The notes beneath the pieces are model-generated. The model searched no databases, was not told where the DNA came from, and was given only the letters and a program-made list of their open reading frames with translations. The translations under genes were made by a program, and so were the position numbers. From Leptothermofonsia sichuanensis E412 (GTDB lineage: Bacteria > Cyanobacteriota > Cyanobacteriia > Leptolyngbyales > Leptolyngbyaceae), in contig NZ_CP072600.1 of NCBI RefSeq assembly GCF_019891175.1, positions 1,736,001 to 1,800,000 on the forward strand: a stretch of DNA of 64,000 nt, written 5' to 3'. Positions 1 through 64,000 of this stretch are shown piece after piece (positions within the stretch are counted from its first letter, which is position 1; the number at the start of each line of letters is the position of its first letter).

Positions 1-2184
1 GTGGGTCAGGGACAGAATCTGGTTTTGTTGGGTGGGATGGTTGTCAATACGGGAACCCTGGCTGCCTCAGGGGGGCAGGTGGCGATCGCGGCTGTTCCTG
101 GAGAACGCCTGGTCCGTGTCAGTCAACCGGGAGAATTGTTGAGTCTGGAAATGCGTCCATTGCCCCTGCCAGGTGCCACCCCCCAGCCTTTTAATCAACC
201 CATTCCCTCTCTTCCAGAACTGCTGACGGGGGGCAATGGGGGCAATGCTACAGGCATCGTTGTCCATGCCGATGGTGCAATTTCCCTGGCGGGTTCAGGG
301 TTGCGCATCACACCAGCAGCCGGTACTACTGTTGCTTCCGGGCAGGTGAATGTTTCCACAGGATCACCGGGGCAGGTTGGGGGCACAGTTCAGGTATTGG
401 GCGATCGGGTTGCGGTAGTCAATGCCCGCCTCAATGCCTCTGGCAGCAGCGGCGGCGGCACTATTCTGGTAGGCGGCGATTACCGGGGGCAGGGAACTAT
501 TCCCAATGCCCAGTTGACCTATATCAGCCCAGGTTCAACCATCCAGGCAAACGCCACTCAACAGGGGCATGGCGGGCGTGTCATCATCTGGGCAGACCAT
601 ACCACCGATTTTCGGGGCACCATTACGGCGCGCGGGGGTGCCCGGGGAGGCAATGGGGGATTCGCTGAAGTATCCGGTAAGCGAACTCTGAACTATCGAG
701 GAACGGCTGATCTACGCTCCCCCCAGGGAACTCCTGGTACTTTACTACTCGACCCAGAAAATATTTTGATCCGCAGTGGTACCGGGGATGGTGATGACAA
801 TGGGATTGCCACCGATGCCTTTGGCAATAATGCCCCCGGTAACAATGGGCAGGTGACAGGCGGAGATCCCGCCCCCTCCATCATTTATCAATCTGAACTG
901 GAAGGGATGGGTGCGGTTGCCAACATCCTTCTGGAAGCAACCAACCATATCACCATCGAGCCTCTGACAGGGGGGAGCCTGGAAATTCCTGCCCTGCTGG
1001 GAGGAGATGAGACAAATCGTGGCTCCATTACCTTCCGGGCAGATGCCGATGCCAATGGAACTGGCAATTTTTCCATGAATCCAACCGACACAATTCGCAC
1101 CAATGATCGGGATATCCGCATCTTTGGTGCCAGCATTACCACTGGAAACATCAATACCGTCGGTCCTCTATTGGTTAATGGCAGTGTGGAAATAGTTGGC
1201 AACAATATCAATACAGGCAGAATTTCCGCAGGGGGCGGATTTGGCAATACCAGTTCCGTCAGACTGACTGCCACCACAGGGGATGTGATTGTCAAAACCA
1301 TTTCTGCTGGCGGAGGCGGGATCGACATTGATGCGGCCCGCTACTTCCGAGCAACGGACTCCTTTCCCAACTTTCTGCGGCTGGTGCTTGACCCGGTGGA
1401 GGATGCCGACCTGATCCAGTTTCTGTCGCGGGGGAATCCCCAATCTCTGGTTGACCAGGGCCTGGTGGATGGAGTCAGACAGGTATTTGTCAATTTACCT
1501 ACCAGCCTGGCTGCCAGTCCTGATTCTGGGCCAGCCCCCATCCGAATTCGGCATGGGGGAGAATTGCGAACGGTGAGCAGTGGGCAGGTGCAGATTGAAG
1601 GAACGGGAAGCATCCCAGAGGCTCAGTTTGTGGTTGGTCCAAACAATGACCATACGATTACAGTGTTTGATCCAGGGAGTAACCCGGCGGGTAGTTTCGA
1701 CAATTTTTCCACCCTGTTTCCGGCAGGAGCTTTTCCAGAAACGCTGAGTGGGGCAACGGGGGCGATCGTCCGGGGGCAGGGAGATGCAACTCTGGTAACT
1801 TCCTTGCAAAACCGTCCCTTTGACCCGTCCCGCATTCCAACTGGGACAGGCACTGGGGGAACTGGGGACACGGCTGGTGGGGGTGCAGTTGGGGGAGGTG
1901 AGGTCGGCAGTACGACTGGAGCAGGGGTTTCTGGCCCAGGGAATCGTGGGGCAACAGTTGCTCAGTTTGAATCTAATGTGGATACCCAGTCAGTCCAACG
2001 TCAATTGGAAAGTCAAACTTCTACGTCTGCCTGTCCTCCCACCAGCGCAAATGCCGCCAGTCGCAGGGCAAGTCGGAGTGCCTCTGGTTCCCCGGCAACA
2101 ATGAATGATCCCTGCAATCCAGTAGATGATGACGCCCAGATTCTCCAGATTCTGGAGGCCAGCCCAGACCCAGCCAGCCCCTAA
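1..2184 (+). CDS. filamentous haemagglutinin-type surface protein, C-terminal part (5' truncated by window edge)
   Basis: The frame is open from base 1 and ends at a TAA, so the true start lies outside the window; the GTG at base 1 is probably internal. The ~727 visible residues are Gly/Ala/Asn/Thr-rich with beta-helix character (many GG, GN and NxG turns) and contain a block (about residues 150-255) with the pattern seen in cyanobacterial two-partner-secretion haemagglutinin/CHAT-associated exoproteins: GGDYRGQG, then GGRVIIWAD, then GGFAEVSGK and LLLDPENI. Such proteins carry an N-terminal TPS domain and are exported by a TpsB/ShlB outer-membrane protein; neither is in view. The C-terminal ~120 residues are low-complexity Gly/Thr/Ser with a CPP...C pair near the end. 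The family is recognised with good confidence; the ligand or role (adhesion, surface layer) is unknown. Confidence 0.8.
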   Translation: MGQGQNLVLLGGMVVNTGTLAASGGQVAIAAVPGERLVRVSQPGELLSLEMRPLPLPGATPQPFNQPIPSLPELLTGGNGGNATGIVVHADGAISLAGSGLRITPAAGTTVASGQVNVSTGSPGQVGGTVQVLGDRVAVVNARLNASGSSGGGTILVGGDYRGQGTIPNAQLTYISPGSTIQANATQQGHGGRVIIWADHTTDFRGTITARGGARGGNGGFAEVSGKRTLNYRGTADLRSPQGTPGTLLLDPENILIRSGTGDGDDNGIATDAFGNNAPGNNGQVTGGDPAPSIIYQSELEGMGAVANILLEATNHITIEPLTGGSLEIPALLGGDETNRGSITFRADADANGTGNFSMNPTDTIRTNDRDIRIFGASITTGNINTVGPLLVNGSVEIVGNNINTGRISAGGGFGNTSSVRLTATTGDVIVKTISAGGGGIDIDAARYFRATDSFPNFLRLVLDPVEDADLIQFLSRGNPQSLVDQGLVDGVRQVFVNLPTSLAASPDSGPAPIRIRHGGELRTVSSGQVQIEGTGSIPEAQFVVGPNNDHTITVFDPGSNPAGSFDNFSTLFPAGAFPETLSGATGAIVRGQGDATLVTSLQNRPFDPSRIPTGTGTGGTGDTAGGGAVGGGEVGSTTGAGVSGPGNRGATVAQFESNVDTQSVQRQLESQTSTSACPPTSANAASRRASRSASGSPATMNDPCNPVDDDAQILQILEASPDPASP

Positions 2185-2628
2185 GCTGAATAATTCATCA
2201 GAAGAATAGCCCTGGTGTCCAGGCTCTGCCTGGACATCGCTCTAAACGCCTATCCGAAAATTTCCTCAGTCTGGATTTGAGCGTTGTCCATTGGGGCTTT
2301 TCGGATAGGCTTTAAGGCGGCGCTGCCGCTGATATGGGAGGCGGAGCCTCCAGGACGCATTCCCACGCAGAGCATGGGAACGAGAACCGCCTCCAAACAG
2401 ACCCTGTCGAACCTGAGCAATCGCTCAAAGCTTTTCCAGGTAAAGAATCTAAGCATTTTTCAGAAAAGTCATCAATAATGCAGACTAAGCTATAGTAAGG
2501 GATAGTGTTGCTGAATGGCCATATGAATTGCAATAGAGTTTCAGTTCATACAACCTTTGATTCATAACCAGAATCAGGAACCCCGGGGAGAGGGGACGGG
2601 GAACCGGGTCAAAAGCCGAACCAGACCA
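2185..2628. other. intergenic repeat-rich region
   Basis: No gene is seen. The stretch holds a hairpin TGTCCAGGCTCTGCCTGGACA near 2216-2236 that could end the upstream transcript (no T tract), a family-A repeat (2244-2317), a GC-rich palindromic block around 2335-2390 containing GGCGGAGCCTCC and GAGCATGGGAACGAG, a block type common between cyanobacterial genes, and a half copy of the family-B repeat near 2511-2555. Confidence 0.6.
2244..2317 (-). repeat. family-A dispersed repeat, copy 1 (GCCTATCCGAAAA / TTTTCGGATAGGC inverted ends)
   Basis: About 74 bp with terminal inverted repeats GCCTATCCGAAAA and TTTTCGGATAGGC. The same element occurs at 16414-16485, 32868-32940 (degenerate), 46655-46730 and 60148-60221. 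The shared core between the arms is CCCAGACTGAGGAAG. This copy lies on the opposite strand to the one at 46655. Confidence 0.85.
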
Positions 2629-3405
2629 TCACCACACTATCAGTTGTCCTGCCGGGTTGAAAAATTTCTGACAAATCCCCCAAGTGACAAGCGCGGTCGT
2701 AACCAGCGTTGCAAATGCCAGCATAAACATAATCAACATTTGATAAGCGGCTGCCTGAAGAGGATTCACACCGCTCAAAAGTTGCCCGCTCATGATTCCG
2801 GGTAGGGTGACAACCCCTACCACCATCATGGTGTTGATGGTGGGAATTAATGCGGCTCTGATGGCGTCTTTGCGGTACTGAGCGACTGCTTGCTGCGGGG
2901 TAGCGCCCAGGCTGAGATGGGTTTCAATCTCCAACTGGCTGCTGCTGAGGGTGCTGACTAACCGTTCACCAGACAACGCTGCCCCATTCATGGCATTTCC
3001 CAATACAATTCCGGCTAACGGAATCACATACTGCGGCTCGTACCAGACATCTGGCTGAATGACCAGCAGGTTTGTGTAAGCCAGCGTAATCAGGGTACTG
3101 AACAGGATGGAACCCCCTACCAGAGGTAACAGTTGGGGGACTTTCTGGCTGATTCGATTGCGGGCAACGACGGTCGCGATCGCCACCATCACTCCCAGCA
3201 CAGCCAGGACCAGCCAGGGACTCCGAATCGCAAACACGGCTGCCAGTACATAGCCCACAACCAGCAGTTGAATTACCGTGCGCCCTGTGGCGATCGCCAG
3301 ATTCCATTCCAAACCCAGGCGCTGCCATGCCGAAAGGGCGATCGCGATCGCCATCATGCCCAACGCCCAAACCAGTTGAAGTGGAGTATCCATAAAAAAT
3401 CTCAT
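2629..3405 (-). CDS. fetB: FetB-like UPF0014 ABC transporter permease
   Basis: The 258-residue hydrophobic protein has about seven membrane spans. It matches the UPF0014 family (E. coli FetB/YbbM), with family signatures such as the PLAGIVLGNAMNGAAL segment at about residues 130-145, followed by a conserved cytoplasmic stretch (ETHLSLGATPQQA) and the PGIMSGQLLSG motif. Family members pair with the ATPase FetA and are linked to iron export or metal homeostasis. No ATP-binding partner is adjacent, so it must be encoded elsewhere if it exists. A second possible start, four codons downstream (3393), begins MDTPLQ; neither start has a clear ribosome site. The symbol follows the family; the substrate in this organism is inferred. 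Confidence 0.8.
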   Translation of the reverse strand: MRFFMDTPLQLVWALGMMAIAIALSAWQRLGLEWNLAIATGRTVIQLLVVGYVLAAVFAIRSPWLVLAVLGVMVAIATVVARNRISQKVPQLLPLVGGSILFSTLITLAYTNLLVIQPDVWYEPQYVIPLAGIVLGNAMNGAALSGERLVSTLSSSQLEIETHLSLGATPQQAVAQYRKDAIRAALIPTINTMMVVGVVTLPGIMSGQLLSGVNPLQAAAYQMLIMFMLAFATLVTTALVTWGICQKFFNPAGQLIVW

Positions 3406-3465
3406 AAGCTAATCGACGTTGCCACACCCTGCACCCTGTACCCCATACCCGATACCCAAAATTGT

Positions 3466-3546
3466 GGCGTTGCTGAATCTGGGTATGACTTAGAGCGTGT
3501 ATGAATTGAAACTTTGTTCCAATCCATACAGCTATTCAGCATCGCC
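3466..3546 (+). repeat. family-B repeat with 13-bp flanking direct repeats
   Basis: The palindromic element starts GGCGTTGCTGAATCTGGG and ends TATTCAGCATCGCC, with an inner TGAATTGAAAC...CAATCCATAC hairpin. It is flanked by a perfect direct repeat TACCCAAAATTGT at 3453-3465 and 3547-3559, as expected of a target-site duplication. Confidence 0.85.
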
Positions 3547-3599
3547 TACCCAAAATTGTAGTTGCCCCCCTTGAAAATGCCTGTCACTGACATCCCCGG

Positions 3600-4661
3600 C
3601 TACCCAATTTGCTCGACATTGCGAAACGCCATCACAATCAACGCATCATCAGCAGACAGGTGCTCAAACTGACTCTGTTTTGGATTCAAAAGGATCCTGC
3701 CATTGCCCTGTTTAACCCCGATCAGCAACAAAGGATTATCCCCATTCGAGGCTCGATAATCACTGACCCATTGACTCAGTTCTGCAAAAGTCTTGCCCTG
3801 GAGATACGACGGGTATTTGCCCGGTTCAATGAAATAAAACTCATTGGAGTCATCCGAATAGGTCAGAAGTTGCTGGTATACAACAGACATGTTCCGAAAC
3901 ACTGCACTTTGGGCAATAATCCCGGAACTGTAGTCGCGGGCTGAAATCACCTCATCAACTCCAGCTTCTTTCAAATGACGATGGCGGTCTGACTTTACCA
4001 GTTCCCCGACCACGTGGATATCTTTCTGCCGTCCAGGGGTTTGCTCCAGATGCTTAATCGCCAGGGCAATCAGAGCATTTTTTTCATCCGGACCTTCCGT
4101 TTCCTCATCTGCCAGCAAAATCACCGCTTTTGCCTGGGAAGCCTGTAACTTTTCCAGGGTCGCATGATGGGTCGGGTCAGCCTGGACAAAGTGAACATCG
4201 TTCCGATCTTCAAACTCGCGCCGATCCTCGACACCAGAAGCAGAAATAATCACAATATCCCGGGGGTGTCCCTTATTTGCCTCCAGCAATTGGTGCAACA
4301 CTGCCGGTGCCTTTTCATTCCAGTTGCAGATAATGATATGGTCGTTGAAATGTTTCAAAGCTTTCTCCTGCAAAAGGGCACGGGTGACAAAGAAGGATGA
4401 GATTCGACCGACGATCGCGCCAAAAGCAAAGGTTCCAAAGAGTAAGAGGAGCAATTGGAGAACCTGTCCGGTAATGGTTTGCGGCTTATCAGGATACTCG
4501 CCCATTAGAACGATAATGGCATTTTCGAGTGTCTCCCAGACCGCTTCTCTAGAGGTAAATGCGCCTTCGCTCCAGAGGAGTAAGACAATGAGAAAAACTA
4601 ACGCCAAAAAAACTGTAATCGAAACTAATCCAAATTTCAGCCGCCCCCATTGGTTTTTCAT
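3600..4661 (-). CDS. two-TM ion channel with cytoplasmic RCK/TrkA-N domain
   Basis: The protein has 353 residues counting from the ATG at 4661. A longer frame runs upstream into a repeat (4671-4770), so the internal ATG, preceded by AGAGG, is preferred. It has one membrane span (~10-30), a short pore loop, a second span (~67-88), then an RCK/TrkA-N domain beginning at HIIICNWNEKA. This is the layout of MthK-type K+ channels. The expected TVGYGD filter is absent: the pore loop reads LENAIIVLMGEYPDKP, so ion selectivity is open. The first nucleotide-binding loop is also not a classical GxGxxG. A second channel-like protein with an odd filter lies at 20422-21843. It belongs to a family of membrane channels gated by ligands on the RCK domain; the ion and ligand are unknown. 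Confidence 0.75.
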   Translation of the reverse strand: MKNQWGRLKFGLVSITVFLALVFLIVLLLWSEGAFTSREAVWETLENAIIVLMGEYPDKPQTITGQVLQLLLLLFGTFAFGAIVGRISSFFVTRALLQEKALKHFNDHIIICNWNEKAPAVLHQLLEANKGHPRDIVIISASGVEDRREFEDRNDVHFVQADPTHHATLEKLQASQAKAVILLADEETEGPDEKNALIALAIKHLEQTPGRQKDIHVVGELVKSDRHRHLKEAGVDEVISARDYSSGIIAQSAVFRNMSVVYQQLLTYSDDSNEFYFIEPGKYPSYLQGKTFAELSQWVSDYRASNGDNPLLLIGVKQGNGRILLNPKQSQFEHLSADDALIVMAFRNVEQIG

Positions 4662-4670
4662 CGCCTCTAT

Positions 4671-4770
4671 AGCGTTTCTCAATTGAGTCAGGTATGGAAA
4701 TGTGAGGCACAATGGGGCACTCCGCACCCTGACTGTAGCTCACACCCTTGAACAGGGCTATATCAGTGCC
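4671..4770 (-). repeat. family-G dispersed repeat, copy 1
   Basis: The element runs TATAGCCCTGTTCAAGGGTG to CTCAATTGAGAAACGCTA when read on the minus strand, with an internal palindrome around the GAGGCACA/TGTGCCTC arms. Related copies are at 22853-22946, 49016-49092 and a half copy at 47089-47122. It overlaps the upstream region of the channel gene ending at 3600. Confidence 0.75.
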
Positions 4771-4783
4771 GCAATGCCTTCAT

Positions 4784-4895
4784 ACAGCAGTCTTCAATTC
4801 ATTATGAGTGAGAGGCTTTGAGAAAGAATTCCTGGGGAATCCTTTCTCACCATCCAGACAGGATCGCTATATAGCAGTCTTCAATCCGTTGTGAG
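4784..4895 (+). repeat. family-C dispersed repeat with GGATTCC hairpin, copy 1
   Basis: The core is GAGAAAGAATTCCTGGGGAA followed by TCCTTTCTCAC, a near-perfect hairpin, then ATCCAGACAGGATCGCTATATAGC. A second copy with the same order is at 13099-13197. The block lies just upstream of the DegT gene. Confidence 0.75.
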
Positions 4896-4971
4896 CATAA
4901 TATGGCGGTACCGTTCCATTTAGGCGCAAAATTTGATTCTATTAATTGAAAGTGACTTGTGGTGTAAGTGA

Positions 4972-6120
4972 GTGAAGAAAATTCCACCGTTCGACCTGAC
5001 CGAACAATATAAGGTGATTGCCGAAGAAATAAACACGGCTGTCTCAAAAGTGCTTGCCTCAGGCAGTTATATTGGTGGCTCGCAGGTTGAGGGGTTTGAA
5101 CAGCAGTTTGCCAATTACATTGGGACTGAGCACTGCATCGCCTGTAACTCCGGTACAGATGCTTTGTATCTGGCGCTACGAGCATTGAATATTGGCCCGG
5201 GGGATGAGGTGATCACAACACCTTTCACTTTTGTCGCAACCGCAGAAACCATTACGGCTGTGGGGGCTACCCCGGTTTTCGTTGATATTGACGCCCAGAC
5301 CTTTAATTTGAGCTTAGAACAGGTAGAAGCGGCGATTACAGAACGGACACGTGCCATCGTGCCGGTTCATCTGTTTGGGATGCCTGTGGATATGACCCGT
5401 CTGCTGGCGATCGCCCAGACTTACCATCTGACCGTAATAGAAGACTGTGCTCAGGCAACCGGCGCTGAATGGGCCGGGCAGAAAGTTGGCAGCATCGGAC
5501 ACATCGGCTGCTTTAGCTTTTACCCGACCAAGAACCTGGGAGCCTGTGGTGATGGTGGAGCAGTCACCACCCACGACCTCGCGATCGCCGGGCGCATCCG
5601 CAGATTGCGCGATCACGGGCGCAAAGGCGGTTACTATTACGAAGAATTGGGGGTGAACAGTCGCCTGGATGCCGTGCAGGCTGCCATTTTGCAGATTAAA
5701 CTGCGCTATCTGGATACCTGGAACTGTCAGCGGCAGGCGATCGCCCAACGCTACCAGCAGTTTCTCGCCTCAATCCCAGGCATCACCCTTCCCCAGGAAG
5801 TGGCTGGCGGCAGAACCGTCTGGAATCAATATACGATTCGGGTGTTAGAACAACCTGCCAAACCCGGCCCATCCTTTAGAGATCCATCCTTTAGAGATAT
5901 CGTGCGCCAGCGGTTGCAGGAGCAGGGGGTGCAATCTATGGTTTATTACCCCCTGCCGCTTCATTTACAACCCGTTTACAGTCATCTGGGCTATCAACCT
6001 GGACAGCTTGCCGTGGCAGAGCAGGCATCCCGCGAAGTCCTTTCCCTCCCTATGTTTCCGGAACTTTCAGCGGAACAGCAGGATCAGGTCATTTATTGCT
6101 TAAAGGATAGCTTGCTTTAG
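4972..6120 (+). CDS. DegT/DnrJ/EryC1/StrS family sugar aminotransferase
   Basis: The 382-residue PLP-dependent enzyme of the nucleotide-sugar aminotransferase (ArnB/DegT) type starts at a GTG. Visible signatures are CNSGTDALYLALRAL (~55-69), TPFTFVATAE, VPVHLFG, the PLP-aspartate region IEDCAQATGA, and the PLP-binding lysine in SFYPTKNLGACGDGG (~residue 187). Such enzymes make amino sugars for lipopolysaccharide, O-antigen or glycan. No other sugar genes are adjacent, so the product cannot be named. The C-terminal third carries an in-frame 15-bp tandem duplication (5869-5883 and 5884-5898) giving PSFRDPSFRD. Length is normal for the family. Confidence 0.88.
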   Translation: MKKIPPFDLTEQYKVIAEEINTAVSKVLASGSYIGGSQVEGFEQQFANYIGTEHCIACNSGTDALYLALRALNIGPGDEVITTPFTFVATAETITAVGATPVFVDIDAQTFNLSLEQVEAAITERTRAIVPVHLFGMPVDMTRLLAIAQTYHLTVIEDCAQATGAEWAGQKVGSIGHIGCFSFYPTKNLGACGDGGAVTTHDLAIAGRIRRLRDHGRKGGYYYEELGVNSRLDAVQAAILQIKLRYLDTWNCQRQAIAQRYQQFLASIPGITLPQEVAGGRTVWNQYTIRVLEQPAKPGPSFRDPSFRDIVRQRLQEQGVQSMVYYPLPLHLQPVYSHLGYQPGQLAVAEQASREVLSLPMFPELSAEQQDQVIYCLKDSLL

Positions 6121-6423
6121 ACAGGGTTTTGGGTGAGGGCGGATTATGCCATTTAATCCATTGCCTGGCTCATAAGTTCTTAGCCCATACCCTCAGGGTC
6201 TGGCTCAATCGCCAGCAACCCCGTTCCTGGCTACAGTTCGAGCGTATTATTACCCAGTGTATTATTACTCGGTGATGTCAAGAATTGGTGACGTCAAGAA
6301 TTTAAGTTGCACATTACATTAATTTGTGGTCAGATTTGGCTTTTTCTGTATTGAAGAGTAGGATATGTCAACGGTGCATTTGGTTTGAGGAGTGATTACG
6401 GCAATGCCGTTTTCTTTTGGACT
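6121..6423. other. intergenic region with short direct repeats
   Basis: No gene is seen. Around 6243-6303 two adjacent direct repeats occur: GTATTATTAC twice, then GGTGATGTCAAGAATT and GGTGACGTCAAGAATT. Paired repeats of this kind upstream of a gene could be regulator half-sites. A possible TTG start for the next gene at 6385 lies inside this stretch. Confidence 0.4.
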
Positions 6424-8388
6424 ATGACTAGAGATCAGGGAATTTTTAAACATCAACCCCGCAAACCTCCAGGCCAGGGAGGAGAGGGGCAAAGAACCAG
6501 GCATCCGGTCAGATCTCGCCCTGCTTCTGTTCGTCAGGCTGTAGAGTCCATTCCTTACTCCCCTCCAGAATCCTCTATTGAAGACGAGCCTTCCCGGTGG
6601 CAGCGCTGGCTGTACAACTGGAAGTTATGGCTGGCCGTCACCGTTGCCCTTTTTACCGGATCGGGAGCGTTGGCGTTGCTGATGCTATTGAAGATTCCAG
6701 GACTCCCTAACTGTCCAGCTATTTTTTGGCCCCTTGCTTCTGCGTCATTGCGGTTTGAGTGTGCCCGGTTAGCGGCCAGTAAGCAAACAACGAAAGATTA
6801 TTTAGAAGCGATCGCGCTCATTGACTCCCTGCCTCCTGACCATCCCATGCGGGAAGAAGCCAATCGCCTGGTTGAGGAATGGTCACAGGATGTATTGAGA
6901 CTGGCAGAAGAGGATTTTAATGCGGGTAAGCTGGAAGCCGCGATCGCCTCTGCCCGTCGGATTCCCAGCCAGGTATCTGCCCATCGGCTGATTGAGGAAC
7001 GAATTAAGCACTGGCAAACCGTGTGGGCTGAAGCAGAGGAGATTTATAAACAGTCAGAAACATTCTTGCGCCAGCAAAACTTTCAGCAGGCATTTAGTAA
7101 CGCGGTTCGTCTGTTAGAAGTCGAAAACCGGTATTGGCGGACAACCAAATTTGACGAATTGAGCAGCCGCATTACAGTGACTCGAGAAGATGGGCGGAAG
7201 CTGGGACGCGCCCGTCGTCTGGCAGACGATGGCGGGTTGAAGAATCTGCTGGAGGCCATCAAGTTGGCGGAGTCAATCCGTCCCGAAAGTTACCTCTACG
7301 AAGCGGCACAGAAGGCCATTCCAACCTTTGGGCGCAAAATGATTGAGATGGCCCAGGCAGCTCTTGATCGACGCGACCTGAAAGAGGCCTTGAATATTCT
7401 GGACAAAGTTCCCGCCGCAGCCAATCTCAAAGATGAGGTGAGAGACTTTACGATTCTGGCAAATGCTCAATCGCAGGTCTGGCAGAATACCATTCCTGCT
7501 GTTGAGGAAGCGATTTCCCAGGCTCAACGGATTGGCTCCAGCAGTCCAGTATATGGGAAGGCTCAACGGCTGATTACCCGCTGGCAGTTAGAAATTGAGG
7601 CGATCGCCCAGCTAGAAAAAGCCCGTTTCATTGCCCAGACAGGTTCAGTGGATGCCCTGACCGCCGGGATTGCAGAGGCCAACCTGGTTGGACGGGCAAA
7701 CCCTCGCTGGGACGAAGCCCAACAGCAGATCCGCCGCTGGAGGGCACAGATTGAAACCATTCAAGACCGGCCGATTTTGGAACAGGCAGACCAGCTAGCC
7801 AGTGGTGGTGACATTCTTTCTCTTCAGGCAGCGATCGCTCAGGCAGACCAGATCGGTCAGGGACGGTCCCTGTATCAGGAAGCCCGCGGCAAAGTCGAAA
7901 AGTGGACTGCCCAGGTACAACGAATTCAGGATGAACCTATTTTGCTCCAGGCACGGGAGTATGCCAACGCAGGGGATCTCAGAGGGGCCGTCAATTTAGC
8001 CCGACAAATTCGATCTGGTCGATCGCTGTACGGTGAAGCTCAGGCAGATATTCGACGGTGGCAGGCGCGGCTGGACGAAGAGGCCGCCAACGCTCAGGCG
8101 ATCGCCGCCATGCAGGAAGCCCGTCAGTTAGCGAATTCAGGCTCTCCCACTGCCTTAGCCAGTGCCATTCAAGCGGCTGAGCGGCTGACTGCCTCCAATG
8201 TTTTACAGGGGGAAGCGACCCTTGCTCTGAATGAGTGGAGTCAGCAACTGCTGCAAGTGGCAAAGTCTCAGGCTAACTATGATTTACCCGGAGCGATTGC
8301 GATCGCCCAAAAAATCCCATCCCGTGCGGCTGCTCACTCAGAGGCTCAACAGCTCATTGAAACATGGAAACGAACCCTGGGACTCTAG
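6424..8388 (+). CDS. single-pass membrane protein with long alpha-helical repeats (unknown function)
   Basis: This is 655 residues from the ATG at 6424 (a TTG at 6385 would add 13). The first ~80 residues are basic and polar, then one membrane span (about 76-100, LWLAVTVALFTGSGALALLMLL). The rest is predicted helical and built from ~55-60-residue repeats with a recurring pattern: SLYGEAQxxIRRWQA, a short linker, then PILxQAxxLAxxGD. The repeats resemble TPR/Sel1-like solenoids in spacing. I recognise it as a cyanobacterial conserved type often labelled chromosome-segregation ATPase-like, but there is no Walker motif, so I would not call it an ATPase. Its stop overlaps the next gene by 25 bases, implying translational coupling with the 3D-domain protein. 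Confidence 0.7.
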   Translation: MTRDQGIFKHQPRKPPGQGGEGQRTRHPVRSRPASVRQAVESIPYSPPESSIEDEPSRWQRWLYNWKLWLAVTVALFTGSGALALLMLLKIPGLPNCPAIFWPLASASLRFECARLAASKQTTKDYLEAIALIDSLPPDHPMREEANRLVEEWSQDVLRLAEEDFNAGKLEAAIASARRIPSQVSAHRLIEERIKHWQTVWAEAEEIYKQSETFLRQQNFQQAFSNAVRLLEVENRYWRTTKFDELSSRITVTREDGRKLGRARRLADDGGLKNLLEAIKLAESIRPESYLYEAAQKAIPTFGRKMIEMAQAALDRRDLKEALNILDKVPAAANLKDEVRDFTILANAQSQVWQNTIPAVEEAISQAQRIGSSSPVYGKAQRLITRWQLEIEAIAQLEKARFIAQTGSVDALTAGIAEANLVGRANPRWDEAQQQIRRWRAQIETIQDRPILEQADQLASGGDILSLQAAIAQADQIGQGRSLYQEARGKVEKWTAQVQRIQDEPILLQAREYANAGDLRGAVNLARQIRSGRSLYGEAQADIRRWQARLDEEAANAQAIAAMQEARQLANSGSPTALASAIQAAERLTASNVLQGEATLALNEWSQQLLQVAKSQANYDLPGAIAIAQKIPSRAAAHSEAQQLIETWKRTLGL

Positions 8389-9380
8389 CCTCACTTCTAC
8401 CCGTCCTGGCGGCCTTGGGGATACCCATCGCCACCCTGGTACCTGCGCTCAATCCCCCCCCTGCAACCGCCTACCCCAGTTTTCACTTCAATCACCGCCC
8501 TCCCTTCTCCTCGCTCCTCACTCCTCCCCTCACCCTACCGAAACACCAGGGACAAACCCTCCTCGCTCCTCGCTCCTCACTCCTCTCCCCTCACTCCTCT
8601 CCCCTCCCTGCGGGAACGCCAAAGGCGCACACGCCTTCCCCCTCTCGCCTCTCGCCTCTCTTCACTCAATCATCCTCACTCAAAAAAGTCCGCTGGCGTG
8701 GAAACTGGCTTCAAATTGAGGCATCCCCCAACCGGACAACGCCCCTCACCCTGTGGGCGACGTTTTACTACGTCCATCGGGCGCAGAGCATTTCCAATGG
8801 GCACCCCCTGCTGGACCCGGCAGGCACCCCCCTCGGTCCCAGTCTCTCCTACCGGGACTGGTGCTATGCCGCCTTGCAGGGCACAGTCATGGTGAGTGGT
8901 TCAGCCGGGCACGTCACTACCTATAATTTTGCAGGGCGTGGTCCTGATCCCCAGGTAGATTGTTCACCCTTCTTTACCAGCCTGTCCCAGGAGGTGATTG
9001 CTAAAGTCAACCGGGTGCGGTTTAAGGCGGCGATCGCGCCCTACGGGTATGGAACCAATGGCTTCAACCTGGTTCCTTATCGCACAGTTGCCGTTGACCC
9101 CAACCAGATACCCCTCGGCTCCGTGCTCTATATTCCCCAGGCACGGGGAAGGGCAATTACCCTCCCCTGGGGGCAGCGGGTGGTTCATGATGGTTACTTC
9201 TTTGCTGCCGATGTGGGCAGTGCCATCAAAGGGAGTCACATTGATGTGTTTATTGGGATTGACAATCGCACTCCCTTTCCTTTCATTACCAGCCGCTCCA
9301 GTGGAACATTCCAGGCATTTCTGGTCCAGGATGCTGAAATTAGTCAGGCGCTCCGGGCATTACATAGCAGTATGAATTGA
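8364..9380 (+). CDS. secreted 3D-domain (MltA/RlpA-like double-psi barrel) protein
   Basis: The protein has 338 residues. The N-terminus resembles a signal peptide (hydrophobic LASLLPVLAALGIPIATLVPAL, then an ATAYP cleavage region). A low-complexity Pro/Ser/Leu linker (~35-105) is encoded by repeated CCTCGCTCCTCACTCC units that look like intergenic repeat DNA read through in frame. The C-terminal ~130 residues hold a 3D domain: TVAVDPNQIPLGSVLYIP, then FFAADVGSAIKGSHIDVFIG, with the three aspartates that name the domain. Related domains occur in lytic transglycosylase MltA and in Rpf/YabE-type wall proteins, suggesting peptidoglycan contact. The start overlaps the preceding membrane-protein gene, so the two may act together in the envelope. 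Confidence 0.8.
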   Translation: METNPGTLASLLPVLAALGIPIATLVPALNPPPATAYPSFHFNHRPPFSSLLTPPLTLPKHQGQTLLAPRSSLLSPHSSPLPAGTPKAHTPSPSRLSPLFTQSSSLKKVRWRGNWLQIEASPNRTTPLTLWATFYYVHRAQSISNGHPLLDPAGTPLGPSLSYRDWCYAALQGTVMVSGSAGHVTTYNFAGRGPDPQVDCSPFFTSLSQEVIAKVNRVRFKAAIAPYGYGTNGFNLVPYRTVAVDPNQIPLGSVLYIPQARGRAITLPWGQRVVHDGYFFAADVGSAIKGSHIDVFIGIDNRTPFPFITSRSSGTFQAFLVQDAEISQALRALHSSMN

Positions 9381-9426
9381 ACGTTTTCAATTCATGCAAC
9401 GCTCATTCATACTCAAAAATCAGCAA
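9365..9426 (+). repeat. family-B repeat, copy lacking obvious flanking duplication
   Basis: The hairpin is AGTATGAATTGAACG...CAATTCATGC followed by ATTCATACTCAAAAATCAGCAACACC. It directly abuts the stop of the 3D-domain gene. No direct repeat is visible at its ends. Confidence 0.65.
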
Positions 9427-9494
9427 CACCTGGCAATCCGCGAGCGTGATTAAAGAGGGTTAGACTGAAATGAGTTTCGCTGGAGGGTCTGGCA

Positions 9495-10220
9495 ATGGTT
9501 CGCTTTGATGTCAACCAACCTGTGAGTGAAGCAACCCCTGACGAAATTCAGATGCCGCCCGGACAGTTGTATAGTGATGAACCGCCGTTGGAGACTGATT
9601 TTCATCGTAACCAGATCGATTTACTCATTCGCCTGCTGAAATTTTGGTGGCGCGATCGCTCAGATTTTTACATCTCAGGCAACCTGACGGTCTACTACAA
9701 TCAGCAGCAACTCAAACAGCGAGACTTCCGCGGTCCTGATATATTTGTGGTCCTGGATACCGAAAAGAAGGATCGCCGTAGTTGGGTAGTTTGGGAAGAA
9801 GGCGGACAGTATCCCAATGTGGTGATTGAACTTCTCTCTGCCTCAACCGCCCAGGTAGATCGGGTCGCAAAAAAGCAGTTGTATCAAAATATCTGGCGTG
9901 TGCCTGACTACTTCTGGTTCCATCCAGAAACCCTGGAGTTTGCTGGATTTCATCTGGTCAATGGGAAGTATGCTGCCATTGACCCTACGCCTCAAGGGTG
10001 GCTGTGGAGTGACCAACTGGAACTGTACCTGGGCATCCACGAACGGCAATTACGCTGGTTTACAGCGGAAGGGCAACTGGTGCCGCTGCCAGAAGAATTC
10101 GAACAGCAACGAGCAGAACAGGAACGACAACGAGCAGAACAGGAACGACAACGAGCAGAACGACTGGAAGCCTATTTGCGATCGCAGGGTATTGACCCCA
10201 CACAATTGCCAGATCAATGA
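9495..10220 (+). CDS. Uma2 family (DUF820) putative PD-(D/E)xK nuclease
   Basis: The 241 residues carry the Uma2/DUF820 restriction-endonuclease-like fold typical of large cyanobacterial paralogue families. Seen are GPDIFVVLDTEKKDRRSWVV (~75-95), the catalytic-type strand PNVVIELLSAST, and a C-terminal YRVPDYFWFHPE/LAGFHLVNGKY-like region. The C-terminus (~205-228) is a short coiled coil made of tandem 21-bp units (10107-10127, 10128-10148, then a partial) giving QRAEQER repeats, an expandable microsatellite. Function of the family is not settled; a nuclease activity is inferred from fold. It stands alone between repeats. Confidence 0.85.
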   Translation: MVRFDVNQPVSEATPDEIQMPPGQLYSDEPPLETDFHRNQIDLLIRLLKFWWRDRSDFYISGNLTVYYNQQQLKQRDFRGPDIFVVLDTEKKDRRSWVVWEEGGQYPNVVIELLSASTAQVDRVAKKQLYQNIWRVPDYFWFHPETLEFAGFHLVNGKYAAIDPTPQGWLWSDQLELYLGIHERQLRWFTAEGQLVPLPEEFEQQRAEQERQRAEQERQRAERLEAYLRSQGIDPTQLPDQ

Positions 10221-10320
10221 CCCGAGCAGCCTGGGAGCTAAGGATGAATAATCTGTAGAATTAACCACGAAGGCACAAAGGGCACAGAGCCGTTTCTGCC
10301 GCTCTATGCTCTCTGGGCAG

Positions 10321-10399
10321 CGTTGCTGATTTCGGGTATGAATTGAGCGTTGTATGAATTGAAACTTCGTTCCAATTCATACTGCTATTCAGCACCACC
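10321..10399 (+). repeat. family-B repeat with 10-bp flanking direct repeats, inside a family-F block
   Basis: The element runs CGTTGCTGATTTCGGGTATG to ATACTGCTATTCAGCACCAC. It is flanked by CTCTGGGCAG at 10311-10320 and 10400-10409. Left of it, 10262-10290, is a family-F motif AACCACGAAGGCACAAAGG, so B has apparently inserted next to or into an older repeat. Confidence 0.85.
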
Positions 10400-10434
10400 C
10401 TCTGGGCAGGTGACGCCAGGGGGTACTGAAGACC

Positions 10435-11292
<858 letters not shown>

Positions 11293-11293
11293 C

Positions 11294-11403
11294 TACCGCC
11301 AGAACGCTGCTACAGAAATCCGGATTGCTTCTATCGGATACCCAGGTTTCGTTGAATGTCTCACCAGAAATCCGATTTCCTGAAATTCTGAACCGATGCG
11401 CTA
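11294..11403 (+). repeat. family-H dispersed repeat, copy 1
   Basis: About 105 bp containing GGATACCCAGGTTTCGTTGA and CCAGAAATCCGATTTCCTGA, ending in TTCTGAACCGATGC. An inverted second copy with the same order lies at 48898-49003. The block sits between divergent fabG and the bilin-lyase gene. Confidence 0.75.
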
Positions 11404-11470
11404 GAGGTTGTGAGGGCAAACGATCAACTTACAATGAATAAAGCATTGATCAAGAGGATCGCGTTAAATA

Positions 11471-12022
11471 ATGGATATTGTGGAGTTTTTTGAACTGAGT
11501 TGCGGTAAATGGTTTTCCCATCGCACCAGCCACCTGCTGTCAACCAATCAATCGGAGAGTGGTAAATCGAATCTCCAGATTGAGGCTCTGTCAAATGTTG
11601 ACCCTGGAGTGACTCAACTCTGCGCCCAGTATCAGATTGACTCTGCTCAGGCACTGTGCAGTGCCCGGATTAGCTGGAGTGGCGAACTCAACGGCAAAAA
11701 CCAACAATCAGGCTCTACGCTGCTGGTGGCGATCGCCAACCCCAACAATCCGAAAGAAGGTAAACTCTTACACCAGATTGACGGAACCGACCAACCCCCA
11801 ACCCCTGGGCGCTATATTCTGGGTGAAGATGACGCCCTGACCCTGATCACTGAAACGGAGGATCGTTTCCTGGAAGAACGCCTGTGGTTTGCTGGACCCA
11901 ATCTGCGCCTGCGCACCAGTCTCCTGAAGCAAGCGGATGGGTTCAGTACGGCTTCGTTTTGCTCAGAAATTCGAATGGGTGTCACCAGGCCAGCTACTCC
12001 GCCGTCTCCTCCGCTGGGTTAG
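11471..12022 (+). CDS. cpcS: CpcS/CpeS-type phycobiliprotein chromophore lyase
   Basis: The 183-residue protein starts MDIVEFFELSCGKWFSHRTS, the hallmark opening of the CpeS/CpcS (S-type) lyase family, a lipocalin-like beta barrel that attaches phycocyanobilin to Cys-84-type sites of phycobiliproteins. Later family positions are SGKSNLQIEAL, the Arg/Trp-bearing strand ARISWSGEL, and the ERLWFAGPNLRLRTS block. This supports a phycobilisome-bearing cyanobacterium. S versus U subtype cannot be decided by eye, so the symbol is provisional. The 3' end overlaps the convergent gene at 11994 by 29 bases. Confidence 0.85.
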   Translation: MDIVEFFELSCGKWFSHRTSHLLSTNQSESGKSNLQIEALSNVDPGVTQLCAQYQIDSAQALCSARISWSGELNGKNQQSGSTLLVAIANPNNPKEGKLLHQIDGTDQPPTPGRYILGEDDALTLITETEDRFLEERLWFAGPNLRLRTSLLKQADGFSTASFCSEIRMGVTRPATPPSPPLG

Positions 12023-12992
12023 CCACTGATTTCAGTTTGCTGTAAAAGTCAGATGTTTCTGAGATGGGAATGAATTGGTGGATGGAGGGTTTGGCAGAAC
12101 AAACAGACCAGTTGGGTTGATATAGGACCGTTAACTGAAGTTTGAGTTTAGGCTTCAGGCATTGGTCAGACAGCCTCAAGCAGGGAAGCAGCAGATCCGT
12201 CTCTGTTAAACAGGCAGGCTTCGTTTCAGATTCAGGGTCCGACACCGATGTCTCAGCCGGTAAGGGCGCGATCGCGCCCCTGGGTGTTGCATCAGCCTCT
12301 AAGGGCAGGCTCTCCGGTACAATTGCGGTCACGGATGGCTCGTTTGCTGGTGTAGTTGAGATAGGGGCGATTTCCTCAGACACCGCTGGAGAGTCCGGTT
12401 GAGTCAACGCTGGCTGAATGTCCGGGGGGGCTGGTGGTGGGCGATCGCCAGAAACAAAGTGTGGCAGGGATACCTGGTGTGGCAGAGATACTGGAACAGT
12501 GGCTGGCGGCTCTGGCGGCTCCGGCGGCCCCTCTTCCTCCCGGTCGGAAACCGGATCTGGCAGAGGCTCTTCCACCGATGCCGCAGGGAGGGAGGTATCC
12601 CTGGGTTCAGGCTGGAATGGAACCCGCCGATAGCGTAGCCCGGGATCGAGGAGAGAGGATTGCTCATCCTCTTCAGACAGCAACAGGTTGCGGGGAAACT
12701 TATCACACACTAACCGTTCAAATTCATGGTTGAAATGGTAAATCGGTTCCCCCCGTCTCATCCAGAGTGCCAGAATTTGCCCCACTGAAACCGCTTTGTA
12801 CCGTCCCTGATAAAGAGCTTCCACAATGGCTAATCGCACCCAATTCACGGAATAGCTTTCCAGCCAGTAGGAAAGCAGTTGATCTACGGTATGGTGGTCC
12901 AGTTCAAAACTATAGTGGCGCAGCAAATTAGCCGCATACGTAGCCGCCGCCTGATCAGACAACTCTGTGGAACCCTTCACCAGTTCTGCCAT
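11994..12992 (-). CDS. cyanobacterial conserved protein with N-terminal helical domain and Pro-rich linker (unknown function)
   Basis: The protein has 332 residues. Residues 1-110 form a compact helical domain with a conserved-looking VNWVRLAIVEALYQGRYKAVSVGQIL segment followed by LWMRRGEPIYHFNHEFERLV; the helix pattern faintly recalls DnaD-like domains, which I offer only as a hint. Residues ~120-265 are Pro/Glu/Ser-rich and disordered. A short C-terminal segment (FIPISETSDFYSKLKSVA) looks like a conserved peptide, possibly a binding motif. The gene is convergent with the bilin lyase, with 29 bp overlap. Confidence 0.7.
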   Translation of the reverse strand: MAELVKGSTELSDQAAATYAANLLRHYSFELDHHTVDQLLSYWLESYSVNWVRLAIVEALYQGRYKAVSVGQILALWMRRGEPIYHFNHEFERLVCDKFPRNLLLSEEDEQSSLLDPGLRYRRVPFQPEPRDTSLPAASVEEPLPDPVSDREEEGPPEPPEPPATVPVSLPHQVSLPHFVSGDRPPPAPPDIQPALTQPDSPAVSEEIAPISTTPANEPSVTAIVPESLPLEADATPRGAIAPLPAETSVSDPESETKPACLTETDLLLPCLRLSDQCLKPKLKLQLTVLYQPNWSVCSAKPSIHQFIPISETSDFYSKLKSVANPAEETAE

Positions 12993-13098
12993 TAAGCAAG
13001 CTTCCTGCGCTCAACTGGATGCGACCCATCACTGGTATCGATCTAACCCCAAGTTTAGTTCAATCCCACCCCGACGATTGATGCTGTTGCATCTGTTT

Positions 13099-13197
13099 AT
13101 ATAGCAGTCCTAAATCAGTTGTGAGAGTAAGAGGCTTTGTGAGAAAGGATTCCTGGGGAATCCTTTCTCACAATCCAGATAGGATCGCTATATAGCA
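13099..13197 (+). repeat. family-C dispersed repeat, copy 2
   Basis: The perfect hairpin GTGAGAAAGGATTCCTGGGG... AATCCTTTCTCAC is flanked by ATAGCAGTCC on the left and GGATCGCTATATAGC on the right, the same order as 4784-4895. It lies in the 410-bp gap between the gene starting at 12992 and glpD; the rest of the gap (13200-13404) shows only AT-rich sequence and no gene. Confidence 0.75.
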
Positions 13198-13404
13198 ATT
13201 TCCATTTGCGTATCCGGTTAAACAGCTTATTCAATAAGGGTTTTTGGTATTAGTTTGTACTGTGCTGATCTGAGAATTGCTACAGCCAGGTTGTATACAG
13301 CGGTGAAAACCGCTATAGATACACCCTGACTCCCTTAACTCCTTGACTCCTGCATTCAAGGATGTACTTCACTCAAATGCAAATTGCTATAAGATACCTT
13401 CGAC

Positions 13405-15087
13405 TCAACCCAATGGGTGTGGCAGCGCGTAATCAGGAATGCAATGGGTCGCCATGTAGTGCTGGTATTGTCCAATCTGGCGATCGCACGCTGCCTGACT
13501 CCAGCCACAGTACTTCTCTAAGGTGTGTCCAATCGTCGCAAGTGCCGTCAGTCCGTAATCGCCCTGCATTGCCAGAAGAGTGCGGCGGCAGGTAATGTCC
13601 AGCAACGTGTGAGCAAACTCTGATTGCACCGCATAAACAATTTGCGCTTTGATATCCGGTAGTGGGGGCTGGATGGCTTCTGCCAGGGCGGGTTCGGCTT
13701 CTGTAATTGCCAGCACTTCCGTTGCCCTGGCACCATAGAGGGAAAATAGATGGGCGATCGTCCTGGTAGAAAGTTGCGGTTGATAATCAGCCATTGCCTG
13801 CTGCACACGCTCATCCTGGGGCAGAATTGCTCCCGGCAGCGGTTGTTGGGCTGTCAGGCAGGCGGGGGCTATACGCCCCTGTTTGCGATAGACCGCCTCG
13901 ACAATTTCCTGCCCCACCTGGCGATAGGTGGTAATTTTACCGCCAATCAACGAAAATAGATTACCAATCCCTTCAGTTTGATGGTCATAGAGCAGATGTC
14001 TGCGGGTGATGCTACCTGGTTTTTGCCCCTCACTGTAGGGCAGGGGACGGACTCCAGCGTAGGTGAACTTAACATCCTGACGGCATAGCCGGGCGACCGG
14101 GATAATCTGATTTGTTTCATGCAACAAATAATCGATTTCGGTGTTATCAGCTTTAACCCGCTCCAAATCACCACTGTAGGGAATATCTGTGGTACCAATC
14201 AGCAGCCGTCCCCACCAGGGCACTATGAAAAACGGGCGTCCATCGGACCTGGCTTCAACATAAAGGGCGGATTCCTGGGGCATACCGGGGCATAAATCTA
14301 CAATAATGTGACTTCCTTTTGTGCCACCAATCTTTGGCCTGGCGGCAACCTTAGCCTGTGACCCCAGGTGCCCGCACCGACTCAACACCTGATCCACCCA
14401 GGGACCGGCTGTATTGACAATGACTGTGTTATCGTTGCCCCGCAGGATAAAAGCTTCACCCGTGAGATGGTCACGGCAGGAAAGGGACGTAATGCGGTTA
14501 TGCTCACTATGCAGTTGGGTCACCTCAACATAGTTCAGGACGATCGCCCCGGCGGCTTTCGCTGCCAGAATATTTTCCAGCACCAGTCGTTCGACACAGG
14601 CAACCTGGGCGTCATAGTACTGGGCGCCACCCACCAGATGTTCGGAATCAATGGAGGGAAACAGTTGTTGAAACTGACTGCGTGACAGCATCCGGTGAGA
14701 GGGCAGTGTTTTACCGGAACTCAAAATGTCGTAGAGCGCCATCCCGGCCTGAATTTTCCAGAAAGGACGGGAGCGATCGCGATAAATAGGAATCGTTAAC
14801 AGTAATGGCTTGACCAGATGGGGAGCCATGTGCAAAAGAATTTCCCGTTCTTGCAACGACTCCTTCACCAGGGCAAATTCAAAATATTCCAGATACCTCA
14901 GTCCACCGTGAATCAGGCGGGTTGACCAACTGGTGGTGCCACTACAAAAATCTCCCTTCTCAATCAAAATTGTGCTCAACCCCCGGAGGGCGGCATCCCT
15001 GGCTACACCTGCCCCATTGATGCCACCGCCAATCACAATCAGGTCATAGGTTTTGTCGATGGGAGGGCGATCGCGTTCCATGATCAT
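13405..15087 (-). CDS. glpD: aerobic glycerol-3-phosphate dehydrogenase
   Basis: About 560 residues. FAD-dependent oxidation of sn-glycerol 3-phosphate to dihydroxyacetone phosphate, electrons passing to quinone at the membrane. Seen are the FAD dinucleotide motif DLIVIGGGINGAGVARDAALRG near the N-terminus, the GlpD signature STRLIHGGLRYLEYFEF, the substrate region GTKGSHIIVD, and the FAD-contacting LIGGKITTYR. The C-terminal ~120 residues match the DAO_C helical domain. ATG codons at 15087 and 15081 are both plausible; the long upstream frame to 15135 lacks a ribosome site. No glpK or glpF is nearby, so the substrate probably comes from lipid turnover. Confidence 0.92.
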   Translation of the reverse strand: MIMERDRPPIDKTYDLIVIGGGINGAGVARDAALRGLSTILIEKGDFCSGTTSWSTRLIHGGLRYLEYFEFALVKESLQEREILLHMAPHLVKPLLLTIPIYRDRSRPFWKIQAGMALYDILSSGKTLPSHRMLSRSQFQQLFPSIDSEHLVGGAQYYDAQVACVERLVLENILAAKAAGAIVLNYVEVTQLHSEHNRITSLSCRDHLTGEAFILRGNDNTVIVNTAGPWVDQVLSRCGHLGSQAKVAARPKIGGTKGSHIIVDLCPGMPQESALYVEARSDGRPFFIVPWWGRLLIGTTDIPYSGDLERVKADNTEIDYLLHETNQIIPVARLCRQDVKFTYAGVRPLPYSEGQKPGSITRRHLLYDHQTEGIGNLFSLIGGKITTYRQVGQEIVEAVYRKQGRIAPACLTAQQPLPGAILPQDERVQQAMADYQPQLSTRTIAHLFSLYGARATEVLAITEAEPALAEAIQPPLPDIKAQIVYAVQSEFAHTLLDITCRRTLLAMQGDYGLTALATIGHTLEKYCGWSQAACDRQIGQYQHYMATHCIPDYALPHPLG

Positions 15088-15280
15088 TGCACCAGAATGC
15101 TTTACACAAAGATTGCAGGCAAAGACTGCACACAATTGATGTGGGGTTGGTTATCCTTACAGAGGGATGCCCGTAAACGTTTGAACGTTGCAATCAGCCG
15201 TCTCAAAATGCCTGAACGGGATAGTCGCCATACTGCTCATTTTCCCAGGCTTTTCCACAATTCATCCACAAAGGATGCCC

Positions 15281-16435
15281 ATGACACGAATCCTAATTTT
15301 GTATGCTTCGCTGGGATCAGGTCATATTAGTGCCGCTAAAGCCCTTCGAGAAGCATTTACCCGTTACCCAGGTGTAGAAGTTCAAATTGAAGATGCTTTC
15401 GATCATGCCAGTCCACTGTTACGGGAAACGATTACCACTATCTATGAACGTCTGAGTGAACGGGTTCCCCATCTTTACCGGGTGATTTATGAAGGTAGCG
15501 ATGTCGAGGACCTGGAAGAGTCCATGAATGACAATTTGCTGTTCGCTAAAATTGAACGCCCCTTCCTCAAAGATCTGGAACGGTTGATTAAGGACAGTCA
15601 ATCGGATGCCATCATCTGTGTGCAACAAATTCCCAGCCGGTTGCTGCAACTGATGAATCGGGAAGGAGAGTTGCCTCAGCCTCACTATGTCGTTGTAACC
15701 GATGTGATGGCACACAGTACCTGGTTGACTCCAGGTGTGAAAGGATACTTTCTGCCCAGTGACTTAACGGCTGAAGTCCTAGTTCAGCGAGGAGTCGAGC
15801 CTTCCCTGGTACATGTTACCGGGATTCCAGTCAAACTGGAAATTGCCGAACCCAAGTCCCAGGAAGAAATGCGACAGCGGCACAATCTCCCTCCCGATCT
15901 GCCAGTAGTCACTCTGTTTGGTGGGGGCTTACAGGCTAAACGAGTCCGTTTGATGATATCTAGGCTGCTAGACAGCCCGAATCCCGGAATGCTGATTGTT
16001 GTGGCAGGACGGAATGAATCCCTGCTGGAGAAACTCGAAGATTTAAGTGATGGGGCGCAAATGAAGTTGCGCAAATTGGGAATGATTGACTATGTAGATG
16101 ACCTGGTGGTGGCAAGTGATCTGGTCATTACTAAAGCCGGTGGCCTAATTACCAGTGAGATTCTGGCAAGAGGCACGCCAATGGTCATTATTGATCCCTT
16201 TCCCGGACAGGAAGAATGGAATGCCGATGTGGTTTCAGCCATGGGGGCAGGGGTTCAGCTCCGTTTACCGGGGATGGTGCCCCCCACGGTACTCCACTTG
16301 TTGAATCAGCCCGATCAGTTGGCGTTTATGCGTCAGAAAGCGCCCAAAATTGGACAACCCCTTGCCGCATTGAAAATTGCCAATATTATCCTTGAACAGT
16401 TGCAATCCTCGAAAAGCCTATCCGAAAAATTCTGA
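15281..16435 (+). CDS. GT28/MGDG-synthase-like glycosyltransferase
   Basis: The 384-residue protein begins MTRILILYASLGSGHISAAKAL, the N-terminal signature of the MGDG synthase/processive diacylglycerol glycosyltransferase (GT28, MurG-like) group. The C-terminal half has the nucleotide-sugar fold: VTLFGGGLQAKR, VVAGRNESLLEKL, and the donor-binding KAGGLITSEILARGTPMVIIDPFPGQEEWNA. Cyanobacterial MGDG synthesis normally starts with the unrelated GT2 enzyme MgdA, so lipid acceptor and sugar are uncertain here. The ATG at 15281 follows AAAGG by six bases and fits the family N-terminus. The last seven residues and the stop codon are encoded by an inserted family-A repeat. Confidence 0.8.
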   Translation: MTRILILYASLGSGHISAAKALREAFTRYPGVEVQIEDAFDHASPLLRETITTIYERLSERVPHLYRVIYEGSDVEDLEESMNDNLLFAKIERPFLKDLERLIKDSQSDAIICVQQIPSRLLQLMNREGELPQPHYVVVTDVMAHSTWLTPGVKGYFLPSDLTAEVLVQRGVEPSLVHVTGIPVKLEIAEPKSQEEMRQRHNLPPDLPVVTLFGGGLQAKRVRLMISRLLDSPNPGMLIVVAGRNESLLEKLEDLSDGAQMKLRKLGMIDYVDDLVVASDLVITKAGGLITSEILARGTPMVIIDPFPGQEEWNADVVSAMGAGVQLRLPGMVPPTVLHLLNQPDQLAFMRQKAPKIGQPLAALKIANIILEQLQSSKSLSEKF

Positions 16436-16485
16436 CAGTCAAAGCCCAAACCCAGACTGGGGAAGCTTTTGGATAGGATTTCAGG
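16414..16485 (+). repeat. family-A dispersed repeat, copy 2, overlapping a gene 3' end
   Basis: The element runs AAGCCTATCCGAAAAATTCT to GGATAGGATTTCAGG, with the family core CCCAGACTGGGGAAG. Its left arm supplies the final codons (Lys-Ser-Leu-Ser-Glu-Lys-Phe) and the TGA of the glycosyltransferase gene. Confidence 0.85.
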
Positions 16486-16522
16486 GGGGACTGCATGAGC
16501 CGGTAGAGTAACAGTAAGATTT

Positions 16523-18073
16523 ATGCAAACCAAATTGAAACCCCTTTCCACCACAGACTCTTTTCTTTGGGGTGTAGCCACATCTGGTTATCAAAGCGAG
16601 GGTGGTTTTAATGGGCATCAACAACCCCAAAACAACTGGTCCCTGTGCGAGCGAAAAGGTAGAGTGATGCCGACCGGGATGGCGGCTAATTTCTGGAATC
16701 GCTACGAGGAAGATTTCCGCTTTTGCCAGGGAATGGGGCTAAATGCCTTCCGCATCGGGCTGGAGTGGGCACGCATTCAACCAACTGAGTTTACCCATCC
16801 GGCAGCGCCTCCCCCATTTGATGATGCCGCCCTGGATGCCTATGGCGATCGCCTGGCAGCCTGTCGTCGTCACGGACTGGAGCCAATCGTAACCCTGCAC
16901 CACTTTACCCATCCTGCCTGGTTGGGGCTGGATGCCTGGCTGTCAGAGGATACAGTCGATTACTTTATAGACTATGTCCGTACCACCGTAACTCACATCA
17001 ACCGGCGGCTGACTGATCGCTACCAGTATTCCCCCATTCAGTGGTTCATCACGATTAACGAGCCAAACATGCTGGTCACCAGTACCTATCTCAGCGGACA
17101 GTTTCCAGGAGGACATTCAGAACGAGGCATTAGCGCAGTTCTACGGGCTTACAATCATATGCTGACGGCCCACGTCAGGGCATATAACTGCATTCATGAT
17201 CTCTATGAGGCAGAGGGATGGGCAACTCCCCAGGTGGCACCCAACACCTATTGCAGTGACCTCTACTGGTCGGAAAAAGTCCTCTGGGATCTGTTGAGCA
17301 TCTCGGAACGGCAGATTAAACCCGCCAATGTGCGGGAGTTCATTCACGACAAAGCCAAACAACTGGAAACGGCATTAAAACAGGCTGATCTCCCCTTTCG
17401 TCATGATTTACCCTACCAGGCAGGACGGTTGACCCACTTCATCACCAATTTTCTGGGTTACCGGATGTTCGATATCCAGTATTTTGACGCTTACCTGCAA
17501 GCCCTGAATCAGTCCCAGCGGGAATCGGTGTTTGATTATGTGGCGATCGACTACTATGACCCCTTTGTTGCCCACCTGTTTCGCCTGCCATCCTTTTCAG
17601 ATTTCGAGTTTAAGAGCAAAACCATTCGGGAATGGCTGATGGCTGGTATTACCAGCAAATGGTGGGACTGGCGCAGTTTGCCGGAAGGGCTACATTTCTT
17701 TTGCAAATACTATTCGGAGGATCTGGGCGATCGCCCGATTATGATCGCCGAAAACGGAATGGCACTCCGCCGCAAGCCCAATAACAGCGTTGCCACCCGG
17801 CGCAGTGACCAGCTTCACCGCAGTGAATTCCTGAGATTACACCTGGAACAGGTACAGCGACTTCGGGCAGAACAGGTGCCCCTGGTTGGCTACCTGCACT
17901 GGTCCTTGACTGATAATTATGAATGGGGGTCCTACACTCCTCGCTTTGGCTTACTCAGTATCGACTTTGAACAGGGAACGGACCGTTCTGTGACTGATCA
18001 CCTGGGCGATCGCCCCTCTGAAACCTATGCCCAACTGATCCAGCAAGCCAGGTGTAAGCAAATGACTATCTAA
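16523..18073 (+). CDS. glycoside hydrolase family 1 enzyme (beta-glucosidase-like)
   Basis: The 516 residues cover the full GH1 TIM barrel: FLWGVATSGYQSEGG at the N-terminus, FRIGLEWARIQP, LHHFTHPAWL, the acid/base Glu in TINEPN (Glu180) and the nucleophile Glu in MIAENGMA (Glu410), then GYLHWSLTDNYEWGS near the C-terminus. No signal peptide is seen, so it is cytosolic. Plant SFR2, a galactolipid remodelling enzyme, is also GH1; because this gene directly follows an MGDG-synthase-like glycosyltransferase (87 bp apart, same strand), a role on glycolipids is a possibility, though an ordinary beta-glucosidase is the default reading. Confidence 0.9.
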   Translation: MQTKLKPLSTTDSFLWGVATSGYQSEGGFNGHQQPQNNWSLCERKGRVMPTGMAANFWNRYEEDFRFCQGMGLNAFRIGLEWARIQPTEFTHPAAPPPFDDAALDAYGDRLAACRRHGLEPIVTLHHFTHPAWLGLDAWLSEDTVDYFIDYVRTTVTHINRRLTDRYQYSPIQWFITINEPNMLVTSTYLSGQFPGGHSERGISAVLRAYNHMLTAHVRAYNCIHDLYEAEGWATPQVAPNTYCSDLYWSEKVLWDLLSISERQIKPANVREFIHDKAKQLETALKQADLPFRHDLPYQAGRLTHFITNFLGYRMFDIQYFDAYLQALNQSQRESVFDYVAIDYYDPFVAHLFRLPSFSDFEFKSKTIREWLMAGITSKWWDWRSLPEGLHFFCKYYSEDLGDRPIMIAENGMALRRKPNNSVATRRSDQLHRSEFLRLHLEQVQRLRAEQVPLVGYLHWSLTDNYEWGSYTPRFGLLSIDFEQGTDRSVTDHLGDRPSETYAQLIQQARCKQMTI

Positions 18074-18138
18074 ATGGGGTTAACCCATATTTCGTAGTTC
18101 AAGTTGACAGACCCCCAATACTACCAAAACAATGGATT

Positions 18139-18648
18139 ATGAACAGGCGACAGCTCTTGTTCGGCGGTATCGCTGTTATGGGCGCGGCATGGTTATCTCG
18201 CTATTTTTCCTGGAGGTCAAAATCAATGACAACAGCCAATTCAAATCATGAATTTGAAGTGATTAAAACAGAGGAAGAGTGGCGAAAAATTCTCACACCA
18301 GAGCAGTTTCATGTCTTAAGAAAACATGGTACTGAACGGGCAGGTACCAGTCCCTTAGACAAGAACTATGCCACGGGCACCTATAACTGCGCGGGTTGTG
18401 GGCAACCATTGTTTACTTCGGAAACCAAGTTTAATAGTGGTACAGGGTGGCCCAGTTTCTATGCTCCCATTGAAGGAGCGGTGGCAACCTCAATTGATCG
18501 CTCCTTCTTTATGACACGGGTTGAAGTTCATTGCAGTCGTTGTGGTGGGCACCTGGGACATGTATTTGATGACGGTCCCAAGCCCACGGGCAAGCGTTAC
18601 TGTATGAACGGGGTGGCGCTGGAATTTAACGCTGCCTCTGAAGGTTGA
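18139..18648 (+). CDS. msrB: peptide-methionine (R)-S-oxide reductase, exported
   Basis: The protein has 169 residues. It repairs methionine-R-sulfoxide in proteins. The N-terminus MNRRQLLFGGIAVMGAAWL has a twin-arginine pair followed by a hydrophobic stretch, so export by Tat to periplasm or thylakoid lumen is likely. The MsrB domain shows the two zinc CxxC pairs (CAGC and CSRC), GTGWPSFYAPI, and the catalytic Cys in RYCMNGVALEFN. An internal ATG at residue 30 could give a cytosolic form, but the longer start is favoured by the clean signal sequence. Confidence 0.92.
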   Translation: MNRRQLLFGGIAVMGAAWLSRYFSWRSKSMTTANSNHEFEVIKTEEEWRKILTPEQFHVLRKHGTERAGTSPLDKNYATGTYNCAGCGQPLFTSETKFNSGTGWPSFYAPIEGAVATSIDRSFFMTRVEVHCSRCGGHLGHVFDDGPKPTGKRYCMNGVALEFNAASEG

Positions 18649-18715
18649 GGCCGCCTCTGGACTTCTGTCATGCAGGAAACCCAAATCGGTAGTGTTTCAA
18701 ACCTGTTTTTTGTTT

Positions 18716-18744
18716 GTAGAGACGTTCCGGCAGAACGTTTCTAC
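18716..18744. repeat. short palindrome between convergent genes
   Basis: GTAGAGACGTTC-CGGCA-GAACGTTTCTAC forms a hairpin with one mismatch between convergent msrB and the DNA ligase gene. Hairpins of this sequence type recur in many cyanobacterial genomes. It might act as a bidirectional transcription end, but it has no T tract. Confidence 0.6.
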
Positions 18745-18789
18745 GAGATCCCATCCACCCATCTAGAACACCACCCGGCGCTTCCCCCT

Positions 18790-20400
18790 TCAATTCCACC
18801 CTTCTATCAATGCCAGAGCACTCTGAAGGGTGTCGGCCTCAAGTGCAGGTTTGTCTTTGCGCCAGCGGAGGATTCGGGGAAACCGGACTGAAATGCCGGA
18901 TTTGTGGCGGTTGGATTGGGTGATGCCTTCAAACCCAATTTCAAAGACGTGGTAAGGTTCAACCAGGCGCACAGGGCCAAATTTTTCGATGGTGTGTTTG
19001 CGGATCCACCTGTCCAGTTCATCAATTTCGTCGTTATCTAAGCCAGAATAGGCTTTGGCAAAGGGAACGAGTTGATCTCCATCCCAGAGGGCGAAGGTAT
19101 AGTCCGTAAACAGATTGGCGCGTTTGCCACTGCCAGCCTGGGCATAGAGCAGCACCCCATCCAGGGTCATGGGATCGACTTTGTATTTCCACCAATAGCC
19201 CCGTTTGCGTCCCACCAGATAGGGGCTGTCGATCGCCTTCAGCACCAGACCCTCTGCTCCCTGCTGGCGGGACTGTTCTCGCAAGGATTGTAAATCCTGA
19301 AAGGACTCAAACGAGAGGCTGGTGGATGGGGTGACATAGGTAGAATCGAGTTGATTGACGATCTGGAGCAGGTAGCGGCGGCGATCGCACAAGGGTTTCT
19401 GCCGAATATCCTGCCCTTCATGCTCCAGCAGGTCATAGGCAATGAAGTGAACCGGATTTTCCTCCCGAATTTTCTGAGTGACTCGCTTTCGCCCCAGGCG
19501 CTTTTGCAGGTAGTTAAAGCTCAGAGGTCGATTGTCCTGCCAGCACAGGATCTCGCCATCAAACACCAGCCCATCGGGCACGGTCAAAAAATACTCTGCC
19601 AGTTCGGGAAATTGCTCGGTCACCCGGTCTTCACCCCGGGACCAGATAAAAACTTCCCCCGCACGGCGAATAACCTGGGCACGAATCCCATCCCACTTCC
19701 ACTCTGCCTGCCAGCGAGAACAGGTTTCCAACTGAAACTTTTCTTCTTCAATCGGGGAGGCCAGGAAAAAGGGATAGGGCTGGCTGGGCGATCGCCGTTC
19801 CTCCTGTTCTCGCCGGGTTAAAGACTCGTAGAACTCAACCGTGGGGGCAAAGTCACCCATCAAACGATGAGCCAGCACGGGTTCGGGTACCCCACAAACG
19901 GCAGACAGTCCTTTGATGACCAGCTTCTCAGATACTCCCACCCGAAATGCCCCGGTCAGCACCTTATTCAACACAAATACTTCCATTTCATCAAGCATTA
20001 CCCACCAGGACAGAACTCGTTCTTTCAACTCCTGTTCTGACTTGAGTTGTTTCACCTGGGGAATAATCTCTTCCATCCATTCTCGCAGGGAGTAGGAAGA
20101 TGGCTGTCCGGTTTTCAGGGGTGTATCCCGCAGCAGCAGTGCAATTACCTCAGCAGAGTCACCCACATGGGCATAGCATTCGGCAAACAGCCACTCCGGA
20201 ATGTCATAAATTTGCAAAAAAATATCCCGTAGCATTTTTGAAGTGATCAGCCGTCGGCGGGTCTTTCCCAGTAGCAGATACAATGCCCAGACAGAATTGG
20301 CCGGTGCTTCTTCCTGAAAATAGTGCTGGAGTGCTTTGATTTTCTCGTTGGTGGAGGTTGTGGCGTCAACCTGCTGGAAAAGCTGGGTAAACCGTTTCAT
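18790..20400 (-). CDS. ATP-dependent DNA ligase
   Basis: The protein has 536 residues. The N-terminal DNA-binding ligase domain (~1-210) is followed by the nucleotidyltransferase core with the AMP-lysine motif EWKWDGIRAQ (Lys235), motif III-type VFDGEILCW, motif IV LVLKAIDSPY, motif V YWWKYK, and a C-terminal OB fold ending in RFPRILRWRKDK. It is the bacterial LigB-type (archaeal-like, not NHEJ LigD) ligase. In proteobacteria it lies with an Lhr-like helicase and an exonuclease; no such partners are adjacent here. Bacterial replication uses the NAD-dependent LigA, so a repair role is inferred. Confidence 0.9.
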   Translation of the reverse strand: MKRFTQLFQQVDATTSTNEKIKALQHYFQEEAPANSVWALYLLLGKTRRRLITSKMLRDIFLQIYDIPEWLFAECYAHVGDSAEVIALLLRDTPLKTGQPSSYSLREWMEEIIPQVKQLKSEQELKERVLSWWVMLDEMEVFVLNKVLTGAFRVGVSEKLVIKGLSAVCGVPEPVLAHRLMGDFAPTVEFYESLTRREQEERRSPSQPYPFFLASPIEEEKFQLETCSRWQAEWKWDGIRAQVIRRAGEVFIWSRGEDRVTEQFPELAEYFLTVPDGLVFDGEILCWQDNRPLSFNYLQKRLGRKRVTQKIREENPVHFIAYDLLEHEGQDIRQKPLCDRRRYLLQIVNQLDSTYVTPSTSLSFESFQDLQSLREQSRQQGAEGLVLKAIDSPYLVGRKRGYWWKYKVDPMTLDGVLLYAQAGSGKRANLFTDYTFALWDGDQLVPFAKAYSGLDNDEIDELDRWIRKHTIEKFGPVRLVEPYHVFEIGFEGITQSNRHKSGISVRFPRILRWRKDKPALEADTLQSALALIEGWN

Positions 20401-20421
20401 AGTGGCTGGGATGATCCACGT

Positions 20422-21843
20422 TTACTTCAAAGCCGGTAGCTGGCGGGCAATAATGGTCAGGCGATCGCCCGCCAGTAGCGGGTAATCTTTCGGTGGATTG
20501 ACAATGGTATCTCGCTGTTTTTCGTTCCGCCGTTCAACTGCCACCAGAATGCCATCAAATCGGGTCTTGAGATGGTGCGCAGCTTCCCAAAATGTGATCC
20601 CAATCCAGTCCTCTGGCAGGTTGATCTGATAGAATTGATTGCCCACCTGAACCGTCAGCAGTTCCGATAATAAATTAGCGGTGCCCTGGTTACGGGCAGA
20701 GGTAGCAATCAGATGGCTGGCAAGTTCATCGGCAATAATCACGTCTTCTACCCCGGCCACGCGCAACTGAACGTCATTTTTGCGATCCAGCAATTGGGCA
20801 CAGGTGTAGATATTAGGGTTGAGTTTTTCAATCGTGAGGGCCGCCAGCACAGTCCGGGCATCCCGATCCTGGTCGCTACGAGGATGAAGTGAATCGGCCA
20901 GCAAAATTGCCCGCGTCGCATAGTGAATGCCCACACTTTCCAGCACGTCAATCATGGTGTAGTCACCACTGCTCAGGTAAAGCTGGGAACGGTCGATGCG
21001 GCGAAGCTCATGGTCAGGGAATTCAGCAAACTCTGCCACGACCACAATCGGGCTATGTCTCAAACCAGGATCTGCCTGCAATTCTTCAATCAGCAGGTGC
21101 GCACTCCGATTCCAACCGCAAATTACAATGTGGTCGCGCAGTTCATCCAGTTCCAAATATTTGACCTCCATTGCTGTTTTCAACCGCTGCACCATAATGG
21201 CAGAAACCACCCCTGTAAACACCGCAAAGATGGTTAACCCACCAATCATGACCAGTAAGGTCACCAGTCTGCCCGCATCGGTTTTGGGATCTCCGCCAAT
21301 TGGCTCGGCTGATACAAGGGTGAAGAAACTCCACCAGACAGCATCCTTAAAGGAAGCGAAGTCTTCATTGTGCGATCGTTCAAACAGGTAAATCGAGATT
21401 GCCCCGGTTAGAATTGTTAACCCAATGAAGGATAACACCCCCAATTGCACACTCAAACTGGCTGCTCGTACAGAGGCAACCCGATTCAGATTGCGATTCA
21501 GTAAGATGCCGACCCGCAGTAACCGTAGAATTCTGAGGACTCGTAAAACATGAACGATCCGATAGAAGGGGAGTACCGCAATAATATCGAACCAGTAATG
21601 GCGGAAAAATCGACGTTTGTTCCGGGCGACCAGGTAGCGGCTGCAAAGTTCCACCACAAAAATTCCGGTAATCAGACCATCCACCGTTTGAATGGTGGCA
21701 TAGTCAGTGCTTGAGAGGTCAATCCCCAGTTCAACCACGACCAGCAGGACTGAGAGCAGAATCAGCATGACGATCGCAAACTCGACCTGGGGTGAATGCA
21801 GGCAGCGATCGACCTGCGTTTTTAAACTGCTTCGTGGTTGCAT
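20422..21843 (-). CDS. voltage-gated channel-like six-TM protein with RCK/TrkA-N domain
   Basis: The protein has 473 residues. Six predicted spans with a classical voltage-sensor S4 (VLRVLRILRLLRVG, ~100-113), a pore region between S5 and S6, then a TrkA-N domain beginning HIVICGWNRSAHLLIEEL and a C-terminal TrkA-C-like part. The architecture is a voltage-gated K+ channel. The selectivity filter is not TVGYGD: the pore reads FFTLVSAEPIGGDP, so conducted ion is uncertain. Its start is the ATG at 21843, one codon after a GTG. It lies 21 bases downstream of the ligase gene on the same strand (ligase is downstream), so co-transcription is possible. Confidence 0.82.
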   Translation of the reverse strand: MQPRSSLKTQVDRCLHSPQVEFAIVMLILLSVLLVVVELGIDLSSTDYATIQTVDGLITGIFVVELCSRYLVARNKRRFFRHYWFDIIAVLPFYRIVHVLRVLRILRLLRVGILLNRNLNRVASVRAASLSVQLGVLSFIGLTILTGAISIYLFERSHNEDFASFKDAVWWSFFTLVSAEPIGGDPKTDAGRLVTLLVMIGGLTIFAVFTGVVSAIMVQRLKTAMEVKYLELDELRDHIVICGWNRSAHLLIEELQADPGLRHSPIVVVAEFAEFPDHELRRIDRSQLYLSSGDYTMIDVLESVGIHYATRAILLADSLHPRSDQDRDARTVLAALTIEKLNPNIYTCAQLLDRKNDVQLRVAGVEDVIIADELASHLIATSARNQGTANLLSELLTVQVGNQFYQINLPEDWIGITFWEAAHHLKTRFDGILVAVERRNEKQRDTIVNPPKDYPLLAGDRLTIIARQLPALK

Positions 21844-21889
21844 CACAGTTCCCCCGCCCCCCTACCCGATACCCCGTCCCCTGTCGCCG

Positions 21890-22762
21890 TTAGTTTTCCT
21901 GGCTCAGTTGTGTCAAAAACCGCCGGATCAGCCCAATCGTAACGGCAGGCAGTTCCAGTTGAGGGGTTAACCCTACATCTTCCAGGATTTCCAGGGCACG
22001 GATGGCTTTGGGGTTCATGGCGGCAAGCCGCTGACCAATGGTGGGACTGGTAAACTGCGACTGCCTGCCCCAAATCATCGCGGTGGGGGTTGTGAGCTGG
22101 TTGATGTAAAGCGACAGGTCAAAACATAGATCGCCCCGCACAAAGGAAAGAGCGGCATACTCCGCGTTGGGTTGTTGGGCAGACTCCAGATAGGCTTCGA
22201 CAATTTCAGCGTAAACCCGTTCTGGATGAGCAAACTGACGCTCTTCCAGAAAGCTCCGAATCCCAGCCGGATTGGCAATTCCAACACTGTAAAGCAACCG
22301 ATCCAGGATAGGCGTGCTGATCAGTTGGGCAAAAAAACTACGGGTGTAGTCTTCGCCAAAGTCTGAAAGCCCGGCAGGTGTAGTCAGAATCAGGGATTTG
22401 AACAGATCGGGGCGGGCGATCGCCGCCCGAATCACGATGGCGGCTGTCAGCGAAGAAGCCACCACAGGTACCGGTTCACCACAGGTCTGCTCCAGAAACT
22501 CTGTGATAGTTGTGATGTAGTCCATCACCTGGTAACTCCGGGCTGGATGTTCGGATCGTCCCCAGCCAATCAAATCGGGTGCCAGCACCCGGTATTCCAC
22601 CGCAAATGCTGGATAAACTTTTGACCATTCATAGGCAGAGGAGCCACCGCCAAAGCCATGCAGAAATACCAGCGTTGGCAGGGAAGGCAAATTGCTATCC
22701 TGCTCAGGCAACCAGAACGCGGTTTCGGCTGTGTAATAAGCCATGTTCCCAAGCTTAGTCAT
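21890..22762 (-). CDS. alpha/beta hydrolase fold protein
   Basis: About 290 residues. Typical alpha/beta hydrolase: the oxyanion region TLVFLHGFGGGSSAYEW, APDLIGWGRSEHP, and the nucleophile elbow at VVASSLTAA (serine, but the elbow is SxS/SLT rather than the textbook GxSxG). The catalytic Asp/His are not securely placed; the C-terminal region lacks an obvious GHxxP. A cyanobacterial family of this kind is widespread with unknown substrate. Starts at 22798, 22762 and 22744 are all in frame; the last one (MAYYTAETAFWL) sits after GGGA and may be the true start. Confidence 0.78.
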   Translation of the reverse strand: MTKLGNMAYYTAETAFWLPEQDSNLPSLPTLVFLHGFGGGSSAYEWSKVYPAFAVEYRVLAPDLIGWGRSEHPARSYQVMDYITTITEFLEQTCGEPVPVVASSLTAAIVIRAAIARPDLFKSLILTTPAGLSDFGEDYTRSFFAQLISTPILDRLLYSVGIANPAGIRSFLEERQFAHPERVYAEIVEAYLESAQQPNAEYAALSFVRGDLCFDLSLYINQLTTPTAMIWGRQSQFTSPTIGQRLAAMNPKAIRALEILEDVGLTPQLELPAVTIGLIRRFLTQLSQEN

Positions 22763-22852
22763 AATGGAACGCTGGCAAAAACCAGGTGGAATTAGCATGG
22801 AAAAGCCCTCAGGTTGACAGACCTAGTAACCAGTTTAGCGGTTAGAGCTTTC

Positions 22853-22946
22853 TATTGCCCTTTTCAAAGGTGTCAGGCACAGTGAGGGTGCAGAGCACCA
22901 CTGTGCCTCATACTCCCGTACCTGACTCAATTGAGAAACGCTACAT
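22853..22946 (+). repeat. family-G dispersed repeat, copy 2
   Basis: The element runs GCCCTTTTCAAAGGTGTCAG to CTCAATTGAGAAACGCTAC with the central palindrome GGCACAGTG...CACTGTGCC. Its right end matches 4671-4690 base for base in inverted order. The rest of 22947-23279 shows no gene; it is AT-rich and abuts the relic island. Confidence 0.8.
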
Positions 22947-23279
22947 TCAGTTCTATGAGCTGGCTGACCAGACAGCATCACCCACTCAGAGAAACCGACC
23001 ACCCAATCAGGTGACAGGAGAATCACCCGGTAAGATAGCGCGCACGGGGGAGTTAGCACCCTGGGTTCCCTGGGTATTTTGAGTATATACATTCTCAAGT
23101 AGGAAGGTTAGCTAGTTTTGAATTAGGCTCTACACCTACATTTCAGAGGTTTGTGTTTTGGCTACTCACAACTTGCTCATAAACCTTACCTTTCTAACCT
23201 TTCGAGTGTGAAAGTGCTTAAATGCAAATCTATACAGGGAGGACCTAGCCGCTGAAACTCTTATGAATTGAGGATTTGA

Positions 23280-23351
23280 GTGCTTAAGCCGCATCACCTG
23301 CTTGACCTGATCGAGCAAACGCGGCGGTTGGGGATTAGACGATGTACACAT
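23280..23351 (-). pseudogene. N-terminal fragment resembling an integron integrase (IntI)
   Basis: On the minus strand a 24-codon stretch reads MCTSSNPQPPRLLDQV then KQVMRLKH. The pattern (P)PRLLDQVxxxxRxxH is the start of the SAM-like N-terminal domain of IntI-type tyrosine recombinases, which normally continues YSxRTExAY. Here the similarity stops abruptly after the His and the frame continues with unrelated sequence to a stop at 23166, so almost the whole gene is missing. The fragment is short, so the identification rests on one motif plus context: two attC-like sites lie 2.7-3.1 kb to the right, on the opposite strand orientation expected for an integron. Confidence 0.42.
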
Positions 23352-23397
23352 CTTCGGCAGTCATAAGTTGCTAATTATACTCAGTATTATCGACCAA

Positions 23398-23426
23398 TTG
23401 AGATAGAACAAGAGTATTATTATAAA
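23398..23426 (+). promoter_or_regulatory. candidate sigma70-type promoter directed toward the cassette side (Pc-like)
   Basis: TTGAGA (23398-23403) and TATAAA (23421-23426) are separated by exactly 17 bases. It points away from the integrase fragment, the position a cassette promoter Pc would hold. No gene now follows directly because an IS1-family element interrupts the region. Confidence 0.4.
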
Positions 23427-23443
23427 TTTAGCCAACCTCAACT

Positions 23444-23511
23444 GTCTAATCCCCCGACTGAGGAATTAGACTGCGACCGGCGGCAAAAGCTCTGGATTTG
23501 GGGGATTAGAC
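23444..23511. repeat. 12-bp perfect inverted repeat, possible attI/recombination site
   Basis: GTCTAATCCCCC (23444-23455) and GGGGGATTAGAC (23500-23511) are exact inverses around a 44-base spacer; a third copy GGGGATTAGAC lies at 23330-23340 inside the integrase fragment. TCTAAT/ATTAGA resembles the core sequences of integron sites, but attI sites are not usually palindromic, so the role is open. Confidence 0.4.
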
Positions 23512-23545
23512 CGCACTGGTCGTGTTCTAGACTTGTTGTTTTAGG

Positions 23546-23809
23546 TTAGATAGCAAAACCAAACTCATAACGGTTAATAAATAGCCCAATCACAATGTCA
23601 TGCATCAGAATGGACTTAGAAAAGCAAATAGTTTTGCGAGCTAATCGCTTCAAGCGCGTGCGTAAAGTCAAATGCTTACGCTCAATCTTCTGCGTGTTCT
23701 GTTTGCCAACGGTATGAAGACTTGGGTCAAGCTGCCGCTCATAGGTTCCCCAACCATCTGTGTAAAACTGCATAATTCCAAACGGTTCTAATAACGCTTT
23801 GAGTTGGAG
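23546..23809 (-). pseudogene. IS1-family transposase InsB, C-terminal half (disrupted)
   Basis: It encodes ...LQLKALLEPFGIMQFYTDGW then GTYERQLDPSLHTVGK and a basic C-terminus ending in NRYEFGFAI. It carries the IS1 DDE-type block with the YTDGW and IERKHLTLRTRLKRLAR motifs. The 5' part lies at 25103-25309, on the other side of the IS3 element. Removing 23810-25105 restores one reading frame: DEAFL joins directly to QLKALLEP. Confidence 0.85.
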
Positions 23810-23893
23810 TATGATGTACCCCGAAAACTAGACAGAGGAATAAGATAGAGTCGCTGCCCGCAGAACCAGTCGAACTACGGAGACAATCAAGGT

Positions 23894-24184
23894 ATGCAGC
23901 GCAAACAACACAGTGCAGAATTCAAAGCCAAGGTCGCTATCGAAGCGATCAAAGGACTGAAAACGGTGAACGAACTGGCAACCGAACACGGGGTACATCC
24001 GACGCAGATCCACCAGTGGAAGAAACAAGTCCTTGACGAACTGCCCGGCATCTTCTCATCCCGGCGTGCCCAAAGCCAGAAGGAACAGGAGGACTTAACG
24101 GCAAGCCTGTATCAGCAGATTGGGCAACTCAAAGTCGAGTTGGACTGGTTGAAAAAAAAATCTGGCATTGTCGCTCGATCATAA
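23894..24184 (+). CDS. IS3-family transposase OrfA
   Basis: The 96-residue helix-turn-helix protein has the IS3 OrfA layout: RKQHSAEFKAKVAIEAIKG, then ELATEHGVHPTQIHQWKK (recognition HTH), then a leucine-zipper-like C-terminus QIGQLKVELDWLKKKSG. It ends just past a run of nine A residues (24152-24160). Confidence 0.9.
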   Translation: MQRKQHSAEFKAKVAIEAIKGLKTVNELATEHGVHPTQIHQWKKQVLDELPGIFSSRRAQSQKEQEDLTASLYQQIGQLKVELDWLKKKSGIVARS

Positions 24185-25040
24185 ACGCCAACTGGTGGAG
24201 CCAAATCATTCCGACATTAGTGTGGCACGTCAATGCGAATTGCTCGATTTAGCCCGCTCCAGTTGGTACTACAAGCCCGTTGCCGTAGACGCTTACGAGT
24301 TGCATCTGATGAATCTGATTGATGCTCAGTACACCAAAACGCCGTTTTATGGCATTCGCCGCATGACAGCGTGGCTGAGAACGCAGGGCGAAGTAGTCAA
24401 TCATAAGCGGGTAGCACGAATGATGCGGCAAATGGGCATCGAAGCGATTTATCCTCGTCCCCGCACGACGATTCCTGCGGATAATGCACGACGTTATCCC
24501 TATCTGCTCAAAGGATTGACGATTGATGCGCCGAATTTAGTTTGGAGTACTGACATTACCTATATTCGGCTTGCCAGGGGCTTTGTGTATCTCGTTGCGA
24601 TCATTGATTGGTACAGTCGCTATGTTCTCTCGTGGCAGTTGTCTAACACAATGGATATCCACTTCTGCCTGGTGGCACTGGAACAAGCCTTACAACTCGG
24701 ACAGCCTGTGATCTTCAACTCCGACCAGGGCAGCCAGTTCACAAGCCATCCGTTCACGAGCTACCTGGAAAGCAGGGATATTCGGATCTCTCACGATGGC
24801 AAAGGACGAGCGTTCGACAACATCTTTATCGAACGGCTTTGGCGCAGTGTCAAATATGAGGAGGTGTATCTCAAAGATTATTCAACGGTCGCGGTTGCGA
24901 TGGAGGGATTGGGGAACTACTTCGAGTTTTACAATCATCAGCGGTTACATCAGGCGTTGAATTATCAAGTGCCATCCGCAGTGCATTTCAGTACAGGAGA
25001 TGATAACTATGTATTAGAGCAAACACAAAAGAACAAATGA
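24168..25040 (+). CDS. IS3-family transposase OrfB (rve integrase core)
   Basis: 290 residues from a TTG, overlapping OrfA by 17 bases. It contains the HTH_21 region YGIRRMTAWLRTQG and the DDE catalytic core: WSTDITYIR (first Asp), FNSDQGSQFTS (second Asp) and the Glu in FIERLWRSVKYEEVY, ending with YNHQRLHQALNY. All three acidic residues are intact, so OrfAB may be active. OrfB lies in the +1 register relative to OrfA (see findings), so synthesis of the fusion needs +1 or -2 slippage, or a one-base deletion in the nine-A run. Confidence 0.9.
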   Translation: MSLDHKRQLVEPNHSDISVARQCELLDLARSSWYYKPVAVDAYELHLMNLIDAQYTKTPFYGIRRMTAWLRTQGEVVNHKRVARMMRQMGIEAIYPRPRTTIPADNARRYPYLLKGLTIDAPNLVWSTDITYIRLARGFVYLVAIIDWYSRYVLSWQLSNTMDIHFCLVALEQALQLGQPVIFNSDQGSQFTSHPFTSYLESRDIRISHDGKGRAFDNIFIERLWRSVKYEEVYLKDYSTVAVAMEGLGNYFEFYNHQRLHQALNYQVPSAVHFSTGDDNYVLEQTQKNK

Positions 25041-25102
25041 ACCAGGAGGAGATTCTATCTTAAAGTTTTATGTTTGCTGTCTAGACAATGGGGTACACTT
25101 TA

Positions 25103-25309
25103 GAGGAATGCTTCATCTTGATGCGTCGCCAACACATAAGCTAATATTTTTCCACTGTGATGGTCAATTGCATGCCATAACCAACGTTGCTGGGCTTTAG
25201 ACTGGACAAAACTCCACATTTCATCGGCTTCTGCCTCTGTATCTTCCCACTGGCAAAGCTTTACGATGCTTTGAGCGGGTTCCAACTCAGCCAGTTTGAG
25301 TTCATTCAC
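25103..25309 (-). pseudogene. IS1-family transposase InsB, N-terminal half (disrupted)
   Basis: Encodes MNELKLAELEPAQ... WSFVQSKAQQRWLWHAIDHH then AYVLATHQDEAFL, where the IS3 element cuts in (stop at 25098-25100 is inside the inserted element). The DEMWSF and WLWHAIDHHSG stretches are IS1 DDE-domain landmarks. In the intact element it would be joined to InsA by -1 frameshifting at the AAAAAAAAAG run (25325-25334, minus strand), where the -1 frame reads DRQLKAVNELKLAE. Confidence 0.85.
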
Positions 25310-25593
25310 GGCTTTGAGTTGACGATCTTTTTTTTTAATTCCTCAATCACCGTCGTTGGACTAATGTGAAGGACACGGGCAGTGTCTCGAATCCCACTCC
25401 CATTCATTGCCATATCGCTGATTTGTTGCTTGACTTCAGGCAGATACCCTTGATAGGTGTATTGCAAAATAAAGGTGCGCCGATGGCATCCTGAGTTTTG
25501 ACAAAAGTAGCGCTGTTTGCCGTCTGGTGTTGTGCCGTGTTTGATCACCTCAATCCCATCACACACAGGGCAGTGAATTGGTTCTAATACCAT
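25306..25593 (-). CDS. IS1-family InsA-like zinc-ribbon/HTH protein
   Basis: About 95 residues from the ATG at 25593 (11 more codons are open upstream). Zinc-ribbon pairs CPVC and CQNSGC, then the HTH region GSGIRDTARVLHISPTTVIEELKKK. This is the DNA-binding first ORF of IS1-type elements. Intact, but its partner InsB is broken, so the element cannot move by itself. Confidence 0.85.
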   Translation of the reverse strand: MVLEPIHCPVCDGIEVIKHGTTPDGKQRYFCQNSGCHRRTFILQYTYQGYLPEVKQQISDMAMNGSGIRDTARVLHISPTTVIEELKKKIVNSKP

Positions 25594-25666
25594 AACTTGA
25601 GTTCCCGCAACTACTGACTTCTCCATCTAACCAGTTCTTCGTAAGGAAAACAACAAACCTAGAACA

Positions 25667-26026
25667 TTACCCGGCGACATTCTCGTACGTGATCGCAAGA
25701 TGTATGTCGCGCCCACGCCCTTCGCACTGGCCGAAGGGACCGCCCATCGCCGCACACTCATCCTTCCCGAAGGCCATGAAGTTGATGCCGACTTGGTGGA
25801 GGTCGGCACGCTCGTACGGTGTGAAGTCGATCAGGTCGTGGTCGCTTACAACTTCGATCTGCGCACGAACGAAATTGCCACCACCCACGTCCCGAATCCG
25901 AGTGCGGGCCGCGAGCACGTGTTCAAAGCCTACCGCGTCGCAGGCGACCCTATGGACCCTGTGATCTTGCGCACATGTAGTCAGGTTCTTGCTGATAGGG
26001 GTACCGAAGCTGCGGAAGACGAATAA
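25667..26026 (+). CDS. possible integron cassette ORF, 5' end cut by IS1-family element (unknown function)
   Basis: An ATG at 25700 gives 108 residues (MYVAPTPFALAEGTAHRR...). The frame is open further upstream into the IS end, so the gene may be truncated or may begin at 25700. No HIP1 site and a high-GC, Asp/Val-rich composition unlike the neighbours. It ends 38 bases before an attC-like site in the orientation of an integron cassette. No known domain is recognised; I assign no function. Confidence 0.5.
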   Translation, partial: LPGDILVRDRKMYVAPTPFALAEGTAHRRTLILPEGHEVDADLVEVGTLVRCEVDQVVVAYNFDLRTNEIATTHVPNPSAGREHVFKAYRVAGDPMDPVILRTCSQVLADRGTEAAEDE

Positions 26027-26064
26027 CACGATGAAACTCAGTTCAGCAGCAGATCAATGGGGGC

Positions 26065-26128
26065 GTCTAACAACCGGTTGCAGCGGACGGTCCGCTGCGC
26101 GGCCCGCCGCTGAACCGGAACGTTAGCC
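26065..26128 (+). repeat. attC-like recombination site 1
   Basis: Outer cores GTCTAAC (26065-26071) and GTTAGCC (26122-26128) fit the RYYYAAC and GTTRRRY consensus. The arms GGTTGCAGCGG and CCGCTGAACC pair except for one unpaired base in the left arm, the extrahelical base expected of attC, and the inner GGACGGTCCGCTGCGCGGCCCGCC region folds further. Crossover in such sites lies between G and TTAGCC (26122/26123). Confidence 0.62.
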
Positions 26129-26452
26129 CGCTTTCGCATTGAGGTTTTTGAGTCGCTGAGAACCAAGGTATAGAGTGGTTTGCACGTGGCTCATGAGAGT
26201 GCGATCGCCCCCAGAATGAAGTGTTGAATTCATCCAGGTTTGGGACAAAGTTAAGCGACCTGAAAGCTGGTTGGTGGAGAGGGAAAGGTTAGGTAGGATG
26301 GCGGTGTCGGGCTGAGTGAGGGTGCCGAGAGGGATGGTGGGGGCGATCGCCGAACCACGCAGGCTAACACGTCGCTGCAACGGCCATCCTGAAGAGGGTG
26401 GGTGAGAACCAAATCGAGTCGCCTGCCGTTGAGCTCTGCCGTTAGACAGCAC
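26123..26452 (-). CDS. possible ORF in the DNA between two attC-like sites (doubtful)
   Basis: A 109-codon frame from a GTG occupies exactly the segment between the two attC-like cores on the minus strand and stops in the core of site 1. The protein is Leu/Ser/Thr-rich with no known motif. The DNA contains two HIP1 sites. Antisense ORFs in cassettes are known, but this may equally be a non-coding cassette. Plus-strand frames in the segment are all short. Confidence 0.25.
   Translation of the reverse strand: MLSNGRAQRQATRFGSHPPSSGWPLQRRVSLRGSAIAPTIPLGTLTQPDTAILPNLSLSTNQLSGRLTLSQTWMNSTLHSGGDRTLMSHVQTTLYLGSQRLKNLNAKAG
26362..26447 (+). repeat. attC-like recombination site 2
   Basis: Cores GGCTAAC (26362-26368) and GTTAGAC (26441-26447). 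The arms GCTGCAACGGC and GCCGTTGAGC pair with one missing base in the right arm, the same asymmetry and orientation as site 1. Longer (86 bp) with a less structured middle. Together with site 1 it brackets a ~320-bp cassette-sized segment. Confidence 0.5.
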
Positions 26453-26541
26453 AGGGCTTTGGGTATTCTTTACTCAGATTGTTCAAGCAGCGTAAAGAAG
26501 AGCGTAAAGAAGTAGGTAAACTATGTTGGATCTGGTTCTTA

Positions 26542-27580
26542 CAGCGGTTCTCAGATGAATAAGCCACAGTGATTGAACCAGCCAAGGGCATCGTCAGCAG
26601 AAATACACTCGTTGATAATCCTGGTTAAAGCTTGGTCGAGCGCTTCCTGCGTTCGAGCCTTGGCTGAACGCAGGAGCTGCTTGAGTTTTGACCAACATAG
26701 TTCAATCGGTGAAAGGTCTGGGGAATAAGGCGGCAGAAACACAACCTTGGCTCCAACCGATTCAATTGCCGCTTGCACGACTGAAGCATGATGCACGGGT
26801 AGATTATCCATCAGCACGATCGCCCCTACCCACAATTGCGGAATCAGAATCTCCTGGATGTAGAACAAGAACACGTCAGTATTGACACTGCCAACAATAC
26901 TCATGCTAGCAATCAACCCATCAATACTCATGCCACCAATCAACGAGATATTCTTGCCCCCATCGCCAGGAGCCTCAGTGTCATACAAGCGTTCACCGAT
27001 GGGGGCACGACCAGACAAACGAGTCATTGCCAGATGGATGCCCGTTTCATCAATGAAAACCAAGTTGCGCGGGTCGATTGTAAAACTCCACAGGCGATAA
27101 GCAAACCGCAAATCCTTCACCCTTTGAGTATCTTGCTGGGAGGCAATCAGTGTTTTTTTTTTGACGCTGAGCTTGAGCTTAGACACAGCCTGTTGCATGG
27201 TTGATATACTCACCTCCACTCCACTTTGTTGGGCAAAGCGTTCACACAACTCCTTGAGTAGGGCATCCGGTTGAGCCGTGACTAGGGCTTCAACGATGGG
27301 CAACTGCTCTTTGCCCAACTTGGCAATGGCTCCTCCTCCGTGCGCTTTAGGCTCCACGGTGCCTGTCTCACAATAGTGTCGCCTTAGATCTCGAATGAAC
27401 GATAAGCTCACCTTGAAGCGCTCTGCCAGTTGCCGTTGTGATCCTTCTTGAGCTTCATAGGCTGCCATGATTCGTTGCCGTAGATCAACTGACAGAGGGG
27501 CGGGCATAAGCAGCTAGCTCCTAGCTTTTGATAGTTGTTTTAGCCTACCAGAATGTGGCTTACTCAATCAATAACGGCTG
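26542..27580 (-). mobile_element. IS630-family insertion sequence
   Basis: 1039 bp with imperfect inverted ends: left CAGCGGTTCTCAGATGAATA, right (inverted) CAGCCGTTATTGATTGAGTA, both continuing AGCCACA. Flanking TA at 26540-26541 and 27581-27582 is the IS630 target. It carries one transposase gene. It has inserted into a tyrosine integrase gene; the DNA on its left is not the missing integrase part. Confidence 0.85.
26551..27507 (-). CDS. IS630-family transposase
   Basis: 318 residues, full length. N-terminal HTH (LRQRIMAAYEAQEGSQRQLAERFKVS... winged region), then the DDE core: FIDETGIH (Asp/Glu), VLMDNLPVHH (Asp), and LPPYSPDLSPIELCWSKLK (Glu). All three acidic residues are in place, so it is probably functional. 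The C-terminal HCGLFI is encoded by the inverted end of the element itself. Confidence 0.93.
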   Translation of the reverse strand: MPAPLSVDLRQRIMAAYEAQEGSQRQLAERFKVSLSFIRDLRRHYCETGTVEPKAHGGGAIAKLGKEQLPIVEALVTAQPDALLKELCERFAQQSGVEVSISTMQQAVSKLKLSVKKKTLIASQQDTQRVKDLRFAYRLWSFTIDPRNLVFIDETGIHLAMTRLSGRAPIGERLYDTEAPGDGGKNISLIGGMSIDGLIASMSIVGSVNTDVFLFYIQEILIPQLWVGAIVLMDNLPVHHASVVQAAIESVGAKVVFLPPYSPDLSPIELCWSKLKQLLRSAKARTQEALDQALTRIINECISADDALGWFNHCGLFI

Positions 27581-28402
27581 TAAAAGCATTTTCTGAATAT
27601 CGGGTGGAACGGTTATCCATCTCGCTTCATCCGTTTTCGTTTCTTTTAGACCAGCCGTCGCACTGTAAGACTGGCCAATCCAGACCTGGCTACAGTCCTC
27701 TGATACGTTTTCCCAGGTTAATCCAATTGCTTCTCCTAACCTGGTTCCTGTAGAAAAGTTAAACTTCACGTAGTCTAGATAAAAGACGTAGGGTTTGCTG
27801 TGAGAAAACCCTTGCAGTATTTTTGCTACTTCTAGGCTATCGAAGGGGTCGACTTTTCTCTTCGGATGCCCTTTAACTTTCTTTATAACTTTGTTCCAGG
27901 GATTTAACGGAAAGCTGTATGCCTCCACTGCCCAGCTCCAACAGGCACGAAGGATAGATAGGTATTGAAATACGGTCTCAGGTCGAACAGTTTCTCCGAC
28001 CTTTTTAGTAAACTTCTCTGCGTCCTGCTCCGTTAGGTCTATTGCAGGTTTTGCTCCAAAGAGACTAAGCAGATGTTTAGTAACAGCTCCGTATTTGTAC
28101 TTAGCCTGCTTAGAAAGCTGTCCCTTTTCTTTACTAAGAAACCTATTAATTAAGTCTTGTCCTGTTAGGTCAGACCTGTCTGTTTGTCTCGGCTGGTACC
28201 GGTTTAAGGTTTGGTCAAACTGGCCTAAAAGAAGGTCTCTTTCTATACCCTTAGCTTTTTCTTCGGCTAGTACCCGATTAAGCCGGGTGTCGTGTAAGCC
28301 TAACGCCAGAAAGTATCGCTTCCCCTGCCAGCTCCAGATCAGGCGAAGACGGCCTCTATCTGTCTTGACCGAGACAGTTCCCTTTGGCGCTCTTTGGGGC
28401 AT
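27560..28402 (-). pseudogene. phage/island-type tyrosine recombinase, C-terminal catalytic part lost
   Basis: 280 residues. N-terminal arm-binding domain (RLRLIWSWQGKRYFLALGLHD) as in cyanobacterial DUF3596 integrases, a SAM-like core-binding domain (ending EDAEKFTKKVGE... WSWAVEAY), then the catalytic domain with the first Arg (TGTRLGEAIGL). The HxxR and Tyr nucleophile are missing: the IS630 element cuts in after codon 274 and its terminal repeat supplies the last six residues and stop. The sequence left of the IS does not continue an integrase, so the 3' part was deleted. It is distinct from IntI: no IntI-type insert is present. Confidence 0.85.
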
Positions 28403-28420
28403 ACTTCTTTGTGAGCAACT

Positions 28421-28459
28421 ACGATCTATTTACTCACAAAAAGTGATGAAATAGATCGT
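28421..28459. promoter_or_regulatory. perfect 11-bp inverted repeat upstream of the integrase (operator or arm site)
   Basis: ACGATCTATTT (28421-28431) and AAATAGATCGT (28449-28459) are exact inverses with a 17-base spacer, just upstream of the integrase start at 28402. A shorter overlapping pair TTTGTGAG/CTCACAAA also exists. Such a palindrome next to a phage-type integrase is a likely repressor operator or integrase arm site. Confidence 0.5.
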
Positions 28460-28586
28460 AAATTGTGTGAAAGTGTAGTAACGCACATTTCTTTTAGGCT
28501 GTCAAGCCTCATTTGGAAGTGCCGGAGATTAAAGGTTTTCAGGCATTTAGACCTGGTTAGTCTCATTCCTCAAGTACGAATGTTTC

Positions 28587-28618
28587 AACCCGGCAGGGGG
28601 GCTGCCGGGTTCTTTTTT
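28587..28618 (+). terminator. strong rho-independent terminator (orphan, plus strand)
   Basis: AACCCGGCAG-GGGGG-CTGCCGGGTT followed by CTTTTTT. It terminates rightward transcripts, yet no plus-strand gene precedes it between 25.0 and 28.6 kb apart from cassette remnants. It may belong to a lost gene or small RNA, or insulate uraD from island transcription. Confidence 0.8.
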
Positions 28619-28620
28619 GG

Positions 28621-29124
28621 TTATGACTCCTGAATCAGGTTCAGCAGACGGAACCAAGCAATCTGGGTGATTTCAGCGATCGCCCGTTCCCTTTCAACCT
28701 CAACTGTATTTTTTAACCGTTGCTTAAACGCTTCCAGAATGCTGGCTTTCGTATGGTTTTTCACAGCAATGATGAACGGAAAACCAAATCTGTCCTGATA
28801 TTTCTGGTTCAGGGAATGCAACTGACTGTACTCTTTGGGTGTCAGGCGATCCAGTCCTGCCCCAGCCTGTTCCTGAATCGAAGCCTCTGCCATTTTAGCT
28901 TTACTGCCCAGGTCGGGGTGTGCCCGAATCAGTGCCAGTTGTTCATCGGGAGGCATCCACTCAACAACATCCACCATCTTCTGGTGCAGGTCAGCCAGGT
29001 CAGCAAAGGGTCGCGCTTTCCAGGCTTTTTGGGCGATCGCAGGAGTATCTTCAAACACCGCTCCCAGCGCGTTCACAAACGCCTCCTGGCTCATCTGGTT
29101 CAGCTCAGAAATTGTCAAAGGCAT
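28621..29124 (-). CDS. uraD: 2-oxo-4-hydroxy-4-carboxy-5-ureidoimidazoline (OHCU) decarboxylase
   Basis: 167 residues. Third step of urate breakdown, giving S-allantoin. Seen are the family opening MPLTISELNQMSQEAFVNALG, FEDTPAIAQKAW, the catalytic His in IRAHPDLGSKA, and the FGFPFIIAVKNHTK signature near the C-terminus. Length is normal. It lies 17 bases downstream of the ExoD gene on the same strand and shares a region with an 8-oxoguanine deaminase, so it is part of a purine-scavenging set. No urate oxidase or HIU hydrolase is in the window. Confidence 0.92.
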   Translation of the reverse strand: MPLTISELNQMSQEAFVNALGAVFEDTPAIAQKAWKARPFADLADLHQKMVDVVEWMPPDEQLALIRAHPDLGSKAKMAEASIQEQAGAGLDRLTPKEYSQLHSLNQKYQDRFGFPFIIAVKNHTKASILEAFKQRLKNTVEVERERAIAEITQIAWFRLLNLIQES

Positions 29125-29141
29125 CGCAAATTAACCTTAAA

Positions 29142-29774
29142 TTAACCTTTAAGACTGCTCAGCCATTCCTTCAACAGATCCAGCAAGCTGGAACTGCCCC
29201 AAAAGACGGCCAGCAAAATGGAAGTCGATAAAATTCCCCCCATCAGGCAGAGCACCAGTCCTGCCAGACTGATGGCACCATCATCTTCCATCAACCCAAA
29301 CCCGGTCACAAAAATACCCATCGCGGGCAGGGTATTTGTTCCCGGAATAGGAATCATCATGGAAATACCCATCAGGGCGATTGCAATTCCAATCACAACC
29401 CGACCAGGCAAACTCACACAGATGGGGGTCAATCTGGGGCGAGTCAGCGTTTCAATACGCTTCAGCCAGGGTAGCCCTGCCTTCAGAATGCCCTGTACCG
29501 TGGTGAGTTCTAAAGGATGGCTAACCAGCCGTTTGGGCAACCAGGGGATCCTGGAGCCGATGATCAACTGAACTGCCAGCAGGAAAATCAGAAAGCCGAA
29601 GGGCGTGGAATAGCCCGGTGCAGGCACGGGTAGGGCAGAAGGCAGGGAAAGCACAACAAACAGAAACCCAAAGATGCGCTCTTCTGCCAGTAACAGGATA
29701 TCTGCCAGTGTCACCTGGGGCGATCGCTCCTCTTCAAAAAAGAAGCGGTGAAACTCAGTGGAAAGTTTAGCCAT
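29142..29774 (-). CDS. exopolysaccharide synthesis ExoD family membrane protein
   Basis: 210 residues with four or five hydrophobic spans. ExoD-family features are TLADILLLAEERIFGFLFVVLSLPSALPVPAPG at the N-terminus and the PIPGTNTLPAMGIFVTGFGLMEDDG motif at ~145-170. The family was named for rhizobial exopolysaccharide mutants; its molecular role is not known. It is followed closely by uraD. Confidence 0.85.
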   Translation of the reverse strand: MAKLSTEFHRFFFEEERSPQVTLADILLLAEERIFGFLFVVLSLPSALPVPAPGYSTPFGFLIFLLAVQLIIGSRIPWLPKRLVSHPLELTTVQGILKAGLPWLKRIETLTRPRLTPICVSLPGRVVIGIAIALMGISMMIPIPGTNTLPAMGIFVTGFGLMEDDGAISLAGLVLCLMGGILSTSILLAVFWGSSSLLDLLKEWLSSLKG

Positions 29775-30189
29775 GCGGAGCCTTGTTGGGATTCTTAATT
29801 AAGAGGTTTGTCAGATGTCATCTGAGACAGTTTGACATAAATAAGTGCATAAACGGTTGCCTGGTCTTTTGGAGAGGCTCCGACTTCATCAAAGCCACAA
29901 AAAAGACCCAATTCTTTTTAGAAATCTAAAATAATTAGCCAGATGCCGGGAACTGGAACCCGCTAGTTCATTGCTATTCACCCAAAGTGCGACAACCTTC
30001 AGATCCCCGGTGTCTGGGGAGGTCAGCCAGTCAATTGGATTAAAGTCCACAAGATGCCGGAGATCTTGGCCTCCAGGTTGGACATGGCGTTATTTAGAGC
30101 AGTCGCCATCCAGGTCAGGACAAATTAGAACGCTCAAAGCCTGATCCCGTCATCTCTTCTTCCCTGTCCCCTGTTCCCTGCCATCCCAA
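29775..30189. other. 415-bp gap without a recognisable gene
   Basis: Between the stop of the deaminase gene and the ExoD start (both minus). I see no ORF above 60 codons and no known RNA. GC-rich stretches near 29942-30110 hold small palindromes (for example GATCCCCGG and CCGGAGATC), which might be part of an untranslated leader. Confidence 0.4.
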
Positions 30190-31563
30190 TTACCTGGTGA
30201 TGGCAATGTCCAGCATTTGAACAGCATAGTTGTTTGCCTTTTCAACCAGAACCGGCAGATCAACGGTGGTCAGATGTCCCTGATCAACCACTTTTCTGCC
30301 GTGGATAAAACTGTAGTCAACAGAGCCTGTGTGGCAAAAAATGAGGGCAGCAACTGGATCATGGAGGGCACCGGCAAATGAGGGGCGATCGAGATCAATC
30401 GCAATGAAATCGGCAGACATTCCTGGAGCCAGCGTTCCGATATCATCCCGTCCCAACACCCTGGCACCTCCTATGGTTGCCAGTTCCAACACATCCCGTG
30501 CAGTCATCGCGGCTGCATCACAATCTCGAACACGGGCAACCAGAAAGGCCGATCGTGCCTCTTGAAGCAAGTTTCCAGTATCGTTAGACGCCGACCCATC
30601 GACCCCCAGACCTACAGGCACCCGGTGATTCAGCATTTTTCGGATGGGCGCAATCCCACTGGCAAGGCGCATATTGCTACAGGGGCAATGGGCAACCCCC
30701 GTCCCTGTTCTGCCAAATTTAGCGATCGAATCATCGCTCAGTTGGACACAGTGAGCATGCCACACATCCTCCCCCAACCAACCCACCGATTCAGCATAGT
30801 CCCCTGGAATCAACCCAAAGGTTGCCAGACTATATTCCACATCCGATGTATTTTCCGCCAGATGGGTATGCAACCGCACGCCCGGATATGCCCGCGCCAT
30901 TGCTGCGGACTCTCGCATCAAGTCCTGGGAGACAGAAAAGGGAGAACAGGGAGCCAGCGTCATTCGCAGCATGGCATGGCGAGAGTGGTCGTGATATTGC
31001 TCAATCAACCGCTGGGAGTCATTCAAAATATCGATTTCTTTTTCCACCAGCGAGTCTGGGGGCAGCCCTCCCAAACTTTCTCCCACACTCATACTGCCCC
31101 GACTGGCATGGAAGCGCATCCCAATCGCCTGAACCGCCTGAATTTCACTGTCTAAGGTGCAGTCATTGGGATAGATATAGAGATGGTCACTGGCAGTGGT
31201 GCAGCCCGATAGAATTAGCTCTGCTGCTGCCATCTGAGCACTAATGTAAACCCCCTCTGCGGTCAAGTTTGCCCAGATTGGGTAAAGCGTTGTCAGCCAG
31301 TTAAACAGGTCACAATTCTGTGCCGCTGGAACTACCCGTGTCAGCGTCTGGTAAAAATGGTGGTGGGTATTGACCAGCCCCGGCAGGACAATGTGGCGAT
31401 TCTGCAAATCCAGCACTTCATCGGCACTTTGGGGCAGATCTGAGGTCAGCCCTACCTGCTCAATGACATGGTCACGCACGAATATGGCACCATTTGAGAG
31501 TTCCTGTCTGGCAGGATCCATCATCACCAGGGTATGAATATTTTTAACTAGCAGCGTAGACAC
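30190..31563 (-). CDS. 8-oxoguanine deaminase-type amidohydrolase
   Basis: 457 residues of the metal-dependent amidohydrolase (cyclic deaminase) superfamily. HxH metal pair in LVNTHHHFYQTLTR, His in LHTHLAENTSDVEY, His in WHAHCVQLSD, and the catalytic Asp in GLGVDGSASND. The NTHHHFYQ and CPCSNMRLASGIAPI motifs match the 8-oxoguanine/atrazine-hydrolase-like branch. It deaminates 8-oxoguanine (or guanine) to uric acid-level products, feeding urate catabolism; substrate is inferred from subfamily. uraD is two genes downstream and a 2OG oxygenase is 166 bp upstream, all minus strand. Confidence 0.85.
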   Translation of the reverse strand: MSTLLVKNIHTLVMMDPARQELSNGAIFVRDHVIEQVGLTSDLPQSADEVLDLQNRHIVLPGLVNTHHHFYQTLTRVVPAAQNCDLFNWLTTLYPIWANLTAEGVYISAQMAAAELILSGCTTASDHLYIYPNDCTLDSEIQAVQAIGMRFHASRGSMSVGESLGGLPPDSLVEKEIDILNDSQRLIEQYHDHSRHAMLRMTLAPCSPFSVSQDLMRESAAMARAYPGVRLHTHLAENTSDVEYSLATFGLIPGDYAESVGWLGEDVWHAHCVQLSDDSIAKFGRTGTGVAHCPCSNMRLASGIAPIRKMLNHRVPVGLGVDGSASNDTGNLLQEARSAFLVARVRDCDAAAMTARDVLELATIGGARVLGRDDIGTLAPGMSADFIAIDLDRPSFAGALHDPVAALIFCHTGSVDYSFIHGRKVVDQGHLTTVDLPVLVEKANNYAVQMLDIAITR

Positions 31564-31729
31564 AGAGATTTATACCTGACTATCAACACAAACAAGGAAG
31601 CGGGAAACTCTCCAGAACGGCGTGGCAAAGTTGGAGCTTTGTCACGAAAACGTGTAAAGTTGTTTCTTAACAGCTCTTACCAACCAGCAACCAACAACTA
31701 ACAACCAACAACTAACAACGATTTCTCAA

Positions 31730-32710
31730 TCACTGCTCACTCTTCTCCCCTCTAACTACTAAACCATAGGTTCTGCGATACATCTGCATAATGTGTTCTC
31801 CAGCCGTAATGGGGGGATATCTGGAAGGATTCGCCGCATCTTGACAGGTAGGAATACATTCCACCCGGGCATGGTAATTAGCATCAAAGAAAAAGGGAAG
31901 GGAATACCGCTCTTTTCCAGAATGATTCATCACTCGATGGGGTGTGGATTGGTAGTAGTCATTGGTCCACCGCGCCATCATATCCCCCAGGTTGATCACA
32001 AATGTACCTGGAATGGGAGTTGCCTGAACCCAGGCTCCATCTGCTGTGCGAACTTCCAATCCTCCCACTGAATCTTGCAAAAGAATCGTCAGAGCACCCC
32101 AGTCTGTATGGATGCCACATCCCAATTGATCCGGCTGGGCACTGGCAGGATGGGGGGGGTAATGGAGCAGCCGTAAGATGGCCATTGGATTGTCCACCAT
32201 TGGGTCGAAGTAGGATTCTTCCACTTCCAGGGAGAGTGCCAGCCCGCGCAACAATTGCCGGGATAGATCCATCATCAGCCCAAAGTATTGCTCCATCTGG
32301 TCCCGCCAGTCCGGTAAATCTGCCGGCCACTGGTTAGGCCCGTGGTTGGGTATCCCTGCCTGCACCAGGAGATCGTCTGCATTCCGTTCCACGCCGATGT
32401 AGAAGCCTTCTTTTAAGTCAGGCGCAGCAGTGGTATCCAGGGTTTGATGACCGATTGGTTCATACCCGCGTGAGATCGGGGAGTGGGCGATCGCCACCCG
32501 ATTTTTCACCGCCAGGGGCAGATTAAAGAAGCGCTTAGTTTCAGCAAAAATCCGGGCAATCACCTGATTGGCAATTCCGTGATTGGTGATGTAGAAAAAC
32601 CCAACTGTATGAGCAGCCTGACGAATTTTAAGTGCGACTGCCTGCCGTTCCTCCAATTGTTGAGACCGCAAGCCTCCAATATCAATCACGGGAATGGGGA
32701 AAACGCTCAT
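31730..32710 (-). CDS. 2-oxoglutarate/Fe(II)-dependent oxygenase, isopenicillin-N-synthase-like
   Basis: 326 residues. N-terminal DIOX_N domain (VPVIDIGGL-like start, GFFYITNHGI) and the 2OG-FeII_Oxy domain with the Fe ligands His and Asp in CGIHTDWGALTIL and His in TPHRVMN, and the 2OG-binding RYSLPFFFD. All ligands are present. The family includes flavanone-type and fungal IPNS enzymes. Its place upstream of the 8-oxoguanine deaminase suggests a substrate in purine breakdown, but that is inference from position. The nearest upstream DNA contains repeats only. Confidence 0.85.
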   Translation of the reverse strand: MSVFPIPVIDIGGLRSQQLEERQAVALKIRQAAHTVGFFYITNHGIANQVIARIFAETKRFFNLPLAVKNRVAIAHSPISRGYEPIGHQTLDTTAAPDLKEGFYIGVERNADDLLVQAGIPNHGPNQWPADLPDWRDQMEQYFGLMMDLSRQLLRGLALSLEVEESYFDPMVDNPMAILRLLHYPPHPASAQPDQLGCGIHTDWGALTILLQDSVGGLEVRTADGAWVQATPIPGTFVINLGDMMARWTNDYYQSTPHRVMNHSGKERYSLPFFFDANYHARVECIPTCQDAANPSRYPPITAGEHIMQMYRRTYGLVVRGEKSEQ

Positions 32711-32867
32711 ATCTGGGAAGGGGCTATCTCAGGCAGACAGGAATCAACGATTCAGATGTTATGGCATAGTTTGTGGGAGTTGAATCCACAATCCATACCC
32801 CAAAATCAACATCGCTGATGATACAGAATAGGACAGGTGAAATCTCTAGAAACGTATCAATTACAAC

Positions 32868-32940
32868 TTAAAGCCTATCCAAAAAGCCCCAACCGGCAAA
32901 GCCCAGACCCGGCCAGGAAAGTTTTCCGCGCAGGTTTTTA
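32868..32940 (+). repeat. family-A dispersed repeat, degenerate copy 3
   Basis: Left arm CTTAAAGCCTATCCAAAAAG is well kept and the core CCCAGACCCGGCCAGGAAAG follows; the right arm is decayed (TTTTCCGCGCAGGTTTTTA). It lies in the 514-bp gap 32711-33224, which otherwise shows no gene. Confidence 0.65.
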
Positions 32941-33112
32941 CCGGGCTGTCCAGGATGAGCGATGCGATCGCCGGGCTACAGGCTGGGTTTCCTGGGGATC
33001 CGGATTCCTCTGGAAAACCGTGGAATCGCAGTAAAATCAGAGTAGAGTGTTCCACTAAATCCCCGTCCAGGGTTTCATGACGACAGTCCCAACAGGCTAA
33101 GTTTGTGCTCTA

Positions 33113-33154
33113 GTTGAGATAGGTCAGTTGAGATAGGTCAGTTGAGATAGGTCA
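33113..33154 (+). repeat. 14-bp unit tandemly repeated three times
   Basis: GTTGAGATAGGTCA occurs three times head to tail with no mismatch, 70 bases before the next gene's start. Slippage-prone; may bear on promoter spacing. Confidence 0.85.
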
Positions 33155-33224
33155 GTCGGGATGTTTTTTAGATGGAATACTCTGAGAGATATTCCATTGC
33201 AAGTGCGTCTTGCCAGGAGTCATC

Positions 33225-33653
33225 ATGGCTAAACCACTCCGTAACCTGCGTGCCCGTTGTTTCCCAGATCCCAATTTAGAGCTGGATACTGAACACCTAT
33301 CGGATACAAATGCTGTCGATATGGAATCGGCGATCGCATCGGCAGGCGAAGATTTAGACATTGAGGTGTGCACCGAGGTGTATGAGTTCTATCGTCACTG
33401 CCTTGCCCGGTATGAATATGTGAAAGAAGCTAATGATAAGTTTTTATCCATGCTCGAATATGCCCTCAACGAAGACCTGTCAGATCCGGCAGAGCAAGCC
33501 GCCATTCGTACCTATGCCGAAAGTTTATTGCTCGATCCGGTGGTGCAACCGATGGTCTACGACCGATATGTGGAAGAGGATATGGTGGACGAGGCTGAGG
33601 ATCTGGCTAACCGGGAAGCCTGGATGGACATTGATATTCCACCAGAACGCTAA
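33225..33653 (+). CDS. cyanobacterial small acidic conserved protein (unknown function)
   Basis: 142 residues. ATG at 33225 with AGGAG six to seven bases upstream. Very acidic, helical: ESAIASAGEDLDIEVCTEVYEFYRHCLARYEYVKEANDKF, then SMLEYALNEDL and a C-terminal DMVDEAEDLANREAWMDIDIPPER. No known domain. Single gene between a tandem repeat and the hyp genes; no evidence it belongs with them. Confidence 0.75.
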   Translation: MAKPLRNLRARCFPDPNLELDTEHLSDTNAVDMESAIASAGEDLDIEVCTEVYEFYRHCLARYEYVKEANDKFLSMLEYALNEDLSDPAEQAAIRTYAESLLLDPVVQPMVYDRYVEEDMVDEAEDLANREAWMDIDIPPER

Positions 33654-33857
33654 ATGGTTCAGAGACGGTTGCCAGCGGCATAAGTTCAGCAACGGTTTAA
33701 GAGAACCAGGAGGCAGATTCAGGAGGCAGGAGGGGGAGGCAGGAGGGGAAGCAGATTTACGCTGGGGTCTACCAGGGTTCTGTCAGGAAAATTTTGGCGG
33801 GTCGCAGACCCTCAAAACTTTACCTTGATCAGCTTTTCAGCATTCAGTTACCCGTCA

Positions 33858-33933
33858 GGGGTTGCTGATTGGGGATATGAAAAAGTGCTATATGCTCAAA
33901 ACTTCATTTCGATTCCTCTGGCTTTTCAGCAAC
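33858..33933 (+). repeat. family-B repeat with 11-bp flanking direct repeats, upstream of hypD
   Basis: Starts GGGGTTGCTGATTGGGGATA and ends GGCTTTTCAGCAAC. Flanked by GTTACCCGTCA at 33847-33857 and 33934-33944. It lies within the open frame ahead of hypD, which shows that the long upstream extension of that frame is not the real gene. Confidence 0.85.
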
Positions 33934-33990
33934 GTTACCCGTCAAATTCAATTTGACAGACCAGACAGACCAGTAGTTAAACCAGATGTC

Positions 33991-35097
33991 ATGAAATTTA
34001 TTGATGAGTATCGGGATGCAACCATTGCCCGGCAGTATGCAACAGCGATCGCCCAAATAACCACACAACCCTGGACGATTATGGAAATCTGTGGGGGACA
34101 GACTCATGCCATTGTCAAATTTGGCATCGATGAGCTGCTGCCCAGGGAAATTACCTTGATTCATGGTCCTGGTTGCCCGGTGTGTGTGACATCGGTTGAA
34201 TTGATTGACCAGGCAATTGCGATCGCATCCCTGCCTGAGGTCATCTTCTGTTCCTTTGGAGACATGTTGCGGGTACCCGGTAGTCAGACAGATTTACTCA
34301 CGGTCAAAGCAAAGGGCGGCGATATTCGGATGGTTTATTCCCCTCTGGATGTACTCAAAATTGCTCTGACCCATCCCACGAAGCAGGTCGTCTTTTTTGC
34401 GGTTGGCTTTGAAACTACGGCACCTGCAACGGCAATGCTGGTCTACCAGGCAAGCCAGCAAAGAATAGACAATCTTTCCCTGCTGGTATCCCACGTCCTG
34501 GTTCCACCTGCCATGGAGACGATTCTTGCCTCGCCCCATAATCAGGTACAGGGTTTCCTGGCGGCGGGCCACGTCTGTACCGTCATGGGCTACCGGGAGT
34601 ATGAGGCGATCGCCCACACCTATCATGTCCCCATTGTGATCACAGGGTTTGAGCCAGTGGATATTTTGCAAGGGATTTATCTATGTATCAAACAACTGGA
34701 GTCCGGCCAGGCAAAGGTCGAAAATCAATACACCCGGTCTGTGCGCCAACCGGGAAATGAAATCGCCCAAAAACTGATGCGGGACGTATTTGTTGTTGTC
34801 CCACGCCAATGGCGCGGTATCGGTGAGATTCCCCAGAGTGGATTGGGATTGTGTGAAACGTATGCTGATTTTGACGCCGCAAGGCGTTTCAATATTGCCA
34901 GGAGCGAAGCCACCGAACGAACGGAGTGCATCAGTGGATTGGTTCTCCAGGGTGTCAAGAAACCCTATGAGTGCGCTGCTTTTGGCACTCGCTGCACCCC
35001 CGAACATCCCCTCGGTGCGCCCATGGTTTCATCCGAAGGAGCCTGTGCCGCCTACTATCGCTATCGGCAACAGTCAGCAATCCTTGCACAAACTTAA
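33991..35097 (+). CDS. hypD: [NiFe]-hydrogenase maturation protein HypD
   Basis: 368 residues from the ATG at 33991, beginning MKFIDEYRD as family members do. Iron-sulphur scaffold on which, with HypC, the Fe(CN)2CO group is assembled. Seen are [14 protein letters not shown], the paired-Cys motif GPGCPVCVT, the GFETTAP loop, and C-terminal Cys residues at [14 protein letters not shown]. An open frame continues 43 codons upstream but consists of a family-B repeat. A 69-aa gene and hypE follow directly, so an operon is likely. hypA, B, C and F and hydrogenase subunits are not in the window. Confidence 0.93.
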
Positions 35098-35110
35098 CGG
35101 GAGGTTTCTG

Positions 35111-35320
35111 ATGTCAACCACAAACGAAGTGAAACAAATTGCCGCACAATTGCTGAGTGCAATGCTGGCAAATCCCCATATTTATGCCAGTATGAGCGAT
35201 GAAGGAATCCAGGGACGGCAGGAGCAGGAACTGATAGCGATCGCAATTGCAATGGCAGAAAATTTAATTGCTAAAGTGGATGGCAAAATAGATGCCAAAA
35301 TAGATGGCAATGAGACTTGA
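35111..35320 (+). CDS. small conserved protein between hypD and hypE (unknown function)
   Basis: 69 residues, 13 bases after hypD and 6 bases before hypE, with GGGAGG shortly upstream of the ATG. Helical, starting MSTTNEVKQIAAQLLSAMLANPHIYASMSDEG and ending in a repetitive DGKIDAKIDG tail. No domain recognised. It recurs in my reading as a hyp-linked cyanobacterial ORF, but I cannot verify that here; its placement suggests a role in, or regulation of, hydrogenase maturation. Confidence 0.8.
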   Translation: MSTTNEVKQIAAQLLSAMLANPHIYASMSDEGIQGRQEQELIAIAIAMAENLIAKVDGKIDAKIDGNET

Positions 35321-35326
35321 CTCGCA

Positions 35327-36451
35327 ATGACATCAGACCACAATTTTGTGTTGACCTGCCCAATTCCAATTCAACAATACCCCACGGTTCTGCTGGCCCA
35401 CGGTGGTGGTGGTAAGTTGATGCACCAACTGATTGAGTCCATGTTTGTACCTGCATTTAGCAACCAAACATTGAATGTTCGCCATGATGCAGCAGCCATT
35501 GCCCTGAAAGGTCAAAATCTCGCATTTACGACAGATTCCTATGTAGTGCGTCCCCTGTTCTTTCCAGGGGGGGATATTGGTTCACTGGCAGTTAATGGTA
35601 CAGTCAATGACCTGGCGATGGTGGGAGCACGTCCCCTTTATCTAAGTGTCGGTTTCATCCTGGAAGAAGGGCTGCCCATGGAAACCCTGTGGCAGGTAGT
35701 ACAGTCAATAGCGCAAGCTGCCCGGGCTGCCAATGTGCAGATTGTGACTGGTGACACGAAGGTTGTAGACCGGGGAAAAGGGGATGGTATTTTTATTAAC
35801 ACCAGTGGCATTGGTATTATTGAACATCCTCAAACCATTGCCCCCCAGAGTGTGCAGCCGGGTGATGTTGTGATCTTAAATGGCGACATTGGACGGCATG
35901 GAATTGCGATTATGGCAGTTCGAGAAGGATTAGAATTTGAAACGACGATCGCCAGTGATTCTGCTCCCCTTGCCGATCAGGTGCTTCAACTGTTGACAGC
36001 CGGAATTGAAATTCATTGTCTGCGAGACTTGACTCGGGGGGGGCTGGCCAGTGCTTTAAACGAAATTGCAGGAGCCGCAGGGGTGGAAATTGCGATCGTG
36101 GAAACTCAAATCCCGGTTCAGGCAGAGGTTCAGGGTGCCTGTGAAATTCTGGGACTTGATCCGCTGTATGTGGCGAATGAGGGAAGATTCATCGCATTTG
36201 TCCCAGAACAAGACGCCGAACGTGCCCTGGATATAATGCGTACTTACAATCGGACTACTGACCCTATTACTTACCGTGTCGATAATCAGGATCAGGTCAA
36301 TACCCGGAGCCTGGATCATTCAAACATGGTTCCCTGTATCATCGGGCGTGTCACAGGGAAATCAGCCGGGATTGTGAAAATGGAAAGCAGGATTGGTGCC
36401 CAACGCATTGTAGATATGTTGAGTGGTGAACAGCTACCACGGATCTGTTAA
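35327..36451 (+). CDS. hypE: [NiFe]-hydrogenase maturation protein HypE (carbamoyl dehydratase)
   Basis: 374 residues of the AIR-synthase/PurM fold. HypE turns the carbamoylated C-terminal Cys (received from HypF) into thiocyanate, donor of the cyanide ligands. Seen are [44 protein letters not shown] and the required C-terminus PRIC, ending exactly in Cys. Start at 35327, six bases after the small ORF. Confidence 0.95.
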
Positions 36452-36735
36452 TACCAGTTCAATCAGTACCTGTTCAATCGGGCTCATCCCGTGTTTGAAG
36501 CGAAAAAGATGTTGTCCTGAAACAAAACTACCCAGACACAACGATCACCAGGAACTGTCTCTATGTCCTCTGTGTCTTCGTGGTAAGATGCCAGGTTTTC
36601 GGTTCATTTAATCCATGATCCTTAGCAAGCCTTCGCCAATCAATCGCCAATCAATAAAGTAGCTGGTGCAAGGCTATTATCAGGATCAACAATGATGATA
36701 GGCTGAAATGCACAAAATGTTTGGTCAATGCCTTC
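36452..36735. other. gap with a family-F palindromic half
   Basis: No gene. Around 36540-36590 a block with CTGTGTCTTCGTGGTAAG matches the right half of the ACCACGAAGGCACAAAGG / CTTTGTGTCTTCGTGGT repeat seen at 10262, 42567, 46612, 52845 and 59700. Confidence 0.5.
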
Positions 36736-37590
36736 ATGCCTGGAGAACGCTGCTCTCAACCGCGATCCGGATGGTCACTGGATCAGCGGGATCCCAACGT
36801 CATTCGATCGCTCATGCTCCTCTGGCGGTGGCAGTATCACCATTACTTTCGGGTGCAAACCAGTGGTTGGGAACATATTCCACCCCATAAACAGGTCTTA
36901 CTGGTGGGTTCCCACAATGGAGGATTGGCGGCCCCCGATATGTTCATGATGATGTACGACTGGTTTCGTCGCTTTGGTTACGAACGCCCAGCTTATGGGC
37001 TGATGCACCCTCATATCTGGCGGATCAGTCCGCCCCTGGCAGAACTGGCGGTCAAAACCGGGGCGCTGGTGGCTCATCCCAGGATGGCGATCGCCGCCCT
37101 TCGCCAGGGAGCCAGTTTACTGGTGTATCCAGGCGGGGGCGAAGATGTGTTTCGCCCCCACTCCCTGCGTAACCAGATCTGCTTCTATGGGCGAAAAGCC
37201 TTTATCAAAATTGCCCTGCAAGAAAAGGTGCCTATTATTCCAGTCATCTCAAGTGGGGCACACAGTACGCTGATTGTTCTGGCAGACATCTACCAGACAA
37301 TGAAACAACTCCACGGGTGGGGAATGCCCTGGCTGTTTGGGATTGACCCGGTAGTATTTCCCATATACCTGGGCTTACCCTGGGGGCTGGCATTCGGACC
37401 CTTACCCAATATCCCATTTCCGGTCAAGATTCACACACGCATCTGTGCCCCGATCACATTTGAACGCTATGGGAAGGAAGCAGCTCGCGATCGCACCTAT
37501 GTCAACACCTGCTATGAAACAGTCTGTAGCCTCATGCAGGCAGAACTTGACAGGCTGACCCGGCAAATTGAGCTGTCGCCCCATTCATAG
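36736..37590 (+). CDS. PlsC-like lysophospholipid acyltransferase family protein
   Basis: About 284 residues. Recognised by the PlsC-like order: the motif I region LLVGSHNGGLAAPD (His followed by Asp after seven residues, rather than HX4D as in PlsC, and similar to DGAT2/Tmem68-like members), motif II FGYERPAYGLMHPHIW, motif III VYPGGGEDVFRP, and motif IV VPIIPVISSGAHST. Cytosolic face of the membrane, acyl transfer to a glycerolipid, substrate unknown. A TTG at 36721 is also possible; no strong ribosome site decides the start. Confidence 0.78.
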   Translation: MPGERCSQPRSGWSLDQRDPNVIRSLMLLWRWQYHHYFRVQTSGWEHIPPHKQVLLVGSHNGGLAAPDMFMMMYDWFRRFGYERPAYGLMHPHIWRISPPLAELAVKTGALVAHPRMAIAALRQGASLLVYPGGGEDVFRPHSLRNQICFYGRKAFIKIALQEKVPIIPVISSGAHSTLIVLADIYQTMKQLHGWGMPWLFGIDPVVFPIYLGLPWGLAFGPLPNIPFPVKIHTRICAPITFERYGKEAARDRTYVNTCYETVCSLMQAELDRLTRQIELSPHS

Positions 37591-37610
37591 CGATCGCCAC
37601 TTCTCAGCCA

Positions 37611-37692
37611 GCGTTGTTGAATCTGGGGATGAAAAAGGTGGTGGATGCCTGAACCGTCGTTTTCAATTCATGCGGCTTTTCAGCAACGCCAT
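37611..37692 (+). repeat. family-B repeat with 10-bp flanking direct repeats
   Basis: Starts GCGTTGTTGAATCTGGGGAT and ends GCTTTTCAGCAACGCCAT. Flanked by TTCTCAGCCA at 37601-37610 and 37693-37702. Confidence 0.88.
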
Positions 37693-37868
37693 TTCTCAGC
37701 CACTCCTGACACAAAGGGCAACCTGGAGCCAGGACAGCTTTTAACAAGCGTTAAACTTTTTCCCAGCCAGTACCCGTTTCTTAAAATGGGGAGTAACGTA
37801 GGTACGGACTATCTGAAGTTTCAACCATAATGCTGGTCTATATGGGGCAATTGGGGGGACAATCATAA

Positions 37869-39758
37869 ATGGAATCGGATGAGGCACGGAAAGCCCAGGA
37901 AGCTTTGCAAACTGTGACGCAGGACTTGCAGAGTCTCCATAAAGGACTGGTCGCTCAACTCTCTCAAGAAGTGGTGCGGCTTCAGGCAGAAAAGACCCGC
38001 CTGATGGCAGATATTGAAAAATTGCAAGCCTACCATCGGGCATTGCAGTCCCGTCAGCTAGAATCGTTCTCGCAACAGCAAGTGGCTCAGCAACAGCTCT
38101 GGGCAAAGCAACTGGCACAGATTTTAGCCAGCCACCTGCAAGCCCAAATCGCCGAACGCCTGAATCAGATTGCCGCTCAAGCCAACCAGTCAGCTCTGAC
38201 CGCCCAGATGGATCCGGCTGCCCTTCCGGCTGTTAGCAGCTATAGCGAAAATGCTCAACGCCTGCTCGCCTCCCTGGATGCTACCTTTAACGACACGTTT
38301 AAGACCCTGCAACAAGAACTGACGACCTATCAGAGTGCGCTCTCCCACCAAATCAATCGCATGCAAACCCTGGAGCAGCAGGGGGAAGCGATTTTAGAAG
38401 CTCTGATCAACCGTCTGAGGGAGCAACTTCACGCGGACTCTGCCAGGATGCCGATCTCCCCTTCCTCCTACCCGGAAGCAGGTCACCACCCGCCGCTGAC
38501 AGAAAATCCCTATCCTCCCCCACCCGCCCAGAATTACCCGCCGACTTCAGGCACCCCTTACCCTCCCCTCCCTTCAGAGAGTGGTTTGCCACTTCCGCCG
38601 GAGTACTCCTCCCAAGTCAGTAATGGTGCCCCTCCCGCTGCTATCAATGGTCCTGTTGACCAGGTTCGTCATGGGCATTCCCGCCCCACTCCAGCGAGGC
38701 CTTCGACCCTGAGTTTTCCAGCAACTCCAGCCCCGTTACCAGCTAAGCCCAAGAAAGAAGCTTCTCTGTTCCAGTTAGGGCTGGTGCTGGTTCTGATATC
38801 GACGGTAGCCCTGTCCTTTCACAATGTGGTCGTTCGGATTATTGGCACAAAAAGTGTCATCTTAGGCTGGTTCAGTCTGGGCGGGTTTATCCAGCTTAAT
38901 CTTGGAAACTCAATCCTGATTCTATGGTTGCGGATGCTGGTCGTCCTGCCACTGATGATTGTTGTTGCCATGATTCTCCATCCACCAGTCTGGCGCGATA
39001 TTCGACGGTTTTTCAGTTCCAAAGATCGCCGCCCCATTTTCAGTGTGGTCGGCAGTGGACTGTTTCTGTTTCTATCCCAGATTCTTATCTATGTTGCAAT
39101 TGGCAGCATTGGAGCCGGTCCAGCAGTGACGATTTTGTTTATGTATCCAATCGTGACTGTTCCGCTGGCATGGGTGCTGTTTGGCGATCGCCCCACCCGG
39201 TTGCGCTGGATTGTAATGGCCACCATTTTGCTGGGCGTGATCCTGACCGCTCAACCCAACCTTGCCACCACCAATAATGTATCGGGGGGTGGAGTTTTAA
39301 CAGCCGTTTTTGCTGGGATCGCCTTCGCCTTTTATCTGCTACTGATGCAGCTTGGGTTCAAGAAACTGCATCCGATTCCAGTCAGTCTGATCCAGTTCTT
39401 CACCATTTTTACCCTGACCAGTGTTATTCTCGTCCTATCCCCCAATCTGGGTATTCAGGTAGAGGAGCCGCGCGGTTTTATCCTGGGGGGTATTGTCTTA
39501 GGTGCTTTGACCCTAATCGGCTACCTGACGAACAATTTTGGTGTGCGCTTTATGGGGGCTGCCCGTGCTTCAATCATTGCATCCAGCGGCCCAGTCATGA
39601 CGGCATTTCTCGCCTGGCTAATCATCCAAAGTCCCCTCCAATTTGTCCAGGTTCTTGGTATTTTGCTGGTCACTGGTGGCGTTACAGCCCTCAGTTTTGA
39701 GCGTATGAAAAGCCAGCCGCAGCCTGCCAGGGTTGTCCCTGGAAATGGACGCCAGTAA
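37869..39758 (+). CDS. coiled-coil/EamA-type drug-metabolite transporter fusion
   Basis: 629 residues. Residues 1-195 are a long amphipathic coiled coil (EARKAQEALQTVTQDLQSL... QQQLWAKQLAQILASHLQAQ) with no signal peptide; ~195-295 a Pro-rich linker (repeats of YPPLP-type); ~300-610 ten hydrophobic spans of two EamA repeats (IGAGPAVTILFMYPIVTVPLAWVLFGDRP and SIIASSGPVMTAFLAWLI). The transporter half is a DMT-type exporter of metabolites; the coiled coil would be cytoplasmic and could tether it to another protein. The fusion reads through with no frame break. Substrate unknown. Confidence 0.82.
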   Translation: MESDEARKAQEALQTVTQDLQSLHKGLVAQLSQEVVRLQAEKTRLMADIEKLQAYHRALQSRQLESFSQQQVAQQQLWAKQLAQILASHLQAQIAERLNQIAAQANQSALTAQMDPAALPAVSSYSENAQRLLASLDATFNDTFKTLQQELTTYQSALSHQINRMQTLEQQGEAILEALINRLREQLHADSARMPISPSSYPEAGHHPPLTENPYPPPPAQNYPPTSGTPYPPLPSESGLPLPPEYSSQVSNGAPPAAINGPVDQVRHGHSRPTPARPSTLSFPATPAPLPAKPKKEASLFQLGLVLVLISTVALSFHNVVVRIIGTKSVILGWFSLGGFIQLNLGNSILILWLRMLVVLPLMIVVAMILHPPVWRDIRRFFSSKDRRPIFSVVGSGLFLFLSQILIYVAIGSIGAGPAVTILFMYPIVTVPLAWVLFGDRPTRLRWIVMATILLGVILTAQPNLATTNNVSGGGVLTAVFAGIAFAFYLLLMQLGFKKLHPIPVSLIQFFTIFTLTSVILVLSPNLGIQVEEPRGFILGGIVLGALTLIGYLTNNFGVRFMGAARASIIASSGPVMTAFLAWLIIQSPLQFVQVLGILLVTGGVTALSFERMKSQPQPARVVPGNGRQ

Positions 39759-39872
39759 CGCTTTCACGCTGGTCCCGGTCCCCGGCTCCATCCCCTCCGA
39801 TTGCATGAGGACGGCGTTTCCCGCTAGGATCAGGACGTGAAAAGTACACAATCTACCTCTACAAGGTGAACT

Positions 39873-40115
39873 ATGTCTCAAACGCTGGCTCTTACGAATG
39901 AAAACGTCGAAACAGTGCTGGACGAGATGCGTCCCTACCTGATGGCGGATGGTGGTAATGTCGAATTAGTCGAAATTGACGGTCCTATTGTGAAATTGCG
40001 CCTCCAGGGAGCCTGCGGTTCCTGTCCCAGCTCAACCATGACCCTGAAAATGGGGATTGAGCGTCGCCTGCGTGAGTTTATCCCGGAAATTGCTGAAGTT
40101 GAACAAGTGATGTAA
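39873..40115 (+). CDS. nfu: NifU-like C-terminal domain iron-sulphur scaffold (Nfu)
   Basis: 80 residues. One Nfu domain with the cluster motif CGSCPSS (two Cys separated by two residues), preceded by [21 protein letters not shown]. It assembles or transfers [4Fe-4S] clusters, important for photosystem I in cyanobacteria. AAGGTGA lies before the ATG. Size is typical of cyanobacterial NfuA. Confidence 0.93.
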
Positions 40116-40186
40116 GAAGGGATGAGGGACAGGGGGTATGACATTCCTTCCCATCCTTCATCCACCATTCTTTATCCTTCATCTCC

Positions 40187-42436
40187 ATGCCCCATCCTCT
40201 CTACGTTGCCTTTATCTGGCACCAGCACCAGCCGCTTTACAAAAGTCGGGCGATACAAGCCAGTACCCCAGAGGGACACTACCAGTTGCCCTGGGTGCGG
40301 CTACACGGCACTAAAGATTATCTGGATCTGGTGCTGATTCTGGAGCAATTTCCCAGGTTGCACCAGACCGTTAACCTCGTTCCTTCCCTCATCCTTCAGA
40401 TTGAAGACTATATTGCTGGGACTGCCTTTGATCCCTACCTGACCGTAGCGTTGTTACCAGAGGAACAGCTCTCCCAGGAACAGAAGGAATTTATCATCAA
40501 CCACTTCTTTGATGGCAATCACCACACGCTGATTGATCCCCATCCACGCTATGCCGAGCTTTACTATCAGCGTCAGGATAAGGGCAGGGAGTGGTGCCTG
40601 GACAACTGGGACTTGCAAGACTACGGTGACCTGCTGGCATGGCATAACCTCGCCTGGTTTGATCCTCTGTTCTGGGATGACTCAGAGATTGCCCGGTGGT
40701 TAGAAAAAGGGCGGGGATTTAGCCTGAGCGATCGCCAGCGCATCTATTCCAAACAGCGCGATATCCTGCGCCGCATCATTCCCCAGCATCGCAAGATGCA
40801 GGAGTTGGGGCAACTGGAGGTAACAACCTCCCCCTACACCCATCCCATTCTGCCCTTGATGGCAGATACCAATGCTGGTCGGGTGGCTGTTCCCGACATG
40901 GTTTTACCCCACCATCGCTTCCAGTGGCCAGAAGATATCTCTCGCCACCTGCGAAAAGCCTGGAATCTCTACCAGGAAAGATTTGGCACTTCCCCCCGTG
41001 GGCTGTGGCCCTCCGAGCAGTCCGTCAGCCCGGCTATTTTGCCCTACATCCGTGAGCAAGGTTTTCAATGGATTTGCTCGGATGAAGCGGTCCTGGGATG
41101 GACCCTGAAACACTTCTTCCATCGGGATGGATCGGGCAATATTGAAGATCCCCGCCTGCTCTATCGCCCCTACCGCCTGGAAACTCCAGCGGGTGACCTG
41201 GCAATTGTTTTCCGCGATCACCGACTGTCGGATCTGATTGGCTTTACCTACGGGGCGATGGAGCCAAAGCGAGCTGCCACTGATCTGGTCGGGCACCTGG
41301 AGGCGATCGCCCGTTCCCTCAAAGCCCATCAACCAGAACACAAGACAACCTTAGACGACCCCTGGCTGGTCACCATTGCCCTGGATGGGGAAAATTGCTG
41401 GGAATTCTATCCTCAGGATGGAAAACCTTTCCTGGAAGCGCTCTACCACATCCTCAGTGAGGATCCAAATATTCAACTGGTCACGGTTTCTGAGTTTCTG
41501 GAGCGGTTTCCTCCCACGGAAACGATTCCCGCTGACCAGCTTCATAGCGGTTCCTGGGTTGATGGCAGCTTTACCACCTGGATCGGTGACCCGGCAAAAA
41601 ATCGCGCCTGGGATCTGCTGGCGGAGGCGCGACAGACCCTGGCTAACCATCCGGAGGCCACTGAAGAGGTGAACCCGGAGGTGTGGGAAGCTCTGGATGC
41701 TGCCGAAGGGTCAGATTGGTTCTGGTGGTTTGGGGAGGGGCATTCCTCTAACCAGGATGCCATTTTTGACCAGCTCTTCCGGGACCATCTGGCAGCTATC
41801 TACCAGTCCTTGAATGAACCCGTGCCGCCAGAGCTGACTTTTCCAATTGAACACCACGGATTGCAGGGCGATCGCCCGCCCCAGAGCTTCATCAATCCAG
41901 TAATTGACGGCTATGGCGATGAGCAAGACTGGGATAAAGCGGGTCGGATTGAGGTAGGCGGTTCCCGTGGCACCATGCACCGTGCCAGTGCTGTCCAGCG
42001 CCTCTGGTATGGTGTAGACCATCTCAACTTCTACCTGCGATTGGACTTTCGTGCTGGTGTGAAGCCAGGAACCGATGTACCCCCTGAACTTAATCTTCTC
42101 TGGTTTTATCCCAACCAGACCATGCACAATAGCCCCATCCCGCTTGTAAATCTGCCGGATGAACCACCCCTGAATTATCTGTACCATCACCACCTGGGAG
42201 TCAACCTGATGACCGGCACTCTCTGGTTTCAGGAGGCTGGCGAATCCTGGCGCTGGCATTCCCGGGCCAGCCGGGCCCAAGTTGGCATGAACACCTGCCT
42301 GGAACTGGCCGTTCCCTGGGCAGACCTGCAGATAGAGCCTGATTGGGTACTACAACTGGTGCTGGTTCTCTCAGATGGCGGACGCTACTGTAGCTACCTA
42401 CCCGAAAACACCTTTATTTCAATGGGAGCACCCTAG
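40187..42436 (+). CDS. glycoside hydrolase family 57 (alpha-amylase/branching-type) protein
   Basis: 749 residues. GH57 signatures: FIWHQHQPLYKS (motif I), LWPSEQSVSP with the nucleophile Glu277 (motif III), and the proton donor in LDGENCWEFY (Asp400, motif IV). The C-terminal ~200 residues form a beta-rich domain. Likely acts on alpha-glucans such as glycogen in the cytosol; exact specificity cannot be read off. It ends in a TAG that is also the first three bases of a family-D element (42434), so the original C-terminus may have been longer. Confidence 0.9.
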   Translation: MPHPLYVAFIWHQHQPLYKSRAIQASTPEGHYQLPWVRLHGTKDYLDLVLILEQFPRLHQTVNLVPSLILQIEDYIAGTAFDPYLTVALLPEEQLSQEQKEFIINHFFDGNHHTLIDPHPRYAELYYQRQDKGREWCLDNWDLQDYGDLLAWHNLAWFDPLFWDDSEIARWLEKGRGFSLSDRQRIYSKQRDILRRIIPQHRKMQELGQLEVTTSPYTHPILPLMADTNAGRVAVPDMVLPHHRFQWPEDISRHLRKAWNLYQERFGTSPRGLWPSEQSVSPAILPYIREQGFQWICSDEAVLGWTLKHFFHRDGSGNIEDPRLLYRPYRLETPAGDLAIVFRDHRLSDLIGFTYGAMEPKRAATDLVGHLEAIARSLKAHQPEHKTTLDDPWLVTIALDGENCWEFYPQDGKPFLEALYHILSEDPNIQLVTVSEFLERFPPTETIPADQLHSGSWVDGSFTTWIGDPAKNRAWDLLAEARQTLANHPEATEEVNPEVWEALDAAEGSDWFWWFGEGHSSNQDAIFDQLFRDHLAAIYQSLNEPVPPELTFPIEHHGLQGDRPPQSFINPVIDGYGDEQDWDKAGRIEVGGSRGTMHRASAVQRLWYGVDHLNFYLRLDFRAGVKPGTDVPPELNLLWFYPNQTMHNSPIPLVNLPDEPPLNYLYHHHLGVNLMTGTLWFQEAGESWRWHSRASRAQVGMNTCLELAVPWADLQIEPDWVLQLVLVLSDGGRYCSYLPENTFISMGAP

Positions 42437-42530
42437 TGGTCTGTCAACTTTGTAGTTGTGAGTCTGGGATCAGGGAGAGGTTATTATTTCAGGGTTTTCA
42501 ACCCACAAAATAATTCTTGACAGACCACCA
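42434..42530 (+). repeat. family-D MITE-like element, copy 1, on a stop codon
   Basis: Inverted ends TAGTGGTCTGTCAACTTTG and, inverted, TGGTGGTCTGTCAAGAATT; inside AGTCTGGGATCAGG and GGTTATTATTT. Begins exactly on the TAG stop of the GH57 gene. Same element at 58753-58849 and, split by a family-G copy, at 49000-49197. TA at the ends fits an IS630/Tc1-type target. Confidence 0.85.
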
Positions 42531-42566
42531 GTGCAGGTTGCCGAAAACAACCAGCCAGTTTTGGCT

Positions 42567-42624
42567 TAAACCACAAAGACACAGAACGCCCTAAGAAACC
42601 TTGTGTGCCTTTGTGGTGAAAAAC
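42567..42624 (+). repeat. family-F palindrome
   Basis: ACCACAAAGACACAGAACGC... and GTGTGCCTTTGTGGT form a long hairpin. Preceded by a block GTGCAGGTTGCCGAAAACAACC/CCAGTTTTGG that recurs at 46571-46615, so the repeat unit is longer than the palindrome. Confidence 0.75.
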
Positions 42625-42650
42625 TTCTGCTGCAATGCACGAGTAAAAAC

Positions 42651-42974
42651 CTAACAACTCCAGAGGGCACGAATCCCCACAGCAGGACTGGGGGTGGATA
42701 CAGAACTTGCTTCGGGGGCAGCAGGTTCTTCATGGTGAAGGGGTGGGCAGGTTGCCACCACGACCTCCTGAACCGCCAGGGCACGCTCCTGCCAGCGCAT
42801 GATTTGCTCCAGATTTTCCCAGGCAGGGGCAAAAGGCGGGATCGCCAGAGAACAAGCCTTCCAACCACTTTGAACTGCAACATTCAATTGCTGACAGTAC
42901 CCTCCTCGTCGCCCTTCTGGCAGATAGTAACGACAGTGCCGACAGGCGGGAGCAGAAAAAGTGGATGAGTTCAT
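42651..42974 (-). CDS. small cyanobacterial Cys-rich conserved protein (unknown function)
   Basis: 107 residues. N-terminal cluster of four Cys (CRHCRYYLPEGRRGGYCQQL ... GWKACSLAIPPF) suggests a zinc or Fe-S site; the middle WENLEQIMRWQERALAVQE is helical. I know this as a conserved cyanobacterial ORF without function. The C-terminal ~35 residues are low complexity. Confidence 0.75.
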   Translation of the reverse strand: MNSSTFSAPACRHCRYYLPEGRRGGYCQQLNVAVQSGWKACSLAIPPFAPAWENLEQIMRWQERALAVQEVVVATCPPLHHEEPAAPEASSVSTPSPAVGIRALWSC

Positions 42975-43381
42975 AAAAAGGTTGAGTTTGAAAGGTAATT
43001 AATCTCAATTCTGAGCTACGTTAATTTCCAGTCGTGAACCGGGAAAAGTCTACAGCCTTGATCCCCACGGTGATTCAAGTGATAGAGCCTGAAAACAGGA
43101 GTTTAGATTCTTTTCACTTTTAAGATAAGAAGAGCAACACTCCCTGCGGATAGATTCTCAATTTTGGACAAAACCCCTTGAGTTTTCTGAATAAGCAGGA
43201 GGGGATCAAGTAAAACCAAAAGCCAGTAATGGAGTTCATTATTTTGTTAAGCACAAAATAAATAGAGAATCCACTGTGAAGCACCGGAGATTCAAAGCGG
43301 ATTCACCGGAGATTCAAAATGGATTCAATCAGGAGATGCAGGAGATAACTGTTAACAGCAAAAACGGTAAATAGGGTTATT
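42975..43381. other. 407-bp gap with a short tandem repeat
   Basis: No gene. At 43281-43325 CACCGGAGATTCAAAGCGGATT and CACCGGAGATTCAAAATGGATT repeat in tandem. AT-rich stretches at 43130-43260 may hold promoters for the minus-strand gene ending at 42651. Confidence 0.4.
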
Positions 43382-43951
43382 TCACCAGGTTTTTGCTGCG
43401 CAAAGGGCACAAATCTGCCACCGTTCCAATTCTCCTGGCGGAGTCGGGCAGTGACAGTGAGGACAAAGGGGGAGATCCTGTGATCGCGATCGCACCGCCC
43501 GGGCCCAATTTTGAAATGCCTGGGTAGAGTCAACCGGCAAAGGCACTTCAGCCCCGGTATCCGTCTGGGTAGAAGTCAGGCGTTGGATGAGCCGACTGGG
43601 GTGCTGTTGCCATAATTGAGCCTGCTGCTCAGATCCCGCGTTAATGGCCGTGACCGGATTTTGCCACTGGGCGGTAGAAAAGCGAATATCCGACAGACAT
43701 AAGGATATTTTGGCATTGAGCTTTTCCAGAATGCGTTGACGCTCGAATACCAGGTTTTGCGCCCAGGCAGAACTGGATGTTGCTACCCGCAAAACGCCCC
43801 GCTGAATTGAAGTCGGTTGAGCCTGGGCTGCCACCACTGGACCAACAACCTCAGCCCAACACTGGAGTATCCGTTGAAGCTGACGCTGCTCCCTGGATTG
43901 ATACTGGATTTCCAGACTGCCCAGAACAGAATGAAGCGATTTGAGGCTCAT
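43382..43951 (-). CDS. DciA-like (DUF721) protein with C-terminal zinc ribbon
   Basis: 189 residues. N-terminal DUF721/DciA domain (VLGSLEIQYQSREQRQLQRILQCWAEVVGP, then VLRVATSSSAWAQNLVFERQRIL), the fold of the ancestral bacterial helicase loader DciA that brings DnaB to the origin in bacteria lacking DnaC. The C-terminal part carries CPHCHCPTPPGELERWQICALC, two CxxC pairs like a zinc ribbon. A role in replication initiation is inferred from family. The gene is transcribed divergently from the SPOR-protein gene at 44228. Confidence 0.8.
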   Translation of the reverse strand: MSLKSLHSVLGSLEIQYQSREQRQLQRILQCWAEVVGPVVAAQAQPTSIQRGVLRVATSSSAWAQNLVFERQRILEKLNAKISLCLSDIRFSTAQWQNPVTAINAGSEQQAQLWQQHPSRLIQRLTSTQTDTGAEVPLPVDSTQAFQNWARAVRSRSQDLPLCPHCHCPTPPGELERWQICALCAAKTW

Positions 43952-44227
43952 ATTTCAAATGGATGTGCGGATTCGCGTAAAAAAGTGTATAACTTTGCTC
44001 GGTTCTCTACCCAAATTGGGGCAAATCAGTGATACTAAACGGCTATGTATTTACGGGATAGGTTTCTATCGGTTGATGAACCATCGGCTAATGACTATAC
44101 CCTGTGAACTTGCATCGAGTTTACTCTCTCTGCCGGATGAAGCATCAACTTTTCTGGCAAATAGATTTCATACATAAAAGTTCATGAAAAACGCGGTTTA
44201 TCAACAATTGGCAGGAGGAGTTGCGTC

Positions 44228-45712
44228 ATGCGCCAACATCCCAAACTAGAATCTCCCCTCGAATCCCAGCCACTGCATCCAGTCCTCAGCAGTGCCCTGG
44301 CAAGTTTAGATATCCAACTGGAGGAAGAATTAGCCCGCTACCGGCGGATGAGGGCAATGCCTGACCGGCTTTCCCGTCCAGGAGGACGCCACTTGCCACA
44401 TCGATCGCTGGATTTGATCTCGGTTTCAGCCATTGGGGGAAGAACCCATCCCACTGAAACAGGCAATCAGATCGGAACTCCCGCTCATGACCCTGCCTGT
44501 AACCCTGCCCATGAAATAGCGCCTGCCAGTGGCAATGGTGCGCAGACCTCTATCCATTCAACTCATGGAACTGGCACCGCGGCTGGAACTGAATCTTCGG
44601 CGATCGCCGAGCCGCCGGTGGAGTACGCCGGCGATCGCTCAGCTCTGGCAATCACTCCTCCACCCTCCCCAGGTGCTCCCTCGACCGATACAGAGCCAAC
44701 GAGCACTCTCTCTCAGGAGCAAATTGAAGCGATTGTCAAACCCCTGAATCCTGAGGGTTTAGATGACTATCTGGAGTCCTCCGAAGAACTGCTGCGAAGT
44801 CTGGCAGAGGAAGAAGCGGCAGTCCAGGTAGAACGGGGGTTTGTCCAGAGTCTATTGACTCCCCTGGGGATGGGTTCCATGCTGTTGCTGCTGCTCTCCA
44901 GTGCTATGTTTGGTTACCTGGTGATGAATCCATCCAGTCTGGGACAGTTATTTGCGTCCCGCCATGCCGCTCAGGAAGGAATTCCTGATGATCAGGCTAA
45001 TTCAACCCAGGCCATTCGCCCCCAGCCGAACCTGGCGGATAAGGAATTTAAGGATCTAAACCTGGATACCTTAGGAACATTAAGGGCAGATTCAACTGCC
45101 TCTAAACGGTCTCATCTTTCGACATCTCCAACGTCGCCCTCGCCATCTGTTCCCGGTAACCCGGTGATGACCGCTCCATCCCCCAGCCCTGTAGCCAACA
45201 GGTCTGCGGCTAACTCCGCAGCTTCGACCGCTCCCCCAAGTCTGTCTGGCAGTTATTCAGGAGCACGTTCAGCGCCCCCGGTGCTGCAACCGGAACCCGC
45301 ACCTGTTGTTCCCAGCCAGCCAGTTCCCCGCGTCAGAACCTATGACCCGCCTCAACCTGCCCGTCGCTATTCGCCGCCCTCCTATTCGACACCGACTAAA
45401 CCCACCACGCCTCCCCCACCGGCAACCAGTTCCCCCAATCCGCCTGCTGTGAAGTCCCCCTCTCCAGCAGCGACGGTCAGTACCGAAACCCGGACCAATG
45501 GATCGGGTTCCTATGATTACAAAGTTGTCATTCCCTATGACAGCGATCGCACCCTGGAGACGGTCAAGGAGTCGGTGCCCGATGCTTACCTGCGTAACTT
45601 CCCGGACGGTGCCCGGATTCAAACCGGAGCCTATTCCAGTGAAACCGATGCCCAGCGACAGGTGCAGGAACTTCGCAGTCGGGGAATTGCTGCCGAAGTG
45701 TATAAGCCCTGA
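44228..45712 (+). CDS. membrane-anchored Pro/Ser-rich protein with C-terminal SPOR domain
   Basis: 494 residues. AGGAGGAG sits before the ATG. Cytosolic N-terminus (~1-205), one span (~215-238, SMLLLLLSSAMFGYLVM), a long Pro/Ser/Thr-rich periplasmic linker, and a C-terminal SPOR domain (YDYKVVIPYDSDRTLETVKE... ARIQTGAYSSETDAQRQVQELRSRGIAAEV). SPOR domains bind denuded septal peptidoglycan, so a division-site or envelope role is likely. The first ~70 residues (LASLDIQLEEELARYRRMRA) resemble a cyanobacterial conserved motif. Confidence 0.85.
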   Translation: MRQHPKLESPLESQPLHPVLSSALASLDIQLEEELARYRRMRAMPDRLSRPGGRHLPHRSLDLISVSAIGGRTHPTETGNQIGTPAHDPACNPAHEIAPASGNGAQTSIHSTHGTGTAAGTESSAIAEPPVEYAGDRSALAITPPPSPGAPSTDTEPTSTLSQEQIEAIVKPLNPEGLDDYLESSEELLRSLAEEEAAVQVERGFVQSLLTPLGMGSMLLLLLSSAMFGYLVMNPSSLGQLFASRHAAQEGIPDDQANSTQAIRPQPNLADKEFKDLNLDTLGTLRADSTASKRSHLSTSPTSPSPSVPGNPVMTAPSPSPVANRSAANSAASTAPPSLSGSYSGARSAPPVLQPEPAPVVPSQPVPRVRTYDPPQPARRYSPPSYSTPTKPTTPPPPATSSPNPPAVKSPSPAATVSTETRTNGSGSYDYKVVIPYDSDRTLETVKESVPDAYLRNFPDGARIQTGAYSSETDAQRQVQELRSRGIAAEVYKP

Positions 45713-45798
45713 GCAGGGTAGGGAAGGTGCGGTAGTATTGAGGAAAAGTTCTGAGTTCCTGACTCAGAACTCAAAGTTACCGAGCCACGGAGAGCGTC

Positions 45799-46551
45799 AT
45801 GGGATTTTTGGACCGCATCTTTCGGGTGATCCGCGCCAATCTGAATAGTCTGGTGAGTAAAGTCGAGGATCCTGAAAAGATTCTGGAACAGGCAGTTCTG
45901 GATATGCAGGAGGAGTTGATCCAGCTCCGGCAGGCAGTCGCCCAGGCGATCGCAACTCAGAAACGCACCGAACGGCAATGCTCCCAGGCCCAGACCACTG
46001 CCGATGAGTGGTATCGCCGTGCTCAATTGGCCCTGCAAAAGGGGGATGAACATCTGGCCCGGGAGGCGTTGACGCGGCGCAAATCTTACCAGGAAACAGC
46101 AGAAGTGATGCAGGCGCAAATCCAGCAGCAGTCTACGATCGTGGCTCAGCTAAAACAGAATATGATGAAGCTGGAAAGTAAGATTTCGGAAGCCAAGACT
46201 AAAAAAGATCTTTACGTTGCCCGTGCCCGTTCTGCCAGAGCTTCCCAGCAAATTAATGACATGATGGGGCGTGTCGGAACGGGTAGTGCCCTGGAAGCCT
46301 TTGAACGTATGGAAGAAAAAGTGCTCCAGATGGAAGCACAGGCAGAAGCGGTGGCTGAATTGGGGATGGATGACCTAGAGAAGCGCATTGCCGCCCTGGG
46401 AGATGCCGATGAAGTGGAAGCTGAACTGGCAGCCATGAAAAGCCAGGTTCTGGGTGGCACCCAACCTTCGGCCCAACTGCCTGCCAGCGATCCCAATCCT
46501 GAAATGGAGCGGGAACTTGATCCATTGCGATCGCAAATTAAAGAATCATGA
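45799..46551 (+). CDS. vipp1: PspA/IM30 family membrane-remodelling protein (Vipp1-like)
   Basis: 250 residues, mostly coiled coil, starting MGFLDRIFRVIRANLNSLVSK with the amphipathic helix that binds anionic membranes, then a hairpin with EKILEQAVLDMQEELIQLRQA and KDLYVARARSARASQQINDMMG. The C-terminus extends to a short tail (DPLRSQIKES) that could be Vipp1-specific. Vipp1 forms ESCRT-III-like rings, needed for thylakoid biogenesis; PspA is a stress paralogue. The tail argues for Vipp1, but this is not certain. It is 86 bp after the SPOR gene. Confidence 0.85.
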   Translation: MGFLDRIFRVIRANLNSLVSKVEDPEKILEQAVLDMQEELIQLRQAVAQAIATQKRTERQCSQAQTTADEWYRRAQLALQKGDEHLAREALTRRKSYQETAEVMQAQIQQQSTIVAQLKQNMMKLESKISEAKTKKDLYVARARSARASQQINDMMGRVGTGSALEAFERMEEKVLQMEAQAEAVAELGMDDLEKRIAALGDADEVEAELAAMKSQVLGGTQPSAQLPASDPNPEMERELDPLRSQIKES

Positions 46552-46611
46552 CAAAAGCATCATGACATCAGTGCAGGTCACCAAAAATAACCCGCCAGTT
46601 TTGGTTTGAAC

Positions 46612-46767
46612 CACGGTTTGAACCACGGTTTGAACCACAAAGACACAAAGCACACTTAAAGCCTATCCGAAAAGCCCACGCTGTCAAGGCCCAAACCCAG
46701 ACTGAGGAAGTTTTTGGATAGGCTTTAAGGAATTTGGTGTCCCTTTGTGCCTTGTGGTGAAAAACCT
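46612..46767 (+). repeat. family-F palindrome split by a family-A insertion
   Basis: The left half ACCACAAAGACACAAAGCAC and right half TTGTGCCTTGTGGTGAAAAAC of a family-F hairpin are separated by a complete family-A element at 46655-46730 (arms GCCTATCCGAAAA/TTTTTGGATAGGC). Just upstream, GGTTTGAACCAC is repeated three times. The nest gives a relative order: F older, A newer. Confidence 0.8.
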
Positions 46768-46768
46768 G

Positions 46769-46830
46769 TGATGAATTGAAAGCCTTCAATTCATCCAATG
46801 CTTCAACATCACCCCCAGAATCAGCAACGC
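46769..46830 (-). repeat. family-B repeat
   Basis: Hairpin TGATGAATTGAAAGCC...CAATTCATCC followed by AGAATCAGCAACGC. It lies between the Vipp1-like gene and petG. Confidence 0.6.
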
Positions 46831-46834
46831 TGAT

Positions 46835-46948
46835 TTAGAGACCTAACTGGTTGCCGCGCTTATACTGCAAATAAGCCGCAACAAACAGACCTGCGAGAGT
46901 AACCGGGATTAAACCAAGCACAATGCCTGAGAGAATCGGTTCTACCAA
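46835..46948 (-). CDS. petG: cytochrome b6-f complex subunit PetG
   Basis: 37 residues, too short for most ORF finders. One membrane span: [19 protein letters not shown] then [17 protein letters not shown], matching PetG almost residue for residue. PetG stabilises the cytochrome b6-f dimer in thylakoids. It starts at TTG (usual Met is encoded by TTG here), preceded by AAGGAG eight to nine bases upstream, which decides the start. Single gene; 168 bp to the next gene. Confidence 0.93.
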
Positions 46949-47088
46949 CTTGGCTCTCCTTATGAATCAGTAGATGAATACATAGCAGATAACACCCTTT
47001 ATCCTACTAGGTTATCGGTCACATTGGCAGATCTGAATCTATTGCCGTAGCATGATCTCGTTATCTTTACCCCCCTGTCCCCGCATTT

Positions 47089-47122
47089 ACCTCACACCCC
47101 CTTGAAAAGGGCTATATCAAGC
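47089..47122 (-). repeat. family-G half copy
   Basis: CCTCACACCCCCTTGAAAAGGGCTATATCAAG is the inverted left end of family G. It overlaps the 3' end of the next minus-strand gene. Confidence 0.55.
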
Positions 47123-47518
47123 TTTGCTGGCTTTGTAGGCAGCCCAGCCCCCGAAGTGAGAAATATCGGGCCAGCCATACTGTTCAACTAATTCCCGCGG
47201 GTACAGAATAGCAGTCACCACTTCACCATCTTCCAGAACAATATCGCCCGGATACATATGGGGTGGTTCAGTTGCCAGTAGTTGTTCATAGTGCTCAGCG
47301 CTGAGTTCATACACTTCCCCCGGAATCGAAATCCCCCCGGTTGCCACTTCGTAAATCGCTGGATGCCAATCATTCTGGGCAGAGTGCATCCGGTAGATTG
47401 GGCGTGTCCTGGTTTCCCGAACAAACGTGGCAGACTGGAGATTAGAGTGGTCGGGCTGCCCTCGCAGAGCAGAGCCACAAATAAATACTCGCTTTCCGCG
47501 CTCATTGGTCTGGTTCAT
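47117..47518 (-). CDS. gamma-glutamylcyclotransferase-like / allophanate-hydrolase C-domain protein
   Basis: 133 residues from the ATG at 47518 (GGAGGAG lies 12 bases ahead). RVFICGSALRGQPDHSNL and ATGGISIPGEVYELSAEHYEQLLATEPPHMYPGDIVLEDG match the second domain of allophanate hydrolase (AtzF) and GGCT-fold proteins; the SHFGGWAAYKAS ending is typical. No amidase domain is attached. Divergent from the allantoate-amidohydrolase-type gene with 112 bp between starts, so both may belong to ureide nitrogen use. Confidence 0.8.
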   Translation of the reverse strand: MNQTNERGKRVFICGSALRGQPDHSNLQSATFVRETRTRPIYRMHSAQNDWHPAIYEVATGGISIPGEVYELSAEHYEQLLATEPPHMYPGDIVLEDGEVVTAILYPRELVEQYGWPDISHFGGWAAYKASKA

Positions 47519-47551
47519 CTGGCTTTCTACTCCTCCGATTTCTATCAATTC

Positions 47552-47592
47552 GTATGGTTCAATACAGCCCTTTCATTGATTGACTCTATAAA
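47552..47592 (+). promoter_or_regulatory. NtcA-type nitrogen-control promoter
   Basis: GTATGGTTCAATAC (47552-47565) fits GTA-N8-TAC exactly and is followed after 21 bases by TATAAA (47587-47592), the spacing of NtcA-activated class II promoters. It sits in the divergent region 5' of the Zn-hydrolase gene (start 47631), so that gene would be switched on under nitrogen limitation. Confidence 0.62.
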
Positions 47593-47630
47593 AACACAAC
47601 AGGTTTGCCAATCAAACTATAGGAAGGGGA

Positions 47631-48899
47631 ATGAACATGGCAGGATTACCGAAACTGGCAGTGAATGGCGATCGCCTCAACCGCAGTATTTATCAACTGG
47701 CGGAAATTGGCAAATTGCCAAATGGTGGCATCAGCCGGGTTGCATTTACAACTGAAGATCTCCTGGCGCGTCAACTGGTTCAGTCCTGGATGGTGGAAGC
47801 AGGGATGACTGTTGTTATTGATGCGGCTGGCAACATCATTGGCAGATATGCCGGCACCTGTGAGGGGGCACCTGCACTGGCAACGGGTTCTCACATTGAC
47901 ACAGTCCCGGTGGGTGGTCGGTATGACGGCTGCCTGGGGGTGCTGGCTGGGATTGAGATAGCACGGGTGCTGAATGAACATAATCTGCGACTCAACCACC
48001 CGTTTGAAGTGATTGTGTTTACAGATGAAGAGCGATCGGTGCTTGGTAGCAAAGCCATGTCAGGACAAATCAAAGAGGGACCGGAGTATTATGCTCGATT
48101 GGACGGTACACCGATTCAGCCCTGTCTGGAAAAAATTGGTGGCAACTGGTCAAAAATTCATTCAGCAACGCGCTATCACTCTGAAATGGCCGCATTTGTG
48201 GAACTGCATGTGGAACAGGGGGGGGTTCTGGAGCAGATGGCAGTTCCAATCGGTGTCGTAGATGGGATTGTGGGCCAGTATCGATTTGCGGTTACAGTAG
48301 TGGGGCGCATGAACCATGCGGGCACTACCCCCATGCATCTGCGTAAAGACGCCCTGGTAGCCGCTGCCCAGATTGTATTAGCAGTCAATCAAATCGCAGT
48401 GGCCATACCTGGTGAGCAGGTGGCAACCGTTGGTTACTTAAACGTTTCCCCGAACGCGACCAATACCGTACCAGGTCGGGTTGATTTAAGAATCGATCTG
48501 CGTGATCTGTCCCAGGAGCACCTGGAGTATTTGATCAGCCTGCTGAAAAAAGAACTGGATGCGATTGCTACGGCTACCCGGACTGAGATTACCCTGAAAG
48601 AAACCCTACATATTCTGCCAACCCTGGCAGCGCCCCACATTAAACAGGTGATTCAGCAAGTTTGTGAACGACAGGGATTGGGCTATACCCATCTTCCCAG
48701 CCGCGCTGGACACGATGCCCAGGAAATTGGGCGATTCACGGACATGGGCATGATCTTTGTACCCAGCCACAATGGCATCAGCCACTCTGAAGATGAATAT
48801 ACCTCCCCACAGGAATGTACTCAGGGAGCAAATGTCCTGCTACAAACCTTTGTGGAACTGGACCAGTTCTATCCGATCCCCCTTCCCCCTCCCGTTTAG
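47631..48899 (+). CDS. Zn-dependent amidohydrolase of the allantoate amidohydrolase / N-carbamoyl-amino acid hydrolase family
   Basis: 422 residues of M20-fold amidase/hydantoinase family. Metal ligands: His in TGSHIDTVPVGGRYDGCLG (His and Asp), Glu in FTDEERSVLGS, His in ELHVEQG, and His in SHNGISHSEDEY. The GMNHAGTTPM-type motif (RMNHAGTTPMHLRKD) is in place. Members hydrolyse allantoate, ureidoglycine or N-carbamoyl-L-amino acids; with uraD and 8-oxoguanine deaminase in this window, an allantoate-like substrate is likely. AGGAAGG precedes two in-frame ATGs, 47631 and 47637. The TAG stop at 48897-48899 abuts a family-H repeat. Confidence 0.85.
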   Translation: MNMAGLPKLAVNGDRLNRSIYQLAEIGKLPNGGISRVAFTTEDLLARQLVQSWMVEAGMTVVIDAAGNIIGRYAGTCEGAPALATGSHIDTVPVGGRYDGCLGVLAGIEIARVLNEHNLRLNHPFEVIVFTDEERSVLGSKAMSGQIKEGPEYYARLDGTPIQPCLEKIGGNWSKIHSATRYHSEMAAFVELHVEQGGVLEQMAVPIGVVDGIVGQYRFAVTVVGRMNHAGTTPMHLRKDALVAAAQIVLAVNQIAVAIPGEQVATVGYLNVSPNATNTVPGRVDLRIDLRDLSQEHLEYLISLLKKELDAIATATRTEITLKETLHILPTLAAPHIKQVIQQVCERQGLGYTHLPSRAGHDAQEIGRFTDMGMIFVPSHNGISHSEDEYTSPQECTQGANVLLQTFVELDQFYPIPLPPPV

Positions 48900-49003
48900 A
48901 GCATCGGTTCAGAATTCCAGGAAATCGAATTTCTGGTGACAAATTCAACCAGACCTGGGTATCCGGTGGAAGAAATCCGATTTCCGTACTGGCGTTCTGG
49001 TGG
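48898..49003 (-). repeat. family-H dispersed repeat, copy 2 (inverted relative to copy 1)
   Basis: GCATCGGTTCAGAATTCCAG and CCTGGGTATCCGGTGG, the reverse complement of 11294-11403 with scattered mismatches. Begins at the stop of the hydrolase gene and ends at a family-D element. Confidence 0.75.
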
Positions 49004-49197
49004 GTTGTCAACTTTATATAGCCCTTTTCAAGGGTGTGAGGTACAGTGGGTGGGAGTACCCCACTGTACCTCACACTCCCGTACCGCACTCAAGTCCAAA
49101 GTCACTGAACCGGTAGACAGAATGCCTGGCAACGAGCGCACATAGCGCTAGACACCGACGGTTTCACCCCCAAAAAATAATTCCTGACAGACCACTA
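49000..49197 (+). repeat. family-D element split by a family-G insertion
   Basis: Left end GTGGGTTGTCAACTTTA (49000 on) and right end TTCCTGACAGACCACTA (to 49197) are the halves of a family-D copy. Between them, at 49016-49092, is a family-G copy (TATAGCCC... CACTGTACCTCACA). Its right part is the D tail CCCCAAAAAATAATTCC. Confidence 0.75.
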
Positions 49198-49236
49198 ACG
49201 CTATGCTGAAAAGCGTCCCTTTTGGTGCAGCCTGCA

Positions 49237-51588
49237 ATGGCAAATGAGGTTGGAAATGATGTTTTGCAGAATTTGCCCTTGATTCTGGCGGGTCCGCTTT
49301 TGCACCATACGGAACCTGAGTCGGTGACCGTCTGGGTAGCGTTGAAGCAACCGTGTCAGGTTCATCTCACGGTTTATGCGACAACAGACGATGGAACCAG
49401 GCTGGGTGCTCCAGTGATGGCGGGGCAACGGACTACCATCGCCCTGGGGCGATCGCTGCATGTCGTTGCAGTGACTGCCCGGTCTGAAGCAGGGGACTGT
49501 CTGAACACCGATCGCCTCTATGCCTATGACCTTAACTTTACAAATGAGCAGTACCAGACAGAATACACCCTGGAGCAGGCATTGAGATCTGAACCGTTTC
49601 CCAATATTACGGTCAGCTATTTTCAGCATCAGAAACCCACCTTTGCCCTGCCCTCCTGTCCTCAGGATTTGCGAATTGTTCATGGTTCCTGCCGCAAACC
49701 CCACGGGAACGGATTCGATGCCCTGGTTGTGCTCGATTGTTTGATTGCCGGTGCCGCCGATCAACCCGATGTTCGTCCCCACCAACTTTTTCTAACTGGC
49801 GATCAGATCTATGCCGATGATGTGGCGGACCCACTGCTCTGGATTGCCAGTCGCCTGGGAGATTGGCTCCTGGGTTGGGAGGAGCCACTGCCCGTGGGAA
49901 ACAAGGAACCCTCAGATGTGGTCTACTACACCCCCCAGCAACTACCTGCGGGCAAACGCGCCGACATTGCCACCAGCCAGGCAGGGTTTACGGCTGGATC
50001 AGGGAACCAACCACTCAAAATTAATAGCCACCTCCTCAGCCTGGGCGAATTTTACGCGGCCTATCTGCTGGCATGGTCCCCTGCCTGCTGGGTGATACCG
50101 TTGCCGGCAGGAAGGCAGGTCCTGAGCGATCGCCAAGCCATCCGCCGCTGGGATCGGGATGTAGAATCCATACAGCAGTTTCTCCATACTCTCTGGAAAG
50201 TCCAACGGGCACTTGCCAATATTCCTGCTTACACCATTTTTGATGACCATGATGTGAGCGATGACTGGAACCTGAACCAGGCATGGTGTTTACGGGTGTA
50301 TGGACGCCCCCTGGGACGACGGGCAGTGCAAAATGCTCTGTTAGCCTATGCGGTGTTTCAGGCATGGGGAAATACACCCCAGCGGTTTGAGGCCGGTCAA
50401 GCAGGAGCAGCCCTGCTGGCAGCGGCGCAAGCCTGGTCTGACTCTAAAGGTACCGATTGGGAGGCATATGATGGAATCGCCCGATATGTAGGAATGCCCA
50501 TTGCAGACCCACACACCGGGCTACCTGAATTTATTCAGGATGGTTCCGTATACGTGCTGAAACGGCATCCAGAGGCAATTACGTGGCACTACACACTGCA
50601 AAGTCAGTGCCATGAAGTCATTGTTCTGGATACCCGCACCTGGCGGGGCTATCCTGTAGAAGAGAAAGCGATCGCCCCTCCTGAGTTGCTGTGTCCTCAG
50701 GCTTTTCAGCAACAGCTTTTGCGCCCATTACAGCAAACAGCTAATGCCCAGATTTCCATCACTTTCGTCATTGCTCCCACTAACTTGTTTCAACTAAAAG
50801 TGATTGACTGGATTCATCACTGGCAGTTACAACGAAACAAAGTATTTTCAACGGATGTAGGAGATGCCTGGAACATTAATGATAAAGCGCTGGCAAAGTT
50901 CCTTTCCACTTTATTTGAACAACGGAATCAGGTCATTATCCTATCAGGGGATATCCACTACAGCTCAATGGTGCGACTGTCCCATACATGGACGGATTCC
51001 GATTCCTCAGAACCAGATTCTGTGCTGCTTCAGCTAACAGCCAGTGCCTTGAAAAACGAAGAACCTAAAACTCAAATCATCCATACCCGATTAAAGCAAT
51101 GGTTATTACCAGAACCTGTGAGCCAGTGGGCAGGTTGGACCAGTACTCCAGCAATGGTTGAACTTTCCAGAGGACGATTTCAGCGCTATTCCCAGACAGC
51201 ATCTGCCCCTTCACCATCTGCCCCACCCGATTGGTTATGCAGCCTGGAATGGATCCCCCGGCAACCATCCCAGACGGCTAATTGGGGTAGGGGCTTACCC
51301 TGGTTATTGCCATCAACTGCACAGAAAAAGATTGACCGCTGGCGCTGGTTACAGCCCTTAAAGTTCTGGAGAACCCGCTGGTTTCAAGATGGTCATGAAG
51401 TGGTGGGATTAAATAATCTGGCGTTAATTCAACTGGCTGAGACGGAAGTTACCCACGGCCCAAAAATTATTCAGGATCTCTACTGGTTTTCCTCCTGGTC
51501 TCCGATCCAGATTGTGTATAGCCGTTACGAGAGTCCCTGCTCACCAAACCAGCCCCCGCCTGAACACCGTTCAGAGCTGACCAGTTAA
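49237..51588 (+). CDS. PhoD-like metallophosphatase-domain protein (cytosolic form)
   Basis: 783 residues from the ATG at 49237 (a TTG lies five codons earlier). Core motifs of PhoD-type metallophosphatases: RIVHGSCRKP, LFLTGDQIYADDVADP, YTIFDDHDVSDDWNLN, and VIILSGDIHYSSM. The C-terminal ~130 residues are variable. PhoD proteins are normally Tat-exported; no signal sequence is seen here, so the protein is probably cytosolic and may act on a different phosphoester. It is read as a cyanobacterial PhoD-like variant; the substrate is open. Confidence 0.82.
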   Translation: MANEVGNDVLQNLPLILAGPLLHHTEPESVTVWVALKQPCQVHLTVYATTDDGTRLGAPVMAGQRTTIALGRSLHVVAVTARSEAGDCLNTDRLYAYDLNFTNEQYQTEYTLEQALRSEPFPNITVSYFQHQKPTFALPSCPQDLRIVHGSCRKPHGNGFDALVVLDCLIAGAADQPDVRPHQLFLTGDQIYADDVADPLLWIASRLGDWLLGWEEPLPVGNKEPSDVVYYTPQQLPAGKRADIATSQAGFTAGSGNQPLKINSHLLSLGEFYAAYLLAWSPACWVIPLPAGRQVLSDRQAIRRWDRDVESIQQFLHTLWKVQRALANIPAYTIFDDHDVSDDWNLNQAWCLRVYGRPLGRRAVQNALLAYAVFQAWGNTPQRFEAGQAGAALLAAAQAWSDSKGTDWEAYDGIARYVGMPIADPHTGLPEFIQDGSVYVLKRHPEAITWHYTLQSQCHEVIVLDTRTWRGYPVEEKAIAPPELLCPQAFQQQLLRPLQQTANAQISITFVIAPTNLFQLKVIDWIHHWQLQRNKVFSTDVGDAWNINDKALAKFLSTLFEQRNQVIILSGDIHYSSMVRLSHTWTDSDSSEPDSVLLQLTASALKNEEPKTQIIHTRLKQWLLPEPVSQWAGWTSTPAMVELSRGRFQRYSQTASAPSPSAPPDWLCSLEWIPRQPSQTANWGRGLPWLLPSTAQKKIDRWRWLQPLKFWRTRWFQDGHEVVGLNNLALIQLAETEVTHGPKIIQDLYWFSSWSPIQIVYSRYESPCSPNQPPPEHRSELTS

Positions 51589-51900
51589 GCATCTTTCCTG
51601 AGCAAGAGAACCCGCATCAGACTTTAGAGCGAAAAAACCCTCTGAAACCCTTCGCCAATTCGCTCGATGTGCAGATGTGAAAGGGGCGATCGTTTTGAGT
51701 AAATAACAGATGTCAAGGCAAATGCCAGCCATCTCTGGCAGGCATTCAATGGAAAGCAAGAGACTTTTGGCTGTAATTGATCTGGCAGCCGCCAGTCTTG
51801 CAATAACATCGCCAGTCCAATACCACCGTCAAGTTTTGAATAGGGGCTTGCAAGCTTTCCGCAACCCCATACTAACGGCAAATCTCTGGAGAAACTCGAT
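51589..51900. other. 312-bp gap without a gene
   Basis: Between the PhoD-like gene and the small exported protein. I see no ORF worth calling. A promoter for the next gene is expected here but no clear -35/-10 pair stands out. Confidence 0.4.
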
Positions 51901-52251
51901 ATGAAACTCATCTCAACTGTTCTAAAACCTTTCCGTTTCTTATTCCTTATCTTCACCTGTGCGCTGCTAATTTTCTCGTTAACCAGTCCTGCTTTGGCGG
52001 GTTCTGATCGGTCAACAATGCAGGAAGATCAGGCAGCAAAAGTGTATACCAAGAAAGCAGAAGATACGCTTCGGGATGCTCCCCAATCTCTCAAGGAAGT
52101 TCAAAAAAGAACAGGTGAAAACGGGCTGAATGAAGTTCAGGGCACGGCTGGAGCCGAAGCCATGAAGAGTCCGTCTAACAGCAACGCATCAAGTCCGCTG
52201 GATTACATTGAACGGGCACTGGACAAAGCTCAAAATAAGGCTGATAGATAA
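51901..52251 (+). CDS. small exported low-temperature-induced-like protein
   Basis: 116 residues. Signal peptide: basic MKLISTVLKPFR, a hydrophobic run FLFLIFTCALLIFSL and an ALA cleavage site near residue 33. The mature part is polar and helical (KVYTKKAEDTLRDAPQSLKEVQKRTGENGL). It resembles the cyanobacterial group annotated as low-temperature-induced or Lti-like proteins; the resemblance is modest. A strong terminator follows at 52311-52336. Confidence 0.65.
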   Translation: MKLISTVLKPFRFLFLIFTCALLIFSLTSPALAGSDRSTMQEDQAAKVYTKKAEDTLRDAPQSLKEVQKRTGENGLNEVQGTAGAEAMKSPSNSNASSPLDYIERALDKAQNKADR

Positions 52252-52310
52252 CTGAAGGCTTACTGCAAAGCAGCCTGATACTTGCAGGACACTTAACAGC
52301 AATTACGATA

Positions 52311-52336
52311 AAAGAGCAGGCAATGCCTGCTCTTTT
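52311..52336 (+). terminator. rho-independent terminator
   Basis: AAAGAGCAGGC-AAT-GCCTGCTCTTTTT: perfect stem with a T tract, 60 bases after the stop of the small exported protein gene. Confidence 0.85.
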
Positions 52337-52424
52337 TAATCAATTCGCTGCGTCACAAGTTTTCTTGAACCGCACTAATTAGAATGCCATAAATTCTACT
52401 TTTATAGAAAAGCTAAACCAGGTT

Positions 52425-52604
52425 TTAGTTGTAGCGTCTCTTACGTCGGGCCACGATCGCCTTACGCTTGCGCTTCTCCAGAGGCGTTTCAAAATGTCGA
52501 TGTGATCTTAAATCTGCTAAAATTCCGGCTTTAGAAACCTGCCGCTTAAAACGACGTAATGCTGAATCAATTCCTTCGTTTTCGCCAAGAACTACCTGGG
52601 TCAT
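52425..52604 (-). CDS. rpsU: 30S ribosomal protein S21
   Basis: 59 residues from the ATG at 52604; the longer upstream frame is not part of the gene. [27 protein letters not shown] and the basic tail [24 protein letters not shown] are typical S21. It binds the 30S platform near the mRNA exit. AAGG lies directly before the ATG. Cyanobacterial S21 genes often occur singly, as here. Confidence 0.95.
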
Positions 52605-52844
52605 CCTTACTACTCTCTCCAAAAAACAACTGCAATCAAAACGAACTCTGTAGCCTGTTGAAATTGCCTGTGTCGGAAGAAAACAATGCACAAAATAGCT
52701 TAAAAAACAGGCTTTTCTAGTCTAACCTACAACTTACTTAATTTTACACAGCCTCATTCCTGAGGTGCGAGAGGACTGTCAAGAATTATACGGAATTCTT
52801 TCTCGCAAACCAACCAGGAGCACATAGAAAACTGAACCGAAAAA

Positions 52845-52918
52845 CTTGGCCTTTTCCCACAGAAACCCGAAGGGCATGGAGGAACTGCTCTGTGTTCTCC
52901 GTGCCTCTGTGGTAAAAC
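52845..52918 (+). repeat. family-F palindrome, degenerate
   Basis: CCACAGAAACCCGAAGGGCA and CGTGCCTCTGTGGTAAAAC are the two halves; it lies between rpsU and the gene ending at 52942. Confidence 0.5.
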
Positions 52919-52941
52919 TTCAAATTATAAAATCCTCATTG

Positions 52942-54249
52942 CTAAGCAATCTGGTTAATAAAAGAAAGATCAATCGTACTAAAATTAGTACTCAAGGCTA
53001 CGTTGAGATTTTCCATTGCCTGAACCAACCACTGCACAGCATCACGAGAACTGGACTCGTAGTGATTAAACAAAATGGAGAACCGTTTTTCCAGATAGGG
53101 CTTCACCTTACGGCAAATTAAAACGATTTTGAGTAAGAGTCCTGTAGCAAGGGTGGGACCCAGGTTAGAAATCAGGTCAACAAAGACATAGTGTTGAGGT
53201 TTTTGAGGACTTTCAACGACCAGGAAGTTTAAAAGCTGGCTACAAGTTCTGACAACCAGAAAGTCATTCACTTTCTGGGAATCGCTTTCAGGTAGGGTAC
53301 CTCTTAACTGAGTATAGAGCTGATTGTTGAACTGACGCCTACCGTATTCTGGATCAACCGAGGCAACAATGTATTCGTAAAGATCATCCTTAAATGACTG
53401 AAAGGACTGAACCTGACTACTATGGGTCAGGAAACGCCGGGCCACATCCCGGTAAGTGGAAGCGTTTTGGGAGCGACCCGCAAATTGCTTAATTGCATGA
53501 CACAGTTCCCTATCGCTTAACAGCGTGGGATTTTTTACTGGCTGAATGATCCGATTGGCTGCCTGGGGCGAACTGGTTTTAGCAATCTGCGATCGCCGGA
53601 CCTGATAGGTCACATATTGAGACAGGTCAATTTCATACTGACGCTGTGCCCTTGTCTGAAGCTGCTTGATGGTTTGCTGGTGTTCATAGCTACTTCCTTC
53701 GGACAACAGGCAGTGTTCATAAAGGTAGGGATAGCGCCGGATCAACGCTCCCAATGGCTCACTTCCTCCAGGGGTGCTTGCCTCAGACTGAGCCATGACC
53801 TGAGCCAGACGCCGCAGGACAACATACTGCTCGCTATCCACGAACTTCTTAACAAGTTCCCGTAAACGCCTGACTGCCCGCGATCGAGAATATTCCGTAA
53901 TTTGACGCACTGGAGTGGATTCAAACACAGCAATCAAATCAGGAATTGCAGTCTGAAGTTGAGGGCGAGTCTGCCAGCGATTGATCAAGATGTGGCAGCA
54001 ACGATTGAGTACGTATTGAAATTCCTGATCGGCAGCTTTGGAAGCTGCAATCCTGTCAAGGGCGGCTGAAATTTCACTGTCGGGATAGCCCACCCCATCA
54101 ATAAACAGGGAGCGAAAACGCCCAATCAATTGACTGGGAAGTTCGCTCTGCACCAAGCTAAGGAGGTGGTCATAAAGTTGCTGCTCCTCCTCGTCAACTT
54201 TCCGATTAAAGTGGGGTGCCCAGGTACTCACAGCGTCTAGAACTCCCAA
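52942..54249 (-). CDS. conserved cyanobacterial protein of unknown function
   Basis: 435 residues from a TTG at 54249 (a GTG at 54231 is the alternative). Entirely helical, no signal peptide, no membrane span, no catalytic motif I recognise. Conserved-looking parts are NRKVDEEEQQLYDHLLSLVQSE, FQYVLNRCCHILINRWQ, FESTPVRQITEYSRSRAVRRLREL and the C-terminal RDAVQWLVQAMENLNVALSTNFSTIDLSF. Convergent with no gene; the Rel/SpoT gene is 500 bp upstream on the same strand but separated. I assign no function. Confidence 0.75.
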   Translation of the reverse strand: MGVLDAVSTWAPHFNRKVDEEEQQLYDHLLSLVQSELPSQLIGRFRSLFIDGVGYPDSEISAALDRIAASKAADQEFQYVLNRCCHILINRWQTRPQLQTAIPDLIAVFESTPVRQITEYSRSRAVRRLRELVKKFVDSEQYVVLRRLAQVMAQSEASTPGGSEPLGALIRRYPYLYEHCLLSEGSSYEHQQTIKQLQTRAQRQYEIDLSQYVTYQVRRSQIAKTSSPQAANRIIQPVKNPTLLSDRELCHAIKQFAGRSQNASTYRDVARRFLTHSSQVQSFQSFKDDLYEYIVASVDPEYGRRQFNNQLYTQLRGTLPESDSQKVNDFLVVRTCSQLLNFLVVESPQKPQHYVFVDLISNLGPTLATGLLLKIVLICRKVKPYLEKRFSILFNHYESSSRDAVQWLVQAMENLNVALSTNFSTIDLSFINQIA

Positions 54250-54748
54250 ACCTGAGAATTAGTGTATGACTGCTTCCAGTTCAACATGCTTCTGCAAACT
54301 TACCTAGCCTGACACAGGATGTAGATGCCTCAAAAATATTAAGAATATTCAAAAAGAATATTCAAAGATGACCCTTGCTTCCTGAAAAACCAGGAAAGGT
54401 ACTTAGAAAGAATATCATCTTAAATCCTATCAAGAGCGACGAACAGACATCTGTGACTTAAATCACCAGATTTAGTCCCGTAAAACAAATTATTTTGGAA
54501 ACCAGCCTTTGCTTACGCGTTCACATCTTATCAGGAATTTGCCCACCTACAGTGGGAATTTCGTATTCCAGTCAGCCAATTCCATCCGTTCAGTAATTCG
54601 ATGTCAGAAATATAACATAAACAGCCTGTGGAAAACCAGGATGGCAGGATTCATCTTCCTCACAGCCTGAAGGACAGCAGGGAAAGCTTCTAACCACCCA
54701 ATCACAGACGACTAAGATGAGGCAAATTTAAGTAAGATGAGGCAAATT
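54250..54748. other. 499-bp gap with a duplicated 17-mer
   Basis: No gene. At 54713-54750 the sequence TAAGATGAGGCAAATTT occurs twice, the second copy overlapping the 3' end region of the Rel gene. The left part (54270-54500) is AT-rich and may hold the promoter of the gene at 52942. Confidence 0.45.
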
Positions 54749-57040
54749 TCAACTTTCCTCGGCCTGGCTGAGGCGGCGCAGGTTTAGAACATCACTGAGT
54801 TTCTTAATCTGGGTGAAGGTTCGTTCGAGCTGTTCATGATCGCGGATGTCAATCCCCAAATCAATAATGGCCGTCTGGTCAGGGTAAGTCTTGACCTGGG
54901 CATTGCGGACATTGATATTGTTATCAGTCAGGCGCGACAAAATATCTTTTAACACCCCTACCCGGTCGATCACCTCGATTTGAATATCGACTGGATAGGT
55001 TTGAGGGCGCCCACTTTCTGTTTCAACCAGATTCCAGTGGACAGGAACCAGGCGATCGCCCGGTATTTGCTCTACATTGGGGCAGCCCTGACGATGGATA
55101 GAAATCCCACGCCCGCGCGTGACGGCTCCAATAATCGGTTCACCGGGAACTGGCGTACAACAACCTGCAAGGTGATAGAGCAGTCCTTCAACACCAATGA
55201 TGGGAGACTTGCTGGGAGGATAAACAGGTGTTGGTTTGGCAACGGAGGGCAGCAAGGGAATAATCTGGGCATCGGCACTCACCCCCTCAGAGGATTTCAC
55301 AATCGGCTGTTGCGCCTTGACGGCTTCGCGGAGACGATTGAGGGTCAGGTTGAGGGTAATTTCACCGTATCCAAGGGCTGCCAGCAGGTCTTCTACACTG
55401 TGGTAATTACATCGCTCTGCGGTTGCCTGCATAGGGGCAGATTTAAGGAGTGCTTCAAAGCCATTTTTCCCCAGTTCCCGCTCCAGCATTTCGCGACCAC
55501 GGGCAATATTTTCCTCGCGATTAGATCGCTTATACCATTGACGAATCCGATTGCGTGCCCCAGGAGTAACAACAAAATTAAGCCAGTCTAGACTGGGGCG
55601 GGAATTCTTTTGGGTGATAATTTCAACGATGTCCCCATTTTTCAATGGGGTATCCAGGGTCACCATGCGCTCATTCACCCGTGCCCCGGCGCAATGATTG
55701 CCAACTTCAGTATGAATTCGATAGGCAAAATCAACAGGAGTCGCCCCCCGACTCAACGGAACCACATCTCCGTGGGGTGTAAAGACGTACACATCCCCAC
55801 CAAATAAGTCGTCTTTGACGTTTTCCAGGTATTCCTGGGCATCCTTCAGATCATTTTGCCAGTCTAGCAGTTGCCGCAACCAGGTAAATTTTTCGTCGGT
55901 TGTGGTCATCTGAACATTGGAACTGCCCGTCTCTTTATATTTCCAGTGGGCAGCGATCCCATACTCAGCAATATGGTGCATTTCCAGCGTGCGGATCTGG
56001 ACTTCCAGGGGTCTGCCTGTGTTGCCAATTACCACTGTATGAAGAGATTGGTAGCGATTGGGTTTAGGTAACCCAATATAGTCTTTAAACCGCCCAGGAA
56101 TCGGGCGAAACATATCGTGCACAACTGCCAGAGCACGGTAGCATTCGTCATTTGTATTAACGATGATACGGATGGCAGCAACATCATAGATTTCGTTATA
56201 TCCCTTCTGCTGTCGCTGCATTTTCTGATAGATGCCATAGAGATGCTTGGGGCGACCGCTGATCTCAACACAGTGAATGCCAATTTGGATTAACCGGTCC
56301 TTCAACGTTTCAGCAATTTGGGTCAGGCGGGCTTCCCGATCCGCCCGCTTTTCAGCAACCAGTTCCTGAATTTCCCGGTAAGATTCGGGTTCTAAGTATT
56401 TGAATGCCAGATCTTCCAGTTCCCACTTAAAACGACCGATCCCCAGTCGGTTTGCCAGTGGTGCAAAGATCTCTCGAGTTTCGAGGGCAATTTGGCGTCG
56501 CTTTTGATCCGGCAGGTATTCTAAAGTCCTCATGTTGTGCAGGCGATCAGCCAGTTTGACGACAATGACGCGAATGTCCTGTGCCATTGCCAGAAACATG
56601 CGGCGGAAGTTTTCTGCCTGACGCTCTGTTTTGCTGGAAAAGTTGAACTTAGATAGCTTGGTAACGCCCTCAACCAGCAGCCGGACTTCCTGGCCAAACC
56701 GATCCTCTAACTCATCGGCAGTCACATTTGTATCTTCAACTACATCGTGCAGGAAGCCAGCCGCAATCATAGCACTACCACCGCCCAAGTCCCGCAGTAA
56801 GCCAGCTACGGCTACCGGATGAATAATGTAAGGCTCACCAGAGGCCCGGCGTTGTCCCTCATGCAGACTGTAGGCAAACTCAAACGCTCGACAGATCAGA
56901 TCGGCATCTTTAACGGCTTCTCTGCCAACACCACCATCGGATGATTGCCAATTGCTCAGGCATTCCCGCAGCCAGTCGGGTACAACAAACTCGATGGCAG
57001 ATGAGGTTTCAATAGAAGATACGGAAGCTGCTAGATTCAT
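54749..57040 (-). CDS. relA: bifunctional (p)ppGpp synthetase/hydrolase (Rel/SpoT)
   Basis: 763 residues. Domains in order: HD hydrolase (YIIHPVAVAGLL, FLHDVVEDT), synthetase (GRFKDYIGLPKPNRYQSLHT), TGS (VYVFTPHGDVVPLSRGATPVDFAY), a zinc-finger/helical region with HLAGCCTPVPGEPI, and a C-terminal ACT domain (IEVIDRVGVLKDILSRLTDNNINVRNAQ). Both catalytic sites look intact (HDxxED and the YQSLHT loop). It controls the stringent response. It starts at the ATG 57040. Single gene. Confidence 0.95.
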   Translation of the reverse strand: MNLAASVSSIETSSAIEFVVPDWLRECLSNWQSSDGGVGREAVKDADLICRAFEFAYSLHEGQRRASGEPYIIHPVAVAGLLRDLGGGSAMIAAGFLHDVVEDTNVTADELEDRFGQEVRLLVEGVTKLSKFNFSSKTERQAENFRRMFLAMAQDIRVIVVKLADRLHNMRTLEYLPDQKRRQIALETREIFAPLANRLGIGRFKWELEDLAFKYLEPESYREIQELVAEKRADREARLTQIAETLKDRLIQIGIHCVEISGRPKHLYGIYQKMQRQQKGYNEIYDVAAIRIIVNTNDECYRALAVVHDMFRPIPGRFKDYIGLPKPNRYQSLHTVVIGNTGRPLEVQIRTLEMHHIAEYGIAAHWKYKETGSSNVQMTTTDEKFTWLRQLLDWQNDLKDAQEYLENVKDDLFGGDVYVFTPHGDVVPLSRGATPVDFAYRIHTEVGNHCAGARVNERMVTLDTPLKNGDIVEIITQKNSRPSLDWLNFVVTPGARNRIRQWYKRSNREENIARGREMLERELGKNGFEALLKSAPMQATAERCNYHSVEDLLAALGYGEITLNLTLNRLREAVKAQQPIVKSSEGVSADAQIIPLLPSVAKPTPVYPPSKSPIIGVEGLLYHLAGCCTPVPGEPIIGAVTRGRGISIHRQGCPNVEQIPGDRLVPVHWNLVETESGRPQTYPVDIQIEVIDRVGVLKDILSRLTDNNINVRNAQVKTYPDQTAIIDLGIDIRDHEQLERTFTQIKKLSDVLNLRRLSQAEES

Positions 57041-57451
57041 GCTGCACAGCTAATGAGCTAATGGAGTTGAAAGGCTCAGAAAGATGTATTGGATTCTACT
57101 GCAAGGATGCATCGAATACTTAAAACATTGAATTTAAAGTAATAAACAGGTAATAAACGCATTCTGCCCATGTCTGAAATCTCTGTTCAGAGACTCATAC
57201 CATGAACCAAACGTCGCTCCTGCCGGATAAAAAAAACTTGATATGCCCAAACCGCTTACAAAGTGGAAGACTTGCTTACTGGATGCAAATTCTTTCACTC
57301 AGGGAGAAAGAGGAGCTACTAAAATACCAGATTGCTTCCTGATGGAGAAAGCTGTAGTGGGAATTACAGTTTACCCTAAAGGATGAAAAGCTTCTGCTAA
57401 TAATTTCTATATTATCAAGTTAGACAAGATTCTTTACAGAATTTCAACAGA
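57041..57451. other. 411-bp intergenic region with a possible NtcA-like box
   Basis: No gene. GTAGTGGGAATTAC at 57354-57367 fits GTA-N8-TAC, 85 bases upstream of patD; no well-spaced -10 box follows (nearest TAATAAT is ~30 bases away), so the match may be chance. The promoter of Rel/SpoT (minus) should lie near 57041-57200. Confidence 0.35.
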
Positions 57452-57823
57452 GTGTTGCCAGTCTTTCATCAGCAGCGGTATTGGGAATTTAAACAAGTCC
57501 TGGAACGGGTGCGGGAAAGAGCCAATGCAGGGGCAGATGGAGCCACGTTAACGTCTGAAGTCTCAGACCTCCAGCATTTTTTTGAGCATCAGATTTTGAG
57601 TTTGGATGCCAGTGAACTGCTCCCAGTCATTGAACAGCGTGTCCAGTCTTACCAGGTAGAGATCAATAAGCAACTGCGGCTCCTGGGAATGGATGTGATG
57701 TTTTTACAAGCCGCCAGGCAGGCAGACACCCGGTCACAACGCTGGGGGCAAGTGAGCGATCGCCTGTCTGTGTTAATTCGCTATTGTGATGGGCTGCTGG
57801 GGAAGCCGGAGGGGCCAGCTTAA
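57452..57823 (+). CDS. patD: PatD-like heterocyst frequency control family protein
   Basis: 123 residues from a GTG. The pattern QRYWEFKQVLERVRERAN... FFEHQILSLDASELLPVIEQRVQSYQVEINKQLRLLGMDVMFLQAARQ... RLSVLIRYCDGLL matches the PatD family of short helical cyanobacterial proteins that affect heterocyst frequency in Nostoc/Anabaena by acting on division. Finding it does not prove that this strain makes heterocysts, since homologues occur in other filamentous species. Confidence 0.72.
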   Translation: MLPVFHQQRYWEFKQVLERVRERANAGADGATLTSEVSDLQHFFEHQILSLDASELLPVIEQRVQSYQVEINKQLRLLGMDVMFLQAARQADTRSQRWGQVSDRLSVLIRYCDGLLGKPEGPA

Positions 57824-57953
57824 TCCTTCGCGTCTCATGCTTCCCGGATATTTGAGAATTCGGAATGTTCAATTTGTGGTTGCCTTTTCCAGGGATGTCC
57901 TGGATAATGAAAGGAATATGAAAAGACGCCACAATAACGACTGGGGAATTTAA

Positions 57954-58421
57954 TTGACTGTGGAATTTAATTCATCGCCCTCAGATCACTTAACAATTCA
58001 ACTGGAATCTGGTGAAGAATGTTCTTCTTCTGATTTGCATCAGTCCACTTTAGAGGTGGGGGCGGGGATCGTGATTGAAGAACTGGAACTTCCAGCATCA
58101 CCAACGATTGATTCCCCATCAGCTAGCTTGCAACCTTGTATCGGTGAGGGTTGGAAGGTCTTTGCAACAACTTTTGTGACGATTTTGCTGGCAGAACTGG
58201 GAGATAAAACCCAGGTGGCGACTTTACTGATGAGTGCTGAATTTCATGCTCCCGGAATCGTGTTTGCGGGGGCAGCGGCGGCTCTGATTGCAACCAGTCT
58301 GCTGGGTGTGCTGGTTGGTCGCTGGCTGGCCTGCTTCCTCTCCCCCAGAACTCTGGATATTGCGGCAGGCATCCTGCTGGCGCTGATTTCAGGCTGGCTT
58401 TTGTGGGATGTCCTGATTTAG
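57954..58421 (+). CDS. Gdt1/UPF0016 half-transporter, first half
   Basis: 155 residues from a TTG (GGGGA eight to nine bases ahead). ~65-residue soluble N-terminus, then three membrane spans with the family motif LAELGDKTQVATLLMSAE at the first span. Gdt1/TMEM165 proteins have two such motifs; here each half is a separate gene, like hemi-manganese exchangers described in cyanobacteria. Probably pairs with the next ORF to export or supply Mn2+ (or Ca2+). Confidence 0.85.
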   Translation: MTVEFNSSPSDHLTIQLESGEECSSSDLHQSTLEVGAGIVIEELELPASPTIDSPSASLQPCIGEGWKVFATTFVTILLAELGDKTQVATLLMSAEFHAPGIVFAGAAAALIATSLLGVLVGRWLACFLSPRTLDIAAGILLALISGWLLWDVLI

Positions 58422-58461
58422 CCCTTCACCTTTGACCCATTTTTCCTCGTTTCCCCACTTT

Positions 58462-58755
58462 ATGGACTGGCATCTTCTGGGACTGACCTTTATTACGGTC
58501 TTTATCTCTGAGCTGGGAGATAAAAGTCAACTGGCCGCGATCGCCCTGAGTGGTAACACGCGATCGCCCCGGATGGTTTTTTTAGGCACGGTAACAGCCT
58601 TGTTGCTGACCAGTCTTTTAGGGGTTCTCCTGGGTGAGGGTACGGCTCACATACTCCCCACACGAGTCGTTAAGGTTGTGGCGGCCATTGGATTTGCCAT
58701 CATGGCTGTCAGGCTACTATTACCCCACCCTGAAGTCAGGGAAGATACCCGCTAG
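58462..58755 (+). CDS. Gdt1/UPF0016 half-transporter, second half
   Basis: 97 residues from the ATG at 58462, 40 bases after the first half. Contains ISELGDKSQLAAIALSGN and two further spans. The TAG stop coincides with the first TAG of a family-D element (58753), so the native C-terminus may have been replaced. Heterodimer with the upstream protein is the expected working form. Confidence 0.85.
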   Translation: MDWHLLGLTFITVFISELGDKSQLAAIALSGNTRSPRMVFLGTVTALLLTSLLGVLLGEGTAHILPTRVVKVVAAIGFAIMAVRLLLPHPEVREDTR

Positions 58756-58849
58756 TAGTTTGTCAACTTTGTATTTGTGAGTCTGGGATCAGGAAGAGGT
58801 TATTATTTTGGGGTTTTCAACCCACACAATAATCCTTGACAGACGGCCA
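58753..58849 (+). repeat. family-D MITE-like element, copy 2, on a stop codon
   Basis: Starts TAGTAGTTTGTCAACTTTGT on the stop of the preceding gene and ends TTGACAGACGGCCA, with the inner AGTCTGGGATCAGG and GGTTATTATTT blocks. It supplies a stop codon to one gene and its right end lies 7 bases before the start of the next. Confidence 0.85.
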
Positions 58850-58856
58850 GGTTGCC

Positions 58857-59609
58857 ATGAAGATTCTCAACCTGTGGATCAAGCAGCCCGACCATCGAAT
58901 GGTTGCCTGCTCCAGTGTGAACCTGGTGAGCGGTTATGGGATTGAGGGTGATCAGAATGCCCGTGTGGGTAGCCCACGCCAGGTTTTGCTGATTGACCAG
59001 CCATCGTTGCAACTGTTTGGCTTACAGCCTGGTGATCTATCTGAGAATATTCTGGTTGATCAATGTTGCGCAGACTGGACTTCAGGACAAATCCTCAACT
59101 TGGGCAGTGCCTTCATACGACTGACCTTTCTCTGCGAACCCTGTTTTCGCCTGGAATCCATTCATCCAGGGTTAGCCAGACAAATCAAGGGCAGGCGTGG
59201 TTTTTTGGGTATGGTTGTTAAGAGTGGATCTGTGACCGTTGGTGATGGGGTAACGCCCACAGGCTATACCCTTCCTGTCATCGCTGATAACCCGAAGGGT
59301 CGATTTCAGGCACTGGTTGCCAGGATTCCACCTGGAAAGGTGATGACCACTGCCGATCTGGTGCTGGCTTTGGGAGTTTCAGATGCCTACTATCGGGTCA
59401 TCCCAACCTTTATCAAACAGTCTTTAGCCAGGCTCCCAGTGCATCGAATTGTGGCAGCCAATGGCACGTTGTTGCTCCGCCATATGCCTGACCAGGCTGA
59501 ACGACTGATGCGGGAAGGCGTGGACGTGGTACAGGGCAGAGTGGGCGATCGCGATCGCTGGCAACCCGAGCATTTTTACGAGGGGCTACCGCTATCGTTG
59601 CTCAGTTGA
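58857..59609 (+). CDS. fusion of a MOSC domain and an alkyltransferase-like (ATL) domain
   Basis: 250 residues from the ATG at 58857; upstream codons are family-D repeat. Residues 1-140 look like a small MOSC domain (GIEGDQNARVGSPRQVLLID, LGSAFIRLTFLCEPCFRLE, RRGFLGMVVKSGSVTVGD). Residues ~155-245 match the C-terminal DNA-binding part of O6-alkylguanine transferase/ATL: RFQALVARIPPGKVMTTADLVLALG, then LPVHRIVAANG in place of the IPCHRV active site, so the alkyl-accepting Cys is replaced by Val. It would bind alkylated DNA without repairing it. The fusion is unusual; see findings. Confidence 0.7.
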   Translation: MKILNLWIKQPDHRMVACSSVNLVSGYGIEGDQNARVGSPRQVLLIDQPSLQLFGLQPGDLSENILVDQCCADWTSGQILNLGSAFIRLTFLCEPCFRLESIHPGLARQIKGRRGFLGMVVKSGSVTVGDGVTPTGYTLPVIADNPKGRFQALVARIPPGKVMTTADLVLALGVSDAYYRVIPTFIKQSLARLPVHRIVAANGTLLLRHMPDQAERLMREGVDVVQGRVGDRDRWQPEHFYEGLPLSLLS

Positions 59610-59754
59610 CGATTAAAGAGCTGAGCGTGTCTGCGTAGTTCTTCATTTCAACCCCTTTGGTTTCAGGATCGAGGATGCAACACTCTGTAGAACTAGTAGA
59701 ACTAACCACGAAGGCACAAAGGACACAAAGTTAAGTTCCTGGTGTTCTCTGTCT

Positions 59755-59813
59755 GGGATTGCTGAATCTGGGGATGAAAAAGATGTCAATTCATCCCACT
59801 TTTCAGCAACGTC
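59755..59813 (+). repeat. family-B repeat with 14-bp flanking direct repeats inside a family-F block
   Basis: GGGATTGCTGAATCTGGGGA... TTTTCAGCAACGTC. Flanked by GGTGTTCTCTGTCT at 59741-59754 and 59814-59827. The duplicated sequence belongs to a family-F repeat beginning AACCACGAAGGCACAAAGG at 59704, so B went into F. Confidence 0.88.
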
Positions 59814-59965
59814 GGTGTTCTCTGTCTTGACTTTAGCCCTTTGAAGCAGGCAACCTCTTAGAAAGAATAGAAATTGAAGGTTTCCCTGGTTCTGTTTCAG
59901 GGCAGGATCTTACATTAATTCACATTCCTTAACTGAATATCTGCTATGATTGGGTACTGACACCT

Positions 59966-60057
59966 GGAGAGGTGGCTGAGTGGTCGAAAGCGGCAGATTG
60001 CTAATCTGTTGTACGGATCGAAAGGCCGTACCGAGGGTTCGAATCCCTCCCTCTCCG
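59966..60057 (+). tRNA. tRNA-Ser (GCT)
   Basis: GGAGAGG pairs with CCTCTCC plus discriminator G. D arm, an anticodon loop CAGATTGCTAATCTG with anticodon GCT, a long variable arm typical of serine tRNA, and the T arm GGGTTCGAATCCC. 92 bases, CCA not encoded. Confidence 0.95.
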
Positions 60058-60147
60058 TTCAATCGAACTTTCAATCCAGTGAATCTTCAGTCCAGGGATT
60101 TAGTATTTACCAGGGATCAGGGTGTGGATTAAACCAGCAGCCTGATT

Positions 60148-60221
60148 GAAAGCCTGTCCCAAAAGCTGAAAGCGGCCCGATCTGGTACCAGACTCAGGAA
60201 GTTTTCGGCTAGGCTTTAAGG
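60148..60221 (+). repeat. family-A dispersed repeat, copy 5, upstream of the CHAT gene
   Basis: GAAAGCCTGTCCCAAAAGCT to TTTTCGGCTAGGCTTTAAG, core CCAGACTCAGGAAG. The right arm ends six bases before the ATG of the following gene and AGG in it may act as ribosome site. Confidence 0.75.
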
Positions 60222-60226
60222 TAGCT

Positions 60227-62884
60227 ATGGGAACGGGTCTGATGAGGTTAACGGCTCTTGCAACGCTGGTAACGGCGATCGCTGCTCTGGCAATCAGTGC
60301 AGGGCAGCAGATTTCTGCTTCAGCAACGCCAGCAGAGGCTATCGTGACTCGACCGGGTACGGACAGTCCAGCCCGAGACGCCGCAGGATTCCTGCATCAA
60401 GGGAACAACCATTACCAGGCGGGACACCTGGAAGCCGCCCTGGAGTCCTGGAAGCAAGCTCTGTTCCTGTATCGGCAAGTGCAGAACCAGGAAGGCGAGG
60501 GGATAGCTCTGGCAAACCTGGGAGCCGTCCTGGTGCATCTGGGTCGGTATCGGGAAGCCCTAACCTATCTGGAAGCAGGTTTAGCCATTGCCAGATTGCG
60601 GCAGGATGGCCAGAGCGAGGCACTGCTACTGGGAAACCTGGGTATAGCCTATGCTGCGCAGGGAAGGTATGGGGAAGCCATCCATGTTCACAGACAGGCG
60701 GGTAGAGTATGGTTGTCCCTGGGCGATCGCCCCCGGTTGGGTCAGGTTCTTCTCAACCTGGGTAATACCTTTGAGGCCGTAGGAGATTATGACAATGCCA
60801 TCATTGCTCATCAGCAAAGCCTCAAAATTGCGCAGCAAACCCGCGATCGCACCTCAGAAGGGATAGCTCTGGGAAATTTAGGACAGGTTTATGCCAATCA
60901 GGGCAATTATGAAGCCGCGATTGGCATTCATCAGCAAAGTTTGGAAATTGCTCGCTCTACCAGGAATCTTTCCAGTGAAGCCAGTGCATTGATCAATCTG
61001 GGTGCAACTTACCACTCCCTGGGCCGGCGTGACCAGGCATTGAGCCAGTATCAGCAAGCCTTGAAAGTTGCTCGGTCAGCCGGAGATCGCCGACGGGAAG
61101 GGGAGGCACTGGGTAGTCTGGGATTGATCTATGACGATTTGGGACAGTATTCCCAGGCAATTGAATATCTGCAAGCCAGTCTGGCGATCGCCCGTACCCT
61201 GGGCAACGTGGAGTCCCAGGGATTTGCCCTGAATAACCTGGGACATGCCCTGTTTGGCGCGGGCAAACTAGAAGCAGCAGAGGTGCAACTGCGAGCAGCT
61301 ATCACCCTTCTGGACTCCCTGCGTCTGGGTTTAAGCGATAGCTATCAGGTTTCCATTTTTGACAAACAGGTTCATGCTTACAGCCTGTTGCAGCAGATTT
61401 TAATTGCATCGAACAAAATCGAGGCAGCCCTGGAAGCGGCTGAACAGGGAAGAGCCAGAGCATTCGCTGAGATGCTGGCAAGACGGACCAGTGCAGCAGG
61501 ACGTCGGCAATCCCTGATTCCCCATCAACTGGAAGAGAGCGGCGAGCAGCGTCAGGAAAAAGAGGGGCGCGATCGCCCGCACCCCCAAACCGTTCGTAGC
61601 CAATCCTCTGAGATAAAACCCTCTAAGATAAAACCCATTGATATCCAGGCGATTAAGCAAATCGCTCGAGAGCAAAACGCAACTTTGATTGAGTACGCCA
61701 TTGTGCCTGATGATGACTTCAAATTTCGAGGAAAACAGCGTGCCAGAGAAGCCGGGTTATTTATCTGGGTGGTTCAACCCGGCGGTAAGGTAGAATTTCG
61801 CCGGGTTGACCTCAAACCCCTCTGGCAGAAAAACGCCACGCTCAAGGATGTCGTCCAGGTTGCCCGCTGTCTGATGCCTGGAGAGAATTGTGGCCCAGTG
61901 GCCCAGGCAATTCGTGGCATGGGTGTTGTGGATCATGCCAGCGACACGCGCCCGCAGGTTTCTCCGGTTCCGCTGGAGAAACCTCGTATCCGCAAGCAGG
62001 CTGGGCTGCGAAAACTCTATGATTTGCTGATCGCCCCCATTGCTGACCTCCTGCCCCAGGATCCCAATGCTCGCCTGATCTTCATCCCCCAGGAATCCCT
62101 TTTTCTTGTCCCCTTTGCTGCCCTGCAAGCCCCGGATGGTCAGTATTTAATCGAACGCCACACGCTGCTGACAGCACCTTCGATTCAGGTGCTGGAATTA
62201 ACCCGGCAACAGAGGAAAGTGGGTCAGTCTTCTGCGGTTCCTTCAGCTCTCATCGTTGGCAACCCAACCATGCCAACCGTGACGCTTGAACCGGGACAAT
62301 CGCCAGAACCACTGGCTCCCTTACCTGGTGCAGAACAGGAAGCCCTGAAGATTGCCGAACTTCTGCAAACCACCGCCCTGATTGGACAACAGGCAACTAA
62401 GGAAGCCGTTATAAAGGAATTACCCACTGCCCAGATCATCCATTTAGCCACCCACGGGTTACTGGAATATGGTAGCCAGGGTAGTTATGTTTCCCTCCAG
62501 GGACTGGGCGTGCCGGGAGCGATCGCCCTTGCCCCTTCTGCTCAGGACAATGGGCTGTTGATGGCAGATGAAATCCTGGATTTCAATCTGCGGGCAAATC
62601 TGGTAGTACTGAGTGCCTGTAACACAGGACAGGGAAGGATTACAGGAGATGGGGTGATAGGGCTTTCCCGTGCCTTCATCTCGGCAGGAGTTCCCAGCGT
62701 GGTGGTGTCTCTGTGGGCAGTTCCCGATGCCCCCACGGCCCGATTAATGACAAGTTTTTATCTGAATCTTCAGCGCAATCCTGATAAGGCGATCGCCCTG
62801 CGCCAGGCCATGTTAGATACCATGCAGGACTATCCCCAGCCGCTGGATTGGGCGGCGTTTACGTTGATCGGAGAAGCTGAGTAG
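60227..62884 (+). CDS. TPR-CHAT protease-domain protein
   Basis: 885 residues. Signal-like N-terminus (LTALATLVTAIAALAISAG), then about eight TPR repeats (~50-400; LGNLGQVYANQGNYEAAIGIHQQSLEIA type), a polar linker with a charged patch, and a C-terminal CHAT (caspase-like) domain: HLATHGLLEYGS with catalytic His743 and VVLSACNTGQG with Cys798, then GVIGLSRAFISAGVPSVVVSLWAV. Both catalytic residues are present. CHAT/caspase-like proteins in cyanobacteria act in stress or signalling; the target is unknown. Single gene after tRNA-Ser. Confidence 0.92.
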   Translation: MGTGLMRLTALATLVTAIAALAISAGQQISASATPAEAIVTRPGTDSPARDAAGFLHQGNNHYQAGHLEAALESWKQALFLYRQVQNQEGEGIALANLGAVLVHLGRYREALTYLEAGLAIARLRQDGQSEALLLGNLGIAYAAQGRYGEAIHVHRQAGRVWLSLGDRPRLGQVLLNLGNTFEAVGDYDNAIIAHQQSLKIAQQTRDRTSEGIALGNLGQVYANQGNYEAAIGIHQQSLEIARSTRNLSSEASALINLGATYHSLGRRDQALSQYQQALKVARSAGDRRREGEALGSLGLIYDDLGQYSQAIEYLQASLAIARTLGNVESQGFALNNLGHALFGAGKLEAAEVQLRAAITLLDSLRLGLSDSYQVSIFDKQVHAYSLLQQILIASNKIEAALEAAEQGRARAFAEMLARRTSAAGRRQSLIPHQLEESGEQRQEKEGRDRPHPQTVRSQSSEIKPSKIKPIDIQAIKQIAREQNATLIEYAIVPDDDFKFRGKQRAREAGLFIWVVQPGGKVEFRRVDLKPLWQKNATLKDVVQVARCLMPGENCGPVAQAIRGMGVVDHASDTRPQVSPVPLEKPRIRKQAGLRKLYDLLIAPIADLLPQDPNARLIFIPQESLFLVPFAALQAPDGQYLIERHTLLTAPSIQVLELTRQQRKVGQSSAVPSALIVGNPTMPTVTLEPGQSPEPLAPLPGAEQEALKIAELLQTTALIGQQATKEAVIKELPTAQIIHLATHGLLEYGSQGSYVSLQGLGVPGAIALAPSAQDNGLLMADEILDFNLRANLVVLSACNTGQGRITGDGVIGLSRAFISAGVPSVVVSLWAVPDAPTARLMTSFYLNLQRNPDKAIALRQAMLDTMQDYPQPLDWAAFTLIGEAE

Positions 62885-62932
62885 AGTCTGTTGATCCCAT
62901 TGACGCCTGGCACCTGCCATCCCTGGCTCTAA

Positions 62933-63880
62933 TCAGCTCTCCACAGCAGGTTCCTGGGTAACAGGGTCCTCCGCCGTTGATTCCGCCGCCTCTTCTACTG
63001 CAACGGGTTCCGCAATGGGTTCCGCAACGGGTTCTGTAACGGGGAGTGCTTCAACAACCGGGGCAGCCTCGCCAGTTGGGACTTCTACAGCCAGTTCCTC
63101 AGTCACCGGAGTCTCTGCAACGGATTTTGCAACAGAGGATTCTACCACCACAGGTTCCTCTGCCACTGGTTCTGCAATGGGTTCAACAGGAGGTTCCTCG
63201 ACAACCGGAGCCTCTGCCACTGGAGTCTCTGCCACTGGAGTCTCTGCAACGGATTTTGCGACAGAGGATTCTACCACCACAGGTTCCTCTGCCACTGGTT
63301 CTGCAATGGGTTCAACAGGAGGTTCCTCGACAACCGGAGCCTCTGCCACTGGAGCCTCTGCCACTGGAGCCTCTGCAACGGATTTTGCAACAGAGGATTC
63401 TACCACCACAGGTTCCTCTGCCACTGGTTCTGCAATGGGTTCAACAGGAGGTTCCTCGACAACCGGAGCCTCTGCCACTGGAGCCTCTGCCACTGGAGTC
63501 TCTGCCACTGAAGCCTCTGCCACTGGTTCTGCAATGGGTTCAACAGGAGGTTCCTCGACAACCGCAGCGTCTGCCACTGGTTCCTCAGCCACCGGGATTT
63601 CCGCTTCAGGAGGGGCTTCCTCAGCAGGAGGTTTTGGTTTCACGGGCTTGGGGCCACGCATTAAGGCAGGATTAATCATTTGCTTTGGCTCATCTTTTCC
63701 ACCCCGGCGATCGCCCTTTTTGCCCTTGCCTTTGCCTTTACCTTTAGGCTTATCACGATCGCGATCGCGGTCTGCATAGCCACCAGACTCCCTGGTTGGT
63801 TCAGGTATGGGACGAGTCTCACTTTTACTCGCATCAGCCTTTGCCTGACGCTCGGACTTTTTAATAGGACGCTCTACCAT
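62933..63880 (-). CDS. low-complexity protein with basic N-terminus and 43-residue tandem repeats
   Basis: 315 residues. N-terminal ~75 residues are charged (MVERPIKKSERQAKA..., a KGKGKGKGKK run, then DEPKQMINPALMRGPKPVKP). From ~80 on it is Pro/Val/Ala/Glu repeats: the 43-residue unit VAETPVAEAPVVEEPPVEP.. IAEPVAEEPVVVESSVAKS is present about three times. The DNA period is 129 bp (63122, 63251, 63380 mark unit starts). The N-terminal half looks like a known cyanobacterial conserved motif, probably RNA- or ribosome-related, but I cannot name it. Confidence 0.7.
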   Translation of the reverse strand: MVERPIKKSERQAKADASKSETRPIPEPTRESGGYADRDRDRDKPKGKGKGKGKKGDRRGGKDEPKQMINPALMRGPKPVKPKPPAEEAPPEAEIPVAEEPVADAAVVEEPPVEPIAEPVAEASVAETPVAEAPVAEAPVVEEPPVEPIAEPVAEEPVVVESSVAKSVAEAPVAEAPVAEAPVVEEPPVEPIAEPVAEEPVVVESSVAKSVAETPVAETPVAEAPVVEEPPVEPIAEPVAEEPVVVESSVAKSVAETPVTEELAVEVPTGEAAPVVEALPVTEPVAEPIAEPVAVEEAAESTAEDPVTQEPAVES

Positions 63881-63936
63881 TGTTAAGACCTGTTAACTAA
63901 ACGTATCCTATCCTATAGCAGCCCTAAATTATTTGG

Positions 63937-64000
63937 GGATTGCTGAATCTGGGGATGAAAAAGGTGCTGGATGCTTGAAACTTTGTTTTAATTCATCCCA
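63937..64000 (+). repeat. family-B repeat, cut by the window end
   Basis: GGGGATTGCTGAATCTGGGG ... TTTTAATTCATCCCA: the left part of a family-B copy. Confidence 0.75.

Follow-up and report, generated by a model that had tools for sequence, protein, structure and literature searches.

A cyanobacterial protein family joining a MOSC domain to an alkyltransferase-like domain: a candidate base-directed molybdoenzyme

In the window, that is, the whole 64-kb stretch of DNA that was analysed, the open reading frames include one encoding a 250-aa protein when read from its ATG (Table 1). An alternative in-frame TTG start at position 58836 would give a protein of 257 aa; the alignment of the relatives begins at about the ATG. 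When the 250-aa protein was compared with Pfam at E-values up to 10, MOSC (PF03473; E = 7.3e-7, residues 55-133) and DNA_binding_1 (PF01035; E = 2.9e-6, residues 151-222) were the only families matched, the latter with 27.4 bits against a 27-bit cut-off, i.e. by a margin of 0.4 bit. No NCBIfam model scored above its cut-off, and NF008577, the model for 6-hydroxyaminopurine reductase (YiiM subfamily), gave 11.1 bits where 294 are required. Against the PDB, a profile of the C-terminal half found the alkyltransferase-like (ATL) protein Atl1 (3gva) at E = 5.7e-11, while a profile of the N-terminal half reached YiiM only at E = 0.33; a single-sequence search with the MOSC half alone returned metallopeptidases only, at E of about 0.08, which we took as chance. 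Assignment of the N-terminal half to MOSC is therefore based on the Pfam match together with the predicted fold. Elsewhere in the window, at 57954-58755, lie two adjoining short ORFs with ELGDKTQ/ELGDKSQ motifs, which by eye look like a split transporter pair of the GDT1/TMEM165 type.

Table 1. Positions in the window of the MOSC-ATL fusion gene and of the domains and residues of its product
Feature	Position	Strand	Basis
MOSC-ATL fusion gene, 250 aa	58857..59609	+	ORF, Pfam; 1 of 28 distinct fusions
MOSC domain, residues 1-138	58857..59270	+	Pfam PF03473; fold matches to YuaD 1oru, YiiM 5yhh, mARC1 7p41
CEPC motif, C93-C96	59133..59144	+	both Cys in 28/28; C96 presumed Mo-ligand cysteine
Interdomain segment, G129-P158	59241..59330	+	exactly 30 residues in 28/28 fusions
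ATL/MGMT C-terminal-fold domain, residues 145-237	59289..59567	+	PF01035; Atl1 3gx4, 3gva
Thr165 at base-flipping Tyr position (Atl1 Y25)	59349..59351	+	alignment of 28 fusions
Arg180 at arginine-finger position (Atl1 R39)	59394..59396	+	28/28 fusions
PVHR, residues 194-197, Val195 replacing alkyl-acceptor Cys	59436..59447	+	alignment of 28 fusions

An AlphaFold2 model of the fusion, made with 14 sequences, had a mean pLDDT of 93.2 and a pTM of 0.86, the final ten residues averaging 68. In structural alignments with VIA-align, residues 1-138 of the model matched YuaD (1oru) with a Z-score of 18.4 (1.9 Å over 137 aligned residues), and the MOSC half matched YiiM with Z = 14.6-16.6 (5yhh, 16.6) and mARC1 with Z = 13.4-15.2 (7p41, 15.2). 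Residues 145-237 matched DNA-bound Atl1 (3gx4) with Z = 13.4 (1.6 Å over 92 aligned residues), and stretches close to this one matched 2kif with Z = 13.0 and human AGT (1t38) with Z = 10.6. Foldseek run on the model gave the same pair of folds. Matches to pyruvate kinase domains at Z of about 9 were regarded as barrel background. The model confidence, the YuaD and Atl1-DNA Z-scores and the domain order common to 28 proteins together argue that neither half is a chance match. A sequence-only reading had proposed an N-terminal MOSC and a C-terminal MGMT/ATL domain in one frame; Pfam, AlphaFold2 and the structural alignments agree on both domains and on their order, and in the predicted model neither half turned out to be another fold. 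The pTM, which is that of a two-domain chain, suggests that the two domains pack against each other in one body instead of being loosely strung together. The YiiM alignments continue beyond the MOSC half as far as model residues 150-172, where the ATL domain begins, a weak hint that this domain may sit where YiiM carries its helical bundle.

After removal of duplicates among the loci gathered, 28 distinct full-length fusions with the same domain order were obtained, the window's included; 27 are cyanobacterial, some of them plasmid-borne, and one (L035) comes from a metagenome-assembled genome (MAG) of Latescibacteria. Among 58 genomes of relatives 13 gave a match (11 full-length fusions and two matching the MOSC half only), and 11 of 42 genomes of the same order did so. 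In the phylum sample, where at most seven first-look candidates were scored per genome, 10 of 386 genomes matched, with at least nine fusions, a lower bound, and one MOSC-only protein. A scan of genome contigs with the single protein as query yielded no relative; with an alignment as query it yielded 23, namely 13 fusions (12 cyanobacterial, one from the Latescibacteria MAG) and 10 MOSC-only proteins. Twenty plasmid records were matched, nine of them over at least 80% of the query: Gloeothece PCC 7822, two of Trichormus variabilis, Aulosira, Calothrix and four of Nostoc. Five of these nine proteins are annotated as 'MGMT family protein' and four as hypothetical, and both domains were present at all six of the nine loci that were read. 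Plasmid A of Trichormus (Anabaena) variabilis ATCC 29413 encodes a fusion (WP_011316352.1) that retains the base-flipping Tyr discussed below. A search of phage sequences found no relative of the fusion, and none of the five pattern matches in viral contigs was a relative.

As far as our literature searches reach, the MOSC-ATL architecture is undescribed, as the sequence-only reading had supposed: no paper on it was found, and InterPro architecture pages may list it without study. The partners of MOSC domains covered in the available text of a review are the 3-alpha domain, MOSC_N, ferredoxin, flavin domains, NifS, MoaB and XdhC (PMC10637980), and the fusions mentioned for AGT/ATL proteins in the available text of another are those with EndoV and with histone-like proteins (PMC10779285). 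Like the AGT-EndoV and ATL-EndoV fusions (PMC10779285), the protein described here joins an AGT/ATL domain to a second enzymatic domain, but their partner is a nuclease whereas ours is a molybdoenzyme domain.

Thirteen residues are invariant in all 28 fusions: R41, Q42, E63, N64, C93, C96, R114, G115, G160, R180, P194, H196 and R197. In the alignment, C96 falls on the PC cysteine of YiiM-type MOSC proteins, and the fusion thus shares with YiiM and YuaD (5yhi, 5yhh, 1oru) both the MOSC fold and the single invariant MOSC cysteine. The modelled Moco site of YiiM is lined by its invariant Cys together with R55 and N87 (PMC5818509, available text), and from our reading of the motifs R41 and N64 of the fusion may correspond to R55 and N87. 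What had been noted as a CxxC-like EPCFRLE region is part of C93-E-P-C96, with both cysteines kept in 28 of 28; C93 aligns with Arg117 of YiiM. The CxPC motif also occurs in single-domain MOSC proteins from Acidobacteria (L036, which appears to be MOSC-only and is perhaps frameshifted), from the window's phylum (L058) and from an archaeon (L040), and it is not special to the fusion. Unlike the fusion, none of these three was found to have an ATL domain.

In the C-terminal half, the PCHR active-site motif of AGT/Ogt proteins reads PVHR in the window's protein, as had been pointed out. The alkyl-acceptor position is occupied across the 28 fusions by Val (14), Ile (9), Leu (2), Thr, Arg and Ser (one each), never by Cys or Trp, whereas P, H and R of PxHR and the arginine finger R180 are kept in all. 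Thus the domain resembles ATLs (S. pombe Atl1 3gva/3gx4, V. parahaemolyticus 2kif) in fold (Z = 12.1-13.4), in lacking the acceptor Cys and in keeping the arginine finger and PxHR. It differs from them in lying behind a MOSC domain, in having mostly Val, Ile or Leu where ATLs usually have Trp, in a Pro183 following the arginine finger (27 of 28) and, in the window's clade, in the loss of the base-flipping Tyr, a residue whose conservation across AGTs and ATLs is described in a review (PMC10779285, available text). At that position the fusions have Tyr in 11 cases, Thr in 15, and Met and Ser in one each, the Tyr being lost in 17 of 28. The sequence-only reading was right about the Cys-to-Val change; the absence of the flipping Tyr had been overlooked, and the suggestion that the protein binds O6-alkylguanine and recruits nucleotide excision repair extends to it a property of a family of which it does not retain every feature. 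The segment from G129 to P158 has the same length in every fusion. Values of dN/dS among the eight closest fusion pairs were 0.12-0.32 (Nei-Gojobori), and the fusion is under purifying selection. The net charge of the ATL half gave no useful separation of the fusion clades.

A tree of the C-terminal domains was computed from 53 rows (28 fusions, eight ATLs and 17 Ogts). The 25 stand-alone rows, all from genomes of the window's phylum, are the fetched PF01035 proteins that matched the C-domain profile at 1e-3, a part of the PF01035 matches; Ogt-type loci below this threshold (L067, L069, L075, L077, L078) were left out. All fusion domains cluster in a single clade (100/100), which falls with the ATLs and apart from the Ogts (100/100), at the end of a very long branch (2.89 changes per column); Latescibacteria are represented by one row, from one MAG. 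All 17 Tyr-less fusions, including the window's, group together (99/96), with the Tyr-bearing L052 as their sister on a long branch (96/85); the remaining Tyr-bearing fusions were not shown as one clade in the 53-row tree. The simplest history compatible with these groupings would be one fusion event, in which an ATL-type domain was joined to a small MOSC protein, the Tyr being kept at first and then lost once in the line leading to the window's clade.

In the window's genome (one contig, 6.43 Mb), PF01035 matches three proteins, namely the fusion, an Ogt of canonical type (PCHR) and an ATL of canonical type with the Tyr present (TTYG...PWHR). As the host thus has a normal Ogt and a normal ATL as well, classical O6-alkylguanine sensing by the window's protein is less likely. 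One other, separate MOSC protein is encoded, YcbX-like by eye. MoaC, a protein of Moco biosynthesis, was found in 18 of 18 fusion genomes, which indicates that Moco is available to the hosts, but also in 11 of 14 control genomes, so that its presence is consistent with a Moco enzyme without being discriminating. A match in the ATL band occurred in none of six genomes with Tyr-retaining fusions, in 12 of 12 clade-A fusion genomes (four of the 12 proteins were read as PWHR sequences) and in four of four non-fusion genomes, Ogt, ATL and fusion being separated in these counts by PF01035 score and frame length and eight ATLs being read as sequences. The idea that a Tyr-retaining fusion stands in for a stand-alone ATL was rejected as lineage background, because non-fusion genomes also have the ATL band and because, in one family in which Tyr-retaining fusions occur (118 genomes), the band was present in 3 of 16 fusion-like genomes (three of the 16 being confirmed as fusions) versus 26 of 102 others. 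No gene family was common to more than three of 14 fusion loci, some of which lie on short contigs. The surroundings of the six plasmid loci read differ too, with no constant redox neighbour or operon.

We propose, at a probability of roughly 40%, that the fusion is a two-module molybdoenzyme, i.e. a Moco-dependent N-reductase with an ATL-derived module for handling nucleobases; that the fusion binds Moco, that it carries out N-reduction and that its substrate is a base are inferred. The MOSC domain would bind Moco via Cys96 and reduce an N-hydroxylated (N-oxygenated) group. The ATL-derived domain would replace the accessory module that lies beside the Moco cavity of other MOSC enzymes (MOSC_N, or the helical bundle of YiiM) and would recognise a nucleobase, which could be part of DNA, of a short single strand or of a nucleotide. 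A link to N-hydroxyl chemistry is plausible, since according to the available text of PMC10637980 every MOSC protein assayed in vitro to date can reduce N-oxygenated substrates. The same source lists 6-HAP, N4-hydroxycytosine and their nucleosides among the substrates of mARC, describes a role of MOSC enzymes in protecting cells against N-hydroxylated bases and nucleosides, and places the Moco of mARC1 in a crevice between MOSC and a second module, with an unusually solvent-exposed Mo (PMC10637980). The fusion shares with mARC and YcbX the pairing of MOSC with a further module, which would here, too, lie at the Moco crevice; unlike theirs, which is MOSC_N (with ferredoxin in addition in YcbX), its second module is the ATL domain. 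Similarly, no C-terminal helical bundle (3-alpha domain) as in YiiM was recognised, the ATL domain being found in its stead. A base-directed N-reductase is preferred because the usual second modules are unrecognised and an ATL-derived domain lies at a fixed distance. The invariant R41, Q42, E63, N64, C93, C96, R114 and R180, the spacing, the pTM of 0.86, the MOSC fold Z-scores and MoaC were also counted in its favour. Counted against it were a MOSC half without an electron-transfer domain, the lack of a constant redox neighbour at the loci read, the loss of the flipping Tyr in 17 of 28 fusions and a pocket residue that is mostly Val, Ile or Leu and never the Trp usual in ATLs. We know of no precedent for ATL-assisted reduction.

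The main rival, which we consider somewhat unlikely, is that after fusion the ATL fold came to serve as a structural lid, providing a second wall for the Moco cavity and no longer contacting DNA, in which case the protein would be a small-molecule N-reductase or Moco handler. The fixed interdomain spacing, the varied residues in place of the acceptor Cys, the loss of the Tyr in one clade of 17 and the separate Ogt and ATL of the host would all agree with such a lid, but the retention of the arginine finger and PxHR in 28 of 28 fusions and of the Tyr in 11 speaks against it. The invariant arginine finger, together with a tree position among the ATLs and away from Ogt (100/100), could instead suggest a sensor of the ATL type that marks DNA damage and passes lesions on to nucleotide excision repair, MOSC serving as a redox or structural accessory, and the ATL-EndoV fusions provide a precedent for joining ATL to other enzyme domains (PMC10779285). 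This lesion sensor is an unlikely explanation, however, given the 17 fusions without Tyr, the lack of Trp and an ATL-band protein already present in all 12 clade-A fusion genomes, four of these proteins having been read as PWHR. Very unlikely, finally, is a Moco- or sulphur-responsive DNA-binding regulator or Moco chaperone, in which MOSC would bind the cofactor and the helix-turn-helix (HTH)-containing ATL fold DNA or a partner: other rare MOSC fusions (MoaB, XdhC) do point to Moco biosynthesis (PMC10637980) and the AGT/ATL fold does contain an HTH (PMC10779285), but the 14 loci and six plasmid loci offer no constant neighbour or operon as a target, and the HTH contacts of AGT are described as non-sequence-specific (PMC10779285).

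For the base-directed N-reductase, the distribution of the Tyr may bear on how the base is presented. Judging from this residue, base flipping from DNA is plausible in the Tyr-retaining fusions and has probably been changed or lost in the window's Tyr-less clade, for which a free or single-stranded nucleobase would be the likelier substrate. A further possibility, quite unlikely in our estimate, is reductive direct-reversal DNA repair, in which the ATL-derived domain would flip an N-hydroxylated base (e.g. N6-hydroxyadenine or N4-hydroxycytosine) and the Moco of the MOSC domain would reduce it in place, restoring the normal base. Such a reaction would be likeliest for the Tyr-retaining fusions, several of which are on Nostocales plasmids, the window's clade being a derived form with another presentation of the base; if it occurs, the fusion would to our knowledge be the first molybdoenzyme known to act on DNA. 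The combination of MOSC with a lesion-recognition fold at fixed spacing makes reduction of N-hydroxylated bases within DNA testable in named strains, and, as one clade has lost the Tyr, nature provides two versions to compare, possibly a DNA-flipping and a non-flipping one. The fusion may represent an as yet unstudied enzyme for the chemical reduction of damaged bases.

At three of the 14 loci (L023, L028 and L033), the next gene upstream of the fusion, on the same strand, is caspase-like, judged by eye from the first residues of its product. At two of the 14 (L029, 3444-4548, and L031, 1107-2143), two genes common to both loci lie upstream on the opposite strand, one of them peroxiredoxin-like by eye. 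Two genomes (G460 and G469) apparently have two fusion-like copies each, as judged from PF01035 score and frame length, and in another (G511:C2:776-1000) a fusion-like frame is interrupted by one TAG. On the Gloeothece verrucosa PCC 7822 plasmid (L119, 4912-7702), parA and parB precede the fusion gene at short distances, all three on one strand, and about 4.5 kb beyond it the cas genes of a type I-MYXAN system begin.
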